Below are positions 1 to 64,000 of a DNA stretch of 64,000 nt, piece by piece; position 1 is the stretch's first letter, and the number at the start of each line of letters is the position of its first letter. The stretch spans positions 244,794-308,793 of the forward strand of contig DATNPK010000028.1 of assembly GCA_036703275.1 (NCBI GenBank), written 5' to 3'. Source of the DNA: Coleofasciculaceae cyanobacterium. Its GTDB lineage: Bacteria; Cyanobacteriota; Cyanobacteriia; Cyanobacteriales; Xenococcaceae. Position numbers and translations under genes: made by a program. Below the pieces are notes generated by a model. It did not search any database and was not told the DNA's origin. It worked only from the letters and a program-made list of their open reading frames with translations.

Positions 1-246
1 ATCTTCTAATCTCGGACCAACATTTTTATCTGCTCGCAAATTGTGGCATCCCGCACAATTTATTTGAAACATAGCTAAACCTTTTTGAGTATCTCCCTCC
101 AAGGACAACACATCGTAAGCATAGGGGTCTGAAGTTTTTTGCCAATAGATACCCAGAATACTAAATCCGACAATAAGCATTACAGCCATGATGATTAATA
201 AAAGACGGTTTAGCCAAACACGAGATTGGACTAACTGGTTATCCAC
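1..246 (-). CDS. cytM: Cytochrome c, CytM type (3' end outside window)
   Basis: Only the first 82 codons are visible; the gene runs off the left edge. It starts with GTG (244-246, read on the minus strand). Residues about 15-36 form one hydrophobic segment, an uncleaved anchor or signal. It is followed by a Ser-Asp-Pro-Tyr stretch and a haem-binding CAGCH motif at residues 64-68. The order (short N-terminus, membrane segment, early CxxCH) is that of the cyanobacterial CytM family, low-abundance membrane-bound c-type cytochromes proposed to act at the junction of photosynthetic and respiratory electron flow. The axial methionine lies in the missing part. It diverges from petG. A different small c-type cytochrome is the main alternative. 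Confidence 0.8.
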   Translation of the reverse strand, partial: MDNQLVQSRVWLNRLLLIIMAVMLIVGFSILGIYWQKTSDPYAYDVLSLEGDTQKGLAMFQINCAGCHNLRADKNVGPRLED

Positions 247-452
247 TGTTGATCTTAAAAAAATTTATGAATGTTTACTTATATTTATTATGATTTATAA
301 ACTAGCTTAAAACCTAGAGGTGAGCCAAGGCAAGATGTAATTGTAGTTTCATTTTTGGCTAATTTTGCTCGAGCTTGGTTTGGATGACAGCCATACCAAA
401 ATTAGCGTAGGATATATTTTAGTTAAATAATTTATTTTAAGGAGACATTATT

Positions 453-569
453 GTGATAGAACCTTTACTTTTGGGTATTGTTTTAGGTCTAATTTTTATT
501 ACCTTGGCAGGACTGTTTTTCGCTGCCTATATGCAATACAAGCGCGGTAATCAGTTAGGTATTGACTAA
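453..569 (+). CDS. petG: Cytochrome b6-f complex subunit 5 (PetG)
   Basis: This is a 38-codon ORF starting with GTG, preceded by AAGGAG at 439-444, 8 nt upstream. The product begins [12 protein letters not shown], has one transmembrane helix (residues about 5-26) and ends in a basic, hydrophilic tail ([10 protein letters not shown]). Length, single helix and sequence match PetG, a small peripheral-helix subunit needed for assembly or stability of the thylakoid cytochrome b6-f complex. It stands alone, as petG often does in cyanobacteria. The good ribosome-binding site decides the GTG start. Confidence 0.93.
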
Positions 570-701
570 ATTTTAAAAGCGAAACTTTTATTTTGAATAG
601 TTAAGACTAATATATCAATCAAAAATTGACTAGAGTAAGGAAACTATAAATTTAATTTCTTTGCTCTTTTTATTTGGTCTATCTATAATGCTCTACCATA
701 A

Positions 702-1181
702 TTAGGTAATCTGGCGAAAACTTTGGATAAACTTTAGATCGTAAGTATTTATGCCGTAAACCTGAAGGCGGGCTTGTCTTTGCGGGAATGGTGCAGTAGC
801 AGTAAGCTCAATTTCTAAATAGCTAGACGGTCGAATAGATAAGCGTTGCGACCATTCGATCGCCGTGATACCAGGCTCGACTTCAATACCCGACCAATAG
901 ATTTCGGGATAGATACTATCAACCTGACTCGGCTCCAGGCGATACAAATCTAAGTGATACAAGGGTATACGACCATCTAAATATTCGTTGATTAGCGTAA
1001 AAGTAGGACTAACTATCGACTCGCTAATATCAAGACCTTGACCAATTCCTTGAACTAAAGTGGTTTTGCCTGCTCCTAAATTACCCAAGAGGAAAATAGT
1101 ATGACCAGGAAGAAGATGTTTACCTAGCAGATAACCAAGATGCCGAGTATCTTGGAGAGTAGGCAAAAGTATTGTAGGCAT
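702..1181 (-). CDS. tsaE: tRNA threonylcarbamoyladenosine biosynthesis ATPase TsaE
   Basis: The product is 159 residues from ATG at 1179-1181; an in-frame TTG three codons upstream is less likely. Walker A GNLGAGKT lies at residues 33-40, followed by the family motif SPTFTLINEY (about 58-67) and HLDLYRL. TsaE is the P-loop ATPase that works with TsaB and TsaD to place the threonylcarbamoyl group on A37 of ANN-decoding tRNAs in the cytoplasm. Length is normal for the family. The gene follows yvcK on the same strand after about 300 nt, so co-transcription is possible but not shown. Confidence 0.93.
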   Translation of the reverse strand: MPTILLPTLQDTRHLGYLLGKHLLPGHTIFLLGNLGAGKTTLVQGIGQGLDISESIVSPTFTLINEYLDGRIPLYHLDLYRLEPSQVDSIYPEIYWSGIEVEPGITAIEWSQRLSIRPSSYLEIELTATAPFPQRQARLQVYGINTYDLKFIQSFRQIT

Positions 1182-1359
1182 CGATAGCAAGCCTTAATTG
1201 AAAAATAAAAAATGCTGCCTAATAGGCTGAGGAAAACAAAGACTGTTTCAGGCAAATAAAAAGTTTATCGAAATTTCATATTAATTAGTGGGTTGCAATA
1301 CACGTTCTTCATAATGAATTGATAGATTATAAATAAGCCAAGTAACTTTAAGTTGGGAT

Positions 1360-1398
1360 AACAAAGTAAAGCGGCTGACTAGGCTGTTTTGCTTTGTT
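1360..1398 (-). terminator. Imperfect hairpin downstream of yvcK
   Basis: AACAAAG at 1360-1366 pairs with CTTTGTT at 1392-1398, and partly matching inner arms (GCGGCT / AGGCTG) extend the stem. It lies about 90 nt past the yvcK stop. There is no clear U-tract, so it may be a weak terminator or an mRNA 3'-end structure. The rest of the 1182-1485 gap is AT-rich with no gene that I can see. Confidence 0.3.
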
Positions 1399-1485
1399 AC
1401 TTCCCTTATCTCTTTAACTAACTTCAATATATTCTAATTTTTAGAGGCAATACTTTCAAGAATACGCCTCTCAACTATTAGATTT

Positions 1486-2829
1486 TTAAATCTTAGGCTG
1501 CCACTTGCCACTGTACCATCGCAGTAGAACTCTGGCTAGCTGATCGGAGTTGTGGCGTACGTGACCTTGTGATAAATCTTCTTCCATCACGTTTGCCGTA
1601 ACTATTCTTCTGTTTAATTTAGCGATCTCTTGGCGATCTAAATCAACTGGATGAGAATTTTCTAAAGCATAGCGCTGTAATGATACAGGACTAGGAAGTT
1701 TACGATGTACTAAAACAGCATCAAACAATTTTCTTTTGCTGATGCGGTCTATTTCGCGAATATGATCCCCAACGCTATAACCTTCTGTTTCTCCAGGCTG
1801 AGTCATAATATTACAAACATAAATGCGAGGAATATTAGCATTAGCGATCGCATCTCTGATATCAGGTACTAATAAATTAGGAATAATACTGGTATAAAGA
1901 CTGCCTGGACCAATAATAATATATTCTGCTTCTTCGATTGCTTTTACTGCTGTGGGGAGTGCAGGAGGATTTGCGGGAATACAGCCAATGCTTTTAATTC
2001 TGCCTTTGGCTTCAGGAATATTTGATTCTCCTTCAATTATTCTTCCGTCTTCCATTTCTGCCCACAAACTAACGTCGCTTAAGGTAGAAGGTAAAACTTT
2101 CCCGCTAATGGCTAAAACTTTTGAGCTAGCAGTTGCTGCCTGTTCTAAATCTCCAGTAATCTCGCTCATCACGGTAAGAAATAAATTGCCAAAACTATGC
2201 CCAACTAAACCATCTCCTGCTTTGAAGCGATATTGAAATAATTCAGTCAGCAATTCCTCCTCGTCGGCTAAAGCTGCTAGGCAGTTGCGAATGTCTCCAG
2301 GAGGTAATACTCCTATTTCTCTTCTTAGCCTTCCAGAAGACCCTCCATCGTCGGCTACGGTAACAATAGCCGTAATGTTGCTGCTATATTCTTTTAAACC
2401 TCTTAAAAGGGTAGATAGCCCAGTTCCACCGCCAACAACAACAATCTTCGGACCACGATTCAGACGACGACGGTCTAGCAGCATATCGACCAGTCTTTTA
2501 TCTTTGTCTACTCCCAAAACATCAGTGATCGAACCCATCGTGCGAGATTGTCCCCAAAAAACCAGAAATATTCCCGCGATTAAAACAATTGGTCCAGAAA
2601 CATAGCTAGGAACGACGGTAGTTAAAAATTCTAAAAACTCTGAAGTAAAGGATAGCAAACGATAAATCGGCGTAAGCTTGCTCCAAATGGCAGTCCCAAT
2701 AGCTGCCAAAACAAAACCGCTAGCACTTAAGAGTAGCCATCGTTTAATAAATAGTCCTGGAGACAACCACTTGAATAATCGAGTTCTGTGACCAAGATTT
2801 TTTTTGCGCGAAAAAGATGAATTTTTCAT
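1486..2829 (-). CDS. yvcK: YvcK/CofD-like protein (UDP-GlcNAc-binding, gluconeogenesis factor family)
   Basis: The product is 447 residues from ATG. It has an N-terminal extension with two hydrophobic segments (residues about 31-49 and 77-93), then the YvcK core: GGGTGLS at 133-139, followed by [12 protein letters not shown] and [12 protein letters not shown]. In firmicutes YvcK binds UDP-sugars and affects cell shape and growth on gluconeogenic carbon; the core resembles CofD phospholactate transferase but is not thought to be catalytic. The membrane-anchored N-terminus is usual for cyanobacterial members. Function here is inferred from the family. It ends before tsaE on the same strand. Confidence 0.88.
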
Positions 2830-2975
2830 CCCAGGTAAAAAAACATTTTCTAAGTATTAATGTCAGAGTCGTTATCATAAACCTAAACACTTGAGCTTCA
2901 AACGACTTAATAAGCTGAATAACTACTATTACATTAATAAACGTCAGTTCCTTCAACGGGTCACAGACCCCTTCG

Positions 2976-3129
2976 GGTTCAGCACTTCTTACGACGGTCA
3001 CCTGCGGCGGGAAACCCGTCCGCAGTGCCGTCGCGCTTCTTGCTCAGTAGCCTCAACGCGGTGAAACCGCGCAACGGCTCTTCGCGCTTTTCTCAACGGA
3101 GGATACCTCCGCAACGAAAGTGCTGAACC
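2976..3129. repeat. Cluster of nested GC-rich hairpins enclosed by a 12-bp inverted repeat
   Basis: GGTTCAGCACTT (2976-2987) and its exact complement (3118-3129) enclose three hairpins. One is at 2993-3032 (GACGG...CCGTC with inner CTGCGG/CCGCAG and GGG/CCC). One is at 3057-3071 (CGCGGT gaa ACCGCG). One is at 3097-3111 (CGGAGG ata CCTCCG). The two latter hairpins are preceded and followed by CAACG. The block is much more GC-rich than its surroundings. It lies between the divergent genes yvcK and ruvC, so it belongs to the 5' region of both. It has no convincing coding content and is probably a dispersed palindromic repeat or a structured RNA. Confidence 0.75.
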
Positions 3130-3188
3130 GCAACGGACTGGCTATTGAAAGAGCTTATGATTTTAAGATTAATCGTATCCTGCCAGAA

Positions 3189-3686
3189 ATGGAAATTAAA
3201 ATTTTAGGATTAGACCCAGGAATAGCCATATTAGGTTTCGGCACTATTATCTGTCATACCTCAGGTAAAGTCGATACGATTGATTTAGTTAAGCTTGAAG
3301 ACTTTGGAGTAATTGAAACTGCTGCCAAAACTCCTTTTGGCGATCGCCTTTGTACGATCTATGACGATCTACATACGTTAATTGACGAAATCAATCCCGA
3401 TTTAGTAGCGGTAGAAAAACTATTCTTTTATCGCATGAGTCACACAATTACCGTAGCTCAAGCAAGAGGTGTTTTGATGTTAGTTTTAAGTCAGGCTCGT
3501 CTTCCCTATGTAGAATTTACACCGCCAGAAATTAAAAAGGCATTAACGGGCTACGGTAATGCCGACAAACTGGAAGTTCAATCAGCTGTAGCGCGAGAAC
3601 TGGCTTTAGACTTTATTCCTCGTCCTGATGATGCTGCCGATGCTTTAGCGATCGCCTTAACTGCCTGGTTTCATCAAAGTACTTAA
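3189..3686 (+). CDS. ruvC: Crossover junction endodeoxyribonuclease RuvC
   Basis: The product is 165 residues from ATG 3189. The frame stays open to 3120, but the upstream part falls in a hairpin repeat and is unlike the family. The start [11 protein letters not shown] carries the first catalytic Asp (residue 9). The second acidic site is in VAVEKLFF, and the C-terminal acidic pair is in [10 protein letters not shown]. RuvC resolves Holliday junctions with RuvAB during recombinational repair. Length is within the normal RuvC range. It diverges from yvcK and converges on the TPR gene. Confidence 0.93.
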
Positions 3687-3710
3687 ACTATATCCATTTT
3701 CAGCTTTTAG

Positions 3711-5447
3711 TTAGCGAATACCGCAGCCAGCTTGCGCGATCGCTTTTGCTTGACGATCTGTAGTCAACTTTAAAACTTGTTTAAAAGCCTGTGGCGCAGC
3801 CGAAGCTTCAGGAGTTTCACAGAGGCTAATCCCCTTGTACAGCCAGTTAATTGCCTGTTGCTCTTGCGTCAAATTGTCATGCTGTAAAATCTCGGCAAAA
3901 GCTGTAATTGCTTCGGTATAATGACCCAATCTATATTGTGCAATTGCTTGACCCTGTAGGCCTGATAAGTAGTCTGGTGAATATTCTAGAGACTGCTCAA
4001 AAGCCGATAGCGCTGGTTGATTCTGATTTAGCTTTAACCAGCTTTGTCCTTTTTGGTTAAAAGCGATCGCTAAATTACGGCGATCAGTTGCTTCGGATGG
4101 CGATTTTAGGAGTAATTTAATTGCTCGCTCACTGGCAGCTATTGCCTGAGAGTGCTGTTGTAGACGAGCTAAAACTTGGCTTTGGTTGAGCCAAAAAGTT
4201 GCCTGGTTAGGATTAATCGCGATCGCTTGCTCAAAAGCTTTTCGGGCAGCTTCAAGACGATCCAAGTAATATAGTGCTTCTCCACGACAATTCCAACCCA
4301 TGGAGGCTTTGGGTTTAATTAAAGTGGCCGTAGAACACGATTGCAACATTTGATCGTACTGCTTTAATCCTGACCAGGCAGATCCGCGATTAATCCACAG
4401 CTGATGGGACTGACCTCTGTCGGTTTGTAATAGTCGGTCATAAGCGGTAATTGCGGCGGCATATTTTTTTTGGTTCAGCAAATCTTTAGCTCGATCTAAC
4501 TGCTGAAACTGAAAATATTTAGCTATTAAATAAAAACTTCCCCCAGCGATCGCCGCGATGACCAGTAGGCAAGTGATAATTTTGGCTAATCTAGAAAAAT
4601 TTGATCTCACATCATTAGAAATTTGTTGGAGAAATAAGTTAGCAGAATTGTTGTTCTCATTGTGATTGATTAAGCTGTCACTTTGAATCAGTTGATTTTT
4701 TAGCCAGACATGATTAAAAACATCGCGGTAGATGCGGTTAGCTATTTGGACTCGATCTTTCTTTAACTTTATCAGACCAATTCTCAGTAAATATTCTTGT
4801 TCTGGTGTTTGGTCGAAAAAAGTAGACTGACTGTGCCAAATTGCTTGATAACTAAGCAATAAATATTCGCTCGAACCAGAATAAGCCAGCATTTGAGACT
4901 TTAATTGTCGAAGATGTGTTGCAGCTATCCCCTTTTCCCAGTCATCAATAATATATAGATGGACTAACTGGGAAATTTTAGCTACTTCTTGATTTCGAGG
5001 AATAAAAGATTGGCGATCGCGAATAATTTGATAGATTTTTTGGCTTAAGAAAGGGTGTCCATCCGTCCAGGCGTTTACCTCGGTTAAAACTTTATAGGGA
5101 AGACTAGCTTTAAGATCTAAATCAAACAATTTAAGTCTGATCTTGCTATAGGGGCGTAAACGCATGAGTTGGTTTTCAATCCAACTATCGTTGAAACTAT
5201 CGCGATCGAGAGCTGGATCTAACCTAATTTTATGCTGGTATAGAACTACTAACCCGCTTTTGAGTAACTCATGTTCTGCCTTGCTTCCAGTAGCAATAAT
5301 CTCTTGTTGTTGCCAAACCTGCTGATACAAGCTAAACAAAATTTGGGGATCGCACTCTTGATTATAAAAAAGATGATTTTCAATGTTGTTGAGGCGGTTT
5401 ATCTCTGCCTCAGTTGATGTCTGTGCTATTCGATTGCTATTCCACAT
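3711..5447 (-). CDS. Membrane-anchored TPR protein with duplicated, P-loop-less AAA-like C-terminal modules
   Basis: The product has 578 residues. Residues about 26-97 (YNQ..., QQEIIATGSKAE, ending SWIENQLMRLRPY) and about 119-255 (WTDGHPFLSQKIYQII, then another IANRIYRDVFNHVWLKNQL) resemble the post-ATPase part of the AAA-like/WD40 protein at 44411-47788 (WTKGQPFLTQKL; YERVFNQQWVAKQL). There is no Walker A or B motif. A single transmembrane segment spans about 289-310, followed by several TPR repeats to the C-terminus. It is probably a membrane scaffold whose N-terminal half faces the cytoplasm. The fusion is clear from the sequence; any function would be a guess. Confidence 0.75.
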   Translation of the reverse strand: MWNSNRIAQTSTEAEINRLNNIENHLFYNQECDPQILFSLYQQVWQQQEIIATGSKAEHELLKSGLVVLYQHKIRLDPALDRDSFNDSWIENQLMRLRPYSKIRLKLFDLDLKASLPYKVLTEVNAWTDGHPFLSQKIYQIIRDRQSFIPRNQEVAKISQLVHLYIIDDWEKGIAATHLRQLKSQMLAYSGSSEYLLLSYQAIWHSQSTFFDQTPEQEYLLRIGLIKLKKDRVQIANRIYRDVFNHVWLKNQLIQSDSLINHNENNNSANLFLQQISNDVRSNFSRLAKIITCLLVIAAIAGGSFYLIAKYFQFQQLDRAKDLLNQKKYAAAITAYDRLLQTDRGQSHQLWINRGSAWSGLKQYDQMLQSCSTATLIKPKASMGWNCRGEALYYLDRLEAARKAFEQAIAINPNQATFWLNQSQVLARLQQHSQAIAASERAIKLLLKSPSEATDRRNLAIAFNQKGQSWLKLNQNQPALSAFEQSLEYSPDYLSGLQGQAIAQYRLGHYTEAITAFAEILQHDNLTQEQQAINWLYKGISLCETPEASAAPQAFKQVLKLTTDRQAKAIAQAGCGIR

Positions 5448-5721
5448 CTAAAAGATAGACTTAATTTTAAGTAGCACCACATCTTAAACACTGGTTGGCA
5501 ATAATGTCAGTTTGAGTTTAAAAAATTCAATGGTGAGGATAGCTTTTAGCTTTTATTTACTTTAAATACAGCAATAATTGCTCAAAGTAGCTCATCAAAA
5601 TAGTCATCGTTACACTGCCTTCGGTAGACAAATAAATACCGAGCGCTGATGATCGAGAGCTTCATCACACTAAACGGTAAAATTGTAATAGCATCTACTA
5701 TTAAACATACAACGTTCTTTT

Positions 5722-6957
5722 ATGACTGCTACTCCAATAAAACACGATCTCACTCTGTCTGGACCCGATGAGCTAGGACGCTTTGGTCCCTATGGTGGTA
5801 AATATGTTCCTGAAACTTTGATGCCTGCCTTGGCTGAATTAGAAACCGCTTACAATAAATACAAACACGACCCTGAATTTATTCAAGAATTGCAGGGACT
5901 ACTAAAAGATTATGTCGGTCGCGCCAATCCGCTTTATTTTGCCGAACGTCTCAGTCAACACTATACTCGTCCCGATTTTCAACCAGAAATTTATCTTAAG
6001 CGGGAAGATCTAAACCATACGGGAGCGCATAAGATTAATAATGCTCTAGCTCAAGCTCTTTTGGCGATTCGGATGGGCAAAAAGCGAATTATTGCCGAAA
6101 CAGGGGCAGGACAGCATGGAGTAGCTACCGCCACCGTCTGCGCTCGCTTTGGCTTGGAATGTATCATTTATATGGGCGTAGAAGATATGGAAAGACAAAA
6201 GCTCAATGTCTTTCGGATGCGTCTATTGGGGGCAACAGTTCAACCTGTTTCTGCTGGTACTGGTACGCTCAAAGATGCTACTTCCGAAGCAATTCGTGAC
6301 TGGGTGACTAATGTCGAAAGCACTCACTATATTCTCGGTTCGGTAGCAGGACCTCATCCTTACCCCATGATGGTTAGAGATTTTCATGCTGTCATCGGTA
6401 AAGAAACTCGCCAACAGTGCGCTGAAAAATGGGGCGGACTTCCCGATATTGCGATCGCCTGTGTTGGTGGTGGTTCTAATGCAATAGGTTTATTTTATGA
6501 ATTTATTCCCGAGTCTAGCGTTCGCTTAATTGGAGTTGAAGCTGCTGGAGAAAGTGTCGCTTCTGGCAAACACGCTGCTACCTTAACAGAAGGTCGTCCA
6601 GGGGTGCTGCATGGTGCAATGAGCTATCTTTTGCAGGATACCCAAGGACAAATTATTGAAGCTCATTCGATTAGCGCTGGTTTAGATTATCCTGGTGTGG
6701 GTCCAGAACATAGCTATTTAAAAGATACTCAACGAGCCGAATACTATGCCATTACCGATACCGAAGCGATCGCCGCTTTGCGTCTTTTGTCACAATTAGA
6801 AGGTATTATTCCTGCTTTAGAAACTGCCCATGCCTTTGCCTATCTAGAGCAGCTTTGCCCTCAATTGACAGGAACTCAGCGAATTGTTTTAAATTGCTCG
6901 GGAAGGGGAGATAAAGACGTGCAGACCGTAGCTAAATACTTAGGCGATCAATTTTAA
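5722..6957 (+). CDS. trpB: Tryptophan synthase beta chain
   Basis: The product has 411 residues. It condenses indole (channelled from TrpA) with serine to give tryptophan, using pyridoxal phosphate. The signature [11 protein letters not shown] contains the PLP-binding lysine ([10 protein letters not shown]), and the glycine-rich phosphate loop GGGSNAIG is present, as is the C-terminal CSGRGDKD. Full length and uninterrupted. It stands apart from trpA, as is common in cyanobacteria. The 270-nt upstream region is AT-rich with no regulator site that I can name. Confidence 0.97.
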
Positions 6958-7075
6958 AGCGAGGATCATTGAATTCCCTTATTTGCCGTTTTAAAATGGT
7001 TGAAATTGCGGTGGTCACACAATTCACAAAAATACTACAATAAAATTACTAAACTGCATCCCCTAATTAAAAGCC

Positions 7076-7639
7076 GTGTATCGACCACCAATTTTACTGC
7101 CAACGCCTCGATTAATCAAAGTTATGTTTTCTATATCATTGGCTATAGGATTGGTATCTTGGTCAAGATCGAGTGTAGCTTCTGAGCCAACTTTGCTGGA
7201 GTCAAACAGCATGATAACAGCAGCCTCAAGCGACGCTGAAAGCTTAGAAATGACAAACTTAGTCCAGCAGGTTCATCAACAAATTAATCAGTATCGTGGC
7301 TCTTTGAATCTTGCTCCTTTGAGTTTAAATGCTTTAATTAGTGAACAAGCCAAAATTCACAGTCAAGATATGGCACAGCAAGTAGTGGAGCTTGGTCATC
7401 AGGGTTTTGAGGGCAGAATTGAAGCTTTAGAAGCTAATATTTCTTATCGCAGCGCAGCTGAAAACGTGGCTTATAACCAAGGCTACCGCAATCGGGCCGA
7501 TAGAGCCGTAATAGGATGGATTGAAAGCGAAACTCATCGACAAAACATTATCGGCAACTATAATCTAACAGGTATTGGAGTAGCCCAAAATCAAGAAGGG
7601 GAATACTACTTCACGCAAATTTTTATCTTGGAAAATTAG
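7076..7639 (+). CDS. Secreted CAP (SCP/PR1-like) domain protein
   Basis: The product has 187 residues from GTG 7076. This start gives a classical signal peptide: basic n-region with R and K, hydrophobic VMFSISLAIGLVSW, and a likely cut after SSVAS. An internal ATG at 7121 would remove the charged region. The mature part has CAP features: INQYRGSLNLAPL near its start, HSQDMAQ, GHQGFEGRI, AAENVAYNQG, GWIESETHRQNIIGNYNLTGIGVA. Bacterial CAP proteins of this kind are exported and of uncertain function. It is followed by the RNase D-like gene after only 9 nt, so the two are probably co-transcribed. Confidence 0.85.
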   Translation: MYRPPILLPTPRLIKVMFSISLAIGLVSWSRSSVASEPTLLESNSMITAASSDAESLEMTNLVQQVHQQINQYRGSLNLAPLSLNALISEQAKIHSQDMAQQVVELGHQGFEGRIEALEANISYRSAAENVAYNQGYRNRADRAVIGWIESETHRQNIIGNYNLTGIGVAQNQEGEYYFTQIFILEN

Positions 7640-7648
7640 ATTGGCAAT

Positions 7649-8281
7649 ATGGTTTTAGACAACGTTCAAGTTTGTGATGAAGACTTAGACGTGGCTACTT
7701 TAGCTCGTTATCTGTCTGCTGAGGCGATCGCTATAGACACAGAAACGATGGGTTTAGCTCTCGGGCGCGATCGCTTATGTTTAGTACAGTTATGTGACTC
7801 TCAGGGTTTTATTACCGCAGTTCGGATCGCTAAAGGACAAACAGAAGCACCCAACTTAGAGAAATTGCTAACGTCTTGGGACGTTGTCAAAGTTTTTCAT
7901 TATGCTCGTTTTGATGTGGCGCAGTTTAATGTAACATTTGGGATCGAAACCGCACCAATTTTTTGCACCAAAATCGCCAGCAAACTAGCTCGTACTTATA
8001 CTTCTAATCACGGGTTAAAAAATTTAGTCGCAGAACTAACAGGGGTAGAGTTAGATAAACGCGCTCAAAGTTCTGATTGGGGAGATGCGGATAATTTGTC
8101 TCGAGAGCAGTATGATTATGCTGCTAACGATGTTCGTTACTTGCTGAATGTCAAGGACAAATTAACCATGATGCTGAGAAGAGAAGGACGAGAACAACTG
8201 GCGCAACAGTGTTTTCAGGCAATACCCGTATTTGTTGCTTTAGACATACTGCAATTTCCAAATATTTTTGAACATCACTAA
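7649..8281 (+). CDS. RNase D-like 3'-5' exonuclease
   Basis: The product has 210 residues, the catalytic DEDDy exonuclease domain alone. Motif I is AIAIDTETMGL (Asp and Glu metal ligands), motif II lies in KVFHYARFDVAQF, and motif III is YDYAANDVRYLL (Tyr and Asp). The HRDC domains of full-length RNase D are absent, which is typical of short cyanobacterial proteins of this family. It is probably an RNA 3'-end-trimming enzyme. It follows the CAP gene on the same strand. Confidence 0.88.
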   Translation: MVLDNVQVCDEDLDVATLARYLSAEAIAIDTETMGLALGRDRLCLVQLCDSQGFITAVRIAKGQTEAPNLEKLLTSWDVVKVFHYARFDVAQFNVTFGIETAPIFCTKIASKLARTYTSNHGLKNLVAELTGVELDKRAQSSDWGDADNLSREQYDYAANDVRYLLNVKDKLTMMLRREGREQLAQQCFQAIPVFVALDILQFPNIFEHH

Positions 8282-8404
8282 GTTAACCTTAAAAATTTCA
8301 GGCTGTATTGACTCAAAATAATGGCGATCGCTCACTACGGTTACTAATATTTAGCTAAAGCGCGATCGCGCTGTTGAGCGAAACTTGAGCGATAATCTAT
8401 TGAT

Positions 8405-9232
8405 TTATGCTCGATCGCGGTCTAATTTTGTGCCGCAGCGTTTGCAAAACAAAGCATCAGGTTCATGATGAGATAGTTCACAGCCAAGGCATTTTTGTTC
8501 GACATAATTGTTTGATTTAACTACTTGACCAATTAATTCGCTTAGCTGCCAGGGAATAAATAATACGCCTGTAAAAATCATCAACACCGTCATCAATTTA
8601 CCAGCCTGAGATAAAGGCGTAACGTCGCCATAGCCAACGGTAGTCATGGTTACAACCACGAAATAGAAAGCATCAAAAAAGCTGACCAAGCGATCGCTAT
8701 TTATTTGATGCTCTACCTGATAAATTAGTCCTGAGTAGACAAAAATTAAGGTAAATAGGGTGAGGAAAATTCGCACAGATATCATACTCTCTTTGGTCTT
8801 GAAGCCCAAAATCTGATTTTCGAGCTGCCAAAATCTAACAACTCGTAAAATCCGAAACCAGCGGAAGACTCGAATAAAGCGAATATCTGTCCAACCTATC
8901 AGTAAAGGTAAAACAGCAATCAAATCGATTACACCAAACAGACTAAAGAAAAACTTTTTTGGGTTTTTAGTTGACCAAAGACGCAATAAATACTCAACGG
9001 CGAAAATAATTAAAATTACCGAATCGACAATTTCTAAACCAGCCTCAAACTGCTTACCGATGGGATAGGTTTGGACTACGAAAATAGCCGAAGACAGCAA
9101 GATTAAACCGAATATGCTGAGATTAGACCATAAACCAATATTGGTATTGGTATCTTCCAAATAAAAAGCAATTTTGGCTCTGAGCGATAAATTTTTCAGC
9201 GATATTTCTTGGGCAGCTAATTCTGGTGGCAC
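8405..9232 (-). CDS. Voltage-gated-type potassium channel with C-terminal zinc ribbon
   Basis: The product has 275 residues. It has several transmembrane segments, including an S4-like basic helix (RFIRVFRWFRILRVVRF), then a pore helix with the K+ selectivity filter TVGYGD, then S6. A short cytoplasmic tail carries two CxxC pairs (CLGC and CKRC), a probable zinc ribbon. The family is Kv-like ion transporters of the plasma or thylakoid membrane. K+ selectivity follows from the filter; gating by voltage is inferred from the S4 arginines. Confidence 0.9.
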   Translation of the reverse strand: MPPELAAQEISLKNLSLRAKIAFYLEDTNTNIGLWSNLSIFGLILLSSAIFVVQTYPIGKQFEAGLEIVDSVILIIFAVEYLLRLWSTKNPKKFFFSLFGVIDLIAVLPLLIGWTDIRFIRVFRWFRILRVVRFWQLENQILGFKTKESMISVRIFLTLFTLIFVYSGLIYQVEHQINSDRLVSFFDAFYFVVVTMTTVGYGDVTPLSQAGKLMTVLMIFTGVLFIPWQLSELIGQVVKSNNYVEQKCLGCELSHHEPDALFCKRCGTKLDRDRA

Positions 9233-9296
9233 AACTGAATTTAATTGACTTTTTATAAGTTATCTAAATAATTTCTTGCCAGTTTACTAAAATTTG

Positions 9297-10133
9297 CTAA
9301 TTTAAAAAATCCGCTCTAGCTCGAGCTGTGGTCTGCAATATTGCTGTTAAATCTTGCCAATTTTCTTGCTCAATTAAAGCAATTATACAATCTAAATTAT
9401 CTCGATACTGATGAAGCGATCGCAATAGTTCTAATCGATTATATTTTGCCATCATCATGCCTAATTCTGGATTTCCTCCGCCTACCCGACTCGTATCCCG
9501 AAAGCCAGAACTAGCTAATATTTTGGCTAAGTGTAATGTATCGGGTGTTTCTTGTAGACAGGCTTCGATCAAACTGGCGCTTACCATTACGGGTAGATGA
9601 GATATCCAGCTAACGGCGCGATCGTGAACTCTAGCATCACAAATGTACGGTCTGGCATTTAACTCTAGCGCGATCGCTTTTAGTTTGGCTAAATTCTCTG
9701 GTTTGGTTTGTTCTGTCGGCGTAAAAACATAAGCTGCCCCAGTAAATAAATTAGGTAGTGCTGCATCAATACCACTTTCGGCTGTACCTGCCATGGGGTG
9801 TCCACCAATAAAGTTAGACCATAACGGGCTACACTCTTTGACAATCGGCTGTTTTACTGAACCGACATCGGTGACGATCGCCTCACAATTGAGGTGAGGG
9901 ATGATTTGTTTAATCGTCGCGGCGATCGCCGCGATCGGTGTACAGACAATGACTAATTCCGTGTCTTGAAGTAAATTCATTGAGGTACTGGCGCGATCGG
10001 CAATACCTCTAGATAAGGCAGTTTCACAGGTAATAGATTGACGAGATATGCCAATAATTTGATGTCCTTGTGAGCGTAAATCTAAACCCAAAGAACCACC
10101 GATCGAACCTAAACCAACAATACCGATTTTCAT
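9297..10133 (-). CDS. tyrA: Prephenate/arogenate dehydrogenase
   Basis: The product has 278 residues. The Rossmann fold begins at the start (GLGSIGGSLGLDL), and the substrate-site motif GGHPMAGTAESG is near the middle, with HDRAVSWISHLP further on. It oxidises arogenate or prephenate in the last steps of tyrosine synthesis. Cyanobacterial enzymes usually prefer arogenate and NADP, but the cofactor preference is not decided here. No ACT or chorismate mutase domain is attached. Confidence 0.93.
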   Translation of the reverse strand: MKIGIVGLGSIGGSLGLDLRSQGHQIIGISRQSITCETALSRGIADRASTSMNLLQDTELVIVCTPIAAIAATIKQIIPHLNCEAIVTDVGSVKQPIVKECSPLWSNFIGGHPMAGTAESGIDAALPNLFTGAAYVFTPTEQTKPENLAKLKAIALELNARPYICDARVHDRAVSWISHLPVMVSASLIEACLQETPDTLHLAKILASSGFRDTSRVGGGNPELGMMMAKYNRLELLRSLHQYRDNLDCIIALIEQENWQDLTAILQTTARARADFLN

Positions 10134-10576
10134 CGTCTATTTTATTTTTGTTAAAAATTATTACAAATATTTTACAAATTATCAATGATAATATTTTTTG
10201 GCAATTAAAAGCTATTTGTCTTCAAGAGATATATGTAAAGACTTGCAAACAAACTAAAAATAGCTGACAATTACTAAGACAAGTTAAAGATTGCCCTGTA
10301 ATATTGGGGATCGTTTTAGGATGGCAATGATAAATAAAGTAGGAGTATTAAAAATTAAGCTATTCTCAAGTTTAGTAAAAACATACATCTACAAAATATT
10401 CGATTAATCTAATCGTTAAAGCCAAAGTTTTAGCGAAATAAATCAAAAGCTTTTCTCTCCTCTACAAAAGATATTACATATTGCTAGAAATTACTTCAAT
10501 CAATGTTTACTGTTGCTGACGGTAATTTTTTAGTCTTTATACTGTTTTCAAGTCAATACTTATTTTAGGAGCATTT
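10134..10576. other. Divergent intergenic region between tyrA and pntA
   Basis: About 440 nt of AT-rich sequence lie between the divergent starts of tyrA and pntA. I see no RNA gene, no strong hairpin and no convincing ORF. It must hold the promoters of both genes. TTTAGGAGC just before the pntA ATG (10577) is a fair ribosome-binding site. Confidence 0.5.
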
Positions 10577-12172
10577 ATGACCGCAACCGTCGATAGACAA
10601 ACGCAGGACAGCCAACAGTCAGAAGGACGTAAAGAAAGTCCGCGTAAAATTGGCATTCCTAAAGAAATATACCCTAATGAATGTCGTGTCGCAGCAACTC
10701 CCAACACGGTTAAAAAACTACAAAAATTAGGCTTTGAAATTCTGGTCGAGAGCAATGCTGGCGCAGCAGCTAACTTTACTAACCATTCTTACCAAGAAGC
10801 AGATTGTAAAATTGTTGACAATACCGCCTCACTTTGGTCGGAAGCTGACATTATCCTCAAGGTACGCGCTCCTGAAGATTCAGAAATTGAGGAGATGCCC
10901 GAAGGTAAAACTATTATCAGCTTTATCTGGCCAGCGCAAAATGAAGAATTATTAAACAAGTTAGCATCTCGCAATGCTACAGTTTTGGCAATGGATGCAG
11001 TGCCTAGAATTAGTCGCGCTCAGAAGATGGATGCCTTATCTTCAATGGCTAACATTGCGGGCTATCGGGCAGTTATCGAAGCAGCAAATAACTTTGGTCG
11101 TTTCTTTACTGGACAGATTACCGCAGCGGGTAAAGTACCTCCTGCGAAAGTAATGGTAATTGGTGCTGGTGTTGCAGGTTTAGCAGCGATCGGTGCAGCT
11201 AGAAGCCTTGGTGCAATTGTGAGGGCTTTTGATACTCGCCCTGTGGTTAAAGAACAGGTAGAAAGTCTGGGTGCAGAATTCCTGGAACTAGAGTTTGAAG
11301 AAGACGGTAGTGGTGCTGGTGGTTATGCCAAAACCATGAGTAAAGAGTTCATCGATGCAGAGATGGCATTGTTTAGAGAACAGGCCAAAGAAGTCGATAT
11401 TATTATTACTACTGCATTGATTCCAGGAAGACCAGCACCTAAACTCATTTTGACCGACATGGTAGAAATGATGAAGGAAGGTTCGGTGGTAGTAGATTTA
11501 GCTGCCGAACAAGGTGGTAACTGTGAAGTAACTAAGCCTAACGAGATCTACAAATACAATGGCGTTACCATTATCGGCTTAACTGACTTACCTAGCCGTA
11601 TGGCAGCGCAGTCAAGTCAGCTATATGGTACAAACTTATGGCACTTGCTCAAAGATATGGGTGGGGCGGAAGATTATAAAGTAGATTATGAAGACCAAGT
11701 AGTTCGCGGTGCGCTAATTGTCCATGAAGGAAAAGTAACTTGGCCCCCACCCAAGATTGAAAATCCTACTCCTACTCCTCCTCCCACGGCAAAAGCGGTA
11801 ATAACCCCTGTTACTCAGAAAGAGCAAAAATCTAGTAGCGGTGTTGTTTGGGTAATCTTAGCTGGTTTAGCTTTACTCGGAATTGGTATCGGTGCGCCGA
11901 CTTCTTTCTTATCTCACTTTACTGTCTTTGTCTTAGCCTGCTTTATTGGCTATCAGGTGATTTGGAACGTTTCCCCAGCACTACATACTCCCTTAATGAG
12001 CGTGACCAATGCCATTAGCGGAATCATAATTTTGGGTGGTATGTTGCAGATCTCTGGAGAAATAACTTCACCCTCTGTAATTCTAGGCGCGATCGCCATT
12101 TTGGTCGGAACAATCAACATTTCTGGTGGCTTCCTCGTTACCCAACGGATGTTGAAAATGTTCCAGAAATAA
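10577..12172 (+). CDS. pntA: NAD(P) transhydrogenase subunit alpha
   Basis: The product has 531 residues. It contains the soluble NAD(H)-binding domain I ([15 protein letters not shown] near the N-terminus, dinucleotide-binding [13 protein letters not shown]) and, after a Pro-rich linker, four hydrophobic segments from about residue 425 to the end. It therefore corresponds to the one-piece E. coli-type PntA. With PntB it forms the proton-translocating transhydrogenase that couples hydride transfer between NADH and NADP+ to the proton gradient. A 16-residue N-terminal extension precedes the conserved start. It is followed by pntB after 83 nt. Confidence 0.95.
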
Positions 12173-12191
12173 TTAATATGCACATCTTAAT

Positions 12192-12221
12192 GTAGGGGCG
12201 AACGGGACCGTTCACCCCTAC
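12192..12221. repeat. GTAGGGGCGAACG palindrome between pntA and pntB
   Basis: GTAGGGGCGAACG (12192-12204) pairs with CGTTCACCCCTAC (12209-12221) with one mismatch and a short loop. Palindromes of this GTAGGGGCGAAC type are common as dispersed repeats in cyanobacterial genomes. Lying inside the pntAB transcript it could act as an mRNA stabiliser or partial terminator. The related GTAAGGGC palindrome after asnS has the same layout. Confidence 0.75.
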
Positions 12222-12255
12222 GGTTAATCATCGCAAAAATCATTACATCATCAAT

Positions 12256-13674
12256 ATGACAAATAATCTTGTGGCGGTTGCTTATATTGCAGCCAGTGCC
12301 TTCTTTATCCTCAGCCTGGGGGGATTATCCAACCAGGAAACAGCCCGTCGGGGTAACTTGTTCGGAATTATTGGCATGGCGATCGCCTTTGCCGCTACTG
12401 CCCTCAGCGCCCAGGTCAACGGTTACGGAGTTTTGATTGCGGCGATCGTTCCTGGGGCTATTATTGGCTCAGTTCTCGCTGCTAGAGTCGCGATGACCTC
12501 TATGCCCGAACTTGTAGCGATTCTGCATAGTTTTGTCGGTTTAGCTGCGGTATTAGTTGGTTTTGCCACCTACCTTCAGCCTGAAAATACTTTGACTGGT
12601 GTAGAAGCTACCATTCATGAACTAGAAATCTATATTGGTATCTTTATTGGTGCGGTTACCTTTGCGGGTTCTGTAGTAGCCTTCGGTAAATTGAACGGTT
12701 CTTTTGGTAGCAAACCACTTATGTTGCCTGCCCGACACCTAATAAATATTGCTTTATTAGTTGGTTCGGTAGTTCTTGGCGTACAGTTCATGCAACCAGC
12801 CGACGGCTTGCAGCCTCTGTTAATTATGACTGGATTGGCTTGTGTACTAGGTTTTCTTCTAGTCATGGGTATCGGTGGCGCAGATATGCCTGTGGTTATC
12901 TCTATGCTTAATAGCTACTCAGGTTGGGCTGCTGCTGCTGCTGGCTTTATGCTTTCCAATGACGTACTGATCGTTACTGGTGCATTAGTTGGTAGCAGTG
13001 GGGCAATTCTTAGCTACATCATGTGTGAAGCCATGAACCGTTCATTTATTAGCGTAATCCTGGGCGGTTTTGGTGAAGGTAGTAGTGGTGCTGCACCTGC
13101 TGGCGAAGCTAAGCCTATGGGCGAAGCTACAGCAACCAATGTTGAAGAAGTAGCTGAACTACTTAACGATGCGAAAAGCGTGGTTATTGTACCTGGTTAT
13201 GGCATGGCGGTAGCTCAAGCACAGCATTCCGTTTCCGACATTACCAAAATTCTGCGCAAGCAGGGTAAAGAAGTTCGTTTTGGTATCCACCCAGTAGCTG
13301 GAAGAATGCCTGGACACATGAACGTATTATTAGCAGAGGCGAATGTCCCTTACGATATAGTGCTAGAAATGGATGAGATTAACGATGATCTGTCTAATAC
13401 TGATGTTGTCTTGGTAATTGGTGCAAACGACACCGTTAACCCCAGCGCACTAGACGATCCTGCTAGCCCCATTGCAGGTATGCCCGTAGTAGAGGTTTGG
13501 AAAGCTCAAAATGTGGTGGTAATGAAGCGCAGTCTGGGTATTGGTTATGCAGGGGTAGATAATCCTTTGTTCTATATGGATAATAATCAAATGTTATTCG
13601 GCGATGCGAAGCAAAATGTTAGCGCGTTGTTGAATGAGTTGTCTAAGAGCGAGAAGGAATTGGTTGCTGCTTAG
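12256..13674 (+). CDS. pntB: NAD(P) transhydrogenase subunit beta
   Basis: The product has 472 residues. The N-terminal half contains a series of membrane helices (proton channel, domain II). The C-terminal NADP(H)-binding domain III starts near [15 protein letters not shown] and continues with [26 protein letters not shown] and the [14 protein letters not shown] loop. It is the partner of PntA and gives NADPH at the expense of the proton gradient. Full length, and it ends just before a strong terminator. Confidence 0.96.
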
Positions 13675-13695
13675 TTGAAGCTTGAGTTATTTTTG

Positions 13696-13727
13696 AATCC
13701 TCCTGCTTAGTCGGGAGGATTTTTTTT
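13696..13727 (+). terminator. Rho-independent terminator of pntAB
   Basis: AATCCTCC (13696-13703) pairs with GGAGGATT (13714-13721) and is followed by a run of T to 13727, 22 nt after the pntB stop. Confidence 0.9.
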
Positions 13728-13728
13728 A

Positions 13729-13780
13729 TCTCACGCAAAGACGCTAAGCCGCAAAGAAAGAAACGCGAAGGGGTTATTTG
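13729..13780 (+). repeat. GxxExxY-associated repeat, copy 1
   Basis: This stretch of about 52 bp starts TCTCACGCAAAGACG and ends GCGAAGGGGTTATTTG. It is nearly identical to 14691-14742 (about 47 of 52 positions). Such ACGCAAAG-type repeats are often found around GxxExxY genes. With copy 2 it forms a direct repeat bracketing the coiled-coil gene 13892-14683. Confidence 0.8.
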
Positions 13781-13891
13781 TTTGGTGTTTAGAATTGTAA
13801 GGGAAGGAAGCAAACGATTGTTCTGTGTTTGATATGGTCTTGGAAGAAAAGGGAATTATTTTTGTATGGGTAATTTTCTTTAAATTTTTTT

Positions 13892-14683
13892 ATGACTGTT
13901 GAAAGCGAAGATTATAAACTTGAAGTTTTGGAGTACGCTGTTAATCAATGTATTGATTGCCTTTTGCCTGAAAGTAATGAAAATGCTTTGAGTGCAATTC
14001 TTTATCAAAGTAATGAGGTTGTCTGGAGAGTAGCAACAGATATATATTCTAAAAGTGGCTATCAAATAGATTTTGTTTTTATTAGAGATATTCTTAATTT
14101 GAAGGTTGAGCCTTTACAGAGAAAAATTGCTGAAAAGGAAAAAATTAGAAAAGAGCAAGAAAGAATTAGAAAAGCAAAAGAAGCCGATGAAGCTAAAATC
14201 AGAGAGGAATTGAAGGCTAAAAGGCTAGCAAAAGAAGTTGAAGAGGCAAAAATTAAAGCCAAGTTGGAAGCGGAAAAACTAGCGAAAATAGCTGAACAAA
14301 AACAGATTGAGAAAGAAAGAAAAGAGAAAGAACAAAAAAAATTACAAGAATTTAAAGAAACTAATCCAGGGATTCATATAAATAAATATGAAGAATTAGA
14401 AACGTTTTTAGAAGTTTTTGACAGGGTTAAAAATGTAATTGTTGATCGGCTAGAGGTAAATGGAGAGGCAATAAATAAAGAGAAAATAGAATTAGATGCT
14501 GTCCTTACTACAGATTTAGGTGTAGAAGATAGATATGATAGTTTTGTTGGTCATTTTGAACGAGTCGAACTCGCAATGGGAATCGAACACGAATTTGATA
14601 TAGAAATATCAGATGAAGAGTCAGAAACTATTTTGTTCTTGAGTGTTAGTCAGTTAGTAAATCTTGTTCTGCAAAAAACATAA
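13892..14683 (+). CDS. Coiled-coil protein with C-terminal acyl-carrier-like domain
   Basis: The product has 263 residues and I do not recognise it as a named family. Residues 1-70 are a small globular region, and about 75-155 are a highly charged Lys/Glu/Ala coiled coil. The last about 90 residues resemble an acyl carrier protein: VKNVIVDRLEV, DLGVEDRYDS, VELAMGIEHEFDIEISDEE. The phosphopantetheine-bearing Ser of the DSL motif is not in its usual place. Counting back from VEL a His is found, while a DS pair lies a few residues earlier after an insertion. Codon use is more A-rich than in the neighbours. Direct repeats flank it (13729, 14691). Its role is unknown. Confidence 0.65.
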   Translation: MTVESEDYKLEVLEYAVNQCIDCLLPESNENALSAILYQSNEVVWRVATDIYSKSGYQIDFVFIRDILNLKVEPLQRKIAEKEKIRKEQERIRKAKEADEAKIREELKAKRLAKEVEEAKIKAKLEAEKLAKIAEQKQIEKERKEKEQKKLQEFKETNPGIHINKYEELETFLEVFDRVKNVIVDRLEVNGEAINKEKIELDAVLTTDLGVEDRYDSFVGHFERVELAMGIEHEFDIEISDEESETILFLSVSQLVNLVLQKT

Positions 14684-14690
14684 TATTAAG

Positions 14691-14742
14691 TCTCACGCAA
14701 AGACGCAAAGACGCAAAGAAACAAACGCGAAGGGGTTATCTG
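14691..14742 (+). repeat. GxxExxY-associated repeat, copy 2
   Basis: This is the second direct copy, starting TCTCACGCAAAGACGC and continuing ACGCAAAGAAACAAACGC. Translated in the frame of the next gene it yields the SHAKTQRRKE peptide, an artefactual N-terminal extension. It marks the left border of the GxxExxY gene. Confidence 0.8.
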
Positions 14743-15119
14743 TGAGGGAGAATGAGGTTGCAAGGGAAATTGTGGATGCTGCGTATTGTATTCATACGAG
14801 GTTGGGTGCAGGTTTGTTGGAGTCGGTTTATGAGGCGGTGATGGCTTATGAGTTGCAGAAGCGAGGGTTAAGGTTTGAGAGACAGAAACCTATTCCTGTA
14901 GTTTATGAGGGGATGCAGTTGGAAGAGGGTTTTAGAGCAGATTTTATTATAGAAGATTTGGTGATTATTGAGTTAAAATCTGTAGAACATATCGCCCCAG
15001 TTCATAAAAAACAACTATTAACTTATCTCCGTCTGGCCAACAAACGCTTGGGTTTACTTATCAACTTCAACACCGATCTCATCAAAAACGGTATTACTCG
15101 CATTGCGAACAACCTGTAA
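14742..15119 (+). CDS. GxxExxY family protein
   Basis: I choose GTG 14742, giving about 126 residues; the frame is open from 14664 but the extra residues come from the repeat. The signature GAGLLESVYEAVMAYEL contains the name-giving G-x-x-E-x-x-Y. Downstream are FRADFIIEDLVIIELKSVE (acidic and E-x-K residues like a PD-(D/E)xK nuclease core) and LTYLRLANKRLGLLINF. The family is widespread and often found inside ACGCAAAG-type repeats. A nuclease-like role is inference only. Inverted and direct repeat copies lie on both sides. Confidence 0.85.
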   Translation: MRENEVAREIVDAAYCIHTRLGAGLLESVYEAVMAYELQKRGLRFERQKPIPVVYEGMQLEEGFRADFIIEDLVIIELKSVEHIAPVHKKQLLTYLRLANKRLGLLINFNTDLIKNGITRIANNL

Positions 15120-15120
15120 A

Positions 15121-15150
15121 CTTTCTGCGTCTTTCTTTGCGCCTTAGCCC
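15121..15150 (-). repeat. GxxExxY-associated repeat, inverted copy
   Basis: CTTTCTGCGTCTTTCTTTGC, followed by GCCTTAGCC, is the reverse complement of the ACGCAAAG-type repeat. It begins one base after the GxxExxY stop codon, so the gene is bracketed by inverted copies (14691 and 15121). Confidence 0.75.
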
Positions 15151-15276
15151 CAAACTAAGCGGGATAAACCTTTTGGCGAGAAATTAAAACCAAATAACTT
15201 CTCAACAAAAAACAAGCGATCGCCATAGAAAAAAACATAACCTATAATTAATTTCATGACCTAAATTATAATAAGC

Positions 15277-15476
15277 ATGATTAATACTCAGGATTTAGCT
15301 TTAAATTACATAACTAATCAAGCAGGAGAAAAACTGCTGTAATTTTAACTATTGCTCAATTTGAAGAATTACTTGAAGATACAGAAGATTTAGCGATTGT
15401 GGCAGAACGACGAGATGAGCCGACGACTAGTCATGCCGAGCTACTTGCTGAATTAAAACAAAATCAGCTTATATAA
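15277..15476 (+). pseudogene. RelB/Phd-type antitoxin, frameshifted
   Basis: From ATG 15277 the frame stops after 21 codons. Shifting frame in a run of five A (15329 region) continues as TAVILTIAQFEELLEDTEDL, AERRDEPTTSHAELLAELKQ to a TAA at 15474-15476. That sequence is typical of short antitoxins paired with RelE/ParE toxins. One lost A explains the break. It overlaps the start of the toxin remnant. Confidence 0.75.
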
Positions 15477-15728
15477 AGTTGAGTGGAAAAAGTCGGCAAA
15501 AAAAAAATTAAAAAAACTAGACAAGCAAATTATCTCTCGAATTTTGCAAGCTGTAGAAAATTTAGCCAAAAATCCTTACTCATCGGATAGCAAAAAACTA
15601 GTCGCTAGCGACTCTATTTATCGTATCCGTGTTGGAGATTATCGAATTATCTAAATATTAAATCTTTTGTACTAACAATCGAAATAATTAAAATTGGTCA
15701 TCGCCGAGAAATTTATCGAAAACGATAA
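15472..15728 (+). pseudogene. RelE/ParE-type toxin, multiply disrupted
   Basis: The frame reads YKVEWKKSAKKKLKKLDKQI, NLAKNPYSSDSKKLVASDSI, YRIRVGDYRII and then meets TAA. The expected tail (VLTIEIIKIGHRREIYRKR) continues in another frame to 15728. A usual start codon is missing: TTA or ATA stands where an ATG overlapping the antitoxin would be expected. RelE-type toxins cleave mRNA on the ribosome; this copy should be inactive. With the antitoxin it is a dead module. Confidence 0.75.
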
Positions 15729-15758
15729 TTATTTTTTTAGATTACTTGTAATTGCGAT

Positions 15759-15791
15759 CGCCATTCAATCTCTACACATTAAAAAAGCGAT
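15759..15791. repeat. 33-bp direct repeat, left copy
   Basis: This begins CGCCATTCAATCTC and ends AAAAAAGCGAT. An identical 33-bp copy lies at 16376-16408. The two bracket the MazEF-like module. Confidence 0.9.
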
Positions 15792-15845
15792 ATAAAATAT
15801 AATTGCGACCGTAGTTGTAATTTATTATGATCGAATCTATTTAGA

Positions 15846-16049
15846 ATGCTAAAAACATTAATGGCAACTGTTCGTCAAGGAAAAATAGAAATATCAGAGG
15901 GATTAGAACTTCCTGAAGGGACGAGAGTTTTAGTTACAGTATTATCCGATGATGAAGCTGAATTTTGGGGTCAAGCTAGTCAAGCCTCTCTAGATAAAGT
16001 TTGGAATAATTCAGAGGATGATATTTATGCCGAACTACTCGAAGAATAA
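15846..16049 (+). CDS. Antitoxin partner of the MazF-like toxin
   Basis: The product has 67 residues (or 62 from the second Met, MATVRQGKIEI). The N-terminus VRQGKIEISEGLELPEGTRV is a short beta-rich DNA-binding-like segment similar to AbrB- or DUF104-type antitoxins. The acidic C-terminus (WNNSEDDIYAELLEE) would bind the toxin. Its 3' end overlaps the toxin start at 16027, supporting translational coupling. Family assignment is tentative; the context is clear. Confidence 0.7.
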   Translation: MLKTLMATVRQGKIEISEGLELPEGTRVLVTVLSDDEAEFWGQASQASLDKVWNNSEDDIYAELLEE

Positions 16050-16356
16050 TGTTATTTTAGTTCGCTATCCTTTTTCTGATTTATCTAATTCTAAGATTAG
16101 ACCAGCGATTATAGTAAATGTGAAACATCCCTCTCAAGATGTTCTAATAGTTCCCCTCACCAGCAAAACTAATTCATTGCTGCCAGGAGAATTTGTTTTA
16201 GCTGATTGGCAAGCAGCAGGATTAAATGTTTCCAGCGCATTAAAAAGAGGCATTTATACAATTGAGAAAAACCTAATCATTAAAATTATTGGTAAACTGC
16301 AAAAATCTGATGCTCAAAAGTTAGATAAGTCTCTCAAGGGTTGGTTAGGTTTATAA
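16027..16356 (+). CDS. MazF/PemK-like mRNA interferase toxin
   Basis: The product has 109 residues from ATG 16027; an ATA/ATT-type start at 16018 is less likely. The PemK/MazF fold motifs are seen: NVILVRYPFSDLSNSKIRPA, IIVNVKHPSQDVLIVPLTSK, and a C-terminal KIIGKLQKSDAQKLDKSL. Such toxins cut RNA at short motifs and are held in check by the upstream antitoxin, with which it overlaps by about 23 nt. The module is bracketed by 33-bp direct repeats. Confidence 0.85.
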   Translation: MPNYSKNNVILVRYPFSDLSNSKIRPAIIVNVKHPSQDVLIVPLTSKTNSLLPGEFVLADWQAAGLNVSSALKRGIYTIEKNLIIKIIGKLQKSDAQKLDKSLKGWLGL

Positions 16357-16375
16357 AAACTAATATTCAGGCGCT

Positions 16376-16408
16376 CGCCATTCAATCTCTACACATTAAA
16401 AAAGCGAT
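16376..16408. repeat. 33-bp direct repeat, right copy
   Basis: It is identical over 33 bp to 15759-15791. The spacing between copies is 617 bp. It lies 20 bp after the toxin stop. Confidence 0.9.
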
Positions 16409-16489
16409 CGCCTTAACAAAAAGTTTTAACTCTTTAGCGTTCTTTGCTTAGTAGAATATATATCTGTAGAGATTCGATCTTGTCAGACT

Positions 16490-17356
16490 TTAGGAAATTA
16501 TCTGCCCAATTATTCTTTTAGCTTGATTAGCGTATCCACCACCAAAGAGATTAAAATGATTTAAAACGTGATAGAGATTATAAATACTCTTACGTTGTTG
16601 ATAACCGCTGTCTAATTGCCACACTTGATTGTAGCCATTATAGAAAGCAGTCGGAAAACCGCCGAACAGTTCGGTCATGGCAACATCAGTTTCGCGATCG
16701 CCATAATAAGTAGCAGGATCTAAGATAACGGGTGAACCATCAGTTGCGATCGCAGCATTACCCGACCATAAATCGCCATGGACTAAAGAGGCTTCAGGCT
16801 GTCTAGCCGCTAGTTTATTTCTGACCGCATTAATTACTTTATTTGTATCAGGAAAACTTCCCCCGCGACGTTTAGCTAGTTTTAACTGATAACCGATACG
16901 ATGTTCGGCAAAAAAATCCGCCCAGCTATCTGTCCAGATATTAATCTGAGGAGTAGAACCGATGGTGTTGTTGCCTTCCCAACCAAAGCGTTGACTTGTC
17001 CCCTCACGGTGCATTGCTGCTAACTGACGACCCATTTCTTGGTAGCTTTGACTATTATTACCGCCTCCCAAATCCAGCCATTGGAGGATAATATAGCTAG
17101 AATTAGCAGCCGTTCCGTAACAGATCGGCTGTGGCACGGTAATTGTCTGCGTAGCATACATTTGCTTTAAACCCAAAGCTTCTGCTGCAAACATCTCTAC
17201 CTGAGAAGCATCATTTAGCTTGACGAAATATTCTGCATTATTGCTGCTTACTTGATAACTTTGATTAATACAGCCACCGTTGACTGATTTTGTCTGGGCG
17301 ATCGCAAATTTCTCTCCTGTCGCCTGGCTTATGGCTTGAGCAATTTCTGTCCACAT
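16490..17356 (-). CDS. Fructosamine/ketosamine-3-kinase family protein
   Basis: The product has 288 residues with the aminoglycoside-phosphotransferase-like kinase fold. It has NGGCINQSYQV near the N-terminus, YFVKLND (nucleotide-site Lys), the catalytic loop LVHGDLWSGNAAI and the metal-binding ILDPATYYGDRE. The family phosphorylates ketoamine adducts on proteins so that they decompose (deglycation). Length is typical. Monocistronic, divergent from the next gene. Confidence 0.92.
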   Translation of the reverse strand: MWTEIAQAISQATGEKFAIAQTKSVNGGCINQSYQVSSNNAEYFVKLNDASQVEMFAAEALGLKQMYATQTITVPQPICYGTAANSSYIILQWLDLGGGNNSQSYQEMGRQLAAMHREGTSQRFGWEGNNTIGSTPQINIWTDSWADFFAEHRIGYQLKLAKRRGGSFPDTNKVINAVRNKLAARQPEASLVHGDLWSGNAAIATDGSPVILDPATYYGDRETDVAMTELFGGFPTAFYNGYNQVWQLDSGYQQRKSIYNLYHVLNHFNLFGGGYANQAKRIIGQIIS

Positions 17357-17492
17357 TAGAGTTTATATTTTTAATTAATTAGTTTTCAATAAAACTAGCA
17401 ACTATTAATTAACTTAACCTGTTTTTAAATATAAAATTTTAGAATCAAACAACTAAACAATCCAGCTTAAACTCACTTTTATATAGTTTTAT

Positions 17493-18368
17493 ATGTCTTC
17501 TCAACCTTCACCTCGTAAAATACTCCAGACGTTACTGCCACATTTGAGAGTAGCTGCGGGTTATGCGCACCAAATTCAAACCAAGATTACCTCTTTACCA
17601 GCTAAAGATGCAGGGGATAACATCTTAGCAGCAGCACTTAGTGATGCAGATTTATCGATTCAAGTTTTAATTGAGGTGGCTTTACTAGGAACTTATCCCG
17701 ATCTTGCTTTTTACGGGGAAGAGTATGAACAATCACGCAATACTAAATATTTTTCTTCTACTGAATTAAACACAAATAATTATTTAATTACTTTAGATCC
17801 AATTGATGGTACTAAATACTATCTCGATGGCTTTGATAATTACCAAATTATTTTAAATATTCTCAATGCTGATAGTTATGAAGCAGTAATTGCTCTCTCT
17901 CCCGCACAAGACTGTTACTACTACACCATTAAAAACCAAGGAGTATATCAGGGAAATTTGGCACAAGATTTAGATGACTGCACACCATTAAAAATAACTA
18001 ATCCTCGTCAAGCAATACTGCTTGGCTGGGGAATGGCACATTTAAAACCTGCATTACAAGATAAATATCAAGTAATTGATATTGAAAACTGTTATTCCTC
18101 TTCTGTTCAATTTCCTAACTACAATGGCATATTTTCAGGAGATTTAATTGGCTGGATTACTAAAAGAGGCAAATTAATCGATAGCGCAGCACTAGCTTTT
18201 ATGGCGCAACAAAACGGCTGTATCGTAACTGGGTTTGACGGTTTACCTTTACCTCCTTTATACACCTGCAAAGATTATAGTTATGATGGCGCGATCGTGG
18301 CTAATTCTCCTCAAATACATCAAGATTTGTTAGCAGCCTGTCGAAAACTTACGAGCAGTACTTCATAA
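17493..18368 (+). CDS. Inositol monophosphatase family protein
   Basis: The product has 291 residues. The metal-binding signature LDPIDGTKYYLDGF is present, with an upstream acidic Glu (AFYGEEYEQ) and a late SAALAFMAQQNGC in the position of the C-terminal WDxAA motif. That motif is degraded (no WD pair), unlike the second family member at 39743. It may hydrolyse a sugar phosphate, inositol phosphate or 3'-phosphoadenosine phosphate; the substrate cannot be told. The next gene starts 31 nt downstream. Confidence 0.82.
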   Translation: MSSQPSPRKILQTLLPHLRVAAGYAHQIQTKITSLPAKDAGDNILAAALSDADLSIQVLIEVALLGTYPDLAFYGEEYEQSRNTKYFSSTELNTNNYLITLDPIDGTKYYLDGFDNYQIILNILNADSYEAVIALSPAQDCYYYTIKNQGVYQGNLAQDLDDCTPLKITNPRQAILLGWGMAHLKPALQDKYQVIDIENCYSSSVQFPNYNGIFSGDLIGWITKRGKLIDSAALAFMAQQNGCIVTGFDGLPLPPLYTCKDYSYDGAIVANSPQIHQDLLAACRKLTSSTS

Positions 18369-18399
18369 TGTTCGTCTGATAACGTATTGCCACTTCAAT

Positions 18400-19539
18400 A
18401 TGATCGACTATAGAAGTTATTTAATTCGACGCATACAGAGTTTCTGGGCTTATTTAGTGTCTGTGGCGATTATTGCTGTTTTATTATCTTCTATTCATCA
18501 TCCTGTAGCTGCCCAAATCGATGAACTTGAGATTGTGGCTGAATTTCCAGCTGAACATCCCCCAGGTAATATTGCCATCACACCAGAAGGCAGATTAATT
18601 ATGAGTCAGCATCAATTTTATGGTGCGCCTTTACGGGTAGTAGAAGTACTAGATGAAAGTGTTGTACCTTTTCCCGATCGAGCCTGGAGTAGTCAGCCTA
18701 ATCAAAACGGAGTTGGTCTAAATACAGTTTTGGGACTTCGTTCAGATCGAGAGGGTGTAGTCTGGATGCTCGATAACAGTTCAGGAGAAGGACAATCAGG
18801 TAAGATTGTCGGCTGGGATACGGAAAATGAGCAACTGTATCAGATTATCTATCTACCACAGCCAATCATTGCCGACAATTCATTTTTGAACGATTTAGCT
18901 GTGGATCTTGACCACAATGCGATTTATGTTACCGATACTGCTAGCGGCAATAATTCTGCCTTAATCGTAGTCGATCTCAATACAGGATTCTCTCGTCGGG
19001 TATTAGAAGGGGACATCTCAACTCGTCCCGAAGATATTCCCCTGATAATTAACGAACGTGTAATCAATATGCAAGGAAAACCTGCCAAAGTCGGTGCCAA
19101 CCCGATTACCGTCGATCCAAACAATGAATGGGTTTACTATGCACCCATGAGTGGCAGATCTTTATATCGTATTTCTACTGAAGATTTATTAGATGAATCT
19201 CTTTCTCGATCGCAACTGGCTAGCAGAGTTGAACGCTATGGCGACAAGCCAATTTGCGATGGTATTACCGTAGATAATGCAGGTAATGTCTATATTACTT
19301 CCATTACCGATAATGCGATCGGCGTTGTCGATCGCACTGGTGCATATCGAACTCTTTATCAAGATGACAAGTTACTAAACTGGACTGATGGCATGGCGTT
19401 TAGTCCCGATGATTATGTTTATGTTACTGTCAGTCAATTACAAAATTCTCCACCGTTAAATAACGGAGAAAATGATTTTCAACCGCCTTTTTATCTAGTT
19501 AGATTCCCTGCTTTGGCTTCAGGTGCAGTAGGAAGATAA
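18400..19539 (+). CDS. Secreted yellow/major-royal-jelly-like beta-propeller protein
   Basis: The product has 379 residues. An N-terminal hydrophobic segment (residues about 16-33) ends near HPVAAQ, a signal peptide. The mature part has the MRJP/yellow pattern: PPGNIAITPEGRLIMSQHQF, NTVLGLRSDREGVVWMLDN, LNDLAVDLDHNAIYVTDTA, DGITVDNAGNVYITSITDNA, TDGMAFSPDDYVYVT. The family forms six-bladed propellers related to SMP-30/gluconolactonases. A bacterial role is unknown. It follows the phosphatase gene closely on the same strand. Confidence 0.85.
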   Translation: MIDYRSYLIRRIQSFWAYLVSVAIIAVLLSSIHHPVAAQIDELEIVAEFPAEHPPGNIAITPEGRLIMSQHQFYGAPLRVVEVLDESVVPFPDRAWSSQPNQNGVGLNTVLGLRSDREGVVWMLDNSSGEGQSGKIVGWDTENEQLYQIIYLPQPIIADNSFLNDLAVDLDHNAIYVTDTASGNNSALIVVDLNTGFSRRVLEGDISTRPEDIPLIINERVINMQGKPAKVGANPITVDPNNEWVYYAPMSGRSLYRISTEDLLDESLSRSQLASRVERYGDKPICDGITVDNAGNVYITSITDNAIGVVDRTGAYRTLYQDDKLLNWTDGMAFSPDDYVYVTVSQLQNSPPLNNGENDFQPPFYLVRFPALASGAVGR

Positions 19540-19562
19540 GATTAATTAATCTAATTATTGGC

Positions 19563-20348
19563 TTATTGGCGATGTCTGATAATTAGTTCTGCTAGTTCAC
19601 AAAATCCTTCTCCCTCAGGTTTGTTGGTTACATAGGCAGGCAAATATTTTAATTGCTCTCGATACCTTAATACATTAGCTACTCCCGCTGAAACAGGAAA
19701 TTCTTTTTGATTAAACAGAGATTCATCATTAGGACTATCACCGATAGTCAATATTTCTGTTGGTTTTAGATCGCGAAAATATTGCTCGATAACTTGGTTT
19801 AAACCATAAGCTTTGTCTTGATACGTTGGTTTGATGTGACACTGTATCGTACTGTAGGTAAAACCATAGCCTTCAGCCTGACAAACACGCTCGATTTGTT
19901 CTAATTCAGTTAAATTCAAATTTTCTACTTCAAATGTCCAGTCGGTTAGGCGAAATCGATTATCTGGCGACTCTTTTATCTGGGGAAACTTAGTTTTGAG
20001 TATCTGGAATACTCGGCTTAGCTGCTGGCGGTGTTCTTCAATATTTCCTTTGCTAATCAAGTTCGGCTGAGGATCGTGATTCCAATAGAATAAACCGCCA
20101 TTTTCGGCGATCGCTCCCACTACAGGTAAATAAGTTGCGATCGCTTGCACCCATCCTGCTGAACGCCCTGTAGTAATTAATACATCTATTCCCGCAGTCG
20201 ACAATTTAGTTAATATCTGAAATAACTTAGAGTCAAACTTCTCAGTTTGGGTTAAGGTACCATCCATGTCTGTGGCGATTAGACGGATATTTTGCCAATG
20301 ATAGTTATTGATTGATTTGAGAGATGTTTGATTCATTAAAGATAACAA
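19563..20348 (-). CDS. HAD-superfamily phosphatase (mannosyl-3-phosphoglycerate or sugar-phosphatase-like)
   Basis: The product has 261 residues. Motif I is IATDMDGTLTQTE (nucleophile and acid/base Asp), motif II is LITTGRS, motif IV is LTIGDSPNDESLF, with a C2-type cap between. This is the HAD-IIB group that includes sucrose-phosphate, mannosyl-3-phosphoglycerate and Cof-type phosphatases. The likely substrate is a phosphorylated sugar or compatible solute. It lies 19 nt downstream of lipB on the same strand, so co-transcription is likely. Confidence 0.82.
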   Translation of the reverse strand: MLSLMNQTSLKSINNYHWQNIRLIATDMDGTLTQTEKFDSKLFQILTKLSTAGIDVLITTGRSAGWVQAIATYLPVVGAIAENGGLFYWNHDPQPNLISKGNIEEHRQQLSRVFQILKTKFPQIKESPDNRFRLTDWTFEVENLNLTELEQIERVCQAEGYGFTYSTIQCHIKPTYQDKAYGLNQVIEQYFRDLKPTEILTIGDSPNDESLFNQKEFPVSAGVANVLRYREQLKYLPAYVTNKPEGEGFCELAELIIRHRQ

Positions 20349-20367
20349 ATATTGATAATCGTCTTGC

Positions 20368-21027
20368 TCATTGGACTGTTTCGACCAATTCTACTTGAAA
20401 TACTTCAGAGAAAGCTTTCGCTACGTCAACTCGGATTTTTGCTACGGTAATATTAGGAATAAATTCTGCCAAACTTGCTACTGGCTTATCGGCGATACCG
20501 CAGGGAACTATCTGCTCAAATCCACTCATGTCAGGACATACGTTTACAGCAAATCCGTGCATTGTAATCCAACGACGAACTTTAATGCCAATAGCCGCAA
20601 TTTTTTTTCCTTCTAGCCAAACACCAGTTAATTTAGGAACACGATAGGCCTTTAAACCATAGTTGGCTACAGTATTAATGATGACCGCTTCTAATTGTCT
20701 TAAATACCAATGTAAGTCTTGCCGATAGTAGCGCAGATTCATAATTGGATAGCCTACTAATTGACCAGGACAATGATATGTTACTTCCCCGCCCCGTTCA
20801 ATACGATGAATCTCGAATTCGCTAGTTTGTGGATCGAACTTAAGAAAATCCACAGTCGAACCTGTTCCTAATGTGTAAACAGGAGGATGCTCTAAGAGAA
20901 TCAAAACATCATCTAGTCTAGAATCATTTATTTTTTTGGCTACAAGCGATCGCTGATACGACCAGGCTTGAGTATATTCAACTATTGCTTGATTATCTAA
21001 TAGACAAATTTTGTTATTTTGTGGCAT
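20368..21027 (-). CDS. lipB: Octanoyltransferase LipB
   Basis: The product has 219 residues. The signature [20 protein letters not shown] is present; the usual Gly of HGPGQ is Cys here. The catalytic Lys lies in [19 protein letters not shown], and the nucleophilic Cys in [14 protein letters not shown]. It transfers octanoyl groups from acyl carrier protein to lipoyl domains of 2-oxoacid dehydrogenases and GcvH. Normal length. Confidence 0.95.
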
Positions 21028-21542
21028 ATTGCTCGCCTATTTTAATAAATGTCAATCAATGTAACATAACATGAAAAAAACGGGTGTTTTGATGTTATGC
21101 AAGATACAAAGTGTTAATATTTTAGTTATAAAGCTATTAAAAAAAAAGCATTGCTTGTCAGGAATTGCAGAAAGATAAACCAAACAGCAAACTATCTCAA
21201 ATGCAAAGATATAAGTTTATCAGATTAAAATCTAAACCAAGCAGATTTCGATTGAATAACTCAATTAATCTTTGGTAATTGCTTGAGAAAAGAATATTTG
21301 GAGAGTACCGTAACTTTTGCTAAACAAATAATTAGAGACTATAAACGTCGATCATAGTCTTTAAAAATATTTAATTTAAAGTGCATTACTTTAGGTTAAA
21401 AAAAGTAATGATTGCTACCAATTATTCTTAAATAAAAGCAAACTTTTTTAAGTTAAGAGATTTGTGTATTTTACTACAATTTCATAGCAGTGCCGTATCT
21501 ACTTTTATTGGCTTTTAAACTGTATATTATGGAGTAGCGAAT
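21028..21542. promoter_or_regulatory. Long leader/intergenic region upstream of lrtA (hpf)
   Basis: About 515 nt without an ORF lie between the divergent starts of lipB and lrtA. A dyad CATAACAT (21065-21072)/ATGTTATG (21092-21099) lies near the lipB side. In Synechococcus PCC 7002, lrtA has a long untranslated leader that contributes to its light-dependent mRNA stability, so a long leader is expected here too. No conserved leader structure can be proven by eye. Confidence 0.45.
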
Positions 21543-22142
21543 ATGAAGCTTTTGATCCAAGGAAATAACATTGCAGTCACAGAATCTATTCATGATTACG
21601 TAGAACAGAAATTAGAAAAAGCAGTCAAACATTTCCAAAATATAACTGGGAAAGTAGATGTTCATTTATCTGTAGCTCGCAACTCTCGGATCGAAAGAAA
21701 ACATAAGGCTGAAGTAACAGTGTTTGCCAATGGGACGGTAATTCGCGCTCAGGAAGGTAGCGAAAATCTCTATGCAAGTATCGATATGGTGGCAGATAAA
21801 ATTGCACGACAGTTGCGCAAATACAAAGAAAAGCATTTAGCCAAGAATGCCCATGTGCATACACGTCAAGAAGAAATAGCCGAAAGTGAAGATGTAGTCG
21901 AAATTAAGGAGCTAAATAGCGATCGCGCTCCCGAGTTGCCTGTAGAAGTAGTTAGAACCAAATACTTTACTATGTCACCCATGACTACTCAGGAAGCTTT
22001 AGAGCAGCTTCAGCTGATCGACCACGATTTTTATATGTTTCATAATAGCGAAACCGACGAAATTAACGTAATCTATAGTCGCAATCACGGTGGTTATGGA
22101 GTAATTCAACCTCGTGCAGATGCTAATACTCGTAAAGAATAA
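21543..22142 (+). CDS. hpf: Long-form ribosome hibernation-promoting factor (light-repressed protein LrtA)
   Basis: The product has 199 residues. Residues 1-100 are the S30AE domain ([20 protein letters not shown], basic helix [10 protein letters not shown]). A linker leads to the C-terminal dimerisation domain ([40 protein letters not shown]). Long HPF dimerises ribosomes into inactive 100S particles in the dark or stationary phase. The cyanobacterial name is LrtA. The upstream leader is long. Confidence 0.95.
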
Positions 22143-22300
22143 TTATCCACACTAAATTTCTACAGTATGATTTGAAACATTAGTTTCAAAGACAGAGAAG
22201 TAGATAAGTTTGGGGAGTAAAGGAAGTTTTCTTTACTCTTCGATTTGTTTTAGCGATTGTTTTATCAAAAATTTTGACACTGTGTTGCAAAAATCAAGCT

Positions 22301-22882
22301 TTAATCTAAATTAGAGATCGTGTCGCTAATTTCAGATTCCGCAGCAGAATTGAGAGATTGCACAATATAGGGAAATCCAGCCCCAGCCAAACCTTGTTTA
22401 ATGCGATCGCTTGTTGCTTCAAACACGACAAACAGTGGCTTGATCTCCTCAGCTGCCTCGCTAATCATGTGCTGTTCATTAGGCGGCATTAACCATTCAT
22501 AATCTTGGTCTAGATAAACCTGGGTTTGTCGCCAGCGATCGACCAGATCGGAAAAATCTTCTTCTGGACGATGGATAAAAACAATAATCTCTGTACCCAT
22601 TTTAATTTTCCACTCTGGATCGCACATCAAAATTCCCAAATCGCAGGGCAAAGAAGTAGCAACGCGAGGGGTTTTAAGCTGTAGAGGATGGTTCAAGGTT
22701 AATTCTGGTCGGCGAATACGAACTACGGGAAGAGGAATTGTAATTAGACTCTGTTCTGGTCGGCGAATACTGGGTAATGCTTCGAGATAAGGGCGATGTT
22801 GCTTCAGCAAAGCGATCGCCCCGCTACGAGTACTGAATTGCGATAGTAAAGTTTCATAGTCAGATTTTTTAACAAATATCAT
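22301..22882 (-). CDS. Conserved hypothetical protein
   Basis: The product has 193 residues. I do not recognise the family. It is soluble, with a repeated RRPE motif (SIRRPEQSL, RIRRPELTL) around residues 40-60 and no signal or membrane segment. It ends in an acidic tail. It lies 40 nt downstream of pilC on the same strand and could be transcribed with the pil genes. No function proposed. Confidence 0.6.
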   Translation of the reverse strand: MIFVKKSDYETLLSQFSTRSGAIALLKQHRPYLEALPSIRRPEQSLITIPLPVVRIRRPELTLNHPLQLKTPRVATSLPCDLGILMCDPEWKIKMGTEIIVFIHRPEEDFSDLVDRWRQTQVYLDQDYEWLMPPNEQHMISEAAEEIKPLFVVFEATSDRIKQGLAGAGFPYIVQSLNSAAESEISDTISNLD

Positions 22883-22922
22883 GAAATTTTCAAAGTACGC
22901 AAGGCATAGTCACCCCACAAAA

Positions 22923-24137
22923 TTAACCTAACTGATCGAAGATCGAGAACATTGGTAAATACATCGACAGTAAAATCGTACCCACCATCACCGCAATACC
23001 AACCATCATAATTGGCTCGATCATACTAGTAAGAGCTTTAACCGACTGTTCCACTTCGTCTTCGTAAAAATCAGCCACTTTCTCCATCATGCCGTCGAGT
23101 TCTCCAGTTTCTTCCCCAATACTAATCATTTGAATGGCTAAGGCAGGAAAGACATTTTCTTTTTGAATTGCCAGAGAAATCATGCCACCCTGTTGAATAT
23201 CGGCTTTAGCAGCCTGTACAGCATTAACCAGTACCTGATTCCCAATAGTATCGCAGACGATATCAAAACACTGCAATACGGGAACACCAGAACGAGTTAA
23301 AGTACCAAAGATGCGGCAAAAGCGAGCTACTGCAATTTTTTCGTTTAAGTCCCCAAACAAGGGCATCTTCAACAGAAAGCCATCAATTTGTAGACGACCC
23401 ATGGGCGTTTTGTAATAATTACGGATTACAAAGCTAAGTACAGAAAATACCCCAATCGGAATTAGTATTTTCCAACTACGAAGGATATCACTGATACCCA
23501 GCATGACGCGAGTCAGCAAAGGTAATTCCGCGCCTAATCCTTCAAAAATTGCGCCGAATACGGGAATCAAAAAGATCGTCATCCCCAAAAAGGCAATGAC
23601 CGCAAAAATCCCTACTGTTACGGGATAAGCCATAGCTGATTTGATTTGATTCTGTAACTTTGCCATGTCTTCGAGCAGTTTAGACAGTCGCATCAGTACT
23701 TCGTCTAGAACCCCTCCAGTTTCACCAGCTTCAACCATAGCAACATAGAGGTTATTAAAACATTCAGGGTAGTCTTGCATCGACTCTGATAAGCTTATAC
23801 CTTGTTGCACCTTCGCACTAATGCCTAAGAGAGCTTTTTTAAGCTTTACATTAGGTGCTTGGTCTGCCAATATGCCCAAGGCTCGAACAATTGCCACTCC
23901 TGCATTAACCATGACCGAAAACTGGCGGGAAAATATAGCTTTGTCTTTAACCGTGACTTTAGCTAAAGCCATTTCTAAAGCGGATAGGTCAATTTCAAAA
24001 CTAGACTTGTTAACCTTACCGACGGCTACATATCTGTTTTTTAGCACCAGACGAGCTTGTTCAGCAGAAGCAGCTTCAATTTTTTCTTTAAAGATTTTAC
24101 CTGAATTGTCTTTGACTTTTGCTACGAATATAGACAT
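22923..24137 (-). CDS. pilC: Type IV pilus inner-membrane platform protein PilC
   Basis: The product has 404 residues of the GspF/PilC family. Two duplicated GspF domains are visible (FSRQFSVMVNAGVAIVRALG and FCRIFGTLTRSGVPVLQCFD), each with GETGxLD motifs (VEAGETGGVLDEVL; IGEETGELDGMMEKV), and three large hydrophobic segments. It is the membrane platform on which PilB and PilT act. Third gene of the pilB-pilT-pilC cluster, 52 nt after pilT. Confidence 0.96.
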   Translation of the reverse strand: MSIFVAKVKDNSGKIFKEKIEAASAEQARLVLKNRYVAVGKVNKSSFEIDLSALEMALAKVTVKDKAIFSRQFSVMVNAGVAIVRALGILADQAPNVKLKKALLGISAKVQQGISLSESMQDYPECFNNLYVAMVEAGETGGVLDEVLMRLSKLLEDMAKLQNQIKSAMAYPVTVGIFAVIAFLGMTIFLIPVFGAIFEGLGAELPLLTRVMLGISDILRSWKILIPIGVFSVLSFVIRNYYKTPMGRLQIDGFLLKMPLFGDLNEKIAVARFCRIFGTLTRSGVPVLQCFDIVCDTIGNQVLVNAVQAAKADIQQGGMISLAIQKENVFPALAIQMISIGEETGELDGMMEKVADFYEDEVEQSVKALTSMIEPIMMVGIAVMVGTILLSMYLPMFSIFDQLG

Positions 24138-24189
24138 AGATAAACTAATAGCTAAGTTAGTAATACAAAATAGTTAGGTTGAATAGTAA

Positions 24190-25308
24190 TTAATGACGTT
24201 GGGCATTTTTGGCATTGGTCATCATACCCATGCCAGCAGCAGCACCTGTCAGACGCTGTAGTTCATCGGGGCGAGAACTTTTAGCTAATCCCTCTTCTAT
24301 ACTGACAAAGCCTTTTTTAATCAAATCTGCCAAAGCCTGTTCCATAGTCTGCATCTCCATTTTTGCCCCCGTTTGAATTGCTGAGTATACCTGAGCTGCT
24401 TTACCCTCGCGGATTAAATTGGCGATCGCCGGAGTGACAATCATGATTTCCTGCGCCATAATCCGTCCAAACTCTCCAGGTTTGGGATTTTTCTTTTTCA
24501 CTAAGGTTTGACTAAAGACGGCTATTAAAGAGTTAGATAACATGGCTCTAATTTGCGCCTGTTGACCTGCGGGAAAAACGTCAATTATTCGATCTACTGT
24601 TCCTGAAGCGGAATTGGTATGCAGAGTACCAAATACTAAGTGACCTGTTTCTGCTGCCGAGATGGCCAAAGAAATTGTCTCTAAATCCCGCATTTCTCCC
24701 ACCAAGATAATATCGGGATCTTCGCGCAGCGCTGCTTTTAGAGCATTAGCAAAGCTTTTGGTATCTTCTCCTTTTTGCCGTTGATGAAATAAACTCTTGA
24801 CGTTATCGAAGACATATTCAATTGGGTCTTCTACCGTCAGGATATGTTCGCCACGGCTGCGATTGATTAAATCTAGCATCGCTGCTAAGGTTGTAGTTTT
24901 ACCAGAACCTGTAGGTCCTGTTACCAAGACAAGACCTCGTGGTCGTTCGGTGGTTCTTCTGATTACATCAGGCAGACCTAACTGATCGAAGTTAGGAATT
25001 TTAGAAGATAACGCCCGCAAACAAGCAGCATAACATCCTCGCTCTTTATAAACATTGACTCTAAACCGAGCTAAACCTTTTACCCCGTAAGAACAATCTA
25101 GCTCCCAGTGCTGCTCCAATTCCTTTCTTTGGTTGTTATTGAGCATACTGAAGATTAATCTTTGGCACTCTTGAGGAGTCAGCTCATCCCCAATTGGTGT
25201 CAATTTACCGCTGATGCGAAAATATATTGGTGCGCCAGCCTGGATATGCATATCAGAGCCACCCATTTCTACCAGTTGTTCCATCATGTCTTCGATCATT
25301 AAATCCAT
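24190..25308 (-). CDS. pilT: Type IV pilus retraction ATPase PilT
   Basis: The product has 372 residues. It has the N-terminal PAS-like domain (SDMHIQAGAPIYFRISGKL), Walker A GPTGSGKTT at residues 131-139, an Asp box (RGEHILTVEDPIEYVF), a Walker B region (LREDPDIILVGEMRDLETI) and the AIRNLIRE-like motif PAIANLIREGK that is characteristic of PilT. It powers pilus retraction and thereby phototactic motility and natural transformation. Between pilB and pilC, same strand. Confidence 0.96.
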   Translation of the reverse strand: MDLMIEDMMEQLVEMGGSDMHIQAGAPIYFRISGKLTPIGDELTPQECQRLIFSMLNNNQRKELEQHWELDCSYGVKGLARFRVNVYKERGCYAACLRALSSKIPNFDQLGLPDVIRRTTERPRGLVLVTGPTGSGKTTTLAAMLDLINRSRGEHILTVEDPIEYVFDNVKSLFHQRQKGEDTKSFANALKAALREDPDIILVGEMRDLETISLAISAAETGHLVFGTLHTNSASGTVDRIIDVFPAGQQAQIRAMLSNSLIAVFSQTLVKKKNPKPGEFGRIMAQEIMIVTPAIANLIREGKAAQVYSAIQTGAKMEMQTMEQALADLIKKGFVSIEEGLAKSSRPDELQRLTGAAAGMGMMTNAKNAQRH

Positions 25309-25377
25309 AATCTATTCTTCGCAAAAATTTTCTTAAATTGTTTAAATTAAGTGTCAATAAGTTAGGCTATGGCTTTT

Positions 25378-27381
25378 CTAACTAAAACGGGGAGTCATAC
25401 AGTAGGGACAATCCAACCATTCGGGCTGCAACTCCGCGCTACAGGTACGACAGGTTAAACCACTTTTGCGTTTAGCCTTCAATTCTGATTCCAAGCCTGA
25501 GTCGGTAAAGGTTACTCGTTCAACCTCTTCTAGGGTGGTATGACCTTCTTTAACCAGATTTAGACTGTATGCCAGGATTGTAATCATGCCTTCTTCTACA
25601 GCAGCTTCTTTGATGCGATCGGTATTTGCTCCTTCGTTAATTAAAGTCTGTAGTCTTTCCGAATTTCGCATCACCTCGTATACCCCGACTCGCCCTTTAT
25701 AGCCATCACCATTACATTTTGGACAAAGACTCCTATTCGCTTTTGCCTGGGAAAGCTGTTCCACATCTAACTTATGAGCTTTGTAAAAGATCACTTCCTC
25801 TTCTATCGCAGCTGATAAACCGAATCTAGCTAACTCTTCGTGGGTGGGATTATAAGCAATACGACATTCGCTGCAAACTTTGCGCATTAATCTTTGAGCT
25901 AAAACTCCTAGCAATGCTCCCGAAATCATAAACGGCTCAACACCCATTTCATCCAAACGGGCGATCGCCCCAGCAGCATCATTGGTATGCAGGGTAGTTA
26001 AGACTAAGTGACCAGTTAAGGCAGCTTCAATCGCTGTTTTTGCCGTTTCTGAGTCTCTAGTTTCACCTACGAGGATTACGTCAGGATCTTGTCTCAAGAA
26101 AGCCCGCAGGATCGAGGCAAAGTCCATTCCCTTCTCACGAATTACCTGTACTTGAGTAATACCATCGAGGGAGTATTCAATCGGGTCTTCGGCAGTACAA
26201 ATATTAATATCAGGACTGTTTCTTTCAGCTAATACTGAATAAAGACTGGTAGATTTACCTGACCCCGTAGGTCCTGTAACCAGAATGATTCCAAAAGGAC
26301 GTCTTGCCATATCTCGAACTATTTCTAGAGTAGGCTCGTGAGAAATTAACTTATCTAAACCTAGCTGAGTTGCTGAATTGTCAAGAATCCGCAAGACTAC
26401 TTTTTCTCCATAGCGGCTAGGCAGAGTATTAACTCGAAAGTCCACCTTTCTTCCCTGGAACATACGACGGATTTTGCCATCTTGGGGCAACCGCTTTTCG
26501 GCAATATCCAGCTCTGCCATAATCTTGAAACGAGCAATTACAGCAGGAATAATCTTTTTCGGCATCCGATCAAAAGGTTGCTGTAATACACTATCTTTGC
26601 GATAACGTATTTTCAAGCCTTCTTCTTGAGGTTCAACGTGGATATCAGAAACACCATCCTGTAAAGCTTTGGCTAAAATTTTATTAACCAGAGTAATAAT
26701 TGGTGCTGCTTGAGCTTCATTTGCTGCACCCAAGTCATCAGCTAGTTCGTCATCTGAATCTTCTAAATTAAAATCAAAATTGTCTAGTTCTAAGGAAACA
26801 TCGACATTAACTTCTTGTTTTTTAACAGTTTCTTGTTTGACCTGCTCGTCTAAAAACCGATCGATTAGCTCTTGATAGTCAGATTGAGTAATAACCTGCC
26901 TTTCAACCGTAATACCTTTGGGTCGCAGAATACGATTAAGATCGTCTTGGGCTTCCAGGTTATCTGGATCAACCATGGCTACGACCAAGACAGGTTTTTC
27001 ACCCTCTTTTTTTTGTAGAGGAATCAGGCGGTAACGACGGCAAATATCTAAAGGAATTAGGGAGTTAATTAATTCCCCCATCTGGTTATCGCTAAATTTA
27101 TCCGTTTCTATTTCGGGATCGACTGATTCTACACCGAAAAGAACTTTCAGCTCAAATAAATGATGTTTTTTATACTGACGCAGTAAATCTGGCGGAAGCT
27201 GTTTTCCCGTGGTCGATTCTAATATTTCTACTAAAGAGCATCCCGTTTTGCGACTCTGTGCCAAAGCCTTCTGCATTTGGTCACCGTCAATAAACCCTTT
27301 TTGTACCAATTGGTTACCAAAAGGGGATAAGTTATTACGTAGGGCGATCGCCCGAGTTTTATTAGAAGAGGAGTAAGCCAT
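25378..27381 (-). CDS. pilB: Type IV pilus extension ATPase PilB
   Basis: The product has 667 residues. An MshEN/GspE-type N-terminal domain (residues about 15-175) is followed by an acidic Asp/Glu-rich linker (about 195-220). The ATPase domain has Walker A GPTGSGKST at 370-378, AEDPIEYSLDGITQVQV, RQDPDVILVGETRD, and a four-Cys zinc site (CSEC ... CPKCNGDGYKGRVGVYEV). The last 25 residues carry two further CxxC pairs (CRTC and CPYC). This extra terminal zinc ribbon is additional to the usual GspE zinc site. It drives pilus assembly. First gene of the pil cluster. Confidence 0.96.
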   Translation of the reverse strand: MAYSSSNKTRAIALRNNLSPFGNQLVQKGFIDGDQMQKALAQSRKTGCSLVEILESTTGKQLPPDLLRQYKKHHLFELKVLFGVESVDPEIETDKFSDNQMGELINSLIPLDICRRYRLIPLQKKEGEKPVLVVAMVDPDNLEAQDDLNRILRPKGITVERQVITQSDYQELIDRFLDEQVKQETVKKQEVNVDVSLELDNFDFNLEDSDDELADDLGAANEAQAAPIITLVNKILAKALQDGVSDIHVEPQEEGLKIRYRKDSVLQQPFDRMPKKIIPAVIARFKIMAELDIAEKRLPQDGKIRRMFQGRKVDFRVNTLPSRYGEKVVLRILDNSATQLGLDKLISHEPTLEIVRDMARRPFGIILVTGPTGSGKSTSLYSVLAERNSPDINICTAEDPIEYSLDGITQVQVIREKGMDFASILRAFLRQDPDVILVGETRDSETAKTAIEAALTGHLVLTTLHTNDAAGAIARLDEMGVEPFMISGALLGVLAQRLMRKVCSECRIAYNPTHEELARFGLSAAIEEEVIFYKAHKLDVEQLSQAKANRSLCPKCNGDGYKGRVGVYEVMRNSERLQTLINEGANTDRIKEAAVEEGMITILAYSLNLVKEGHTTLEEVERVTFTDSGLESELKAKRKSGLTCRTCSAELQPEWLDCPYCMTPRFS

Positions 27382-27807
27382 AAATCAGTAAAAATATCTC
27401 GGTCATGCTAACTAGTGTTCCCCAAAGTTCGATTAAAATTTCCACGAAACTAAACTAAACCTTTGAGCTAAAAGTTAGTTGACTAAATTATGATTTCTTA
27501 CTTAGGTAGCAAAAAATTAGGTTGAGCAAAGAAGTGGCTGAGTCTTTTGCAGAGTAAGCTCCCGCAGATTGCCATCTGCGATAACTGGTAATACTTCGCA
27601 ACCAGATGATCTCTGGCTGGCAACCGAACAAAGTTAACCAGAAAATATCTTATGATGACTTTAAAAGAAAACTATCTATAGGGTTTGCTTTGCGATCGCC
27701 TAGTCATTGACCAGACAGTTTTGATGAGCTAAGTCTTAATAAAAATTGTTAATTCTTCTAAAGAATGCAATATCCTATATTTTGTACGTGGAGAGACAAA
27801 CATTCCT
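27382..27807. other. Divergent region between pilB and grpE
   Basis: About 425 nt without a gene. CGCAGAT tgcc ATCTGCG at 27563-27580 is a perfect small hairpin, followed by GC-richer sequence with further partial dyads (CCAGATGATCTCTGG at 27602-27616). I find no CIRCE element (TTAGCACTC-N9-GAGTGCTAA). It must contain the promoters of pilB and grpE. Confidence 0.5.
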
Positions 27808-28533
27808 ATGAATGAAGAGCAGAAACAACCAGAAATCATTTCCGAAAATCCCGAAGTTATTGTTGTTGATAATTCAGCAGACAATAATAATTCTGTGCCA
27901 GAGTCGATTTTAGAAACAGAGCAAGCTACACAAATCAAGACAGAAACAGAAGCAGACAGTCAAGCTTCCGAAGAGAATGAAGCAATCTTTGCTGCGTTTC
28001 AGCAAGAAAATGCCAATCTTAAACAGCTTTTAGATGAAAAAAGCCAGCAGGCAGACTTATCCAAAGCACAGTATGCTAGATTGGCTGCGGATTTTGAAAA
28101 TTTTCGTCGTCGAACTGTTAAAGAAAAAGAAAACCTGGAACTACAGGTTAAAAAAAATGTGATTACCGAATTATTGCCGGTGATCGACAACTTTGAGCGA
28201 GCTAGAACCCAACTCAAACCTGACAGCGACGGAGAAAAAGCAATTCATTCCAGCTATCAGGGAGTATATAAAACTTTGGTCGAGTGCCTTAAAAAGATGG
28301 GGGTATCGGCAATGCGTCCTGAAGGGCAAGAATTCGATCCCAATTATCACGAAGCAATGTTGCGGCAGCCAACCAGTGAATATCCCGAAGGAACGGTTAT
28401 GGAGCAGCTTATACGAGGATATGTGTTGGGAGATATAATTTTGCGTCATGCTATGGTTAAAGTTGCTGTTCCTCAAGAACCTGTGATAACTTCGGAAGAG
28501 AAAAAGACAGAAAACGAAGAAAATGATGATTAA
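27808..28533 (+). CDS. grpE: Nucleotide exchange factor GrpE
   Basis: The product has 241 residues. A long acidic, Gln/Glu-rich N-terminal region leads into the dimeric coiled coil and the GrpE core: [87 protein letters not shown]. It releases ADP from DnaK. First gene of the chaperone cluster, 142 nt before dnaK. Confidence 0.96.
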
Positions 28534-28675
28534 GTAATTCTATGGTCCGAAGCTGATTAAAGTTTTAGGTCTATGAAGTACTGATTAGGCATGACGGTAT
28601 GCCGAATATTACCATAAGTTTCGTTGTCAACTTCTTGATAATTTATACAAAAATGAAAGTTACTGCCTAAGCACT

Positions 28676-30664
28676 ATGGCAAAAGTTATCGGTATTGACC
28701 TGGGAACTACCAACAGTTGTGTTGCTGTGCTTGAAGGGGGAAAGCCCATAATCATTGCCAACTCAGAAGGTGCGCGGACAACTCCCAGTATGGTGGCATT
28801 TGCTAAGGATAATACTCGTTTAGTAGGTCAATTGGCAAAAAGACAATCGGTCACTAACGCCCAAAATACTATTCACAGCATCAAACGCTTTATTGGTCGC
28901 CGTTGGGAGGACACAGAACAAGAGCGATCGCGCACTCCCTATAAATGTATTCCAGGTCGGGATGATACTGTCGATGTTCAAATTAAAAATCGTCAGTATA
29001 CTCCCCAAGAGATTTCTGCCATGATTTTGCAAAAGCTGAAGGCTGATGCCGAAAGCTTTCTGGGCGAAGCAGTAACCGAAGTGGTCATCACTGTTCCAGC
29101 ATATTTTACCGATGCTCAAAGACAGGCAACGAAAGATGCAGGTACGATTGCTGGGCTAGAGGTATTGCGCATTGTCAATGAACCCACTGCTGCTGCCTTA
29201 GCTTATGGTTTGGATAAACAAGACAAAGAAGAGCATATTCTAGTTTTTGACCTGGGAGGCGGTACTTTTGATGTATCTGTGTTGCAGTTAGGCAATGGGG
29301 TTTTTGAGGTCAAAGCTACGGCTGGTAACAATCATTTGGGCGGAGATGACTTTGATAACGTTATTGTACGCTGGATGATCAAAACTTTTTATGCTCAAGA
29401 AGAAATCGATCTCAGAACAGATAAAATGGCACTCCAGAGAATGCGCGAAGCTGCGGAAAAAGCCAAAATAGAGCTTTCTGTCGCTCCTACAACTTCCATT
29501 AACCTGCCGTTTATTACCGCTGATGAAACTGGACCCAAACATATTGAACTCGAATTAAGCCGAGCTAAGTTTGAAGAACTAGCAAAGAATTTAATTCAAA
29601 AAACTTTAGATCCTGTGAGGCTAGCCTTAAAAGACTCTGACTTGAAGCCAAACGAAATAGACCGCATCATCTTAGTAGGAGGTTCGACGCGCATTCCCGC
29701 AGTTCAGGCAGCGATTAAAACTATCTTTGATGGAATGCAAATCGATCGCTCGGTTAACCCAGATGAAGCTGTAGCCGCTGGTGCTGCTATCCAAGCAGGA
29801 GTACTGGGTGGTGAAGTAGAAGACGTTTTGCTGTTAGACATTACGCCTCTGTCTCTGGGTATTGAAACTCTGGGTGGAGTCTTCACTAAAATCATTGAAA
29901 AAAATACCACTGTACCTACCAGCAAATCGCAGCCTTTTTCTACTGCTGCTGATGGACAAACAACTGTAGAAATTCACGCTCTTCAAGGCGAAAGAGCTAT
30001 GGCAAAAGACAACAAAAGTCTGGGCAAATTCTTGCTGACTGGAATTCCTGTAGCCCCTAGAGGAATGCCTCAAATTGAAGTGGCGTTTGAAATCGACGTC
30101 AACGGAATTTTACAGGTTTATGCTCAAGATAAAGGTACTGCAAAACAGCAAAGTATCACTATTAGCAACACTGGAGGTTTAAGCTCTAGCGAAGTTGAGA
30201 AGATGCGCCAAGAAGCAGATAACTATGCCGAACAAGATCGCCGTAACATTGAACTGGTTAAATTGAAAAACCAAGCTGAAAATTTAATTTATAATTATGA
30301 TTCAACTGTTAGTGAACAAGGGAATTTAATTCGTGATGAGCATAAAGCACAAATCGCCCGAATTAAAGAAGAGTTTAACATAGCCTGCAATAATCCCCAC
30401 ACTACCATTAAAGAAATTGGCGATATTTTAGATGGTCTGCGTCAAACGTTGCTGGCAATTGGTACGGAAGTCTATCAACAAAAAAATTCCGAATCAAATA
30501 ATTCTTTTGCCTTTGACGATTTTGATGACGATGATTTAGCTGGAGACAGCAATAGTACTATTAAAGCAGTGGTTAGCCTATCAAATAATGCTCAGGTCGA
30601 AAGCGGTAATGATTTGGGGCAAAATGACGATACGTCTTTTGACGATTATGAATCAGTCGATTAA
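28676..30664 (+). CDS. dnaK: Chaperone protein DnaK (Hsp70)
   Basis: The product has 662 residues. It begins [20 protein letters not shown], with the ATPase motifs [31 protein letters not shown] and [13 protein letters not shown], the linker [16 protein letters not shown], the substrate-binding domain and an acidic tail ([14 protein letters not shown]). Cyanobacteria carry several DnaK paralogues; a grpE-linked one with this divergent tail is most likely the DnaK1 type, which is a guess. It acts with GrpE and DnaJ. Confidence 0.97.
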
Positions 30665-30823
30665 CTAGTCACACTGGCTCTGCCGTATGATGTTAATTTT
30701 CGCCATAGCCCTAAAATTTAGCCAAACTAAAAAAATTAGCTCTTAGTAGTAACCGTACTATATTTACTGGTTCTGATTTTGTTAAAGTACAATCAATAAA
30801 ACATAGGAATTAATTAAGATTTT

Positions 30824-31960
30824 ATGGCAGGGGACTACTATCAAATCCTGGGCGTATCCCGCGATGTAGATAAAGATGAACTAAAGCGTGCTTATCGCCG
30901 TATGGCACGTCAATATCATCCCGATGTCAACAAGGAACCAGGAGCAGAGGAAAAGTTTAAAGAAATTAATCGTGCATACGAAGTTCTTTCTGAACCAGAA
31001 ACTCGCGCTAGATACGATCGCTTTGGCGAAGCTGGTGTAGGTGGTGCAGCAGGAGCATCAGGATTCGATTATAACGATATGGGCGGTTTCGCCGATATAT
31101 TTGAAACTATTTTTAGCGGATTTGGTGGAGGCGTTGGCACCAGTCAAGGCCAATCTCGCCGTCGCAACGGGCCAGTTAGAGGAGACGATTTACGCTTAGA
31201 TTTAAAGCTGGATTTTCGAGAGGCGGTTTTTGGTGGCGAAAAGCAAATTAAAATTCCCCACCTCGAATCTTGCGAAACCTGCAACGGTACGGGGGCTAAA
31301 CCAGGCACTGGAGTTAAAACCTGCGGAACCTGTAGCGGTAGTGGTCAGGTACGTCGCGCTACTCGTACTCCTTTTGGTAGTTTCGCCCAGGTATCAGCCT
31401 GTACGACCTGTAATGGTACTGGGCAGGTAATTGAGGAAAAATGCGGGACTTGTCATGGCGCAGGTCGTCAGCAAGAAACTAAAAAACTCAAAATTACGAT
31501 TCCGCCTGGAGTAGATAATGGTACTCGTCTGAGAGTCTCTGGAGAAGGAGATGCTGGAGTTCGCAGCGGTACGCCTGGAGATTTATATGTTTATTTGTTT
31601 GTCGAATCTGATCGAGAATTTATCAGAGAAGGGATTAACATTAGATCGGAAATTACGGTTAGCTATTTACAAGCTATTTTAGGCTGTAATTTGCAGGTTA
31701 ATACAGTTGATGGGAAGGAAGAGCTAACTATTCCCGCGGGTACTCAGCCTAATACAGTGCTTACCTTAGAAAACAAAGGCGTACCTAGGTTGGGTAATCC
31801 TGTCAGCCGAGGAAATCATTTGATTACGGTTAAGATCAATATTCCTACTAAAGTTAATTCAGAAGAGAGAGAATTATTAGAAAAGCTAGCTACCGTTAGA
31901 GGCGAAACAACAGGAAAAGGCAGCAAAGAAGGATTCTTGGGAGGTTTGTTTCAGAAATGA
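30824..31960 (+). CDS. dnaJ: Chaperone protein DnaJ (type I, four zinc motifs)
   Basis: The product has 378 residues. The J domain ([23 protein letters not shown] within QYHPDVNKE) is followed by a Gly/Phe-rich region, then four CxxCxGxG motifs ([32 protein letters not shown]) and the C-terminal substrate-binding domains. Full-length DnaJ co-chaperone. Its stop overlaps the next start by 4 nt (ATGA at 31957-31960). Confidence 0.97.
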
Positions 31961-32235
31961 ACTCTGAGCCCCTAAAAGGTACGGATAGTTATACCTCAGA
32001 TCGTGCAGATGCTTATCTAGATTTACGCGGTACACCTTGTCCGATTAATTTTGTGAGAACTAAGCTTCGTCTCGAGCAAATGTCCCCTGGCGCTTTATTA
32101 GAAGTTTGGCTCGATCCTGGCGAACCAATCGAACAAGTTCCCGATAGCTTAAAAATCGAAGGCTATCAGCTAGAGGCGTTGGATGAACGCCAGGATTTCT
32201 TTGCGATGTTAGTTCGTCGTCCTCTAGTGTCGTGA
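31957..32235 (+). CDS. TusA-family sulfur-carrier-like protein
   Basis: The product has 92 residues. The TusA/SirA fold is seen as [20 protein letters not shown] ... [20 protein letters not shown]. The conserved Cys is present, but the usual CPxP reads CPIN. TusA proteins relay persulfide sulfur for tRNA thiolation or cofactors. It overlaps dnaJ and rsgA by 4 nt at each end (ATGA, GTGA), so the three are translationally coupled. Its role in a chaperone/ribosome operon is open. Confidence 0.85.
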
Positions 32236-33353
32236 GTGATTGGGATTTAATTGCTCGAAAACTAAATAGCGATCGCCCTAATGATCGCAAATCTGATGTG
32301 CCAATCTGGGGAACGGTAGTTGCGGTTCAGGCTAACTTTTATCGGGTCAAGCTGGTAGGCAACTTCGCCACCCAGTTTTTGCTTTGTACTCGTCGTACTC
32401 GGCTCAAAAAAATTGGACAAAAGGTAATGGTCGGCGATCGCGTTTTAGTGGTAGAACCAGATTGGCTTGATGCTCGAGGAGCAATTGCCGAAGTTTCTAA
32501 TCGTACTACCGAGCTACAGCGACCACCTGTGGCTAATGCTGAGTTAATTTTGCTGGTATTTGCTTTAGAAGAACCTACTTTAGATCCCTGGCAACTGAGT
32601 CGCTTTTTGGTTAAGGCCGAATCTACGGCTCTACAACTTTGTTTATGTCTTAATAAGTGCGATCTAATCGAGGCAGCACAACAGCAGTGGTGGCAGCAAC
32701 GTCTTCAGCAGTGGGGATATGATGCTAGCTATATTAGCGTCGAACAGCAATTAGGCATCGAACCATTGTTGTCTCGCCTCAAGGGAAAAATTACCGTAGT
32801 AGCAGGACCAAGTGGAGTTGGTAAATCCAGCTTAATTGATGCTTTAATTCCGACCGTTAAGTTACGAGTGGGTAAAGTATCGGGCAAGCTGCAACGGGGT
32901 CGCCATACTACGCGCCATGTAGAGTTATTTGAGCTTCCTGGGGGCGGTTTGTTAGCCGATAGCCCAGGATTCAATCAGCCTGAGCTGGACTGTCTTCCCA
33001 GTAATTTAGCGCATTATTTTCCTGAAGCCAGAGCTAGATTAAAGCAAGGAATCTGTCAGTTTAGTAATTGTCTGCACCGAGATGAGCCAAATTGCGTTGT
33101 TCGAGGAGATTGGGAAAGATATGAGTATTATCTGGATTTTTTAGACAAAGCGATCGCGCGTCAAGCAGCATCGCAGCAGCAGCCAGATGAAGAATCTAGC
33201 CTTAAGCTCAAGGTCAAGCGTTCGGGTAAGAGTCAATACGAACCAAAGTTACAAATTAAAAAATATCGGCGTACTTCTCGCAAAACCAGACAGCAAAATC
33301 TTCAGGAAACTTATGAAAGACAGCTAGATGATGAAAGAGAAGATCGACTGTAG
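32232..33353 (+). CDS. rsgA: Small ribosomal subunit biogenesis GTPase RsgA
   Basis: The product has 373 residues from GTG 32232, overlapping the tusA-like stop. The N-terminal OB fold is followed by a circularly permuted GTPase: G4 LNKCDL precedes G1 GPSGVGKSSL and G3 DSPGF. The C-terminal zinc site has the CQFSNCLHRDEPNC pattern. A basic tail is present. RsgA checks late 30S maturation. Last gene of grpE-dnaK-dnaJ-tusA-rsgA. Confidence 0.95.
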   Translation: MSDWDLIARKLNSDRPNDRKSDVPIWGTVVAVQANFYRVKLVGNFATQFLLCTRRTRLKKIGQKVMVGDRVLVVEPDWLDARGAIAEVSNRTTELQRPPVANAELILLVFALEEPTLDPWQLSRFLVKAESTALQLCLCLNKCDLIEAAQQQWWQQRLQQWGYDASYISVEQQLGIEPLLSRLKGKITVVAGPSGVGKSSLIDALIPTVKLRVGKVSGKLQRGRHTTRHVELFELPGGGLLADSPGFNQPELDCLPSNLAHYFPEARARLKQGICQFSNCLHRDEPNCVVRGDWERYEYYLDFLDKAIARQAASQQQPDEESSLKLKVKRSGKSQYEPKLQIKKYRRTSRKTRQQNLQETYERQLDDEREDRL

Positions 33354-33399
33354 ATTATTGGTCATATCCTGAGCGCATTAAACATTTATTAATAACTTG

Positions 33400-33427
33400 T
33401 TCAATGTTTAATGCTCAATGCTCAATG
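33400..33427. repeat. Degenerate heptanucleotide tandem repeat
   Basis: Four consecutive heptamers (TTCAATG, TTTAATG, CTCAATG, CTCAATG) lie between rsgA and the convergent hydroquinone-reductase gene. Short heptamer tandem repeats (STRR type) are typical of many cyanobacteria. No coding content. Confidence 0.65.
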
Positions 33428-33497
33428 TTTGGTCAGAGAAGTTATAGCTACTTTAAGTCAAGAGTACTTTATCAATCGGATTTAGTATTATTAACTA

Positions 33498-34502
33498 TTA
33501 ATTTACAGTTATTGTTTCTCTATGGTGAGGCTGTAATAAATTGGTCAGATCTGGCCCAATTGGAATGATACCACCAGGATTTAAGGGAAATAAATTACCG
33601 TAATAATCCCGTTTAATGCTTTCCAAGTCACAGGTAGCTGCAACGCCTGGTAACTGATACAAATCTCGCAGGTACGCGCCTAAATTACTGTAATCTTTGA
33701 TACGGCGCAGATTGCATTTAAACAGCCCATAATAAACAAGATCAAAGCGAAACAAGGTAGTAAATAATCTTACGTCTGCCAGGCTAGGGCGATCGCCACA
33801 AAGGTAGCGATTAGTTTCTAAAACTGCGTCTATTTCATCTAAGGTAGAAAACAACTTCTGACTTGCCTGTGTATAAGCCTGTTGAGTTTGGGCAAAACCG
33901 CAGCGATAAACCCCATTGTTAACAGTATGGTAAATCTTATCGTTCCACTGGTCTATTTGCGATCTAAGGTTTTCTGGATAGAGATCGTAATCTGGATGTT
34001 GGGCAAATTGATTAAATTCTGAGTTGAGTATTTCAATAATCTCAGCACTTTCATTATTAACAATGGTGTTAGTCTGTTCGTCCCATAAAATCGGTACGGT
34101 GCAGCGCCCTGTGTAGCCAGACTGAGATAGCTGATATAGTTCTGGTACGGTACTGCAACCTAATTCTGGCTTGGATAACACCCAAATTCCCGCATCGGGA
34201 GACGGATAGACGATTGATACGGCGATCGCTTCTTCCAGCCCCTTTAAGGCACTAGTAACTAAGGTACGATGCGCCCAAGGACAACCCAAACCCACATACA
34301 AACGATAACGCTTAGCAGCGGGTTGATAAAGATTATCTGGTTTAGTACTAATAAAATTTCTAAATTGGCTTTCGGGACGAATATATTCTCCCGTTTGGTT
34401 ACGGGGTGCAAGCTGAGACATCATAATTTGCCACATCGTTGTCCAAACAAACTTGCCCGTTTTCACAATTAACTTGCCTGGAAGAGATTTGTTCTTTGCC
34501 AT
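33498..34502 (-). CDS. Glutathione S-transferase family protein, glutathionyl-hydroquinone reductase-like
   Basis: The product has 334 residues from ATG 34500-34502; the frame extends to a TTG at 34556 that directly abuts rsmD. The thioredoxin-like domain contains the catalytic Cys in YVGLGCPWAHRTLV, the family signature of the Xi/YqjG-ECM4 class. The C-terminal all-alpha domain has LCGDRPSLADVRLFTTLFRF. Members reduce glutathionyl-hydroquinones. Same strand as and immediately downstream of rsmD. Confidence 0.88.
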   Translation of the reverse strand: MAKNKSLPGKLIVKTGKFVWTTMWQIMMSQLAPRNQTGEYIRPESQFRNFISTKPDNLYQPAAKRYRLYVGLGCPWAHRTLVTSALKGLEEAIAVSIVYPSPDAGIWVLSKPELGCSTVPELYQLSQSGYTGRCTVPILWDEQTNTIVNNESAEIIEILNSEFNQFAQHPDYDLYPENLRSQIDQWNDKIYHTVNNGVYRCGFAQTQQAYTQASQKLFSTLDEIDAVLETNRYLCGDRPSLADVRLFTTLFRFDLVYYGLFKCNLRRIKDYSNLGAYLRDLYQLPGVAATCDLESIKRDYYGNLFPLNPGGIIPIGPDLTNLLQPHHRETITVN

Positions 34503-34556
34503 TAATTTTGCTTCTCCATCATGAAAAACTCTGTAGAGGCGTTTCCCTACAGCCAA

Positions 34557-35093
34557 TCATTGCACTGCATAGAAACTGAGGGTTGTGTTGCCGTAGGACT
34601 TCTGGCGATAGATCTTTAATCCAGGTACTTCTTTAGCTTGCCAAAGTCGAGGATTGTGTTCGACTGCGATCGCGCCTTCTAGGGTAACTAATTCCAGAGA
34701 GGCGATCGCTTTTAAAACAGGTAAATATAAATAACTATCGTAGGGGGGATCGAAATAAATCCAGTCAAACTTTTGTCCCGTCAGCTTTTTAATTTTAACT
34801 AATACATCTCCTTGAAACACTTGATAAGATTGTTCTGATTGGGCTACCTGCTGCCAGTTATGTTCAATTACCTTACAGGCTTTACCATACTGTTCAATAC
34901 CTACCGCCTTACTTGCACCGCGACATAAAGCTTCTGCCCCCATTGAACCATTGCCTGCACATAGATCTAGCCAACTACAGCCTGGGATGCGATCGCGCCA
35001 AATATTAAACAAAGCTTCCCTGACTCTGGCAGCAGTGGGACGAGTTCTTTGTCCTGGTACTGTCCTCAGTTGTCGATTGCCATAGATTCTCAT
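34557..35093 (-). CDS. rsmD: 16S rRNA (guanine(966)-N2)-methyltransferase RsmD
   Basis: The product has 178 residues from the ATG of MRIYGNRQL (35091-35093); ten further in-frame codons upstream are less family-like. The N-terminus has RTRPTAARVREALFNIW, the SAM-binding motif LDLCAGNGSMGAEAL, and the catalytic DPPY in WIYFDPPYDSYLY. It methylates G966 of 16S rRNA. Normal length. Confidence 0.92.
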   Translation of the reverse strand: MRIYGNRQLRTVPGQRTRPTAARVREALFNIWRDRIPGCSWLDLCAGNGSMGAEALCRGASKAVGIEQYGKACKVIEHNWQQVAQSEQSYQVFQGDVLVKIKKLTGQKFDWIYFDPPYDSYLYLPVLKAIASLELVTLEGAIAVEHNPRLWQAKEVPGLKIYRQKSYGNTTLSFYAVQ

Positions 35094-35510
35094 ATTCTTC
35101 GATCTGATCTCTGAGCAATACATATAGAGATTGCTAAATTTATCTTAACGTGAGTTTGGTTTATGTAGTAACTTATTTAATCTTCGCTATTTCTACCTAA
35201 TAATTTTATCGATTATTTTAATTTTTAAATAACATTATTAATTAAATTTTTAGAGCAATTTAACTTCATAATTGGTGTGATTATATTTACGTAATCTTGG
35301 AATTTAGATAAAATTAAATAATAAATGTAAATTTTAGCTAAAGAAAATTCTTGCTGCTATAAAGATTAAAAATCTTGTGTGGCTGATTGAAAAAGATCAA
35401 TTAATAATATTATTTAAAATAAAAACCTGCTGATTTTGATTAAAGAAAAATACAGCATTGTATTATCTAATCAAAATCGACTTGCTTTAACACCAAACAT
35501 TTAAACCATC
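35094..35510. other. AT-rich intergenic region upstream of the DUF4347 pseudogene
   Basis: About 415 nt of very AT-rich sequence with no ORF, RNA gene or strong hairpin that I can see. It precedes a dead gene and probably contains its former promoter. Confidence 0.4.
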
Positions 35511-36064
35511 ATGGCAACAAATAATATTGAACTAGCCAGCTCATATCAAAATCTATTTAATACTTCTAAGCCCCTCACAAAATTGCCAATTATGGACTCG
35601 ATGCAGAACTATTAACCAATAATAATCGAGTACTAATTTAATACGATCGAGTTCTATTTATTGACTCGACAATTGAAGATTATCAAAGTTTAATTGATAA
35701 TTTAGCGCAACTAACTAAAGTCGTAATTTTAGATTTTCAACGTGACGGAATAGTTCAAATAAGTGATTCGCTGAGTAAATATGACAGTTTAGATACGATA
35801 CATATTGTCTCTCATGGTCATGTTGGAGAGTTAAGTTTAGGTAATACCAAACTAAATCAAAATACGTTAACTGAATATACAAATCTATTATCTAGCTGGA
35901 ATAATTATTTACAAGATAATGGCGATATTCTGCTTTATGGCTGTAATGTCGGTGCAGATTTAGCTGGTACAGAATTTATTAAAGATTTAAGCGAATATAC
36001 TAAAGCCGATATCTCTGCTTCCACTGATTTGACTGGTAGCGAGGATCTACATTTAGAGAGATAA
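35511..36064 (+). pseudogene. DUF4347-domain protein, N-terminal fragment
   Basis: ATG 35511 reads 34 codons to TAA. After a gap and another stop the DUF4347 domain follows in a different frame: VLFIDSTIEDYQSLIDNL, VVILDFQRDGIVQ, IHIVSHGHVGELSLGNTKL, DILLYGCNVGADLAGTEF, ADISASTDLTGSEDL, ending TAA at 36062-36064. DUF4347 usually stands at the N-terminus of very large secreted, calcium-binding cyanobacterial proteins. Here it is cut short, so the gene is dead. Confidence 0.85.
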
Positions 36065-36067
36065 ATC

Positions 36068-36345
36068 ATGAATACAGTTATTTTAGGCACAAACCTAGGC
36101 GAACAACATTGAAGCAGGTAAAAGAAACGATACGGTAGAAAGAAATGAGGGCAACGATCTATTGATAGCTGGCTCTGGCAATGACATTCTCTACGGTCAA
36201 GCTGGAAGCGATCGCTTATCTGGTGGAAATGGTAACGACAAGCTCTATGGTGAAAAAGGCAACGACATTTTGGATGGAGGAGACGGTAATGATACCCTAA
36301 ACGGTGATGATGGCAATGATACTCTTTTTGGTCAATTGGGTAAAG
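36068..36345 (+). pseudogene. RTX (haemolysin-type Ca-binding) repeat fragment
   Basis: A short ORF MNTVILGTNLGEQ stops at once. In another frame, from about 36108, RTX nonapeptides follow: GNDILYGQAGSD, GGNGNDKLYGEKG, GGDGNDTLNGDDG. They run without a stop into the transposase remnant at about 36345. RTX repeats bind calcium in secreted proteins. It is probably the C-terminal relic of the same gene family as 49358-49903. Confidence 0.8.
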
Positions 36346-36658
36346 AAATATTCAAAGACTTGTTAATAAAATGGAATTGCTCATTGGTCGAGTTCGGAGG
36401 AGAAAGCGACCACATACACTGTCTTTTTGAAGCAGAGCCAACTATCGAACTAGTATTTTTAATCAAAAATCTAAAGTCAGTTTCTTCTCGCAGAATTAGA
36501 CAGGAATATAGTCAGCACTTAAAGCCTTTTTACTCGAAGAACTACTTTTCTGGAATCGAGCTTATTGTGTTATTTCCGTAGGAGGTAGAGCTAATATAGA
36601 AACGCTACTTATGTACATAGAAAATCAGGACTCACCCGCTAGGTTAAAGCCTCGACTA
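36346..36658 (+). mobile_element. tnpA: IS200/IS605 TnpA (Y1 transposase) remnant
   Basis: In frame with the RTX repeats the reading continues as KDLLIKWNCSLVEFGGESDH, then IHCLF (the HUH histidines) and LIKNLKSVSSRRIRQEY. After a small frameshift near 36545 it reads FWNRAYCVISVGGRANIETL, LMYIENQ. This is the central and C-terminal part of an IS200-type TnpA; about 40 N-terminal residues and the left end are missing. The remnant stops next to the rsmI stop codon at 36660. Confidence 0.85.
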
Positions 36659-36659
36659 A

Positions 36660-37526
36660 CTAACGATTCATCTCTGGTAGAATCGTAGGATGCGTGTCGG
36701 GATTGCTCAAATCCAATTGATAAATTTCTCGTCGAGAAAGAGATGTTAACTTCGATAGATGACGACTAGCTTGCGATCGCGTCATTCCCCGCTCTAATAG
36801 TTGCTGGAATTCGCGTTTTAGTTCTGCTTCGGAGGTAATTAAGCTGGTTTTGGCTGCGCCTTTTAGGACTAAAGTATATTCTCCCTTTGGTTGCCGCTCG
36901 TTGCTGTACATAGCGATCGCTTCACCGATATTTCCGCGCCAAAATTCTTCGTGTACTTTAGTTAACTCTCGCGCTAGTACAATTTCTCTGTCTGCACTTA
37001 ATACGGCCGCTAAATCTTTCAAAGTTTTGAGAATACGATGGGGAGCTTCATAGAGAATTACTGTCTTGGTTTCGCTATGTAATAATTCTAATCTTGCCTG
37101 ACGTTCACTTTCTTTCAGTGGCAGAAATCCCTCAAAGATAAATCTCTCGGTGGGCATTCCTGATGCAGCTAAAGCACTGATTACTGCTGTTCCCCCAGGG
37201 ATAGGAATTACAGTAATATTCTGAGCGATCGCCGCTTGGACTAACTTAACTCCAGGATCGGAAATACTAGGCATACCAGCATCTGTTACCAGAGCAATAT
37301 CTGTCCCCTGTTGCAGACGTGCGATCAGATCTTGAGTTCTAAAGTCTTGGTTATGTTCGTGATAGCTAATTTGAGGTGTGTTAATTTGTAGATGCTTGAG
37401 TAGTTTACCCGTTCGGCGAGTATCTTCTGCTGCAATAAGATCTACTTCTTTCAAGATACGAATCGCTCTAAGAGTAATATCTTCTAAATTGCCGATGGGA
37501 GTTCCCACTAAATAAAGTTTGCCCAA
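36660..37526 (-). CDS. rsmI: 16S rRNA (cytidine(1402)-2'-O)-methyltransferase RsmI
   Basis: The product has 288 residues of the tetrapyrrole-methylase fold. It begins GKLYLVGTPIGNLEDITLRA, with AAEDTRRTGKLLKHL, VTDAGMPSISDPG, IPGGTAVISALAASGMPTERF and the C-terminal helical tail. It 2'-O-methylates C1402 of 16S rRNA. Full length. Confidence 0.95.
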   Translation of the reverse strand: MGKLYLVGTPIGNLEDITLRAIRILKEVDLIAAEDTRRTGKLLKHLQINTPQISYHEHNQDFRTQDLIARLQQGTDIALVTDAGMPSISDPGVKLVQAAIAQNITVIPIPGGTAVISALAASGMPTERFIFEGFLPLKESERQARLELLHSETKTVILYEAPHRILKTLKDLAAVLSADREIVLARELTKVHEEFWRGNIGEAIAMYSNERQPKGEYTLVLKGAAKTSLITSEAELKREFQQLLERGMTRSQASRHLSKLTSLSRREIYQLDLSNPDTHPTILPEMNR

Positions 37527-37788
37527 GGTTTAGTTACTTACTAGCTTAAATCTACTGGTATTTACTGATGATACTAAAATTAGCAGTGTTTGTTTGCTTC
37601 GAGTATTGATTAAATATATTAAAAATAATCGTTAAATGGCAAGAAGACGAAATTAACTAATTATAAAAATTCTAGACAAGGTTAAAGCGCATATCTGTCT
37701 GGAATTTTTATAAATACCTAATATACATAAGCTAATAAACCTGAGATAATGAACAGCGATTAGAAAATACCTTAGCTAAAGTAAGACC

Positions 37789-38664
37789 TTGCCAACTTAC
37801 ATAGATATATTCGCGTTTCAGTTTCAATCTCCTGGTCCAACTATTTTTGAAGTTGGTCCAATTGAGGTGCGTTGGTACGGTCTATTAATTGCGACCGCAG
37901 TTTTAATCGGCGTTACTCTATCTCAATACTTAGCCAAACGTCGGCGAGTAGACCCAGATTTGCTGGGAGATTTAGCGATTTGGTTGGTTATTTCTGCTAT
38001 TCCTTGTGCCAGACTCTACTATGTTTTGTTTGAATGGCAAGAATATGCTCAACGTCCTGAAGATATTATTGCTATCTGGAAAGGGGGCATTGCAATTCAT
38101 GGAGCAATAATTGGCGGAACGATCGCCACGATTATTTTTGCTCGAATCAAGCGTATTTCGCTATGGCAGTTATTAGATTTAATTGCACCTTCTTTGATCT
38201 TAGGTCAAGCAATTGGACGTTGGGGCAATTTCTTTAACTCTGAAGCTTATGGCAAGCCGACGGATTTACCTTGGAAACTTTTTATCGCACCTCGCTATCG
38301 ACCTTTAGAACTACTAAATTTTGAATATTTCCACCCTACCTTTCTCTATGAGTCTTTATGGAATTTGGGGGTGTTTGTCTTGCTGATGTCCTTATTTTTT
38401 TGGGGACTAAAGCAATCTAACCATCTAAAAACAGGAACGATCGCAGCCGTATATTTAATTGGCTACAGTTTGGGTCGAGTGTGGATTGAATGGTTGCGTA
38501 CCGACAGCTTGATGATTGGTCCATTAAAAATAGCTCAGATAGTTAGTTTAAGTGCGATCGCGCTAGGTCTACTCATTCTTGCTTGGCTATACTGGTTCAG
38601 ACGACCATTACCTGATGTAGTTTCCCTTAGAAGTCAGCAGAATAGCCCTAGCCACAGACCATAA
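37789..38664 (+). CDS. lgt: Prolipoprotein diacylglyceryl transferase
   Basis: The product has 291 residues, with several transmembrane helices. The Lgt signature [17 protein letters not shown] is present, as are [28 protein letters not shown] and [12 protein letters not shown] [11 protein letters not shown]. It attaches diacylglycerol to the lipobox Cys of lipoprotein precursors. The frame has no ATG in the right place; TTG 37789 is the likely start. Confidence 0.93.
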
Positions 38665-38796
38665 TGGGAACATAAGGACTCTGACAACGACTTTAGCTGA
38701 TAAAATTTGTAAAAGTTGTCAAACTATATTTCCATTGTGCAATGCTCCATACATTAATTGCAAAATCTTAAATATCGCTCATTTATTGCTCATTTC

Positions 38797-39588
38797 ATGA
38801 AATCATTTCAACTCACGCTTAAACCTGCTGTATATATTATTGGTGCAGGTCCTGGAGATCCAGAATTATTGACTATCAAAGCCTATAAAATTTTAGAACA
38901 AGCTGATGTAATTCTCTATGCAGATTCTTTAGTACCAAAACAAATCTTACAGGATGTTCGTGAAGATGCAGAATTAGTGGCAACGGGCAACAAAACCTTA
39001 GAGCAAATAATTCCTCTGGCAATTGAGCGGGTTAGACAAGGTAAATCAGTTGTGCGACTGCATTCTGGAGATTTAACTTTATATAGTGCGATCGGCGAAC
39101 AAATACAGGCTTTCGCTGATGCAGATATTGCTTTTGAATTAATTCCTGGCATTAGTGCTTTTCAGGCTGCTGCTGCCAAACTTAGCACTGAGTTAACTAT
39201 CCCAGAACTGGTGCAGACAATCATTTTGACGCGAATTAGCGGTAATGCATCGTCTGTACCCAAAACTGAAGAATTAGCGTCTTTAGCTGCTCACCAAGCC
39301 AGTTTGTGCCTTTATTTGGCGGCTCGCCATATTGAAAAAGCCCAAGAAAAACTGTTAAAACATTACCCCAAAGATACTCCTGTAGCAGTTTGCTATCGAG
39401 TCGGCTGGCAAGATGAACAAATCTGGGTAGTCTCTTTAGAACAAATGGCTGCGGTTACTCGTGAAAACAATTTAATTAGAACCACTTTATATCTAATTAG
39501 TCCTGCACTACAAAAAGCCGTAACTACCCGTTCTCGTTTATATCATCCCGAACACTCTCACTTGTTTCGTCCCACAATAAAAGAATAA
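38797..39588 (+). CDS. cobM: Precorrin-4 C(11)-methyltransferase CobM
   Basis: The product has 263 residues from ATG 38797; an upstream in-frame TTG at 38758 is less likely. The tetrapyrrole-methylase glycine loop VYIIGAGPGDPELLTIKAYK is followed by VILYADSLVP, VRLHSGDLTLYSAIGEQ and PGISAFQAAAAKLSTELTIP. It methylates C11 of precorrin-4 in cobalamin synthesis. No other cob gene is near. Confidence 0.93.
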   Translation: MKSFQLTLKPAVYIIGAGPGDPELLTIKAYKILEQADVILYADSLVPKQILQDVREDAELVATGNKTLEQIIPLAIERVRQGKSVVRLHSGDLTLYSAIGEQIQAFADADIAFELIPGISAFQAAAAKLSTELTIPELVQTIILTRISGNASSVPKTEELASLAAHQASLCLYLAARHIEKAQEKLLKHYPKDTPVAVCYRVGWQDEQIWVVSLEQMAAVTRENNLIRTTLYLISPALQKAVTTRSRLYHPEHSHLFRPTIKE

Positions 39589-39742
39589 ATCAGCGAGGAA
39601 ATATGCAAGCGTCGTAATATAGGATTAACTAATAACTACAAACTAATCACCAATAACTACATGAGTATGCTGCTGTACCAACTGAGATATAGTTATTGGT
39701 TAGGATTATTAAGAAATAGCCAAATATTACTAGGAGATAGCT

Positions 39743-40612
39743 TTGGGCAACAATCAGATCGAAAAGTTACCAGAAATTCTCAAAATAGCTCGCTCTGTCG
39801 CTTGGGGTGCAGCTGATGTTCTTAGTTCTTTTTATCACAAAGACACTTCTGATTTGGATGTTAAAGACAAAAAAGATGGTCCTGTTACGGAAGCCGATTT
39901 AGCTGCCAATAAATATATTTTAGGCAGGTTAAAAGAAGAACTGGGAACTGAAGATTTTGGTTATTTGTCTGAAGAAACTTTTGATGTCAAAAAAGCTGAA
40001 CCCATCCCTAAAGACTGGGTTTGGATTATTGATCCGCTTGACGGCACCAGAGATTTTATCGATAAAACTGGTGAGTATGGAATGCACATTGCTTTGGCGT
40101 ATCAAGGTCGTCCTATAATTGGCATTGTGGCTATTCCTGAAGCGGGTAAGGTTTATTTTGCTGCTAAAGATCGAGGTAGTTTTGTCGAAACCAAAGATGG
40201 CACGGTCACACCGAGCGCAGTTTCCGAGCGCAACAAGATTGAAGAATTATACTTAATTGTTAGTCGTTCTCACCGCGACGATCGCTTTAAACAATTAATT
40301 GAACGCCTACCGTTTGCGGGTAAAAAATATATGGGTGGCGTTGGGGGGAAAATTTCTACTCTCCTCGAACAAACATCTGATGTTTATCTTTCTTTGTCGG
40401 GTAAATCAGCAGCCAAAGATTGGGACTTTGCCGCACCAGAATTGATCCTTACCGAAGCTGGTGGTAAGTTCACCTATATTAATGGTGAGCCTGTGTATTA
40501 TAACCAGGGAGATGTAAAACGATGGGGATGTATTGTGGCTACTAATGGACAGTGTCATGAAGCTCTTTGTGAAAAAGCTGCTGCGATCATCGACGAAATT
40601 GATAATGGGTAA
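39743..40612 (+). CDS. 3'(2'),5'-bisphosphate nucleotidase / inositol monophosphatase family (CysQ-like)
   Basis: The product has 289 residues from TTG 39743, supported by TAGGAG at 39731-39736. Metal sites: DGPVTEADLAAN, the EE pair in GYLSEETF, WIIDPLDGTRDFID, and the late AAKDWDFAAPELILTEAGG (WDxAA type). All canonical acidic ligands are visible, unlike the paralogue at 17493. CysQ removes phosphoadenosine phosphate during sulfate assimilation; inositol phosphatase activity is the alternative. Confidence 0.87.
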   Translation: MGNNQIEKLPEILKIARSVAWGAADVLSSFYHKDTSDLDVKDKKDGPVTEADLAANKYILGRLKEELGTEDFGYLSEETFDVKKAEPIPKDWVWIIDPLDGTRDFIDKTGEYGMHIALAYQGRPIIGIVAIPEAGKVYFAAKDRGSFVETKDGTVTPSAVSERNKIEELYLIVSRSHRDDRFKQLIERLPFAGKKYMGGVGGKISTLLEQTSDVYLSLSGKSAAKDWDFAAPELILTEAGGKFTYINGEPVYYNQGDVKRWGCIVATNGQCHEALCEKAAAIIDEIDNG

Positions 40613-40654
40613 TATATTTAAGCTAATTAAATTTTGTACTTGAAGGTTGATGAT

Positions 40655-40713
40655 CTGAGTTGAGCGATCCCAAGGCTAGGCGTAAGCCTAATCGCTCAAC
40701 TCAGTTTTTTTTT
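40655..40713 (+). terminator. Strong Rho-independent terminator
   Basis: CTGAGTTGAGCGAT (40655-40668) pairs perfectly with ATCGCTCAACTCAG (40691-40704), followed by nine T. It lies 43 nt after the nucleotidase stop. Confidence 0.93.
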
Positions 40714-40893
40714 GTAAATGTTAATTAACAGACGCTAATCAAATAAATCTTTAGCTCGAGTAGTTAGGCTATCGCGTAACTATTGGAGAATTTGGAGACA
40801 CATCTTGTAAGCCCCGCCCCTCTCTAAAAATCATTTGCTGTTGATTGCTTAGTTTGATTTGCTTCTACTTAAACCGAACTGACGTGACTTAAA

Positions 40894-41157
40894 TTACATT
40901 TTTGTTCTGACTGTAAAAGTATAGTCGCCACCAGCTTCCAACTGATGATCGCAGCGTTCTAGAAAACGTTCTAACGGTTCTTGAATTAAAGCTCTGCCCA
41001 GAGGAGGTTGAACAGAAAGCTGTCTTTGACGGAAACGCCATCTAAATTGCCATTCGTACTGAGCAGCTTGAACTTCTCCTTCAATTTTACCCATTGAAAT
41101 AGACTGTTGAGTGATGCGGACATGGGCAATTGTTTCTGGTAGATAACGACGGTTCAC
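40894..41157 (-). CDS. DUF3146-like conserved cyanobacterial protein
   Basis: The product has 87 residues. It is soluble, with paired WQFRWRFRQRQLSVQPPLGR and FLERCDHQLEAGGDYTFTVR. From memory this matches DUF3146, a small family found in cyanobacteria. Function unknown. It stands alone between two plus-strand genes. Confidence 0.7.
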   Translation of the reverse strand: MNRRYLPETIAHVRITQQSISMGKIEGEVQAAQYEWQFRWRFRQRQLSVQPPLGRALIQEPLERFLERCDHQLEAGGDYTFTVRTKM

Positions 41158-41391
41158 AATTTATAACAAGCAAGTTTACTCGGTAGATATTGTTAGGTTT
41201 CACTAGTTAATATAGCGACTCTTCAATCAATCGCGGACTAATCTAGTTCTAGCTCAAAATAATACAGTACTCCAAAACCAGTTTTGGCGAGCTTCTGCGA
41301 TCCCAGACTGAAGTTACCTAAACCCAAAAAAATACGACACACTATAAATTAAAGGTCAATAAAAAAGCTCACCTTATCAAGAGGTATTCTG

Positions 41392-42822
41392 ATGTTGTCT
41401 CAAGAAGAAATAAACAATCAGGCAGAATTAGAACAGGCACTGGTTGGCTTTGAAGAAATTAATGCCGAGCTAAATTATCGTAAAGCGCAAAATTCTCTAC
41501 GCAGTTTAATCAGTAACATTGACTTGACTGCTGAAGAACAAAGTGGATTAGAGTCAGAAATAGAGCGTCTAACTCAAATGCTGGATAAACTGGAACAGTC
41601 TGTAGTGCAAATTGCCGCTTTTGGTATGGTAGGCAGGGGTAAATCTTCGGTACTCAATGCTCTAGTTGGACAAGATATTTTTCCCACAGGCGCACTTCAC
41701 GGCGTTACTCGTACCATCGATAGTGCTGACTGGAAACTAACCCCAGAACAAATCGCCGACACCTCAAAAAATCTGCAACGTCTAACTATTCCAGGAAAGC
41801 AAGGCGGAGAAATTCAACTGCTTGATACTCCAGGAATTGACGAGGTGAATGGTGAAGCGAGAGAAATCTTAGCCTGCGATCTAGCTCAGAGAGTAGATCT
41901 AATCCTGTTTATCGTATCGGGTGATATTACTCAAGTTGAATATCGTGCTTTGTCCAAACTGCGAGAAGCAGGAAAGCCGATGTTGTTAGTGTTCAACAAA
42001 ATCGATCAGTATCCCGAAGCAGACAGACTGGCAATCTATCAGAAAATCAAGGAAGAAAGAGTTAGAGAACTGATTTCTCCTGATGAAATTATTATGGTGG
42101 CTGCATCTCCAATTGAGGTCAGAGGGATAAAAGATCGAACAGGTAAACTTAAAGTACAAAGGATTCGGGGTGAATCTCAAATAGAATCTCTCCGGCTAAA
42201 AATTTTAGAGCTATTAGACCGTGAAGGCAAATCTTTAGTAGCTCTAAACAGTATGCTCTTTGCCGACAGAGTAAACGAACAGCTATTAGGTCGTAAATTA
42301 GCAATTCGCGATCGCGCTGCCAATGCCTTAATTAATCAGGGAATGATGGTTAAAGCCATGGCGGTGGCACTTAATCCGGTGACGGCGATCGATTTGTTTT
42401 CTGGGGCAATTATTGATGTAGGAATTATTCTCTCTTTGTCCCGTCTTTATGGCATCAATATGACCCAATCTGGGGCAGTGCAGTTATTAAAGAACATTGC
42501 TCTAAGCATGGGCGGAATTAGTGCTAGCGAACTACTTGCAACCTTGGGTTTAAGCTCGATTAAAGGGCTTTTAGGACTAACAGTTCCCGCTACAGGTGGT
42601 TTATCTCTCGCGCCTTATTTGTCAGTGGCGATCGCTCAAGGAGGAGTGGCTGGAGTATCTTCTTATGCCATTGGGCAGGTAACGAAAACTTATTTAGCCA
42701 ATGGCGCATCCTGGGGAGAACAAAGTCCTAAAATAGTGGTGCAGAAAATTCTTGATTCTCTAGATGAGCGTTCAATTCTCAATCGAATTAAATCAGAACT
42801 GCGAGCCAAGTTACATCCTTAA
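41392..42822 (+). CDS. Era-like GTPase with C-terminal DUF697-type membrane domain
   Basis: The product has 476 residues. G1 GMVGRGKSS lies at 78-86; G3 LLDTPGID and G4 VFNKID follow. The C-terminal third contains Gly/Ala-rich hydrophobic segments (VAVALNPVTAIDLFSGAIID; LLGLTVPATGGLSLAPYLSV) of the DUF697 type. Similar GTPases are conserved in cyanobacteria and may act at membranes; the exact role is unknown. An N-terminal predicted coiled segment (residues 1-70) precedes the G domain. Confidence 0.85.
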   Translation: MLSQEEINNQAELEQALVGFEEINAELNYRKAQNSLRSLISNIDLTAEEQSGLESEIERLTQMLDKLEQSVVQIAAFGMVGRGKSSVLNALVGQDIFPTGALHGVTRTIDSADWKLTPEQIADTSKNLQRLTIPGKQGGEIQLLDTPGIDEVNGEAREILACDLAQRVDLILFIVSGDITQVEYRALSKLREAGKPMLLVFNKIDQYPEADRLAIYQKIKEERVRELISPDEIIMVAASPIEVRGIKDRTGKLKVQRIRGESQIESLRLKILELLDREGKSLVALNSMLFADRVNEQLLGRKLAIRDRAANALINQGMMVKAMAVALNPVTAIDLFSGAIIDVGIILSLSRLYGINMTQSGAVQLLKNIALSMGGISASELLATLGLSSIKGLLGLTVPATGGLSLAPYLSVAIAQGGVAGVSSYAIGQVTKTYLANGASWGEQSPKIVVQKILDSLDERSILNRIKSELRAKLHP

Positions 42823-42847
42823 CCCTTTAACATAAACAGTTGAACTT

Positions 42848-42868
42848 AAAAACTAAAAGCTAAGAGCT
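42848..42868. repeat. Three degenerate heptamers
   Basis: AAAAACT, AAAAGCT and AAGAGCT lie in tandem between the GTPase and asnS, the same type of short heptamer repeat as at 33400. Function unknown. Confidence 0.45.
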
Positions 42869-42942
42869 ACTCTAACCGTTTAATATCTTGACCCAAACTG
42901 ACGTTAAAATAATTCAGATATCAAGCATGAATTAGAGGCGAT

Positions 42943-44334
42943 ATGGTAACTAGACGAGTTGCAGACATTCTCAAAAATGGTCAACCAGATGAATCCGTAA
43001 CCATTCAGGGTTGGGTACGCACCAAGAGAGAATTAAAGGGGTTTTCTTTTGTAGAAGTCAACGATGGCTCGTCTATAGCAGGTTTACAGGCTGTTCTGGA
43101 TGCTGATTTGCCCAACTATGAAGAAATTCTTAAACAACTAAGTACTGGAGCATCCGTAGAAATAAAGGGCAAGTTAGTCGAGTCTCCAGGAAAAGGGCAG
43201 AAAATTGAAATGAAAGGGGAGTCGGCGGTCGTGTATGGTACCGCCGATCCTGAAACCTATCCTTTGCAAAAGAAACGTCACTCTTTCGAGTTTCTCCGCA
43301 CCATCAGCCACTTGCGATCGCGCACCAATACTTTAGGAGCAGTTTTTCGGGTACGGAATGCTTGCGCTACGGCAATTCATCAGTTTTTCCAGGAGAAAGA
43401 CTTTCTCTGGATTCACAGTCCGATTATTACAGCCAGCGACTGTGAGGGGGCAGGAGAGTTATTTACCGTTACTAATTTAAATCTCAACAAGCTACCTCAA
43501 AATGAGCAAGGAGAAGCAGATTATAGTCAAGATTTTTTTGGCAAACCTGCTTATCTTACCGTCAGTGGACAGCTACAGGCAGAAGTAATGGCAATGGCAT
43601 TTAAGAATGTTTATACTTTTGGTCCTACTTTTCGCGCTGAAAATTCCAATACTTCTCGTCATTTGGCAGAGTTTTGGATGATTGAGCCTGAAATGGCTTT
43701 TTGTGACTTGGAAGGAGATCAAAACCTAGCTGAAGAATTTCTTAAGTACATTTTTAAATATGTTTTGGATCATTGCGCCGACGATTTAGAATTCTTTAAT
43801 AAGTGGGTCGATAAATCTGTACTGGCAAATGCCGATACCATTGTTAGTAATGAATTTGAACGAATTACCTATACCAAAGCTATTGAATTGCTAGAAAAAG
43901 CTAAGCAGAAATTTGAGTTTCCTGTCGAATGGGGCATCGATTTACAGTCGGAACACGAACGCTACCTAGCTGAAAAACTGTTTAAAAAGCCCGTGATTGT
44001 AACCAACTATCCCAAGGATATTAAAGCTTTTTATATGCGTTTGGATGAAGGTGAGAAAACTGTCTCCGCCATGGATGTGCTTGCCCCTGGAATTGGCGAA
44101 ATTATCGGTGGTTCACAACGGGAAGAACGCTTAGATGTTTTAGAAAGACGAATCAAACAGATGAATATCGAAGCCGAGGATATTTGGTGGTATTTAGATT
44201 TGCGTCGTTATGGCACAGTTCCCCATGCTGGCTTTGGTTTGGGTTTTGAAAGACTAGTGCAATTTATGACTGGAATGACTAATATTCGTGATGTAATTCC
44301 CTTTCCTAGAACTCCTCTAAGTGCAGATTTTTAG
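42943..44334 (+). CDS. asnS: Asparaginyl-tRNA synthetase
   Basis: The product has 463 residues. The OB-fold anticodon domain ([20 protein letters not shown]) precedes the class II core: motif 2 in [20 protein letters not shown] and motif 3 [15 protein letters not shown]. It charges tRNA-Asn directly. Full length, ending [11 protein letters not shown] as expected. Confidence 0.97.
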
Positions 44335-44354
44335 ATTTTTAAATAATATTTGAC

Positions 44355-44382
44355 GTAAGGGCATTTAAGCAAACGCCCTTAC
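44355..44382. terminator. GTAAGGGC palindrome between convergent asnS and the WD40 gene
   Basis: GTAAGGGC (44355-44362) pairs with GCCCTTAC (44375-44382), with further TTT/AAA pairing inside. It is probably a bidirectional terminator and similar in form to the palindrome at 12192. Confidence 0.65.
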
Positions 44383-44410
44383 AAATCTTGAATCAACTTT
44401 TTAGATCCAG

Positions 44411-47400
44411 TTAATGACAAAGGTTTCGGTCTTGCAATTCTACTTCTGAACTATTTGCTAAATAATCTTCGATCCAGTTACAGCCATATTGTAGAGGGCT
44501 TAATTGGAGAATATTATTTAAATTCCAGAGAATAATTTTGGCATCTTCCCCCGCCGTAGCTAAAGTTTGGCTATCGGGGCTAAAAGCTACTGACCAGATA
44601 GAGTTATCGTGTCCCTGTATGGTTTTTATATATTCCCACGTTTGGTTATTTGGTTGCCAAAGTATAATTTTGCCATCGTCATCAACACTGGCTAGATCTT
44701 GCTGATTAGGACTAAGAGAAATTCCTTTAACGGCAGTCTGATGTTTTTCAAGAGTTGTTACTATTGTTCCTGATAGATCCCAAATTTTAATAGAGCGATC
44801 TTCGCTACCAGAAATAATTTGTTTGCCATTTGTGATCGCTGTCCTGACTGCATCTTGGTGTCCTTGGAGAGTTTGTAAAAGCTCACCCTCTAAATCCCAA
44901 ACTTTAACTGTCTTATCTTCACTAGCAGAAACTAAGTATTTATTATCGGGACTAATTGCAACATCCCAAACTTTTTGTCTATGACCTTTTAAGGTATGGA
45001 GTAAATTACCTTTGATATCCCAGATTTTAATTAAGTTATCATCCCCAGCCGTCACAATTTTCTGACCATCAGGACTAATATCCACTGCCCAAATAGCAGA
45101 ATTATGAGCTTTAATCGTCTTGACCGTATCGTTATCAGCTTGCCAAATTCTGAGGGTTTTATCTGCGCCAACCGAGGCAATGGTTTGAGCATGAATTACC
45201 ACATCATAAACTTCGGCAGTATGTTGGCGAAAAGTTTTAAGAAGAGTCCCTTCGGGGTTCCATAATTTGACAGTTTTATCATCGCTAGCAGAAGCAATTA
45301 TCCGACCATTATAGTCTAAAGCGATCGCAACATCTTGATGACCAGACAGGGTTTTGATCGGGTTATTCTCAGGCTGCCAGAGTCTGACGGTTTTATCCCA
45401 GCTAGCAGAAGCAATATTACCATCGGGGGTATATGCCACATCCCAGACCCGGCTGGTATGTCCCCGTAGAGTAGTCATTTCTGTCCCGTTACTATCCCAA
45501 ATTTTTAGGGTTTTATCGGCACTAGCTGAGACGATTTTATTGTTAATTGGATTTACTGCCACACCATACACAGGTGCAAGATGTCCTCTGAGAGTAGCGA
45601 TTTGTGTCCCGTCACTGTCCCAAATTTTCAAGGTTTTATCTCGACTTGCTGAGATAATTTTACGCCCATCGGCAGTTACAGCTACTGCACGTACTCCTTC
45701 TGTATGTCCTGTGAGGGTTTTAATTAATTTCCCTGCTTGCCAGATTTTAAGAGTCTTATCTTCACTGGCAGAAATGATTTTGTCCCCTAGGGTAAAGATA
45801 ACTGCCTCGACTGCTGCGGTATGTCCTGACAGAGTTTGGATTAGTTTGCCTTTGTACCAAATATTTATCTTGCCGTTTTCGCTACCTGTAACGATCTGAT
45901 TATCTCCGATGGCTACACTGCTTAGTGCTTGTGGATGTTGGAGTGTATCGATTAACGTACCGTTTTGATTCCATAGTTTTACAGTGCGATCGCGACTAGC
46001 AGAAGCGATAGTCTTGGCGTTAGGACTAATTGCTACATCTACCACCCAACCATCATGACCTTTTAATACCTTGTGAAGTTGCCAGCCTGTAGTATTTTTT
46101 TTCCATAATCGAACGGTGTTGTCTGTGGCAGCAGTAGCCATCAGTTTACCATCGGTAGAAACTGCGATATCATAAACGCGATCGCTATGTCCTAAAAGAC
46201 GGTTTTTTTCTTTAATTTCGTACACTACTTGTTGCAAAGCGGTATCTACTTGTTGAGTTAGGTTTTGATTAACCCCTAGAGATTTATTTAGTTTTTGTTT
46301 GGCTTTGATAGCTGCAATCAATCCATCTAGTTTTTGATTAGAGGCAGATAAGGCGGTACTAGATTGAACTAAAGCACTAATATTACTGAGGTTAGCCTGA
46401 CGAGACTTAAGATAAAACCCTGTAATCATTGCCAGAGAGAAGAGAATAAACAGTCTCTGCCATCGGACTAACTGTTTTTCTTGAGCTAATTGTTTGGTCA
46501 TAAATTCGGCTTTTCGGGCTAATTCAGCTTGTTTTTGCTCTTTAATTGCCAGAAATTCACTTTTTTGCAAAAAATCTTTTTCAGTGATGGTAATACTATG
46601 TTTTCTTGCCCAAACTTGTCCTTCAACTAAGGCTTCTCCTCGTAACAAACGAGAGGTATCTTGACGTTGGGATTGTAACCAAGCTGCGATCGCATTTTGA
46701 TAGGGACTGATAGCAGCTAATTGTTTGGCAACCCACTGTTGATTAAAAACTCGTTCATAGATTAAATTACTAACTTTTAATTGACTTTGTTGTCTGGTAA
46801 CCAAACCACTAAGACGTAATTCAACTTGTTCATCGCTACCATCAATAATTATTTCTTGCTGGTTGAGTATACTATGATAAAGAGTCAAAAGTCTGGCTTT
46901 ATTTTGTTGATTATATAACAGGCGATCTCGTATAGTTTTAAGATGTTCCGGTTCGTCTTGAATTTCCCAATTATCTACTAAGTAATGTTGAATTATTTTT
47001 GGGATATTAACTTGTTTTGGTTTACTATATTTAACTATTAAATAACAAAGTTTTTGGGTTAAAAAAGGCTGTCCTTTTGTCCAGTGTAAAATCTCTTGCA
47101 AGATTACTTCTGGCTGTAAAAATTTACTATTTAAACCTGATATTAATGGTTGGGCTTCTATAAAATTAAAACCTGTAAGCTGAATGGCTTTGCCAATATT
47201 AAAAGGACTTAATTGTTTATCAATTCTCAGATTAGAAGGAGTGGCTACACCTAATAGACAAAAAGTCAAACGTTGATATTGCTTTGATTCAACCCTCTTT
47301 TCATAACAATTACGAATTAAGATTAAAAATTCATCCCGAAAATCCAGATTAATAATATTATCAACCTCATCGAGAAAAATAATAATATCTGCGGTACAGT

Positions 47401-47788
47401 TAACCAATAAAACATCTTCAATAAATCGGCTAAATCTTTGCACTGGGGGTAATTCCAAATGCGATCGCCACCATTCTAAATCGTCATCTATCCCAGAAGT
47501 TAAGCGCAACCTGCGCCATAATTCCGCCAGCAAACCACCATACCATTGTTCTGCTGTCGTAAATCGACCTAAAATACCCAAGTCGATCGCTACACATTTA
47601 AATCCTTCTTTGGCTAAAGTCTTCATTGTCCTTACCTTGAGACTAGACTTGCCCATTTGCCGAGAGTTAAGTACGTAACAGAATTCTTTTTGTTTTAAAG
47701 CATCATAAATATCGCAATCGGCAACTCTTGTAATATAAGTTGGATGTCCATAACGTAAACTTCCCCCAACTTTGTAAAAGTCTAACAT
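44411..47788 (-). CDS. AAA-like ATPase fused to a 14-repeat WD40 domain
   Basis: The product has 1125 residues. The N-terminal AAA-like domain has a divergent Walker A (NSRQMGKSSL, 41-50) and Walker B (IIIFLDEVDN, about 135-144). A winged-helix-like region spans about 245-370 (WTKGQPFLTQKL; IYERVFNQQWVAKQL). A transmembrane segment lies at about 443-460. From about 540 to 1105 are 14 WD40 repeats (GHxxxVxxVAxS...KTLKIWD), enough for two seven-bladed propellers. It is a STAND-like sensor or scaffold anchored in the membrane. Such proteins are common in multicellular and large-genome cyanobacteria; ligand and output are unknown. It follows the second AAA-like gene by 43 nt. Confidence 0.88.
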   Translation of the reverse strand: MLDFYKVGGSLRYGHPTYITRVADCDIYDALKQKEFCYVLNSRQMGKSSLKVRTMKTLAKEGFKCVAIDLGILGRFTTAEQWYGGLLAELWRRLRLTSGIDDDLEWWRSHLELPPVQRFSRFIEDVLLVNCTADIIIFLDEVDNIINLDFRDEFLILIRNCYEKRVESKQYQRLTFCLLGVATPSNLRIDKQLSPFNIGKAIQLTGFNFIEAQPLISGLNSKFLQPEVILQEILHWTKGQPFLTQKLCYLIVKYSKPKQVNIPKIIQHYLVDNWEIQDEPEHLKTIRDRLLYNQQNKARLLTLYHSILNQQEIIIDGSDEQVELRLSGLVTRQQSQLKVSNLIYERVFNQQWVAKQLAAISPYQNAIAAWLQSQRQDTSRLLRGEALVEGQVWARKHSITITEKDFLQKSEFLAIKEQKQAELARKAEFMTKQLAQEKQLVRWQRLFILFSLAMITGFYLKSRQANLSNISALVQSSTALSASNQKLDGLIAAIKAKQKLNKSLGVNQNLTQQVDTALQQVVYEIKEKNRLLGHSDRVYDIAVSTDGKLMATAATDNTVRLWKKNTTGWQLHKVLKGHDGWVVDVAISPNAKTIASASRDRTVKLWNQNGTLIDTLQHPQALSSVAIGDNQIVTGSENGKINIWYKGKLIQTLSGHTAAVEAVIFTLGDKIISASEDKTLKIWQAGKLIKTLTGHTEGVRAVAVTADGRKIISASRDKTLKIWDSDGTQIATLRGHLAPVYGVAVNPINNKIVSASADKTLKIWDSNGTEMTTLRGHTSRVWDVAYTPDGNIASASWDKTVRLWQPENNPIKTLSGHQDVAIALDYNGRIIASASDDKTVKLWNPEGTLLKTFRQHTAEVYDVVIHAQTIASVGADKTLRIWQADNDTVKTIKAHNSAIWAVDISPDGQKIVTAGDDNLIKIWDIKGNLLHTLKGHRQKVWDVAISPDNKYLVSASEDKTVKVWDLEGELLQTLQGHQDAVRTAITNGKQIISGSEDRSIKIWDLSGTIVTTLEKHQTAVKGISLSPNQQDLASVDDDGKIILWQPNNQTWEYIKTIQGHDNSIWSVAFSPDSQTLATAGEDAKIILWNLNNILQLSPLQYGCNWIEDYLANSSEVELQDRNLCH

Positions 47789-47803
47789 TTGTATTGTTGA
47801 TTG

Positions 47804-47840
47804 TTAAATGTTAAATGTTAAATGTTAAATGTTAAATGTT
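47804..47840. repeat. GTTAAAT heptamer tandem repeat
   Basis: About five near-perfect head-to-tail copies of GTTAAAT fill the gap between the two AAA-like genes and run into the stop codon of the upstream one (47832-47834). An STRR-type repeat whose copy number probably varies. Confidence 0.75.
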
Positions 47841-49133
47841 ATTTAGTCTCGGTGAAAAATATAGTTTATATAATTCACAACTAGGCATAACAATATTCTC
47901 TGTTGTAGACCATTGAATTAAGCCCATGCGATAAAGTTGATAAGCTAAAAGAGTATCTACCTCAATTGGTTCAGGGCTATTTAAAATTTTAAAAAATACT
48001 TTTGCCAACTGACTGTTAGACTTTAAATTGATTAAATGTTGTCTGAGATAACTTTTATAAATACCTGTATCTGTTGCAGCTTGCTGTAGTAATTCACTCA
48101 AGCTGGACTGAGAATTTTTTGCCAAACAAGATAAGAGTGAATCAACTAAGTAAGGATGTCCTCCTAGCATTTTAATTATTAGTTTTAATTCATCAGAAGA
48201 CAAATTTAACTGATAACTTATAGCTAATTCTTCTATCTGCTGCTGATTAAAGGATTGTAATTCAATTGGCAAACCAACATTAAAAGGAGACTGATTAATA
48301 TCTAAACTGCCAAAATCTTCCGTCGAATAAACTACAACTAATCTTAACTGTTCCCAAAGCTCATCATTGTTAGCTTCTTCGTGCCAACTTCTTAATAAAT
48401 AAAAGAAATCCTGACTAATATCGGGATAATTTAACAGGCGATCGACTTCATCTAAACCTAAGACTAAAGGTTGCTCAGAATGTTGTAATATCATTTCCAA
48501 GTATCTGGTACAACTAAGCATACTGCCTCGATCTTTATTCCAGTAATCATCAAGGTTAAGATCGAGTTTTAAAGCATCAGTAATATAAATACAAAACCAA
48601 CGTAAAAATTGCTCTAAATTATTAAATTTACTTGTTTCTATTTGTAATAAGTTTATATGAACCGTAAAATATTGTTTATTAGCGTAGGTCAATATATTAT
48701 TCAATAATCGACTTTTCCCCATCTTACTTGGTGCTTTGATTCTAATTAATGCTCCTGGTTGCAAAATAGCTTGATAACATTCTGTTTCAACTGTTGAAAG
48801 TTGTAAATCACTAAAATTTGAAATTAAACAATGTTCTGATTCCTGAAACTTTTCTAATAGCCAATCTCTTAATATCTGAAAACTTCCTGCACCTTGGCGA
48901 TCTATTAACGCCACGCACCCATTGCTTTTAGTTTTATAAACCTTATAAATATTAGTTAGATGTCTGACAAAAGACTCAAAACTGGCTACTTCCGCTAACT
49001 CCCAAATATCTTCAACTCTTTTCAACCAGTTTTTGTGACTAAAGCGTGTTAAAAATACGCTTGTTTGTGTAGTAGTCAGATTGAATTTTAGTGCCTGACG
49101 CTCCAAAAAATTATCCCATTGATTATAATTCAT
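47832..49133 (-). CDS. AAA-like (STAND-type) NTPase
   Basis: The product has 433 residues. About 100 N-terminal residues of unknown helical type precede a P-loop domain: Walker A IKAPSKMGKS at 132-141 and Walker B VLGLDEVDRLL around 224-234. The motif PFNVGLPIELQSFNQQQIEEL and a GGHPYLVDSLL segment follow as in AAA-like domains of the WD40 protein downstream (PFNIGKAIQLTGF). There are no membrane segments or effector domains. It may form a unit with the WD40 protein. Function unknown; a signalling or conflict role is speculation. Confidence 0.78.
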   Translation of the reverse strand: MNYNQWDNFLERQALKFNLTTTQTSVFLTRFSHKNWLKRVEDIWELAEVASFESFVRHLTNIYKVYKTKSNGCVALIDRQGAGSFQILRDWLLEKFQESEHCLISNFSDLQLSTVETECYQAILQPGALIRIKAPSKMGKSRLLNNILTYANKQYFTVHINLLQIETSKFNNLEQFLRWFCIYITDALKLDLNLDDYWNKDRGSMLSCTRYLEMILQHSEQPLVLGLDEVDRLLNYPDISQDFFYLLRSWHEEANNDELWEQLRLVVVYSTEDFGSLDINQSPFNVGLPIELQSFNQQQIEELAISYQLNLSSDELKLIIKMLGGHPYLVDSLLSCLAKNSQSSLSELLQQAATDTGIYKSYLRQHLINLKSNSQLAKVFFKILNSPEPIEVDTLLAYQLYRMGLIQWSTTENIVMPSCELYKLYFSPRLNNI

Positions 49134-49207
49134 GAATTATTTACTGTATTCAATTTATTTTTTTTATCTATTATAAATAGAGATTTAATTGTCAAATATG
49201 TTTTACT

Positions 49208-49240
49208 TTTTCTAGTTATTTTCTAGTTATTTTCTAGTTA
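49208..49240. repeat. Three perfect 11-bp tandem repeats
   Basis: TTTTCTAGTTA occurs three times without interruption (49208-49218, 49219-49229, 49230-49240). It lies in the divergent region between the AAA-like gene and the RTX gene. An 11-bp period places the T-tracts on one helical face, so the DNA may be bent. A regulatory role is inference. Confidence 0.8.
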
Positions 49241-49357
49241 TATTTTTTGAGAATAATAAAGTTTCTATATTTTCCAGATTGAATAATTTGATTTTAAAAA
49301 ATATATTGAATTTGACAGCTTAAGTTATTAACTTTAATTAATCGAGAGGTAAACAAT

Positions 49358-49903
49358 ATGACTACTATCGATGGTACTATTTACGACGATAATTTGACAG
49401 GAACTGATACAGATAATTACATTTTTGGCGACGGAGGAAATGATACTTTATTAGCGTCTAATAGAAACAGCCTTTTAGATGGTTGGAGTGGCAACGATAG
49501 CTTAATAGGAGGCTCTGGTAGCGATATCTTACTGGGATACACAGGTAACGATAGCTTAATGGGAGGTGCAGGGATTGACGCGGTTGCAGGAGAAGCTGGT
49601 AATGATCTTCTCAACGGTTATGGTCAAACTAATTTTGAATATGACTATTTAAGTGGCGGTGTTGGTGCAGATACTTTTATCTTGGGTGATGTATCTAGTG
49701 TTTTTTATGAACAAGTCGGCTTTGCTACAATTACTGATTTTGAATCGACTGAAGAGGACAAACTTCAAGTTTTTGGCACCAGCAGCGATTACTCCCTCTC
49801 AGAATTTGATGGTGGCACAGACATTTATTATCAAGATGACTTAATTGGCTATGTCGCCAATACTACTAATGTTAGTCTGCAAAACGATTTCATTTTTGTT
49901 TGA
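49358..49903 (+). CDS. Small RTX (calcium-binding repeat) protein
   Basis: The product has 181 residues. After MTTIDGTIYDDNLTGTDTDN come RTX nonapeptide-like repeats (GDGGNDTLL, GWSGNDSLIGGSGSDILLG, GGAGIDAVAGEAGNDLLNG), then a C-terminal segment of the type that follows RTX blocks (GADTFILGDVSS, ATITDFESTEEDKLQVFG). There is no N-terminal signal, consistent with type I secretion by a C-terminal signal. Calcium binding is likely; enzyme domains are absent. Confidence 0.85.
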   Translation: MTTIDGTIYDDNLTGTDTDNYIFGDGGNDTLLASNRNSLLDGWSGNDSLIGGSGSDILLGYTGNDSLMGGAGIDAVAGEAGNDLLNGYGQTNFEYDYLSGGVGADTFILGDVSSVFYEQVGFATITDFESTEEDKLQVFGTSSDYSLSEFDGGTDIYYQDDLIGYVANTTNVSLQNDFIFV

Positions 49904-49910
49904 TTGACTA

Positions 49911-50006
49911 TTAAGGGAAGTTAAAAAATTAACCAAAAATTCAGTTGGCTTAATTGAGTTTCATACTGAAAATTCCTGAATAACTATTTATTTGGACTTC
50001 CCTTAA
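49911..50006. repeat. 96-bp element with 11-bp terminal inverted repeats
   Basis: TTAAGGGAAGT (49911-49921) and its exact complement ACTTCCCTTAA (49996-50006) enclose AT-rich non-coding DNA. It begins 8 nt after the RTX stop. It could be a MITE-like element or a long terminator hairpin. Confidence 0.6.
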
Positions 50007-50094
50007 AGCGTAGCTGCGATCGCGCAACTTATTTCGTCAAGCTCGATTAACGATCGCCCCCACAGGATCATCTTATTCTAAAATATTAGAAATT

Positions 50095-51279
50095 ATGAAA
50101 ACTTTAACGATACTAAAGCACATAATTAGCTTCAGTTTTATTGGCTCAAGTATTTTATTTATTCCCTTTGCCAGTCGAGCCTTAACTGTTCAAGAAGTAA
50201 CTAATCCCCGCAAAGATCATAATGGTTGGGTATCAGATATGGCAGACATCCTCAGTAGTGAAACTGAATCTAAGTTAAATCGTCTGATTAGCAATTTAGA
50301 ACAAACTAATGGTACAGAAATTGCTGTTGTGACTGTACCAGAAACTGCTCCTGAATCACCCAAAACTTTTGCAACGCAACTATTTAACTATTGGGGAATT
50401 GGTAAAGTCGAAGCAGATAATGGTGTTTTATTTTTAGTTTCTTTGAGCGATCGCCGTGTAGAAATAGAAACAGGTTATGGCATTGAAAGCATTTTACCTG
50501 ATACTTAGGTAGGTAACATTATTGATATTAAGGTTACACCTCAATACAAACAGGGGAATTTTGATCGCGGTACTCTAGATGGCACAGAAGCAATAATAGC
50601 AGCTTTAGATGGTTCTGTCTTAAATGAGTCTAAAGTTGGTAATTGGTCGATACTCCTTATTTTGACTGGAATTGGTGTGATTTTTGTCGTTGAAGTAATC
50701 AAACGTCAAGGAAAAGTTTTTGTAAATCCTCGGGCAAACACAACCCGTCTCAAACGCTTTGATAATCGAGAGATTCATTGTGCTAAATGTCGCCAGCCAA
50801 TGGAAAGAGTCAAAGACATCGAATTAAGCAAACCACAAAAAGTAGCACAAAAGCTTGGTAGCGTAAGTTTTAAAGGCTATAAATGCCCTAGCTGTAGTGA
50901 TGTCAATTCCTATTTAATCATTGCCTATATCTCTAACTCCTCTCGCTATCGAATTTGTCCTCAATGCGATGAATTAACTGTAACTCGCACCGATACCACT
51001 TTGAAAAAAGCAACCCGTCAGAGTAAGGGAAAAGTTTTAATTAGCGATCGCTGTTATTGTTGTGATTATTGCCAAGATAAAACAATAGATATTCCGCGGT
51101 TACGCCCTCCTTCTAATCGTGGTGGTGGTAGTGGTGGTAGTGGTGGTAATAGGAACACTAACCATTATTTTGGCGGTATGGCTGGTGGCAACAGTAGTAG
51201 TTCTAGCAGTGGCGGAAGTTCAGGTGGTGATTTTGGAGGTGGTTCGAGCGATGGTGGGGGTGGTGGTGGCAGTTGGTAA
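50095..51279 (+). pseudogene. TPM-domain membrane protein with one in-frame TAG
   Basis: There is one continuous frame of 394 codons, interrupted only by TAG at 50506-50508 (…IESILPDT-stop-VGNIIDIKVT…). Part 1 has a signal peptide and the TPM domain (GWVSDMADILSSETESKLNR, NGTEIAVVTVPE, ADNGVLFLVSLSDRRVEIET, GYGIE). Part 2 has a membrane helix (ILLILTGIGVIFVVEVI), several CxxC pairs and a Gly/Ser-rich tail ending GGGGGSW, as usual for YgcG-type proteins. Lys codon AAG to TAG is a plausible single mutation. Readthrough or a sequencing error is possible. Confidence 0.85.
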
Positions 51280-51531
51280 AACAAACACAAGGTTTAGCTA
51301 AAAATTAGCCTGCCATCGATCGATCCAAACCATTGATAGTTTAAGCGATCGCTTTTTTATTACTGTTTGTTCGTTAGCTCGACTTTTGGGGAATCTTAAC
51401 CTTAGAGTCTTAATAATTTTTGTACTTAATCAGATGATTAACTATGACAGTTATTTATTTTGAGCTTATATTACTATAATAATATAAATTAGCTACATTG
51501 TTTTTATAAGTCAAACCAGAAAACCACTGGT

Positions 51532-52440
51532 TTGGCTTGCTTGTCAGCACTGTTATCATTCATTTCCTCATGTACTAGTCAATCGAATACGAGCAACCAG
51601 AACAACTCAAGTTTTAAAGGATTTGAAGTTAAGTTTTTGATTGGTAGCGATTTGGCTCAGTTTTGTCAGCAAGCAGCAGCCAGGTTCAATCAAACTAAAC
51701 CAAAGATTGATAACGGACAAAATTTTTATCTTACTTGCGAAGCCAAGGGAAGCGGAGATGTAGTTCAAGACGTACTAAATTTAGCCCAGCAACTACAGAC
51801 AGGCAATATTCAAGCAGATGCGCCTGATTTCCCTTCCTTAATTTCAGTAGACGGAGAAATTTATCAAAATCAACTTGTATATCAAATAGACAAGCTTTTT
51901 CCAGGACAAAATTATTTTCCCAGTATTACCGACTCTCCTTTAATTGCCTATAGTCCCATGGTGTTTATGACTACAGAGCAATTAGCCCCAGGATTGAAAC
52001 AAAGCAATAATTTATATACTACTCTAGCTACGATTAATAACCATCGACAATTAGACCCAAATGCTCCAGCCATCCCCCTGACTTACGTTCATACTGCTCC
52101 GACTCGCTCTAATTCAGGCTTGCAAACCTTAGTTGCTCAATTTGCTTTTGCCAATAAGCAACCAGAAGATTTAACCCTGGCAGATGTAAAACAGTCTCAA
52201 GAACAAGTAAAACAAATTCAAAATAAGATTACGCGTTACGGTAAGTCTACAGCCAATCTGGCAAGTTCTATGACCGAAAATCGGGTTTTTTGGGCTTCGG
52301 TTGGTTCAGTCTATGAATCTTTGGTGATCTCTGCTAATAGCCAATCAACCAATAATCAAACCAAGTATCAGGCGGTTTATCCTCAAGCTACATTTAGTTC
52401 TATAGCTAAAGCCAAGAGAGTTAGGACGCAGCATCTTTAA
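51532..52440 (+). CDS. Periplasmic-binding-like lipoprotein, probably truncated
   Basis: The product has 302 residues from TTG 51532. It starts with a hydrophobic stretch and a lipobox-like ISSC (lipoprotein anchor), then a substrate-binding-like domain (FEVKFLIGSDLAQFCQQAAA, FYLTCEAKGSGDVV, PLIAYSPMVFMTTEQL, RSNSGLQTLVAQFAFA). Related cyanobacterial proteins often continue into a von Willebrand A domain. Here the frame ends KAKRVRTQHL, unlike a natural domain end. Upstream in another frame SQTRKPLVWLA looks like the missing N-terminus. Probably a broken gene; a short functional lipoprotein is the alternative. Confidence 0.6.
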   Translation: MACLSALLSFISSCTSQSNTSNQNNSSFKGFEVKFLIGSDLAQFCQQAAARFNQTKPKIDNGQNFYLTCEAKGSGDVVQDVLNLAQQLQTGNIQADAPDFPSLISVDGEIYQNQLVYQIDKLFPGQNYFPSITDSPLIAYSPMVFMTTEQLAPGLKQSNNLYTTLATINNHRQLDPNAPAIPLTYVHTAPTRSNSGLQTLVAQFAFANKQPEDLTLADVKQSQEQVKQIQNKITRYGKSTANLASSMTENRVFWASVGSVYESLVISANSQSTNNQTKYQAVYPQATFSSIAKAKRVRTQHL

Positions 52441-52784
52441 GAACGGACTCAATTACCAGTCTCAATGAAAAATAATCCTGTAAAATTTACGCTGGCAAAG
52501 TCCGTTTAATAAAGAAAATTGGAGCAGGTATGGTAAACTTTTTGGTCAAATTTAGAGTAGAGCGATCGCTCTTATAGTTTCAAGTTTCCATTCAATTAGT
52601 TTCTCTAGTAATTAGAGAGATAACAACGTTCTGTTTTCTATTGATAGCAATAGGTCGAAGCTCAGCACAAAACAATAATAGTTTCAGCCATTTTGTTTGA
52701 GGTTCGCAGTTCATTAATAATCAAAAGCAAAGAGCGATCGCCCATCTACGGTAAGATGAATTCTGATGAGATCGCTTAAATTCA
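52441..52784. other. Non-coding region with a small inverted repeat
   Basis: AACGGACT (52442-52449) and AGTCCGTT (52499-52506) form an inverted repeat right after the lipoprotein ORF. The rest is AT-rich with scattered HIP1 sites, and I see no gene. Confidence 0.4.
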
Positions 52785-53129
52785 ATGCCCATAGATTCAA
52801 GACTTTACCCCGAAAATTGGAACAATCTAGCATTGAAAGTCAAAGAAGCTGCTCATTGGCAATGCCAATCCTAAAGGACGACGCGAAGGACGCGAAGCTA
52901 ATCATGCACGGGCATATGTTGTGGAAAGAAATGTTACGAGCCAGGAGAACGACGAGATGATTTAACTCGTTCTGAGTGGACGGCTGATATTTTATAGGTG
53001 CATCATAAAAATCATGACACCGAGGATAATCGCTTATCTAATCTGCTGTCTGTCTGTGCTGCTTGTCATCTGAATTTACACAGGGGGCGGTATAGCAGCG
53101 TTAGTGAAGGTCAGTTGTCGTTGTGGTAA
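52785..53129 (+). pseudogene. HNH endonuclease, interrupted by a repeat and a stop
   Basis: The gene reads MPIDSRLYPENWNNLALKVK, EAAHWQCQ, then a 48-bp insertion (52869-52916), then CCGKKCYEPGERRDDLTRSE, WTADIL, a TAG, and VHHKNHDTEDNRLSNLLSVC, AACHLNLHRG to TAA 53127-53129. The HNH core (HHKNHD, N, H) and zinc CxxC pairs are present. Removing the insertion restores one frame apart from the TAG. HNH enzymes of this size are nicking or restriction-like nucleases. Confidence 0.85.
52869..52916. repeat. Palindromic repeat family member inside the HNH gene (48 bp)
   Basis: It starts CCTAAAGGACGACGCGAAGG and contains CTAATCATGCACGGGC. It carries modules also seen at 58759-58870. The flanks join as codons CAA and TGT when it is removed. 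An AT dinucleotide on both sides may be a minimal target duplication. Confidence 0.8.
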
Positions 53130-53214
53130 AGAAGATATTGACTGAATCTCATATTTATTATTTTTCGCCACTCCAGAATATAGTAAGTTTCAACTTCGGG
53201 AGGGTAAATCATTT

Positions 53215-53553
53215 TTAACTGATAATTACTTTAAAGGTTTCGACTACGCGATCAACAAATTCTGTAGGCAACACTTCACCTGTAGTTTTCCACCAGCGAG
53301 TATTTAAGTCTAGAGTTCTTACCTGTTCGGCAATTACCGAACCTCTAGCCTTCAAGCCTTCAGGAATCGCAATCATCATCTTAACCTGAGGCTTGAGCGT
53401 ACTGGTTATGGGGGATACAACTACTATTCCACCTCTTTTTGCATTATATTTAGTGTGGCTCAACACCAAACAGGGGCGGGCATTACCAGCCTGTTCTCTA
53501 CCTTCTGTGGGATTTAAATTTATCCTGATTACTTCCCCCCTAGAAATCTTCAT
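53215..53553 (-). CDS. mazF: MazF/PemK-type mRNA interferase
   Basis: The product has 112 residues. It begins MKISRGEVIRINLNPTEGRE, with ARPCLVLSHTKYN, VVSPITSTLKP and VIAEQVRTLDLNTR, matching the MazF/PemK fold including the RGEV and P-x-L-V motifs. An RNA-cleaving toxin. Its start overlaps the antitoxin stop by 4 nt (53550-53553). Confidence 0.93.
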   Translation of the reverse strand: MKISRGEVIRINLNPTEGREQAGNARPCLVLSHTKYNAKRGGIVVVSPITSTLKPQVKMMIAIPEGLKARGSVIAEQVRTLDLNTRWWKTTGEVLPTEFVDRVVETFKVIIS

Positions 53554-53801
53554 AACAGTTCATTGCCTTCAGGTTCGCTACCGACAAAATCAGCTACATC
53601 TTCGGGGTACTCAAACTCATCGGGAATACTGGCTAACATTTCATCTAAGGTAGGTAAGGTTGATTTCTTACTGATAATCAACTTGTCACCTGTTTGCGAT
53701 AGTTCGACTACCGAGTTCTCGTCAACGCCCAAACTCTGAGCTATCTTGCTCGGTATACGGAGTCCGATACTGTTTCCCCACTTTCTTAACTCTATTTCCA
53801 T
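53550..53801 (-). CDS. mazE: MazE-type AbrB-fold antitoxin
   Basis: The product has 83 residues. The AbrB/MazE N-terminus LRKWGNSIGLRIPSKIAQSL binds DNA. The acidic C-terminus (DEMLASIPDEFEYPEDVADF) should neutralise MazF. It is placed upstream of mazF, the usual order, and overlaps it by 4 nt. Confidence 0.93.
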   Translation of the reverse strand: MEIELRKWGNSIGLRIPSKIAQSLGVDENSVVELSQTGDKLIISKKSTLPTLDEMLASIPDEFEYPEDVADFVGSEPEGNELL

Positions 53802-53867
53802 TGTGATCGCGCTATTTAGTTATACATTGTATAATTATAGTCGATTTTCTCTTCTCACGTATGTCTG

Positions 53868-53992
53868 AGGTTTAGTCGTACTGCGGAGATAGAGGGGATG
53901 ACGGGGACAACCTTTTTTGGTCATGCCTAAAGAATAAATAAATCTTGTTGCTGCCATGTACCATGATTGCTACAAGCTAAGATGACGCGATT
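53868..53992 (-). pseudogene. DUF1643 C-terminal fragment
   Basis: Read on the minus strand it gives RVILACSNHGTWQQQDLF, then in another frame SLGMTKKGCPRHPLYLRSTT. This is the conserved end of DUF1643 proteins and resembles 56843-57017. It abuts the palindromic repeat at 53994 and is clearly a relic. Confidence 0.7.
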
Positions 53993-53993
53993 T

Positions 53994-54050
53994 GCCCTAA
54001 AGGACTAACTTCGTGTCGCGAAGCATAGCCGTAGACATCGCTTCGGTTGA
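53994..54050. repeat. Palindromic repeat family member
   Basis: The core GCCCTAAAGGACTAACTTCG, then TGTCGCGAAGC, is followed by GCCGTAGACATCGCTTCGG. The core is shared with copies at 56813, 58820 and 61848. It lies next to the DUF1643 fragment. Confidence 0.8.
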
Positions 54051-54079
54051 CACTCTCCTTGATATAGCGTTAGTCGTTA

Positions 54080-54316
54080 TTAGCAGTTGTTTGATTTGCC
54101 GTGTTCTTTCATCCATGAGTGAATATCGGGGTAAACTGTTACCAATTCAAAAGTAGCACCTGCTCCGATGTCTTCGTCATAAGGCTGCATCGCTGCAACA
54201 ATTTCAGCATCATCTTTTTTAGAGAACAAGCCAACAAATTCGCCATTAGCAGGTTCAACTTTATAAAGTTCTTCAAATTTTTCTACTCCCGCACTTTTAT
54301 TTACAGCGGTTTGCAT
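54080..54316 (-). CDS. Small hypothetical protein
   Basis: The product has 78 residues. It is soluble and acidic, with EKFEELYKVEPANGEFVGLF and TFELVTVYPDIHSWMKEHGK. No family recognised. The ORF has coding-like composition and a complete start and stop, but no conserved neighbours to support it. Confidence 0.5.
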   Translation of the reverse strand: MQTAVNKSAGVEKFEELYKVEPANGEFVGLFSKKDDAEIVAAMQPYDEDIGAGATFELVTVYPDIHSWMKEHGKSNNC

Positions 54317-54357
54317 TTAGATAGGGGACAATAAAGTGTTATCAAAATAGGTTATAA

Positions 54358-54663
54358 ATGAAGCCCTATTCCATAGATTTACGAGAGAAAATAGTCAGTG
54401 CTGTCGAAAAAGGTGATAGCTCAGTGAGAAAAGTTGCACAGCGCTTCGGTGTTAGCAAAAATTGTGTCCAAAGATTGATTACTCAGAAGCGGACACAAGG
54501 GCATATACTGCCACGCAAGCAGGGTGGGTCAAAAGCTTTTCTCCGACAGTTTTCTCCCAAGACTTCCAAAAGGGTTGATCTGCTGATTAAAATAGCGATT
54601 GATTTAATGAATCCTGAACATTTGCGTAACTGGTTCGCCCACTGTTGCTACTGTCCCTTTTAA
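54358..54663 (+). mobile_element. IS630-family transposase, internally deleted
   Basis: An ORF of 101 codons. It begins MKPYSIDLREKIVSAVEKGD with the helix-turn-helix VRKVAQRFGVSKNCVQRLI and GHILPRKQGG, the normal N-terminus of IS630-type transposases. Then SKRVDLLIK and NWFAHCCYC, which look like short pieces from the middle and the very C-terminus. The DDE catalytic core is missing. A derivative formed by internal deletion is likely. Confidence 0.8.
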
Positions 54664-54856
54664 ACCTGCAAACCGCTGTATGTTTTGACTTACGTTGCTA
54701 AATAAATAACGTTGAAATACAATAATACAACATTCTAAAAAGATTGACCGCCGTAGAAAATTTAATAGTTGAGTGCGAATCTTTTCAATCGCCTTACTAA
54801 CTGCGTTTTATTCCTCTATCATATTTGTATTATTAAGGTAAGTTAAGAGATAAGTG

Positions 54857-55455
54857 ATGTCAATATTCAAAAAAAGCACAACGTCGTTTAGCTCAAATAA
54901 GTAAAAACAGAGGTTTTGAAGAACTTTCTGAAGGTAAAGTTGAAATTAAAGGTACTGTTTCTGAAAATCAAGGTAAGTATACTATAGATATAAAACAGCC
55001 TGGAAGAATTAAAGTTGTTATAAAAGAAAAATTCATAGAGTCTGCTGTTTTTGAAACTTTTGCTAGAGATTTTCAGAGAAGTTATTTAGAAATGCTTCAA
55101 GAGGATGACTTTACTGAACCAGTTAATGAACTGCATCAAGCTTTGAAAAAGGAAGACGGTTATTCATATGTGATTAATCTGTCTAAAGCTGGACAGTACA
55201 ATCTAGAACTTTCTTACAACGAGTTGAAAAATCGTAATATTATCGTTCCCTTTGAGGACGTAACTAAACTGTCTCAGCTAATAGGCGTTTTGTATCAAAT
55301 TAAGATGCAATCTTTTTCATGGTGAAAAGCAGCCTGGATTAATAAATGATGATCGAATTGTCAGTTCTGCTAATCCTGTTTTGAGAGCAATATTAGTAAG
55401 ACTACAACCTTTTGAACAAAGTAAATCGCAGTACTCCGATGAAGATCTTGAATAG
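54857..55455 (+). pseudogene. Hypothetical gene with two frame breaks
   Basis: ATG 54857 leads into a run of seven A (54869-54875). A continuous frame then needs a shift: AQRRLAQISKNRGFEELSEG, KVEIKGTVSENQGKYTIDIK, to a TGA at 55323-55325. Another frame continues HGEKQPGLINDDRIVSSANP to TAG 55453-55455. I do not recognise the family. It could be a dead gene, or the A7 run could allow slippage. Confidence 0.5.
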
Positions 55456-55654
55456 TTCGCTTCCAAATTAGCGATCGCTCTCCATCAACCAGTCAACTCT
55501 TCTAAAATCTGCCAATAGTGTAGAAAAGCAATTTACTTACTCTCATCTAATCGGCGAACTACTCCACCATGAGCTTTAGCCGTAATCTCTGGCATTTCTT
55601 TTGAGACAAATTTAGTAAATATTCCGACTTTTTTCTCAACTATCCACTTTATTC

Positions 55655-56461
<807 letters not shown>

Positions 56462-56499
56462 TTATCTAACAGAATTTGTCACTCTACCCCATCGAGGAA

Positions 56500-57017
56500 A
56501 GATAATTAATCGGACTTGGTGGCGCAGTAATTACAGGCAATTATCGCTATCTACAAGGAGCGTGAATGGGATAGTAGCAACAAAACCGTTTCCTTCATCC
56601 TGCTGCGATCCTTCTCGTGCCGAGGCTCAAATCAACGATCCGACTATCACTCGCTGTATCAACTTTGTTAAAGCTTGAGGATATGGCAGATTGGAAGTAG
56701 TAAATCTGTTTGCTAGCTCGAACTCCCAAACCGTCACTACTCAAACAAGTAACAGAACCAATCGGCAGGGATAACGATGCCTTCTTACGAAGTTTGCGAC
56801 GCGCAGGACGCGATATGCCCTAAAGGACTAACTTCGTGTCATCTTAGCCTGGGGCAATCATGGAACATGGCAAAAGCAAGATTTATATATGCTTCAGTTA
56901 TTGAAAAACCATAATCATCTGTACTCTTTAGGCATTACAAAAAGAGGTTGTCCCCGTCATCCTTTGTATCTGCACCGCAATAATCAACCCCAAATTTATT
57001 TAGAACTTAAAAATTAA
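56500..57017 (+). pseudogene. DUF1643 protein, multiply disrupted
   Basis: Pieces in several frames read GAVITGNYRYL, REWDSSNKTVSFILL, DPSRAEAQINDPTITRCINF, GYGRLEVVNLFA, IGRDNDAFLRSL, then a palindromic repeat, then VILAWGNHGTWQKQDLYMLQ, LYSLGITKRGCPRHPLYLHR to TAA 57015-57017. This is a full DUF1643 gene with TGA and frameshift lesions. Its end overlaps the 3' end of the convergent carotenoid oxygenase gene by about 11 nt. Confidence 0.8.
56787..56844. repeat. Palindromic repeat family member in the DUF1643 gene
   Basis: It contains ACGAAGTTTGCGACGCGCAG, GACGCGATATGCCCTAAAGG and ACTAACTTCGTG. It lies just before the codons for VILAWGNHG, the same gene position as the repeat next to the 53868 fragment. 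Confidence 0.8.
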
Positions 57018-58398
57018 GCTGTGCTTCGCTAATCCAAGTACCATGAAAACCGTAGGGTACGCGCTGAGGAATTAACACCCGCGCTACTGGTTCGGATGTG
57101 ACATCTTTAGCATTTACAATTACTAATTCTGAAGTTTGTGAGTGGCAATCGCAGACAAAAGTAATCAACCAACCATCATCCTCATCTTTCCCCCCCCGAC
57201 GTGGTGCAAACACCGCTTCGCCACCGTAACGTCCAGAGCCGAATTCATGGGTTTGGGACTTGTTAGATTTTAATTCATACTTGACGATTCCATCAAATAA
57301 AGGCATAGAACCTTGTGCCATTCTGCCAGCATAGCCGTATCGGGTTTGTCTTCCCAAAAAGTTTTCATTTACACGGGGAAAATCCGAAGCTACATCATCG
57401 AGCATAGTTTCACTGGTAGTTCCAGTATTAAGGTTAAAACGCCATTGGTGTAATCTGGGCGTACTGTCTTCTAGAGCAGATCCCGAATCTTTAGACATCA
57501 ACACGTTAGTAGAATTCATGCGACAAGCTATCAGCACTACTTCATCCCCTTCTTCGTAAGCATTTAAAGTGTGAAAGACATAGCAAGCAGGACTTTCAAA
57601 CCAACGAATGTTACTGTTGTCACCGTGACGGGTCACGATCCCAAAGCGACTAGGTCTGTTACTTTCAAACATTAATGGTGGTTCTCCCCGTTGCATCCTC
57701 GACTGGTTAAAAGTTAGGGGTAAATCCAGAAAAATCGTATAGTTTTCAGTAATCGCAAAATCGTGCATCATTACCGCCATCGGTAGCTCGATAGGTACCG
57801 TCCGCAATAGTTCCCCTTTCGATGAAACTACTCCATATTGTAGGTAAGGTGGAGCAAAAGAGTAACCAAAAAACATCATTTCTCCCGTCATCGGGTCTAT
57901 TTTAGGATGGGCGGTAAAAGCAGATGTTAATTTGCCATCGTAGGTATACTTGCCAATGGTATCTAATGTAGGAACATCTACAGCATGAGGCGCACCTCCT
58001 TCCCAAGTTGCCAACATGGTTCCAGCGTGCCAAACCAAAGCCGTGTTAGCCCTATTTTTAGTAAAACCATAAGGATTATCCATTTGTGGGGGTTCTAATA
58101 AACCACTCCAGATTGCTTCACCTGCTTCATGTTCAATCTGCCATCCTTTTGTACGTACATAACGGTTTCGATATTCTGCTCGACCATTGTGAATCCGAAC
58201 GCCGTGTAACATTCCATCGCCATCAAACCAGTGATACTGACCGAGAGGTGAGTATTGGGGGTTAGGACCATTACGTAGGAACATCCCTGACAAATCTGGG
58301 GGTAATTCACCAATTACTTGTAGCGTCTGGGCGGTAATTTCTTGACGCACTGGTGCAAAATTACCATCAAGATATGGGTTGGCTTGTGTTGTTGGCAT
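57007..58398 (-). CDS. Carotenoid oxygenase (carotenoid cleavage dioxygenase family)
   Basis: The product has 463 residues. The four iron-binding His lie in AHPKIDP, MMHDFAI, FHTLNAYEEGDE and YGFHGTWI. The N-terminus GMFLRNGPNPQYSPLGQYHW and FDGDGMLHGV are typical of the family. It cleaves a carotenoid or apocarotenoid double bond with O2; the exact substrate (apocarotenal or beta-carotene-like) cannot be told. Intact. The next gene on the other side is a relic. Confidence 0.93.
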   Translation of the reverse strand: MPTTQANPYLDGNFAPVRQEITAQTLQVIGELPPDLSGMFLRNGPNPQYSPLGQYHWFDGDGMLHGVRIHNGRAEYRNRYVRTKGWQIEHEAGEAIWSGLLEPPQMDNPYGFTKNRANTALVWHAGTMLATWEGGAPHAVDVPTLDTIGKYTYDGKLTSAFTAHPKIDPMTGEMMFFGYSFAPPYLQYGVVSSKGELLRTVPIELPMAVMMHDFAITENYTIFLDLPLTFNQSRMQRGEPPLMFESNRPSRFGIVTRHGDNSNIRWFESPACYVFHTLNAYEEGDEVVLIACRMNSTNVLMSKDSGSALEDSTPRLHQWRFNLNTGTTSETMLDDVASDFPRVNENFLGRQTRYGYAGRMAQGSMPLFDGIVKYELKSNKSQTHEFGSGRYGGEAVFAPRRGGKDEDDGWLITFVCDCHSQTSELVIVNAKDVTSEPVARVLIPQRVPYGFHGTWISEAQLNF

Positions 58399-58638
58399 GA
58401 TGACGATTAGATGATTAAAGTATTGTCTTTTATCTTAGCGATCAGCGGCACGGAAGTAATCTCGCTTCGCGAGTGCTGCCACGAAAAAACCAAGTATTTG
58501 AGCCGATCTTACGATGAAGTCACGTTCTCCAAAAGACATTTATGTGCTGCTCTATCGGCTAATTTATTTTTACCTTGTCACCCCCATAGACAAATTCGAT
58601 CTTGATTACTCCTTACCTTAGTTCGAGCTATTATCTTT

Positions 58639-58758
58639 TTGGGTCGAGCCATTGTTAAAGTTACAGATGTTTATAGAGAACAAAAAATTAGCTGCTATGA
58701 ATTATCCCCCGAAGTTGAAGAGTTCCTTCAAAAATACGATTACGCTCCAAGCGCTTGC
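58639..58758 (+). pseudogene. Hypothetical gene fragment ending in a repeat
   Basis: The reading AIVKVTDVYREQKISCYELS, PEVEEFLQKYDYAPSA looks coding but runs directly into the repeat at 58759. No family recognised. It may once have belonged with the following ORF, but no evidence joins them. Confidence 0.4.
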
Positions 58759-58896
58759 CCGTGCATGATTAGCCCGTGCATGATTAGCTCCTTACGTCCT
58801 AAAGGATACCGCTTCGCGACACGAAGTTAGTCCTTTAGGGCATATCGCGTCCTTCGCGTCGCACCCCAATGGGTGTACCCTACGGATCGCATCTTT
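58759..58896. repeat. Composite palindromic repeat
   Basis: Two tandem copies of CCCGTGCATGATTAG (58759-58788) are followed by CCTAAAGGATACCGCTTCG, the core CGACACGAAGTTAGTCCTTT, then AGGGCATATCGCGTCC. At the end CACCCCAATGGGTG is a further small palindrome. It combines modules found separately in the HNH insertion and at 61848. Confidence 0.8.
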
Positions 58897-59400
58897 CTAG
58901 ACCCCCAGGGAATCATCAAACTATTTGCGAAGCTTATCCGTGATAGACAATCTGCTGACTTTTATAAGACTATAGATAATGCCGATTTAAGAGTATGGTC
59001 TATTTGTCGGGCTATCTATCAGCTACCCACAATCGAACTAGTTGAATGGCTAAAAACTAACTTTAATCTAGACAAAACTATTGAAATTGGTGCGGGTAAT
59101 AACTATCTCTATCATCATTTCGGTATCAAAGGAATTGATAACTATTGCGAGCAAATACTAGCAGTCAAGCAAGTTCATGAAATTCTTAATCAGCCATCAA
59201 CTAATCCACCATCAGAAGTAGAAAACCTTGAGGAGATCGCAGCTATTAAGAAGTATCAGCCAGAGACAGTAATTGCTGCTTGGATAACGTTAAAAACCGA
59301 AGACCCAGAAGGAGTCGATGCAGGACATGGTTATGCACCAGATGAAGAGAAAATCTTAGATACAGGTGTCACTTATATTCATATTGCTAATAAATACTAG
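58873..59400 (+). CDS. Hypothetical protein, methyltransferase-like
   Basis: The product has 175 residues from GTG in the repeat; the first about 8 residues derive from the repeat and the native start is probably lost. NLDKTIEIGAGNNYLYHHFG resembles a SAM-binding GxGxG loop, and ETVIAAWITLKTEDPEG the next motif. No named family recognised. It may be a truncated methyltransferase-fold protein of phage or plasmid origin. Confidence 0.5.
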   Translation: MYPTDRIFLDPQGIIKLFAKLIRDRQSADFYKTIDNADLRVWSICRAIYQLPTIELVEWLKTNFNLDKTIEIGAGNNYLYHHFGIKGIDNYCEQILAVKQVHEILNQPSTNPPSEVENLEEIAAIKKYQPETVIAAWITLKTEDPEGVDAGHGYAPDEEKILDTGVTYIHIANKY

Positions 59401-59439
59401 TTTACGGGGCTTAGCGACCTTAAAGATAACATAGTCGAG

Positions 59440-59697
59440 CTATTTTTCGACTTGTTTTAATTCTTCTCGTAAAACTCGACGTAATGTTTCCTCTAATGGC
59501 TCGCGTTTTTGCTGAATGTATTGTCGCAGTGCGTTGTTAATCGAGGTTTGGTAATTGCCACCACCTTGTTCGTGAACTAAGGCGCGAAACCACTCTAAAA
59601 CATCATCATCTATGCGAATGGTAATGCGAGTTTTCCCTAGCGAAACTGGTTCGACAGCACCCCGTTTTCCTTGACTAAAATCATATTCGTCCACCAT
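59440..59697 (-). CDS. brnA: BrnA-type antitoxin
   Basis: The product has 85 residues. The signature TRITIRIDDDVLEWFRALVH and a ribbon-helix-helix tail (YQTSINNALRQYIQQKR) match BrnA. It lies immediately downstream of brnT with the stop and start adjoining, the usual order for this module. Confidence 0.9.
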   Translation of the reverse strand: MVDEYDFSQGKRGAVEPVSLGKTRITIRIDDDVLEWFRALVHEQGGGNYQTSINNALRQYIQQKREPLEETLRRVLREELKQVEK

Positions 59698-59967
59698 CTA
59701 TTTTTCCTCCTCATATTGTCTACGTTCGTTTCGGGTAGCTTGACGGGCAGATATGAGGCGAATTTCATCATCTCGCAAGGTATAGACGACAACTAAAATT
59801 CTCTTTAAAATGTCTATGCCAATTGTGATAAATCTATCTTCTCCAAAGCGATTGTCAAAAATGGTAATTGCCAATTCGTCAGAAAAAACCGATACAGCAT
59901 CAGCGAAATCTACACCATGCTTACTTAATTTGGTTCGAGCCTTATTTCTATCCCATTGATACCTCAT
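59698..59967 (-). CDS. brnT: BrnT-type ribonuclease toxin
   Basis: The product has 89 residues. It begins MRYQWDRNKARTKLSKHGVD, with FADAVSVFSD, EDRFITIGID, ILVVVYTLRDDEIRLISARQ and ATRNERRQYEE, all typical of BrnT, a RelE-fold RNA-cleaving toxin. First gene of brnTA. Confidence 0.92.
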   Translation of the reverse strand: MRYQWDRNKARTKLSKHGVDFADAVSVFSDELAITIFDNRFGEDRFITIGIDILKRILVVVYTLRDDEIRLISARQATRNERRQYEEEK

Positions 59968-60111
59968 TTACTTATTATATGCACATTTGTACAGACGAAC
60001 ATGAGATAAATCGAAGTGACCAGTGACCCGACAAACACTTCAGCAAAGCGTAGCTGAGGAAGGGTTAGGGATGTATCAACCACAAGTAGGAAAATTTTAT
60101 TAATGATTGAA

Positions 60112-60463
60112 AGTCAGTTTATCTAGCAACAACAGGACGTAAATTGTTCGAGCTTTCCCAATGGTGGGAATTTAAAGACCATAATGGTCAGGATCCCCGC
60201 CGTAAAACGACGGGGCTTGCCTGACCGTTGGTCAACTTTGGGTTGTGCCTGATGGTTTTGTTTACGATCTTGCTAGTATTCCTCCCTGGCTTTGGTGGCT
60301 GCAATTTGGGACCTGGAATATTGCGGCTGTTCCTCATGATTGGGCGTATGTATTCGGCTATTTACTCCGAGTCGAGCGTGGAAATCGCCTCTGTTTAGAC
60401 AAAACGCGAATAAGTAGTCTGGTAAGAGTCCTGATTAGAAAGGCAAATGTTCGACTGTATTGA
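60112..60463 (+). pseudogene. DUF1353-type protein broken by a 44-bp hairpin insertion
   Basis: The left part reads FELSQWWEFKDHNGQ. After the hairpin the frame resumes LWVVPDGFVYDLASIPPWLW, WLQFGTWNIAAVPHDWAYVF, the DUF1353 signature (VPxGFxxDLASxP...HDWAY). The tail runs on as a foreign sequence to 60463, overlapping the PIN gene. The N-terminus lies in a decayed stretch. Phage and plasmid genomes often carry DUF1353. Confidence 0.8.
60186..60234. mobile_element. 44-bp hairpin element with 5-bp target duplication GGTCA
   Basis: GGTCA occurs at 60186-60190 and 60230-60234. Between them GGTCAGG pairs with CCTGACC (60186-60192/60220-60226), and CCCCG CCGT with ACGA CGGGG (60195-60215). Deleting 44 nt joins CAT AAT GGT CAA CTT TGG, restoring the DUF1353 frame exactly. 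This is strong evidence of insertion by a mobilised hairpin. Confidence 0.85.
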
Positions 60464-60782
60464 GCCATTCATCTGCTTCTGAGGCAGTAGCAATCAGTTC
60501 CAAGTCCCTAACAAACTGACCGATAGTTCCACCCAACTGATGCCCAAAAATTAACCTAGCAAAAGAGCGTCCCTGACGTTGCCAATTTTCTGCCAAAGTC
60601 TTGAACAGAATATCCTGGGTAAACAGGACCCGACCCAAGCGACTCGATCGTTCGAGTAATTCCTCATCGGTTAAGGTAGCCGCATTGTCTTCTCTGGCGG
60701 TTAGCACATCCACGCCACGTCGGCGCAGTTGCTCGGTAATGGCTTGAGGAACGTGAACGTCCATGTAAAGCGGTACTGACAT
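60435..60782 (-). CDS. DUF5615-type PIN-like toxin
   Basis: The product has 115 residues. YMDVHVPQAITEQLRRRGVD, VLTAREDNAATLTDEELLER, VLFTQDILF and IFGHQLGG carry the conserved Asp residues of the DUF5615 (Mut7-C/PIN-like) family. It adjoins the DUF433 gene without a gap, the usual toxin-antitoxin pairing for these two families. Confidence 0.85.
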   Translation of the reverse strand: MSVPLYMDVHVPQAITEQLRRRGVDVLTAREDNAATLTDEELLERSSRLGRVLFTQDILFKTLAENWQRQGRSFARLIFGHQLGGTIGQFVRDLELIATASEADEWLNTVEHLPF

Positions 60783-61100
60783 TTACATCAGTCCGACAGA
60801 ACGCATCCTGACTTGAAAGGGAGAGGGGGAAGACTGTTGCTTCTCTGTTACGGCTTGCGACCATTCCGAGCGAATCTCACAGTCGATTTCCTCTTGATTG
60901 TCAAAATAATACGCCATCGCCGAGTGAGCTTCCGAGAGGGTCAGTTCGGGATGTTGACGACACATCTCTGACACCGACCAGCCATAGGCTAGGTAGTCCA
61001 TGACTATCTGAGCCACTCGTACGCGGGGAATCCTCTTTAACTGCGCTGGAGATGACGAACTAGCTTTTTCGAGGTGAAGATAAATGAGTTTACCTGTCAT
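60783..61100 (-). CDS. DUF433 antitoxin-like protein
   Basis: The product has 105 residues. The DUF433 helix-turn-helix part RIPRVRVAQIVMDYLAYGWS, VSEMCRQHPELTLSEAHSAM and AYYFDNQEEID are clear. It lies upstream of the DUF5615 gene with the start codon of the latter directly after its stop. Probably the DNA-binding antitoxin. Confidence 0.85.
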   Translation of the reverse strand: MTGKLIYLHLEKASSSSPAQLKRIPRVRVAQIVMDYLAYGWSVSEMCRQHPELTLSEAHSAMAYYFDNQEEIDCEIRSEWSQAVTEKQQSSPSPFQVRMRSVGLM

Positions 61101-61346
61101 GGTTACATCGTTTTAGTTTTTTTCTGGAGCGAAAGAAGTTGCCAACTTTCTTTCTACTGCTTTTTCATCCGCTCCTCAACCAGAGCGACTGTCACATCTA
61201 TTATGTCGAGATTTACTTTAATACTGCAATACCTTAGATTCCTCCATCTAGAGAGTCAAACCTCGATCTCTTTTTAGTTTGTGTTGAGAACTATCGGTCA
61301 TCTTCCTCTAGATTTTGTAAGGAACAAAACTAAAAGTAAATATTAT

Positions 61347-61826
61347 TTAGAATTTGGTGTGATCTATTAACCAGCAACCAAGTTTTCCCGCTCGGCAAGT
61401 TGGCAATCGCGCTCTAGCCATCGAGCAAAGATTTCCTTCGCGGTTATCATCTTCAGCTAACGGAGCAAGTTTATAAACCCGTCGCCTGTCCTTGCCCGTA
61501 GCCGTCCAGCCGACATACTTTAATTGGCGGTCGAGTTTTTTAAGTATTCTCTGAGCGATCGCTATACCCCTGTCTCGGTCGTTGATGCCGACACCGAGAA
61601 GTTCTTTAATTTCCCACCGCATTGCTTTACATCCCTGCTCGAACTCTTCTATGTTTAGAGAGGTAAATTCGCGGTCGGGGTCGAGAAACTGCCTAATTCC
61701 CAAGATTTCCATCGCTCTAATTTGTGCCGACAGCATTCGATTATTAATATCGGGTTTAAATGCCTTGCTGCTCTCACCGATTAAATTACGGTATGCTAGG
61801 CGATCGCGATGAAGAACTTCTTAATT
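61347..61826 (-). pseudogene. Plasmid replication (CyRepA1-like) protein, C-terminal fragment
   Basis: Reads HRDRLAYRNLIGESSKAFKP, DINNRMLSAQIRAMEILGIR, QFLDPDREFTSLNIEEFEQG, CKAMRWEIKELLGV, RVYKLAPLAEDDNR. From memory the motif LxPDREFTS with the following helical part resembles the C-terminus of cyanobacterial plasmid replication proteins. The gene is cut off at a stop and the repeat at 61848. Assignment tentative. Confidence 0.55.
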
Positions 61827-61847
61827 GAACCCTTGTAAGTAGCGATT

Positions 61848-61930
61848 GCCCTAAAGGACTCTATCACGGATACCGCTTCGCGACACGAAGTTAGTCCTTT
61901 AGGGCATATAGCTACGCGTCGCGCTCCGCG
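61848..61930. repeat. Palindromic repeat family member
   Basis: GCCCTAAAGGACT (61848-61860) pairs with AGTCCTTTAGGGC (61893-61905) around ACCGCTTCGCGACACGAAG. Then GCGTCGCGCTCCGCGC and GGCGAAGCC follow. This is the most complete palindrome of the family. Confidence 0.85.
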
Positions 61931-61939
61931 CACTGGCGA

Positions 61940-62098
61940 AGCCAATCGCGCTATTAAACTCTCCCGACATTGACTCATGGAGAGCTAGGGCAAAATCATT
62001 TTTACCCGTACCAGCTTCCCCCAGAACTATTACAGAATTTCCAGCAGCGATTACGCAGTTGCGTATGCTTACGCAATCGCCTTGACTACATAATTGAA
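61940..62098 (-). pseudogene. P-loop ATPase fragment
   Basis: Read on the minus strand: CVSIRNCVIAAGNSVIVLGE, AGTGKNDFALALHESMSGEF. GEAGTGK is a Walker A motif, though Asn follows the Lys instead of Ser/Thr. The frame runs into the repeat at 61848. It may belong to the same dead replication or helicase gene. Upstream fragments (62105-62215 minus: EVANSKCTPAEIATQLLAQH) read in other frames. Confidence 0.55.
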
Positions 62099-62334
62099 AG
62101 AATCACTATCTTGAAAATCTACCCTTCTACTGCTTTCTGGCTGCGGTGTTGGGCTAGTAGTTGAGTCGCGATTTCTGCTGGTGTACACTTTGAGTTGGCT
62201 ACCTCACGAGCGATCGCCTTAATTAATCAAGTCATTAATATCAAAAATAAGAGAGTTAATGCCCCAACAATACAAAAAGAAATACATAAAATTAGATTTA
62301 TTGGTTCATAGTTTGCTTGAGCGATCAACTCTAA

Positions 62335-62757
62335 TTACGGCAATTCATCTTTAGATCTTGGTGAAAATTCAGACATTTGGATATTTATGTTTTCACCTTT
62401 TCGCCATTTTACCCAGGCAGCCAGGAGAAAATCCACCAATTCGGATTTATCTAAATTGATACCTGCCCGTTTGAGTTTGACTAGTTCATCCTCAACATCA
62501 AAGTCATTTTCTTTACGGATGTAGTAAGTTCTGCCAATCCAGTCAGGGTCGCTACGTTTGCCTGTAGCTGGTCTTCCTCTTTTCTTGTTTGATTCAGATA
62601 AAGCGATCGCTACGAATGGTGGGTTTTCTTGGAAGGTTCAGATTTAGGGACAGGTTTTGTCTGTTGTTCAGTTTTCAGTTTTGATTTCAGCTTCGGTCTC
62701 TGTAGTTTTTTGACGACTCTGAGCCAGCTTTTTAAACATATCGGCTGCATCACTCAT
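62335..62757 (-). pseudogene. ParB-like plasmid partition protein, frameshifted
   Basis: ATG 62755-62757 starts MSDAADMFKKLAQSRQKTTE, TEAEIKTEN and stops. Other frames continue EQQTKPVPKSEPSKKTHHS and then NKKRGRPATGKRSDPDWIGR, TYYIRKENDFDVEDELVKLK, RAGINLDKSDLVDFLLAAWV to TAA at 62335. The layout (basic linker, then RGRP and a small DNA-binding-like C-terminus) is that of short partner proteins encoded after plasmid parA. The start overlaps the parA stop by 4 nt. Confidence 0.7.
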
Positions 62758-63345
62758 GACATTATCTCCTTACCCACTTGTTCGTAATCACCCCTGGCGA
62801 TTTTTGCCATACGGTCTTTGACTTCCTATACAGGTACACCCATGAGGGCTGCTTTCTCATAGGCAATTAACCGTCTAATCTCCGTGTCAAATAAACGGTA
62901 CTTCTGCTAAAGCTCTGGCTTGTTCCGCCATCTTGACGGGCTTGGGGTGAACCATTGTTAGTAAAATTCGGTAGCGCTCGCTCTCTATTTCTTGAAGTAA
63001 ATCCACCGTTTGCAGCAGGGCATCAACCGCCAAAGCATCAGGAGAAGTAGGCAAGATTAAAAGGTTACAGCCATCAGCTAAGGCTTGTAATATCATTTTC
63101 ATCGGGACGGGCAGCAGTATCGATGACAATATGCTCGTATTTGGGACTATATAAAGCAGCTTGCCTTAAATCCACCACCTTAAAAGGAAAAGCACCCCGT
63201 TTACTCCAGCCCGTAGCACTACGATTAGGGTCGCCATCAACTAATAATGTTTGCCCTAACTGTGAGATAATAACAGGCAAGATGGACAGCAGTAGTCGTT
63301 TTGCCGATTGCTCTGAATCCAGCCACAGTAATCAACAATTTTCAT
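62754..63345 (-). pseudogene. parA: ParA-family partition ATPase, multiply disrupted
   Basis: ATG 63343-63345. The pieces in different frames read TVAGFRAIGKTTTAVHLACY (Walker A region), GQTLLVDGDPNRSATGWSKR, VIDTAARPDENDI, ADGCNLLILPTSPDALAVDA, DTEIRRLIAYEKAALMGVPV, a TAG, EVKDRMAKIARGDYEQVGKE to TGA 62754-62756. At least three frame breaks and one stop. ParA proteins segregate plasmids; this copy is dead. Confidence 0.85.
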
Positions 63346-63583
63346 ACCTCGAACATATAGCAGACATCTAAAGTGTATAGTCACTTAACACCAATCTACC
63401 TTGGCAAAATGTTAACTTTTTAGATTTCTGGATTTTTGGCTTTCCGTCTTTTTGAATTGGTGAAAGTTTGGAAGGAGGTTTGAAGGGCGATCGCTATGCA
63501 AAATCATCATCATAGGTAATTAATAGACCACTTGCAAAAGTATGATAAAAAAGAGATAAATAGGTCAGTAAACAAGAAAAAAG

Positions 63584-64000
63584 ATGACCTACGAAAAAAT
63601 AAAAAACTTGACCCCAGAAAAGTTCAAACGCTTATGTGGAGTTAAGAAAGAGACATTTTCTCAAATGCTTAAAATAGTAGAAAACCATGAGAAAATCAAG
63701 ACCAAAACAGGAAGACCCTCTAAATTAAGTTGAGAAAATCAAGTATTGATGAGTCTAGAATATCTGAGAGAGTATAGAACTTACTTTGATATAGGTCAAA
63801 GCTGGGGCGTAAACGAGTCTACAGCTTATCGAATAATTCGCCAAATAGAAAACATTTTAGTCCGTTCACCAGAATTTGCTTTACCAGGTAAAAAACAGTT
63901 ATTAAAATCAAATCAGGAGCTAGAAGTAATTGTAATTGATGTAACAGAAACTCCGATTGAACGGACTTGAAAAAACAGAAAAAATACTACAGTGGAAAGA
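63584..64000 (+). mobile_element. IS5-type transposase, disrupted, runs off window
   Basis: ATG 63584 reads MTYEKIKNLTPEKFKRLCGV, KKETFSQMLKIVENHEKIKT, KTGRPSKLS, then TGA. It goes on in frame with ENQVLMSLEYLREYRTYFDI, WGVNESTAYRIIRQIENILV and VIDVTETPIER. After this a 1-nt shift is needed for KKQKKYYSGK. That is the N-terminal half of an IS5-group transposase. GACCACTTGCAAAAG at about 63526-63540 may be the left terminal repeat. Confidence 0.85.

Follow-up and report, generated by a model that had tools for sequence, protein, structure and literature searches.

What placed a hairpin of 44 nt inside a DUF1353 gene of a Coleofasciculaceae cyanobacterium, and which kind of enzyme could have moved it there? 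The locus lies in a stretch of 64,000 nt that was analysed as a whole and is called the window here. The first-pass annotation had noticed the hairpin between two copies of GGTCA and had read these copies as a target duplication.

The hairpin and its host gene

The features of the locus, in window coordinates, are as follows.

60071..60388, plus strand: remnant of a DUF1353 pseudogene with the insertion (homologues P0001-P0005, tblastn, and Pfam PF07087 on the 3' piece)
60187..60230, plus strand: inserted element, type A, 44 nt, GTCA...CCGTTG (empty/occupied comparison of relatives, 88-copy table)
60187..60192, plus strand: left arm of the outer stem, GTCAGG; on the bottom strand this is the element's 3' end, CCTGAC (fold, family covariation)
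60195..60215, plus strand: core hairpin CCCCGCCGTAAAACGACGGGG, with a conserved C.A mismatch
60220..60226, plus strand: right arm, CCTGACC; on the bottom strand GGTCAGG, a putative guide (fold)
60231..60235, minus strand: target pentamer TTGAC (GTCAA on the plus strand), probably older than the insertion (homologues code G-Q; empty sites of other copies)

The hairpin core is found once in the window, against 0 occurrences expected by chance, and at the position first reported for it. A G precedes the 44 nt at 60187-60230 and GTCAA follows them. GGTCA is indeed present on both sides, and the repeat by sequence is six bases, TGGTCA. The edges of the window element were taken from the family, with a 2-nt uncertainty, GT being present at both edges. 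The fold of the hairpin beats 198 of 200 shuffles (z -3.5), and that of the reverse strand beats all 200 (z -4.0). Rfam models at gathering scores matched nowhere in the window, and a search of plasmid DNA with window 59970-60500 returned zero matches.

The host gene is decayed. Its start at 60071 was read by eye, and the likely start lies in another frame. The DUF1353 homologues are of 163-165 aa in four cases and of 122 aa in one, and the four that cover the insertion site read x-G-Q-L-(W/L)-V-V-P. Because the homologues code G-Q at the insertion point, GGTCAA was likely the original site in the window. By tblastn, residues 8-40 align to the window with one in-frame TGA; residues 39-91 align after the insertion, and no match continues past residue 91. 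The gene is broken in at least three ways, and the hairpin is one of them. A precise insertion into the G-Q site, as first proposed, agrees with the net addition of 44 nt, but the accompanying claim that removal of the hairpin restores the gene does not hold: a frame change and an in-frame stop precede the hairpin, and homology ends after residue 91 of 163. Nor does the reading frame fix the boundary of the insert, because removal of 44 or of 50 nt keeps the same frame. Two loci of our set, L094 and L095, were checked by pattern for the DUF1353 site and did not match.

A BrnA antitoxin and BrnT toxin pair (Pfam) lies on the minus strand just upstream of the pseudogene (59440-59967), and DUF5615 and DUF433 neighbours (Pfam) lie on the same strand at 60435-61100, a pair that resembles a toxin-antitoxin module. 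Elsewhere in the window, at about 36342-36551, a fragment matching IS200-type TnpA (L063) and GGxGNDxL repeats form an in-frame fusion within a single open frame; the RTX-like reading of these repeats was made by eye.

A family of small hairpins in related cyanobacteria

The first-pass annotation had proposed a search of the complete genome for the hairpin core, and this revealed further exact and near copies. The genome (G000, 5.62 Mb in 116 contigs) holds, besides the window, one more exact core copy and seven places with two or three mismatches. Family ends are found at seven of these nine places (two exact, five near) and are lacking at L005 and L009. Together with the copies in relatives, this bears out the original view of a small non-coding hairpin that is precisely inserted and needs an enzyme in trans. 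The family comprises well over a hundred small hairpins, mostly of 44 or 48 bases, in related cyanobacteria. Among 89 copies, which range from 43 to 49 nt, the main form is type B (48 nt, GTCA...CCGTTG) with 74 copies; type A (44 nt) accounts for eight and other lengths for seven. These 89-copy tables required a left end matching the guide and are biased for a left/right comparison. A type C form ends in TGAC-TTC (L024, L025, L030), and further variants carry a longer tail or a loop insertion.

A pattern that included the flanks gave 48 type B copies, spread over 14 of the 27 genomes of the own family. A covariance model (R1) matches 26 of the 27 at E <= 1e-3, with 0 to 78 matches per genome, counts that include opposite-strand matches of the palindrome and rest on the scoring of 150 candidates in each genome. 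With stricter filters and E <= 1e-8, matches were obtained in 14 of 148 genomes of the order, seven of them in the own family, six in f13 and one in f24. An exact 25-26-base pattern is present in 60 stretches. Its carriers are Hyella patelloides, Pleurocapsa, Myxosarcina, Hyellaceae, Xenococcaceae and Pleurocapsales, and furthermore the unicellular strain SU3, Lyngbya aestuarii BL J and Cyanobacteria bacterium QS_4_48_99. Among viral contigs, the same pattern had no match. Titles and the opening parts of abstracts, in mainly open-access literature, do not describe the hairpin family.

The stem shows compensatory changes. In an alignment of 31 distinct rows with 15 pairs, 96.1% of the cells are paired, and double-sided changes number 31, where shuffled rows give 9.2 and slid controls 1 to 5. 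Pair 5-40, for example, is C-G in 15 rows, G-C in 14, A-T in one and unpaired in one. L040 has two bases fewer per arm than type C, in a comparison made by eye.

Ten loci (L035, L037, L038, L061, L176, L180, L182, L196, L201 and L214) carry insertions of 18 to 48 nt, e.g., CCTAAAGGATACCGCTCCGCATAT or CCCCATTCGAGGATAAAT, in the core loop after GCCGT, and these form a second layer of nested tiny repeats. The 5' flank of L092 (G004:C63) shows a type C-like element with a loop insertion, whose terminal GTCA is the insertion point of a type B element. L258 (G016:C32) holds a different, longer version of the element at the site orthologous to that of L148, so this place may have been hit or remodelled again in another genus.

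The insertion site

Left and right ends were compared in 88 type B copies, which were aligned in register by inner anchors only. Of the left tetramers, 86 are GTCA and two are not; of the right ones, 65 are GTCA and 23 are not. The right pentamer GTCAA is present in 50 of the 88. The third base is not C in 16 of 88 right motifs, compared with one of 88 left motifs (Fisher p 1.4e-4). This table supersedes one of mixed lengths (n=121), which was out of register and gave 28 vs 35 (p 0.38). Other copies were to be checked for flanking duplications, and in 25 of the 88 the left and right motifs are unequal.

Empty sites reveal which of the two motifs is old. The joined flanks of 40 copies (12 + 28) were searched in 27 genomes and then aligned. 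An element-free counterpart without a gap within 10 bases of the junction was found for 14 of the 40 joins (L006, L008, L020, L030, L040, L042, L049, L072, L080, L089, L158, L165, L174 and L202). Identity of the counterpart is at least 80% in 12 of the 14, and the net gain is one element length in each. The best empty site belongs to L158, which has GTCA on the left and GTAAA on the right; its counterparts L217 (99%) and L218 (97%) both read GTAAA. At L170, with GTTAA on the right, seven further counterparts have GTTAA and a gap of 1-2 bases nearby. The right third base is not C in L006, L040, L080, L158, L165 and L170, and the empty site has the same base in all six. The left end of these six is GTCA, except for L040, whose GTGA equals its target. 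In six of the 14 joins (L006, L040, L049, L072, L158, L202), and in L170, the empty pentamer is exactly the right-hand pentamer. The empty pentamers of L042 and L089 mostly begin with GT and have other changes, the relatives of L089 reading mostly GTTAA vs GTCAA.

In the other six joins (L008, L020, L030, L080, L165, L174), whose counterparts are 75-93% identical, the empty site does not begin with GT. Later change can explain these sites, but insertion may instead have exchanged two target bases for GT. The alignments of L157, L168 and L175 have gaps near the junction, two further relatives at L042 and one at L148 hold other extra DNA, and the remaining joins of the 40 had no usable counterpart in the 27 genomes.

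As judged from these alignments, the 48 (or 44) nt were inserted before the GTNAA of R|GTNAA, at best GTCAA, without duplication and with a 2-nt ambiguity, GT lying at both edges. The right-hand motif is the old target. The left GTCA is the element's own end, which is constant where the target is GTAA, GTTA or GTGA. Read on the bottom strand, the element follows TTNAC, mostly TTGAC.

Two other readings of the flanks were rejected. The first is target duplication, as in the first-pass annotation, since left and right are unequal in those 25 copies and, at the empty sites, the third base agrees with the right motif. The second is a Y1 reading on the top strand, with the left GTCA as target and GGTCA as element end. 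It was attractive, as one IS605-type family ends in GGTCAA, and it was rejected because the right third base follows the target in L158, L170, L006, L040, L080 and L165.

In the window, the apparent GGTCA repeat comes from a likeness between the element's own end (GTCA on top) and its target. It is this end, beside a look-alike preferred target, that had been taken for a 5-bp duplication and held against a Y1-type mechanism. As the GGTCA pair is not a duplication, it gives no argument against such a mechanism.

Copies in open frames

Frames of at least 40 codons are open on both sides of 24 of the 89 copies and not of the other 65. In 22 of the 24, the two sides are in frame across 48 nt, and 20 of these 22 (20 of the 89 copies) read through the element without a stop, in both orientations. 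By our own reading, three of the six frames of the type B consensus are stop-free; given this, 20 of 22 has a p of 6e-5. Such avoidance of frames with stops suggests that disrupted genes are selected against. Type B adds 16 residues to predicted open frames, and the 44-nt type A shifts the frame. Divisibility by three is inherent in the 48-nt length of type B; together with the stop-free frames, this length would let type B sit inside genes.

How the element may move

Insertion without duplication after TTGAC points towards a Y1-type mechanism. We consider it somewhat probable that these tiny hairpins, which enter mostly TTGAC sites without duplication, are moved as single-stranded DNA in trans by an IS200/IS605-type (Y1 HUH) transposase. 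On the bottom strand the order would be the target TTGAC, the element CAAC-GGTCAG-core-CTGAC, and the flank (Y). GGTCA at the foot of the hairpin would serve as a guide for two pairings, one with the target TTGACC and one with the terminal CTGAC of the element, at its opposite end. In the window, the possible partners of the guide-like GGTCAGG are TTGACC and CCTGAC, the 3' end of the element. Cleavage by the enzyme would take place 3' of TTGAC and of CTGAC, and strand exchange would leave either a restored donor or a clean insertion. Our proposal is a Y1 mechanism that uses a single hairpin and a single guide. To our knowledge, there is no precedent for a single hairpin that is read at both ends by one guide. 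Single copies bear on the pairing in different ways. The target TTCAC of L040 matches its changed guide, GGTGA. In L210 the guide and own end still match each other and the target does not, and L006 and L080 have a TTCAC target and an unchanged guide.

IS elements of relatives were compared with the family. The boundaries of six multi-copy Y1 IS families, from G009, G011 and G013, were drawn from comparisons among two to five copies per family. Their left edges are TTGAC (two), GTGAC (two), GTGAT (one) and AATGAAC (one), and their right ends are approximately GGTCAA, GATAA, GCTAA (three) and GTTAA. In its site the element is thus similar to IS605-type elements of close relatives. Its own 3' end CTGAC is unlike the right ends of the two TTGAC-type families (GGTCAA and GATAA), and its two termini were never found together on one IS among the IS loci examined. 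An IS605-like right-end hairpin (L267) agrees with the type A core in 21 of 23 bases, with a score of 36, and the best of 51 other Y1 loci scores 28. Descent from an IS605-like right-end hairpin is possible.

Searches for the mobiliser tied no transposase to the element, either by co-occurrence (27 genomes) or by neighbourhood (229 loci). Across the 27 genomes, counts of Y1 genes and of elements are not correlated (rho 0.28, p 0.15). Among 53 fetched Y1/RAYT loci from nine genomes, only L061 contains an element copy, of type A, apparently at the GGTCAA end of a decayed tnpA. One of the 229 element loci has a TnpB-like ORF, 1.1 kb away, in a scan that used few seed proteins and loci of about 1 to 8 kb, and that missed L061 owing to nested insertions. 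These negative results count against the Y1 model, as do the few weak, RAYT-like Y1 matches of copy-rich G012, the differing 3' end and the published view of single REPs.

It is unlikely, in our estimation, that the element is of the REP type and is spread by RAYT (TnpA-REP) rather than by an IS200/IS605 TnpA. Its size and single hairpin fit REPs, which are of 21-65 nt, and RAYT subclasses 2.4, 2.7 and 2.8 are described in cyanobacteria (PMC6006769, in the excerpted text). In addition, G012 has many copies and only two Y1 matches, both weak and RAYT-like by our own reading of their motifs against a table in PMC6006769. However, none of the fetched RAYT-like genes has an adjoining copy, and the 5' GT[AG]G tag given for subclasses 2.7 and 2.8 is absent from the element. 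Moreover, 20 of the 89 copies lie in open frames, whereas REPs are described as largely extragenic (PMC6006769).

Somewhat less likely again is a small dispersed repeat of the SDR kind, spread by another, possibly RNA-based, route. The Nostoc SDRs of Elhai 2008 are said to be eight sequences of 21-27 nt, very small mobile palindromic repeats with nested insertions. Our element is likewise cyanobacterial, very small and palindromic, with compensatory changes and nested insertions, and the search of element and Y1 loci for a mobiliser, which gave none, also fits this explanation. On the other hand, at 43-49 nt the element is outside this length range and about twice the SDR size. Its target is like that of IS605-type families of relatives, and its hairpin is like an IS605-like right end. 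SDR5 is reported to insert in HIP1 (excerpted text of PMC4390886, which cites Elhai 2008).

A DDE-type MITE that makes a 4-5 bp target duplication (GTCA or GGTCA) is very improbable: the window copy, with GGTCA on both sides, would by itself agree with it, but a duplication of constant length is not found across the 88 copies, of which 25 have differing motifs, the third base at the empty sites is the one in the right motif, and L158 with L217 and L218 speaks against it. We give hardly any credence to a passive structure (a transcription terminator or regulatory hairpin) copied by recombination, for although the hairpin is G+C-rich and 65 of 89 copies are without 40-codon frames open on both sides, occupied and empty sites lie at a fixed motif in unrelated places and both orientations occur in open frames.

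Relation to known elements

IS200/IS605 elements are described as inserting 3' of a tetra- or pentanucleotide without duplication, with a guide beside the hairpin (PMC7290912, PMC6006769). The hairpin family resembles them, as described in excerpts of PMC7290912, in the lack of target duplication, in insertion at a fixed motif and in subterminal hairpins. It differs from them in that it has no tnpA, has one hairpin and has its own 3' end CTGAC, not GGTCAA or GATAA. The nearest published kind would be the PATEs of Haloquadratum walsbyi, which include 52-bp terminal-only remnants of the IS605 type; according to the authors the 52-bp version may be mobilisable (PMC3119063, in part). PATEs are like the present family in the IS605-related palindrome, the lack of terminal inverted repeats and of target duplication, and a non-coding length (PMC3119063). 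Both the absence of target duplication and insertion 3' of a fixed tetra- or pentanucleotide, the marks of IS200/IS605 elements and PATEs, are found in the family. PATEs, as the excerpts have it, are archaeal and have near-terminal palindromes at both ends, whereas the present element is one hairpin of mostly 44 or 48 nt. Unlike in PATEs, its target was read from empty sites and copies lie in open frames, and a parental IS with the same two ends was not found among the IS loci.

REPs share with the element a short imperfect hairpin, a guide-like motif at its foot and a proposed HUH link, and GTAG REP families exist in cyanobacteria, as far as the excerpted texts go (PMC6006769, PMC3733652, PMC3116915). 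REPs carry GTAG or CGTC tags (PMC3733652); the element ends in GTCA...CCGTTG, on the bottom strand CAACGG...TGAC, and has neither tag. Single REPs are held to be defunct, and doublets (REPINs) mobile (PMC3116915). The REPtron arrangement, with copies flanking a RAYT gene, was not found in the 53 fetched Y1/RAYT loci. Rickettsia palindromic elements (RPE) are likewise described as inserted in frame in protein genes (PMC3733652, PMC10969869), and such insertion was found in predicted frames for 20 of the 89 copies. Compared by description in these partial sources, RPE are of about 150 bp, whereas our element, of 48 nt and adding 16 residues, belongs to another phylum and has a defined target.

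What the family may mean

The family seems ordinary in principle; what is unusual is the economy of a single hairpin and the frame-compatible length. A further reading, which is possible but doubtful, is that the element is the smallest complete single-strand transposition substrate, a 48-nt hairpin in which one guide would read the target TTGAC as well as the end of the element, so that the one hairpin would do the work of two IS ends, and at the same time a protein-compatible element that would write 16-residue segments, in alternative frames, into cyanobacterial genes. The case illustrates that a seeming target duplication can be an element's end meeting its own preferred site. The insertions with empty counterparts form a set for testing single-hairpin transposition by HUH enzymes. 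If the predicted frames are truly expressed, the writing of palindromic elements into proteins would extend to these cyanobacteria, which are far removed from Rickettsia.
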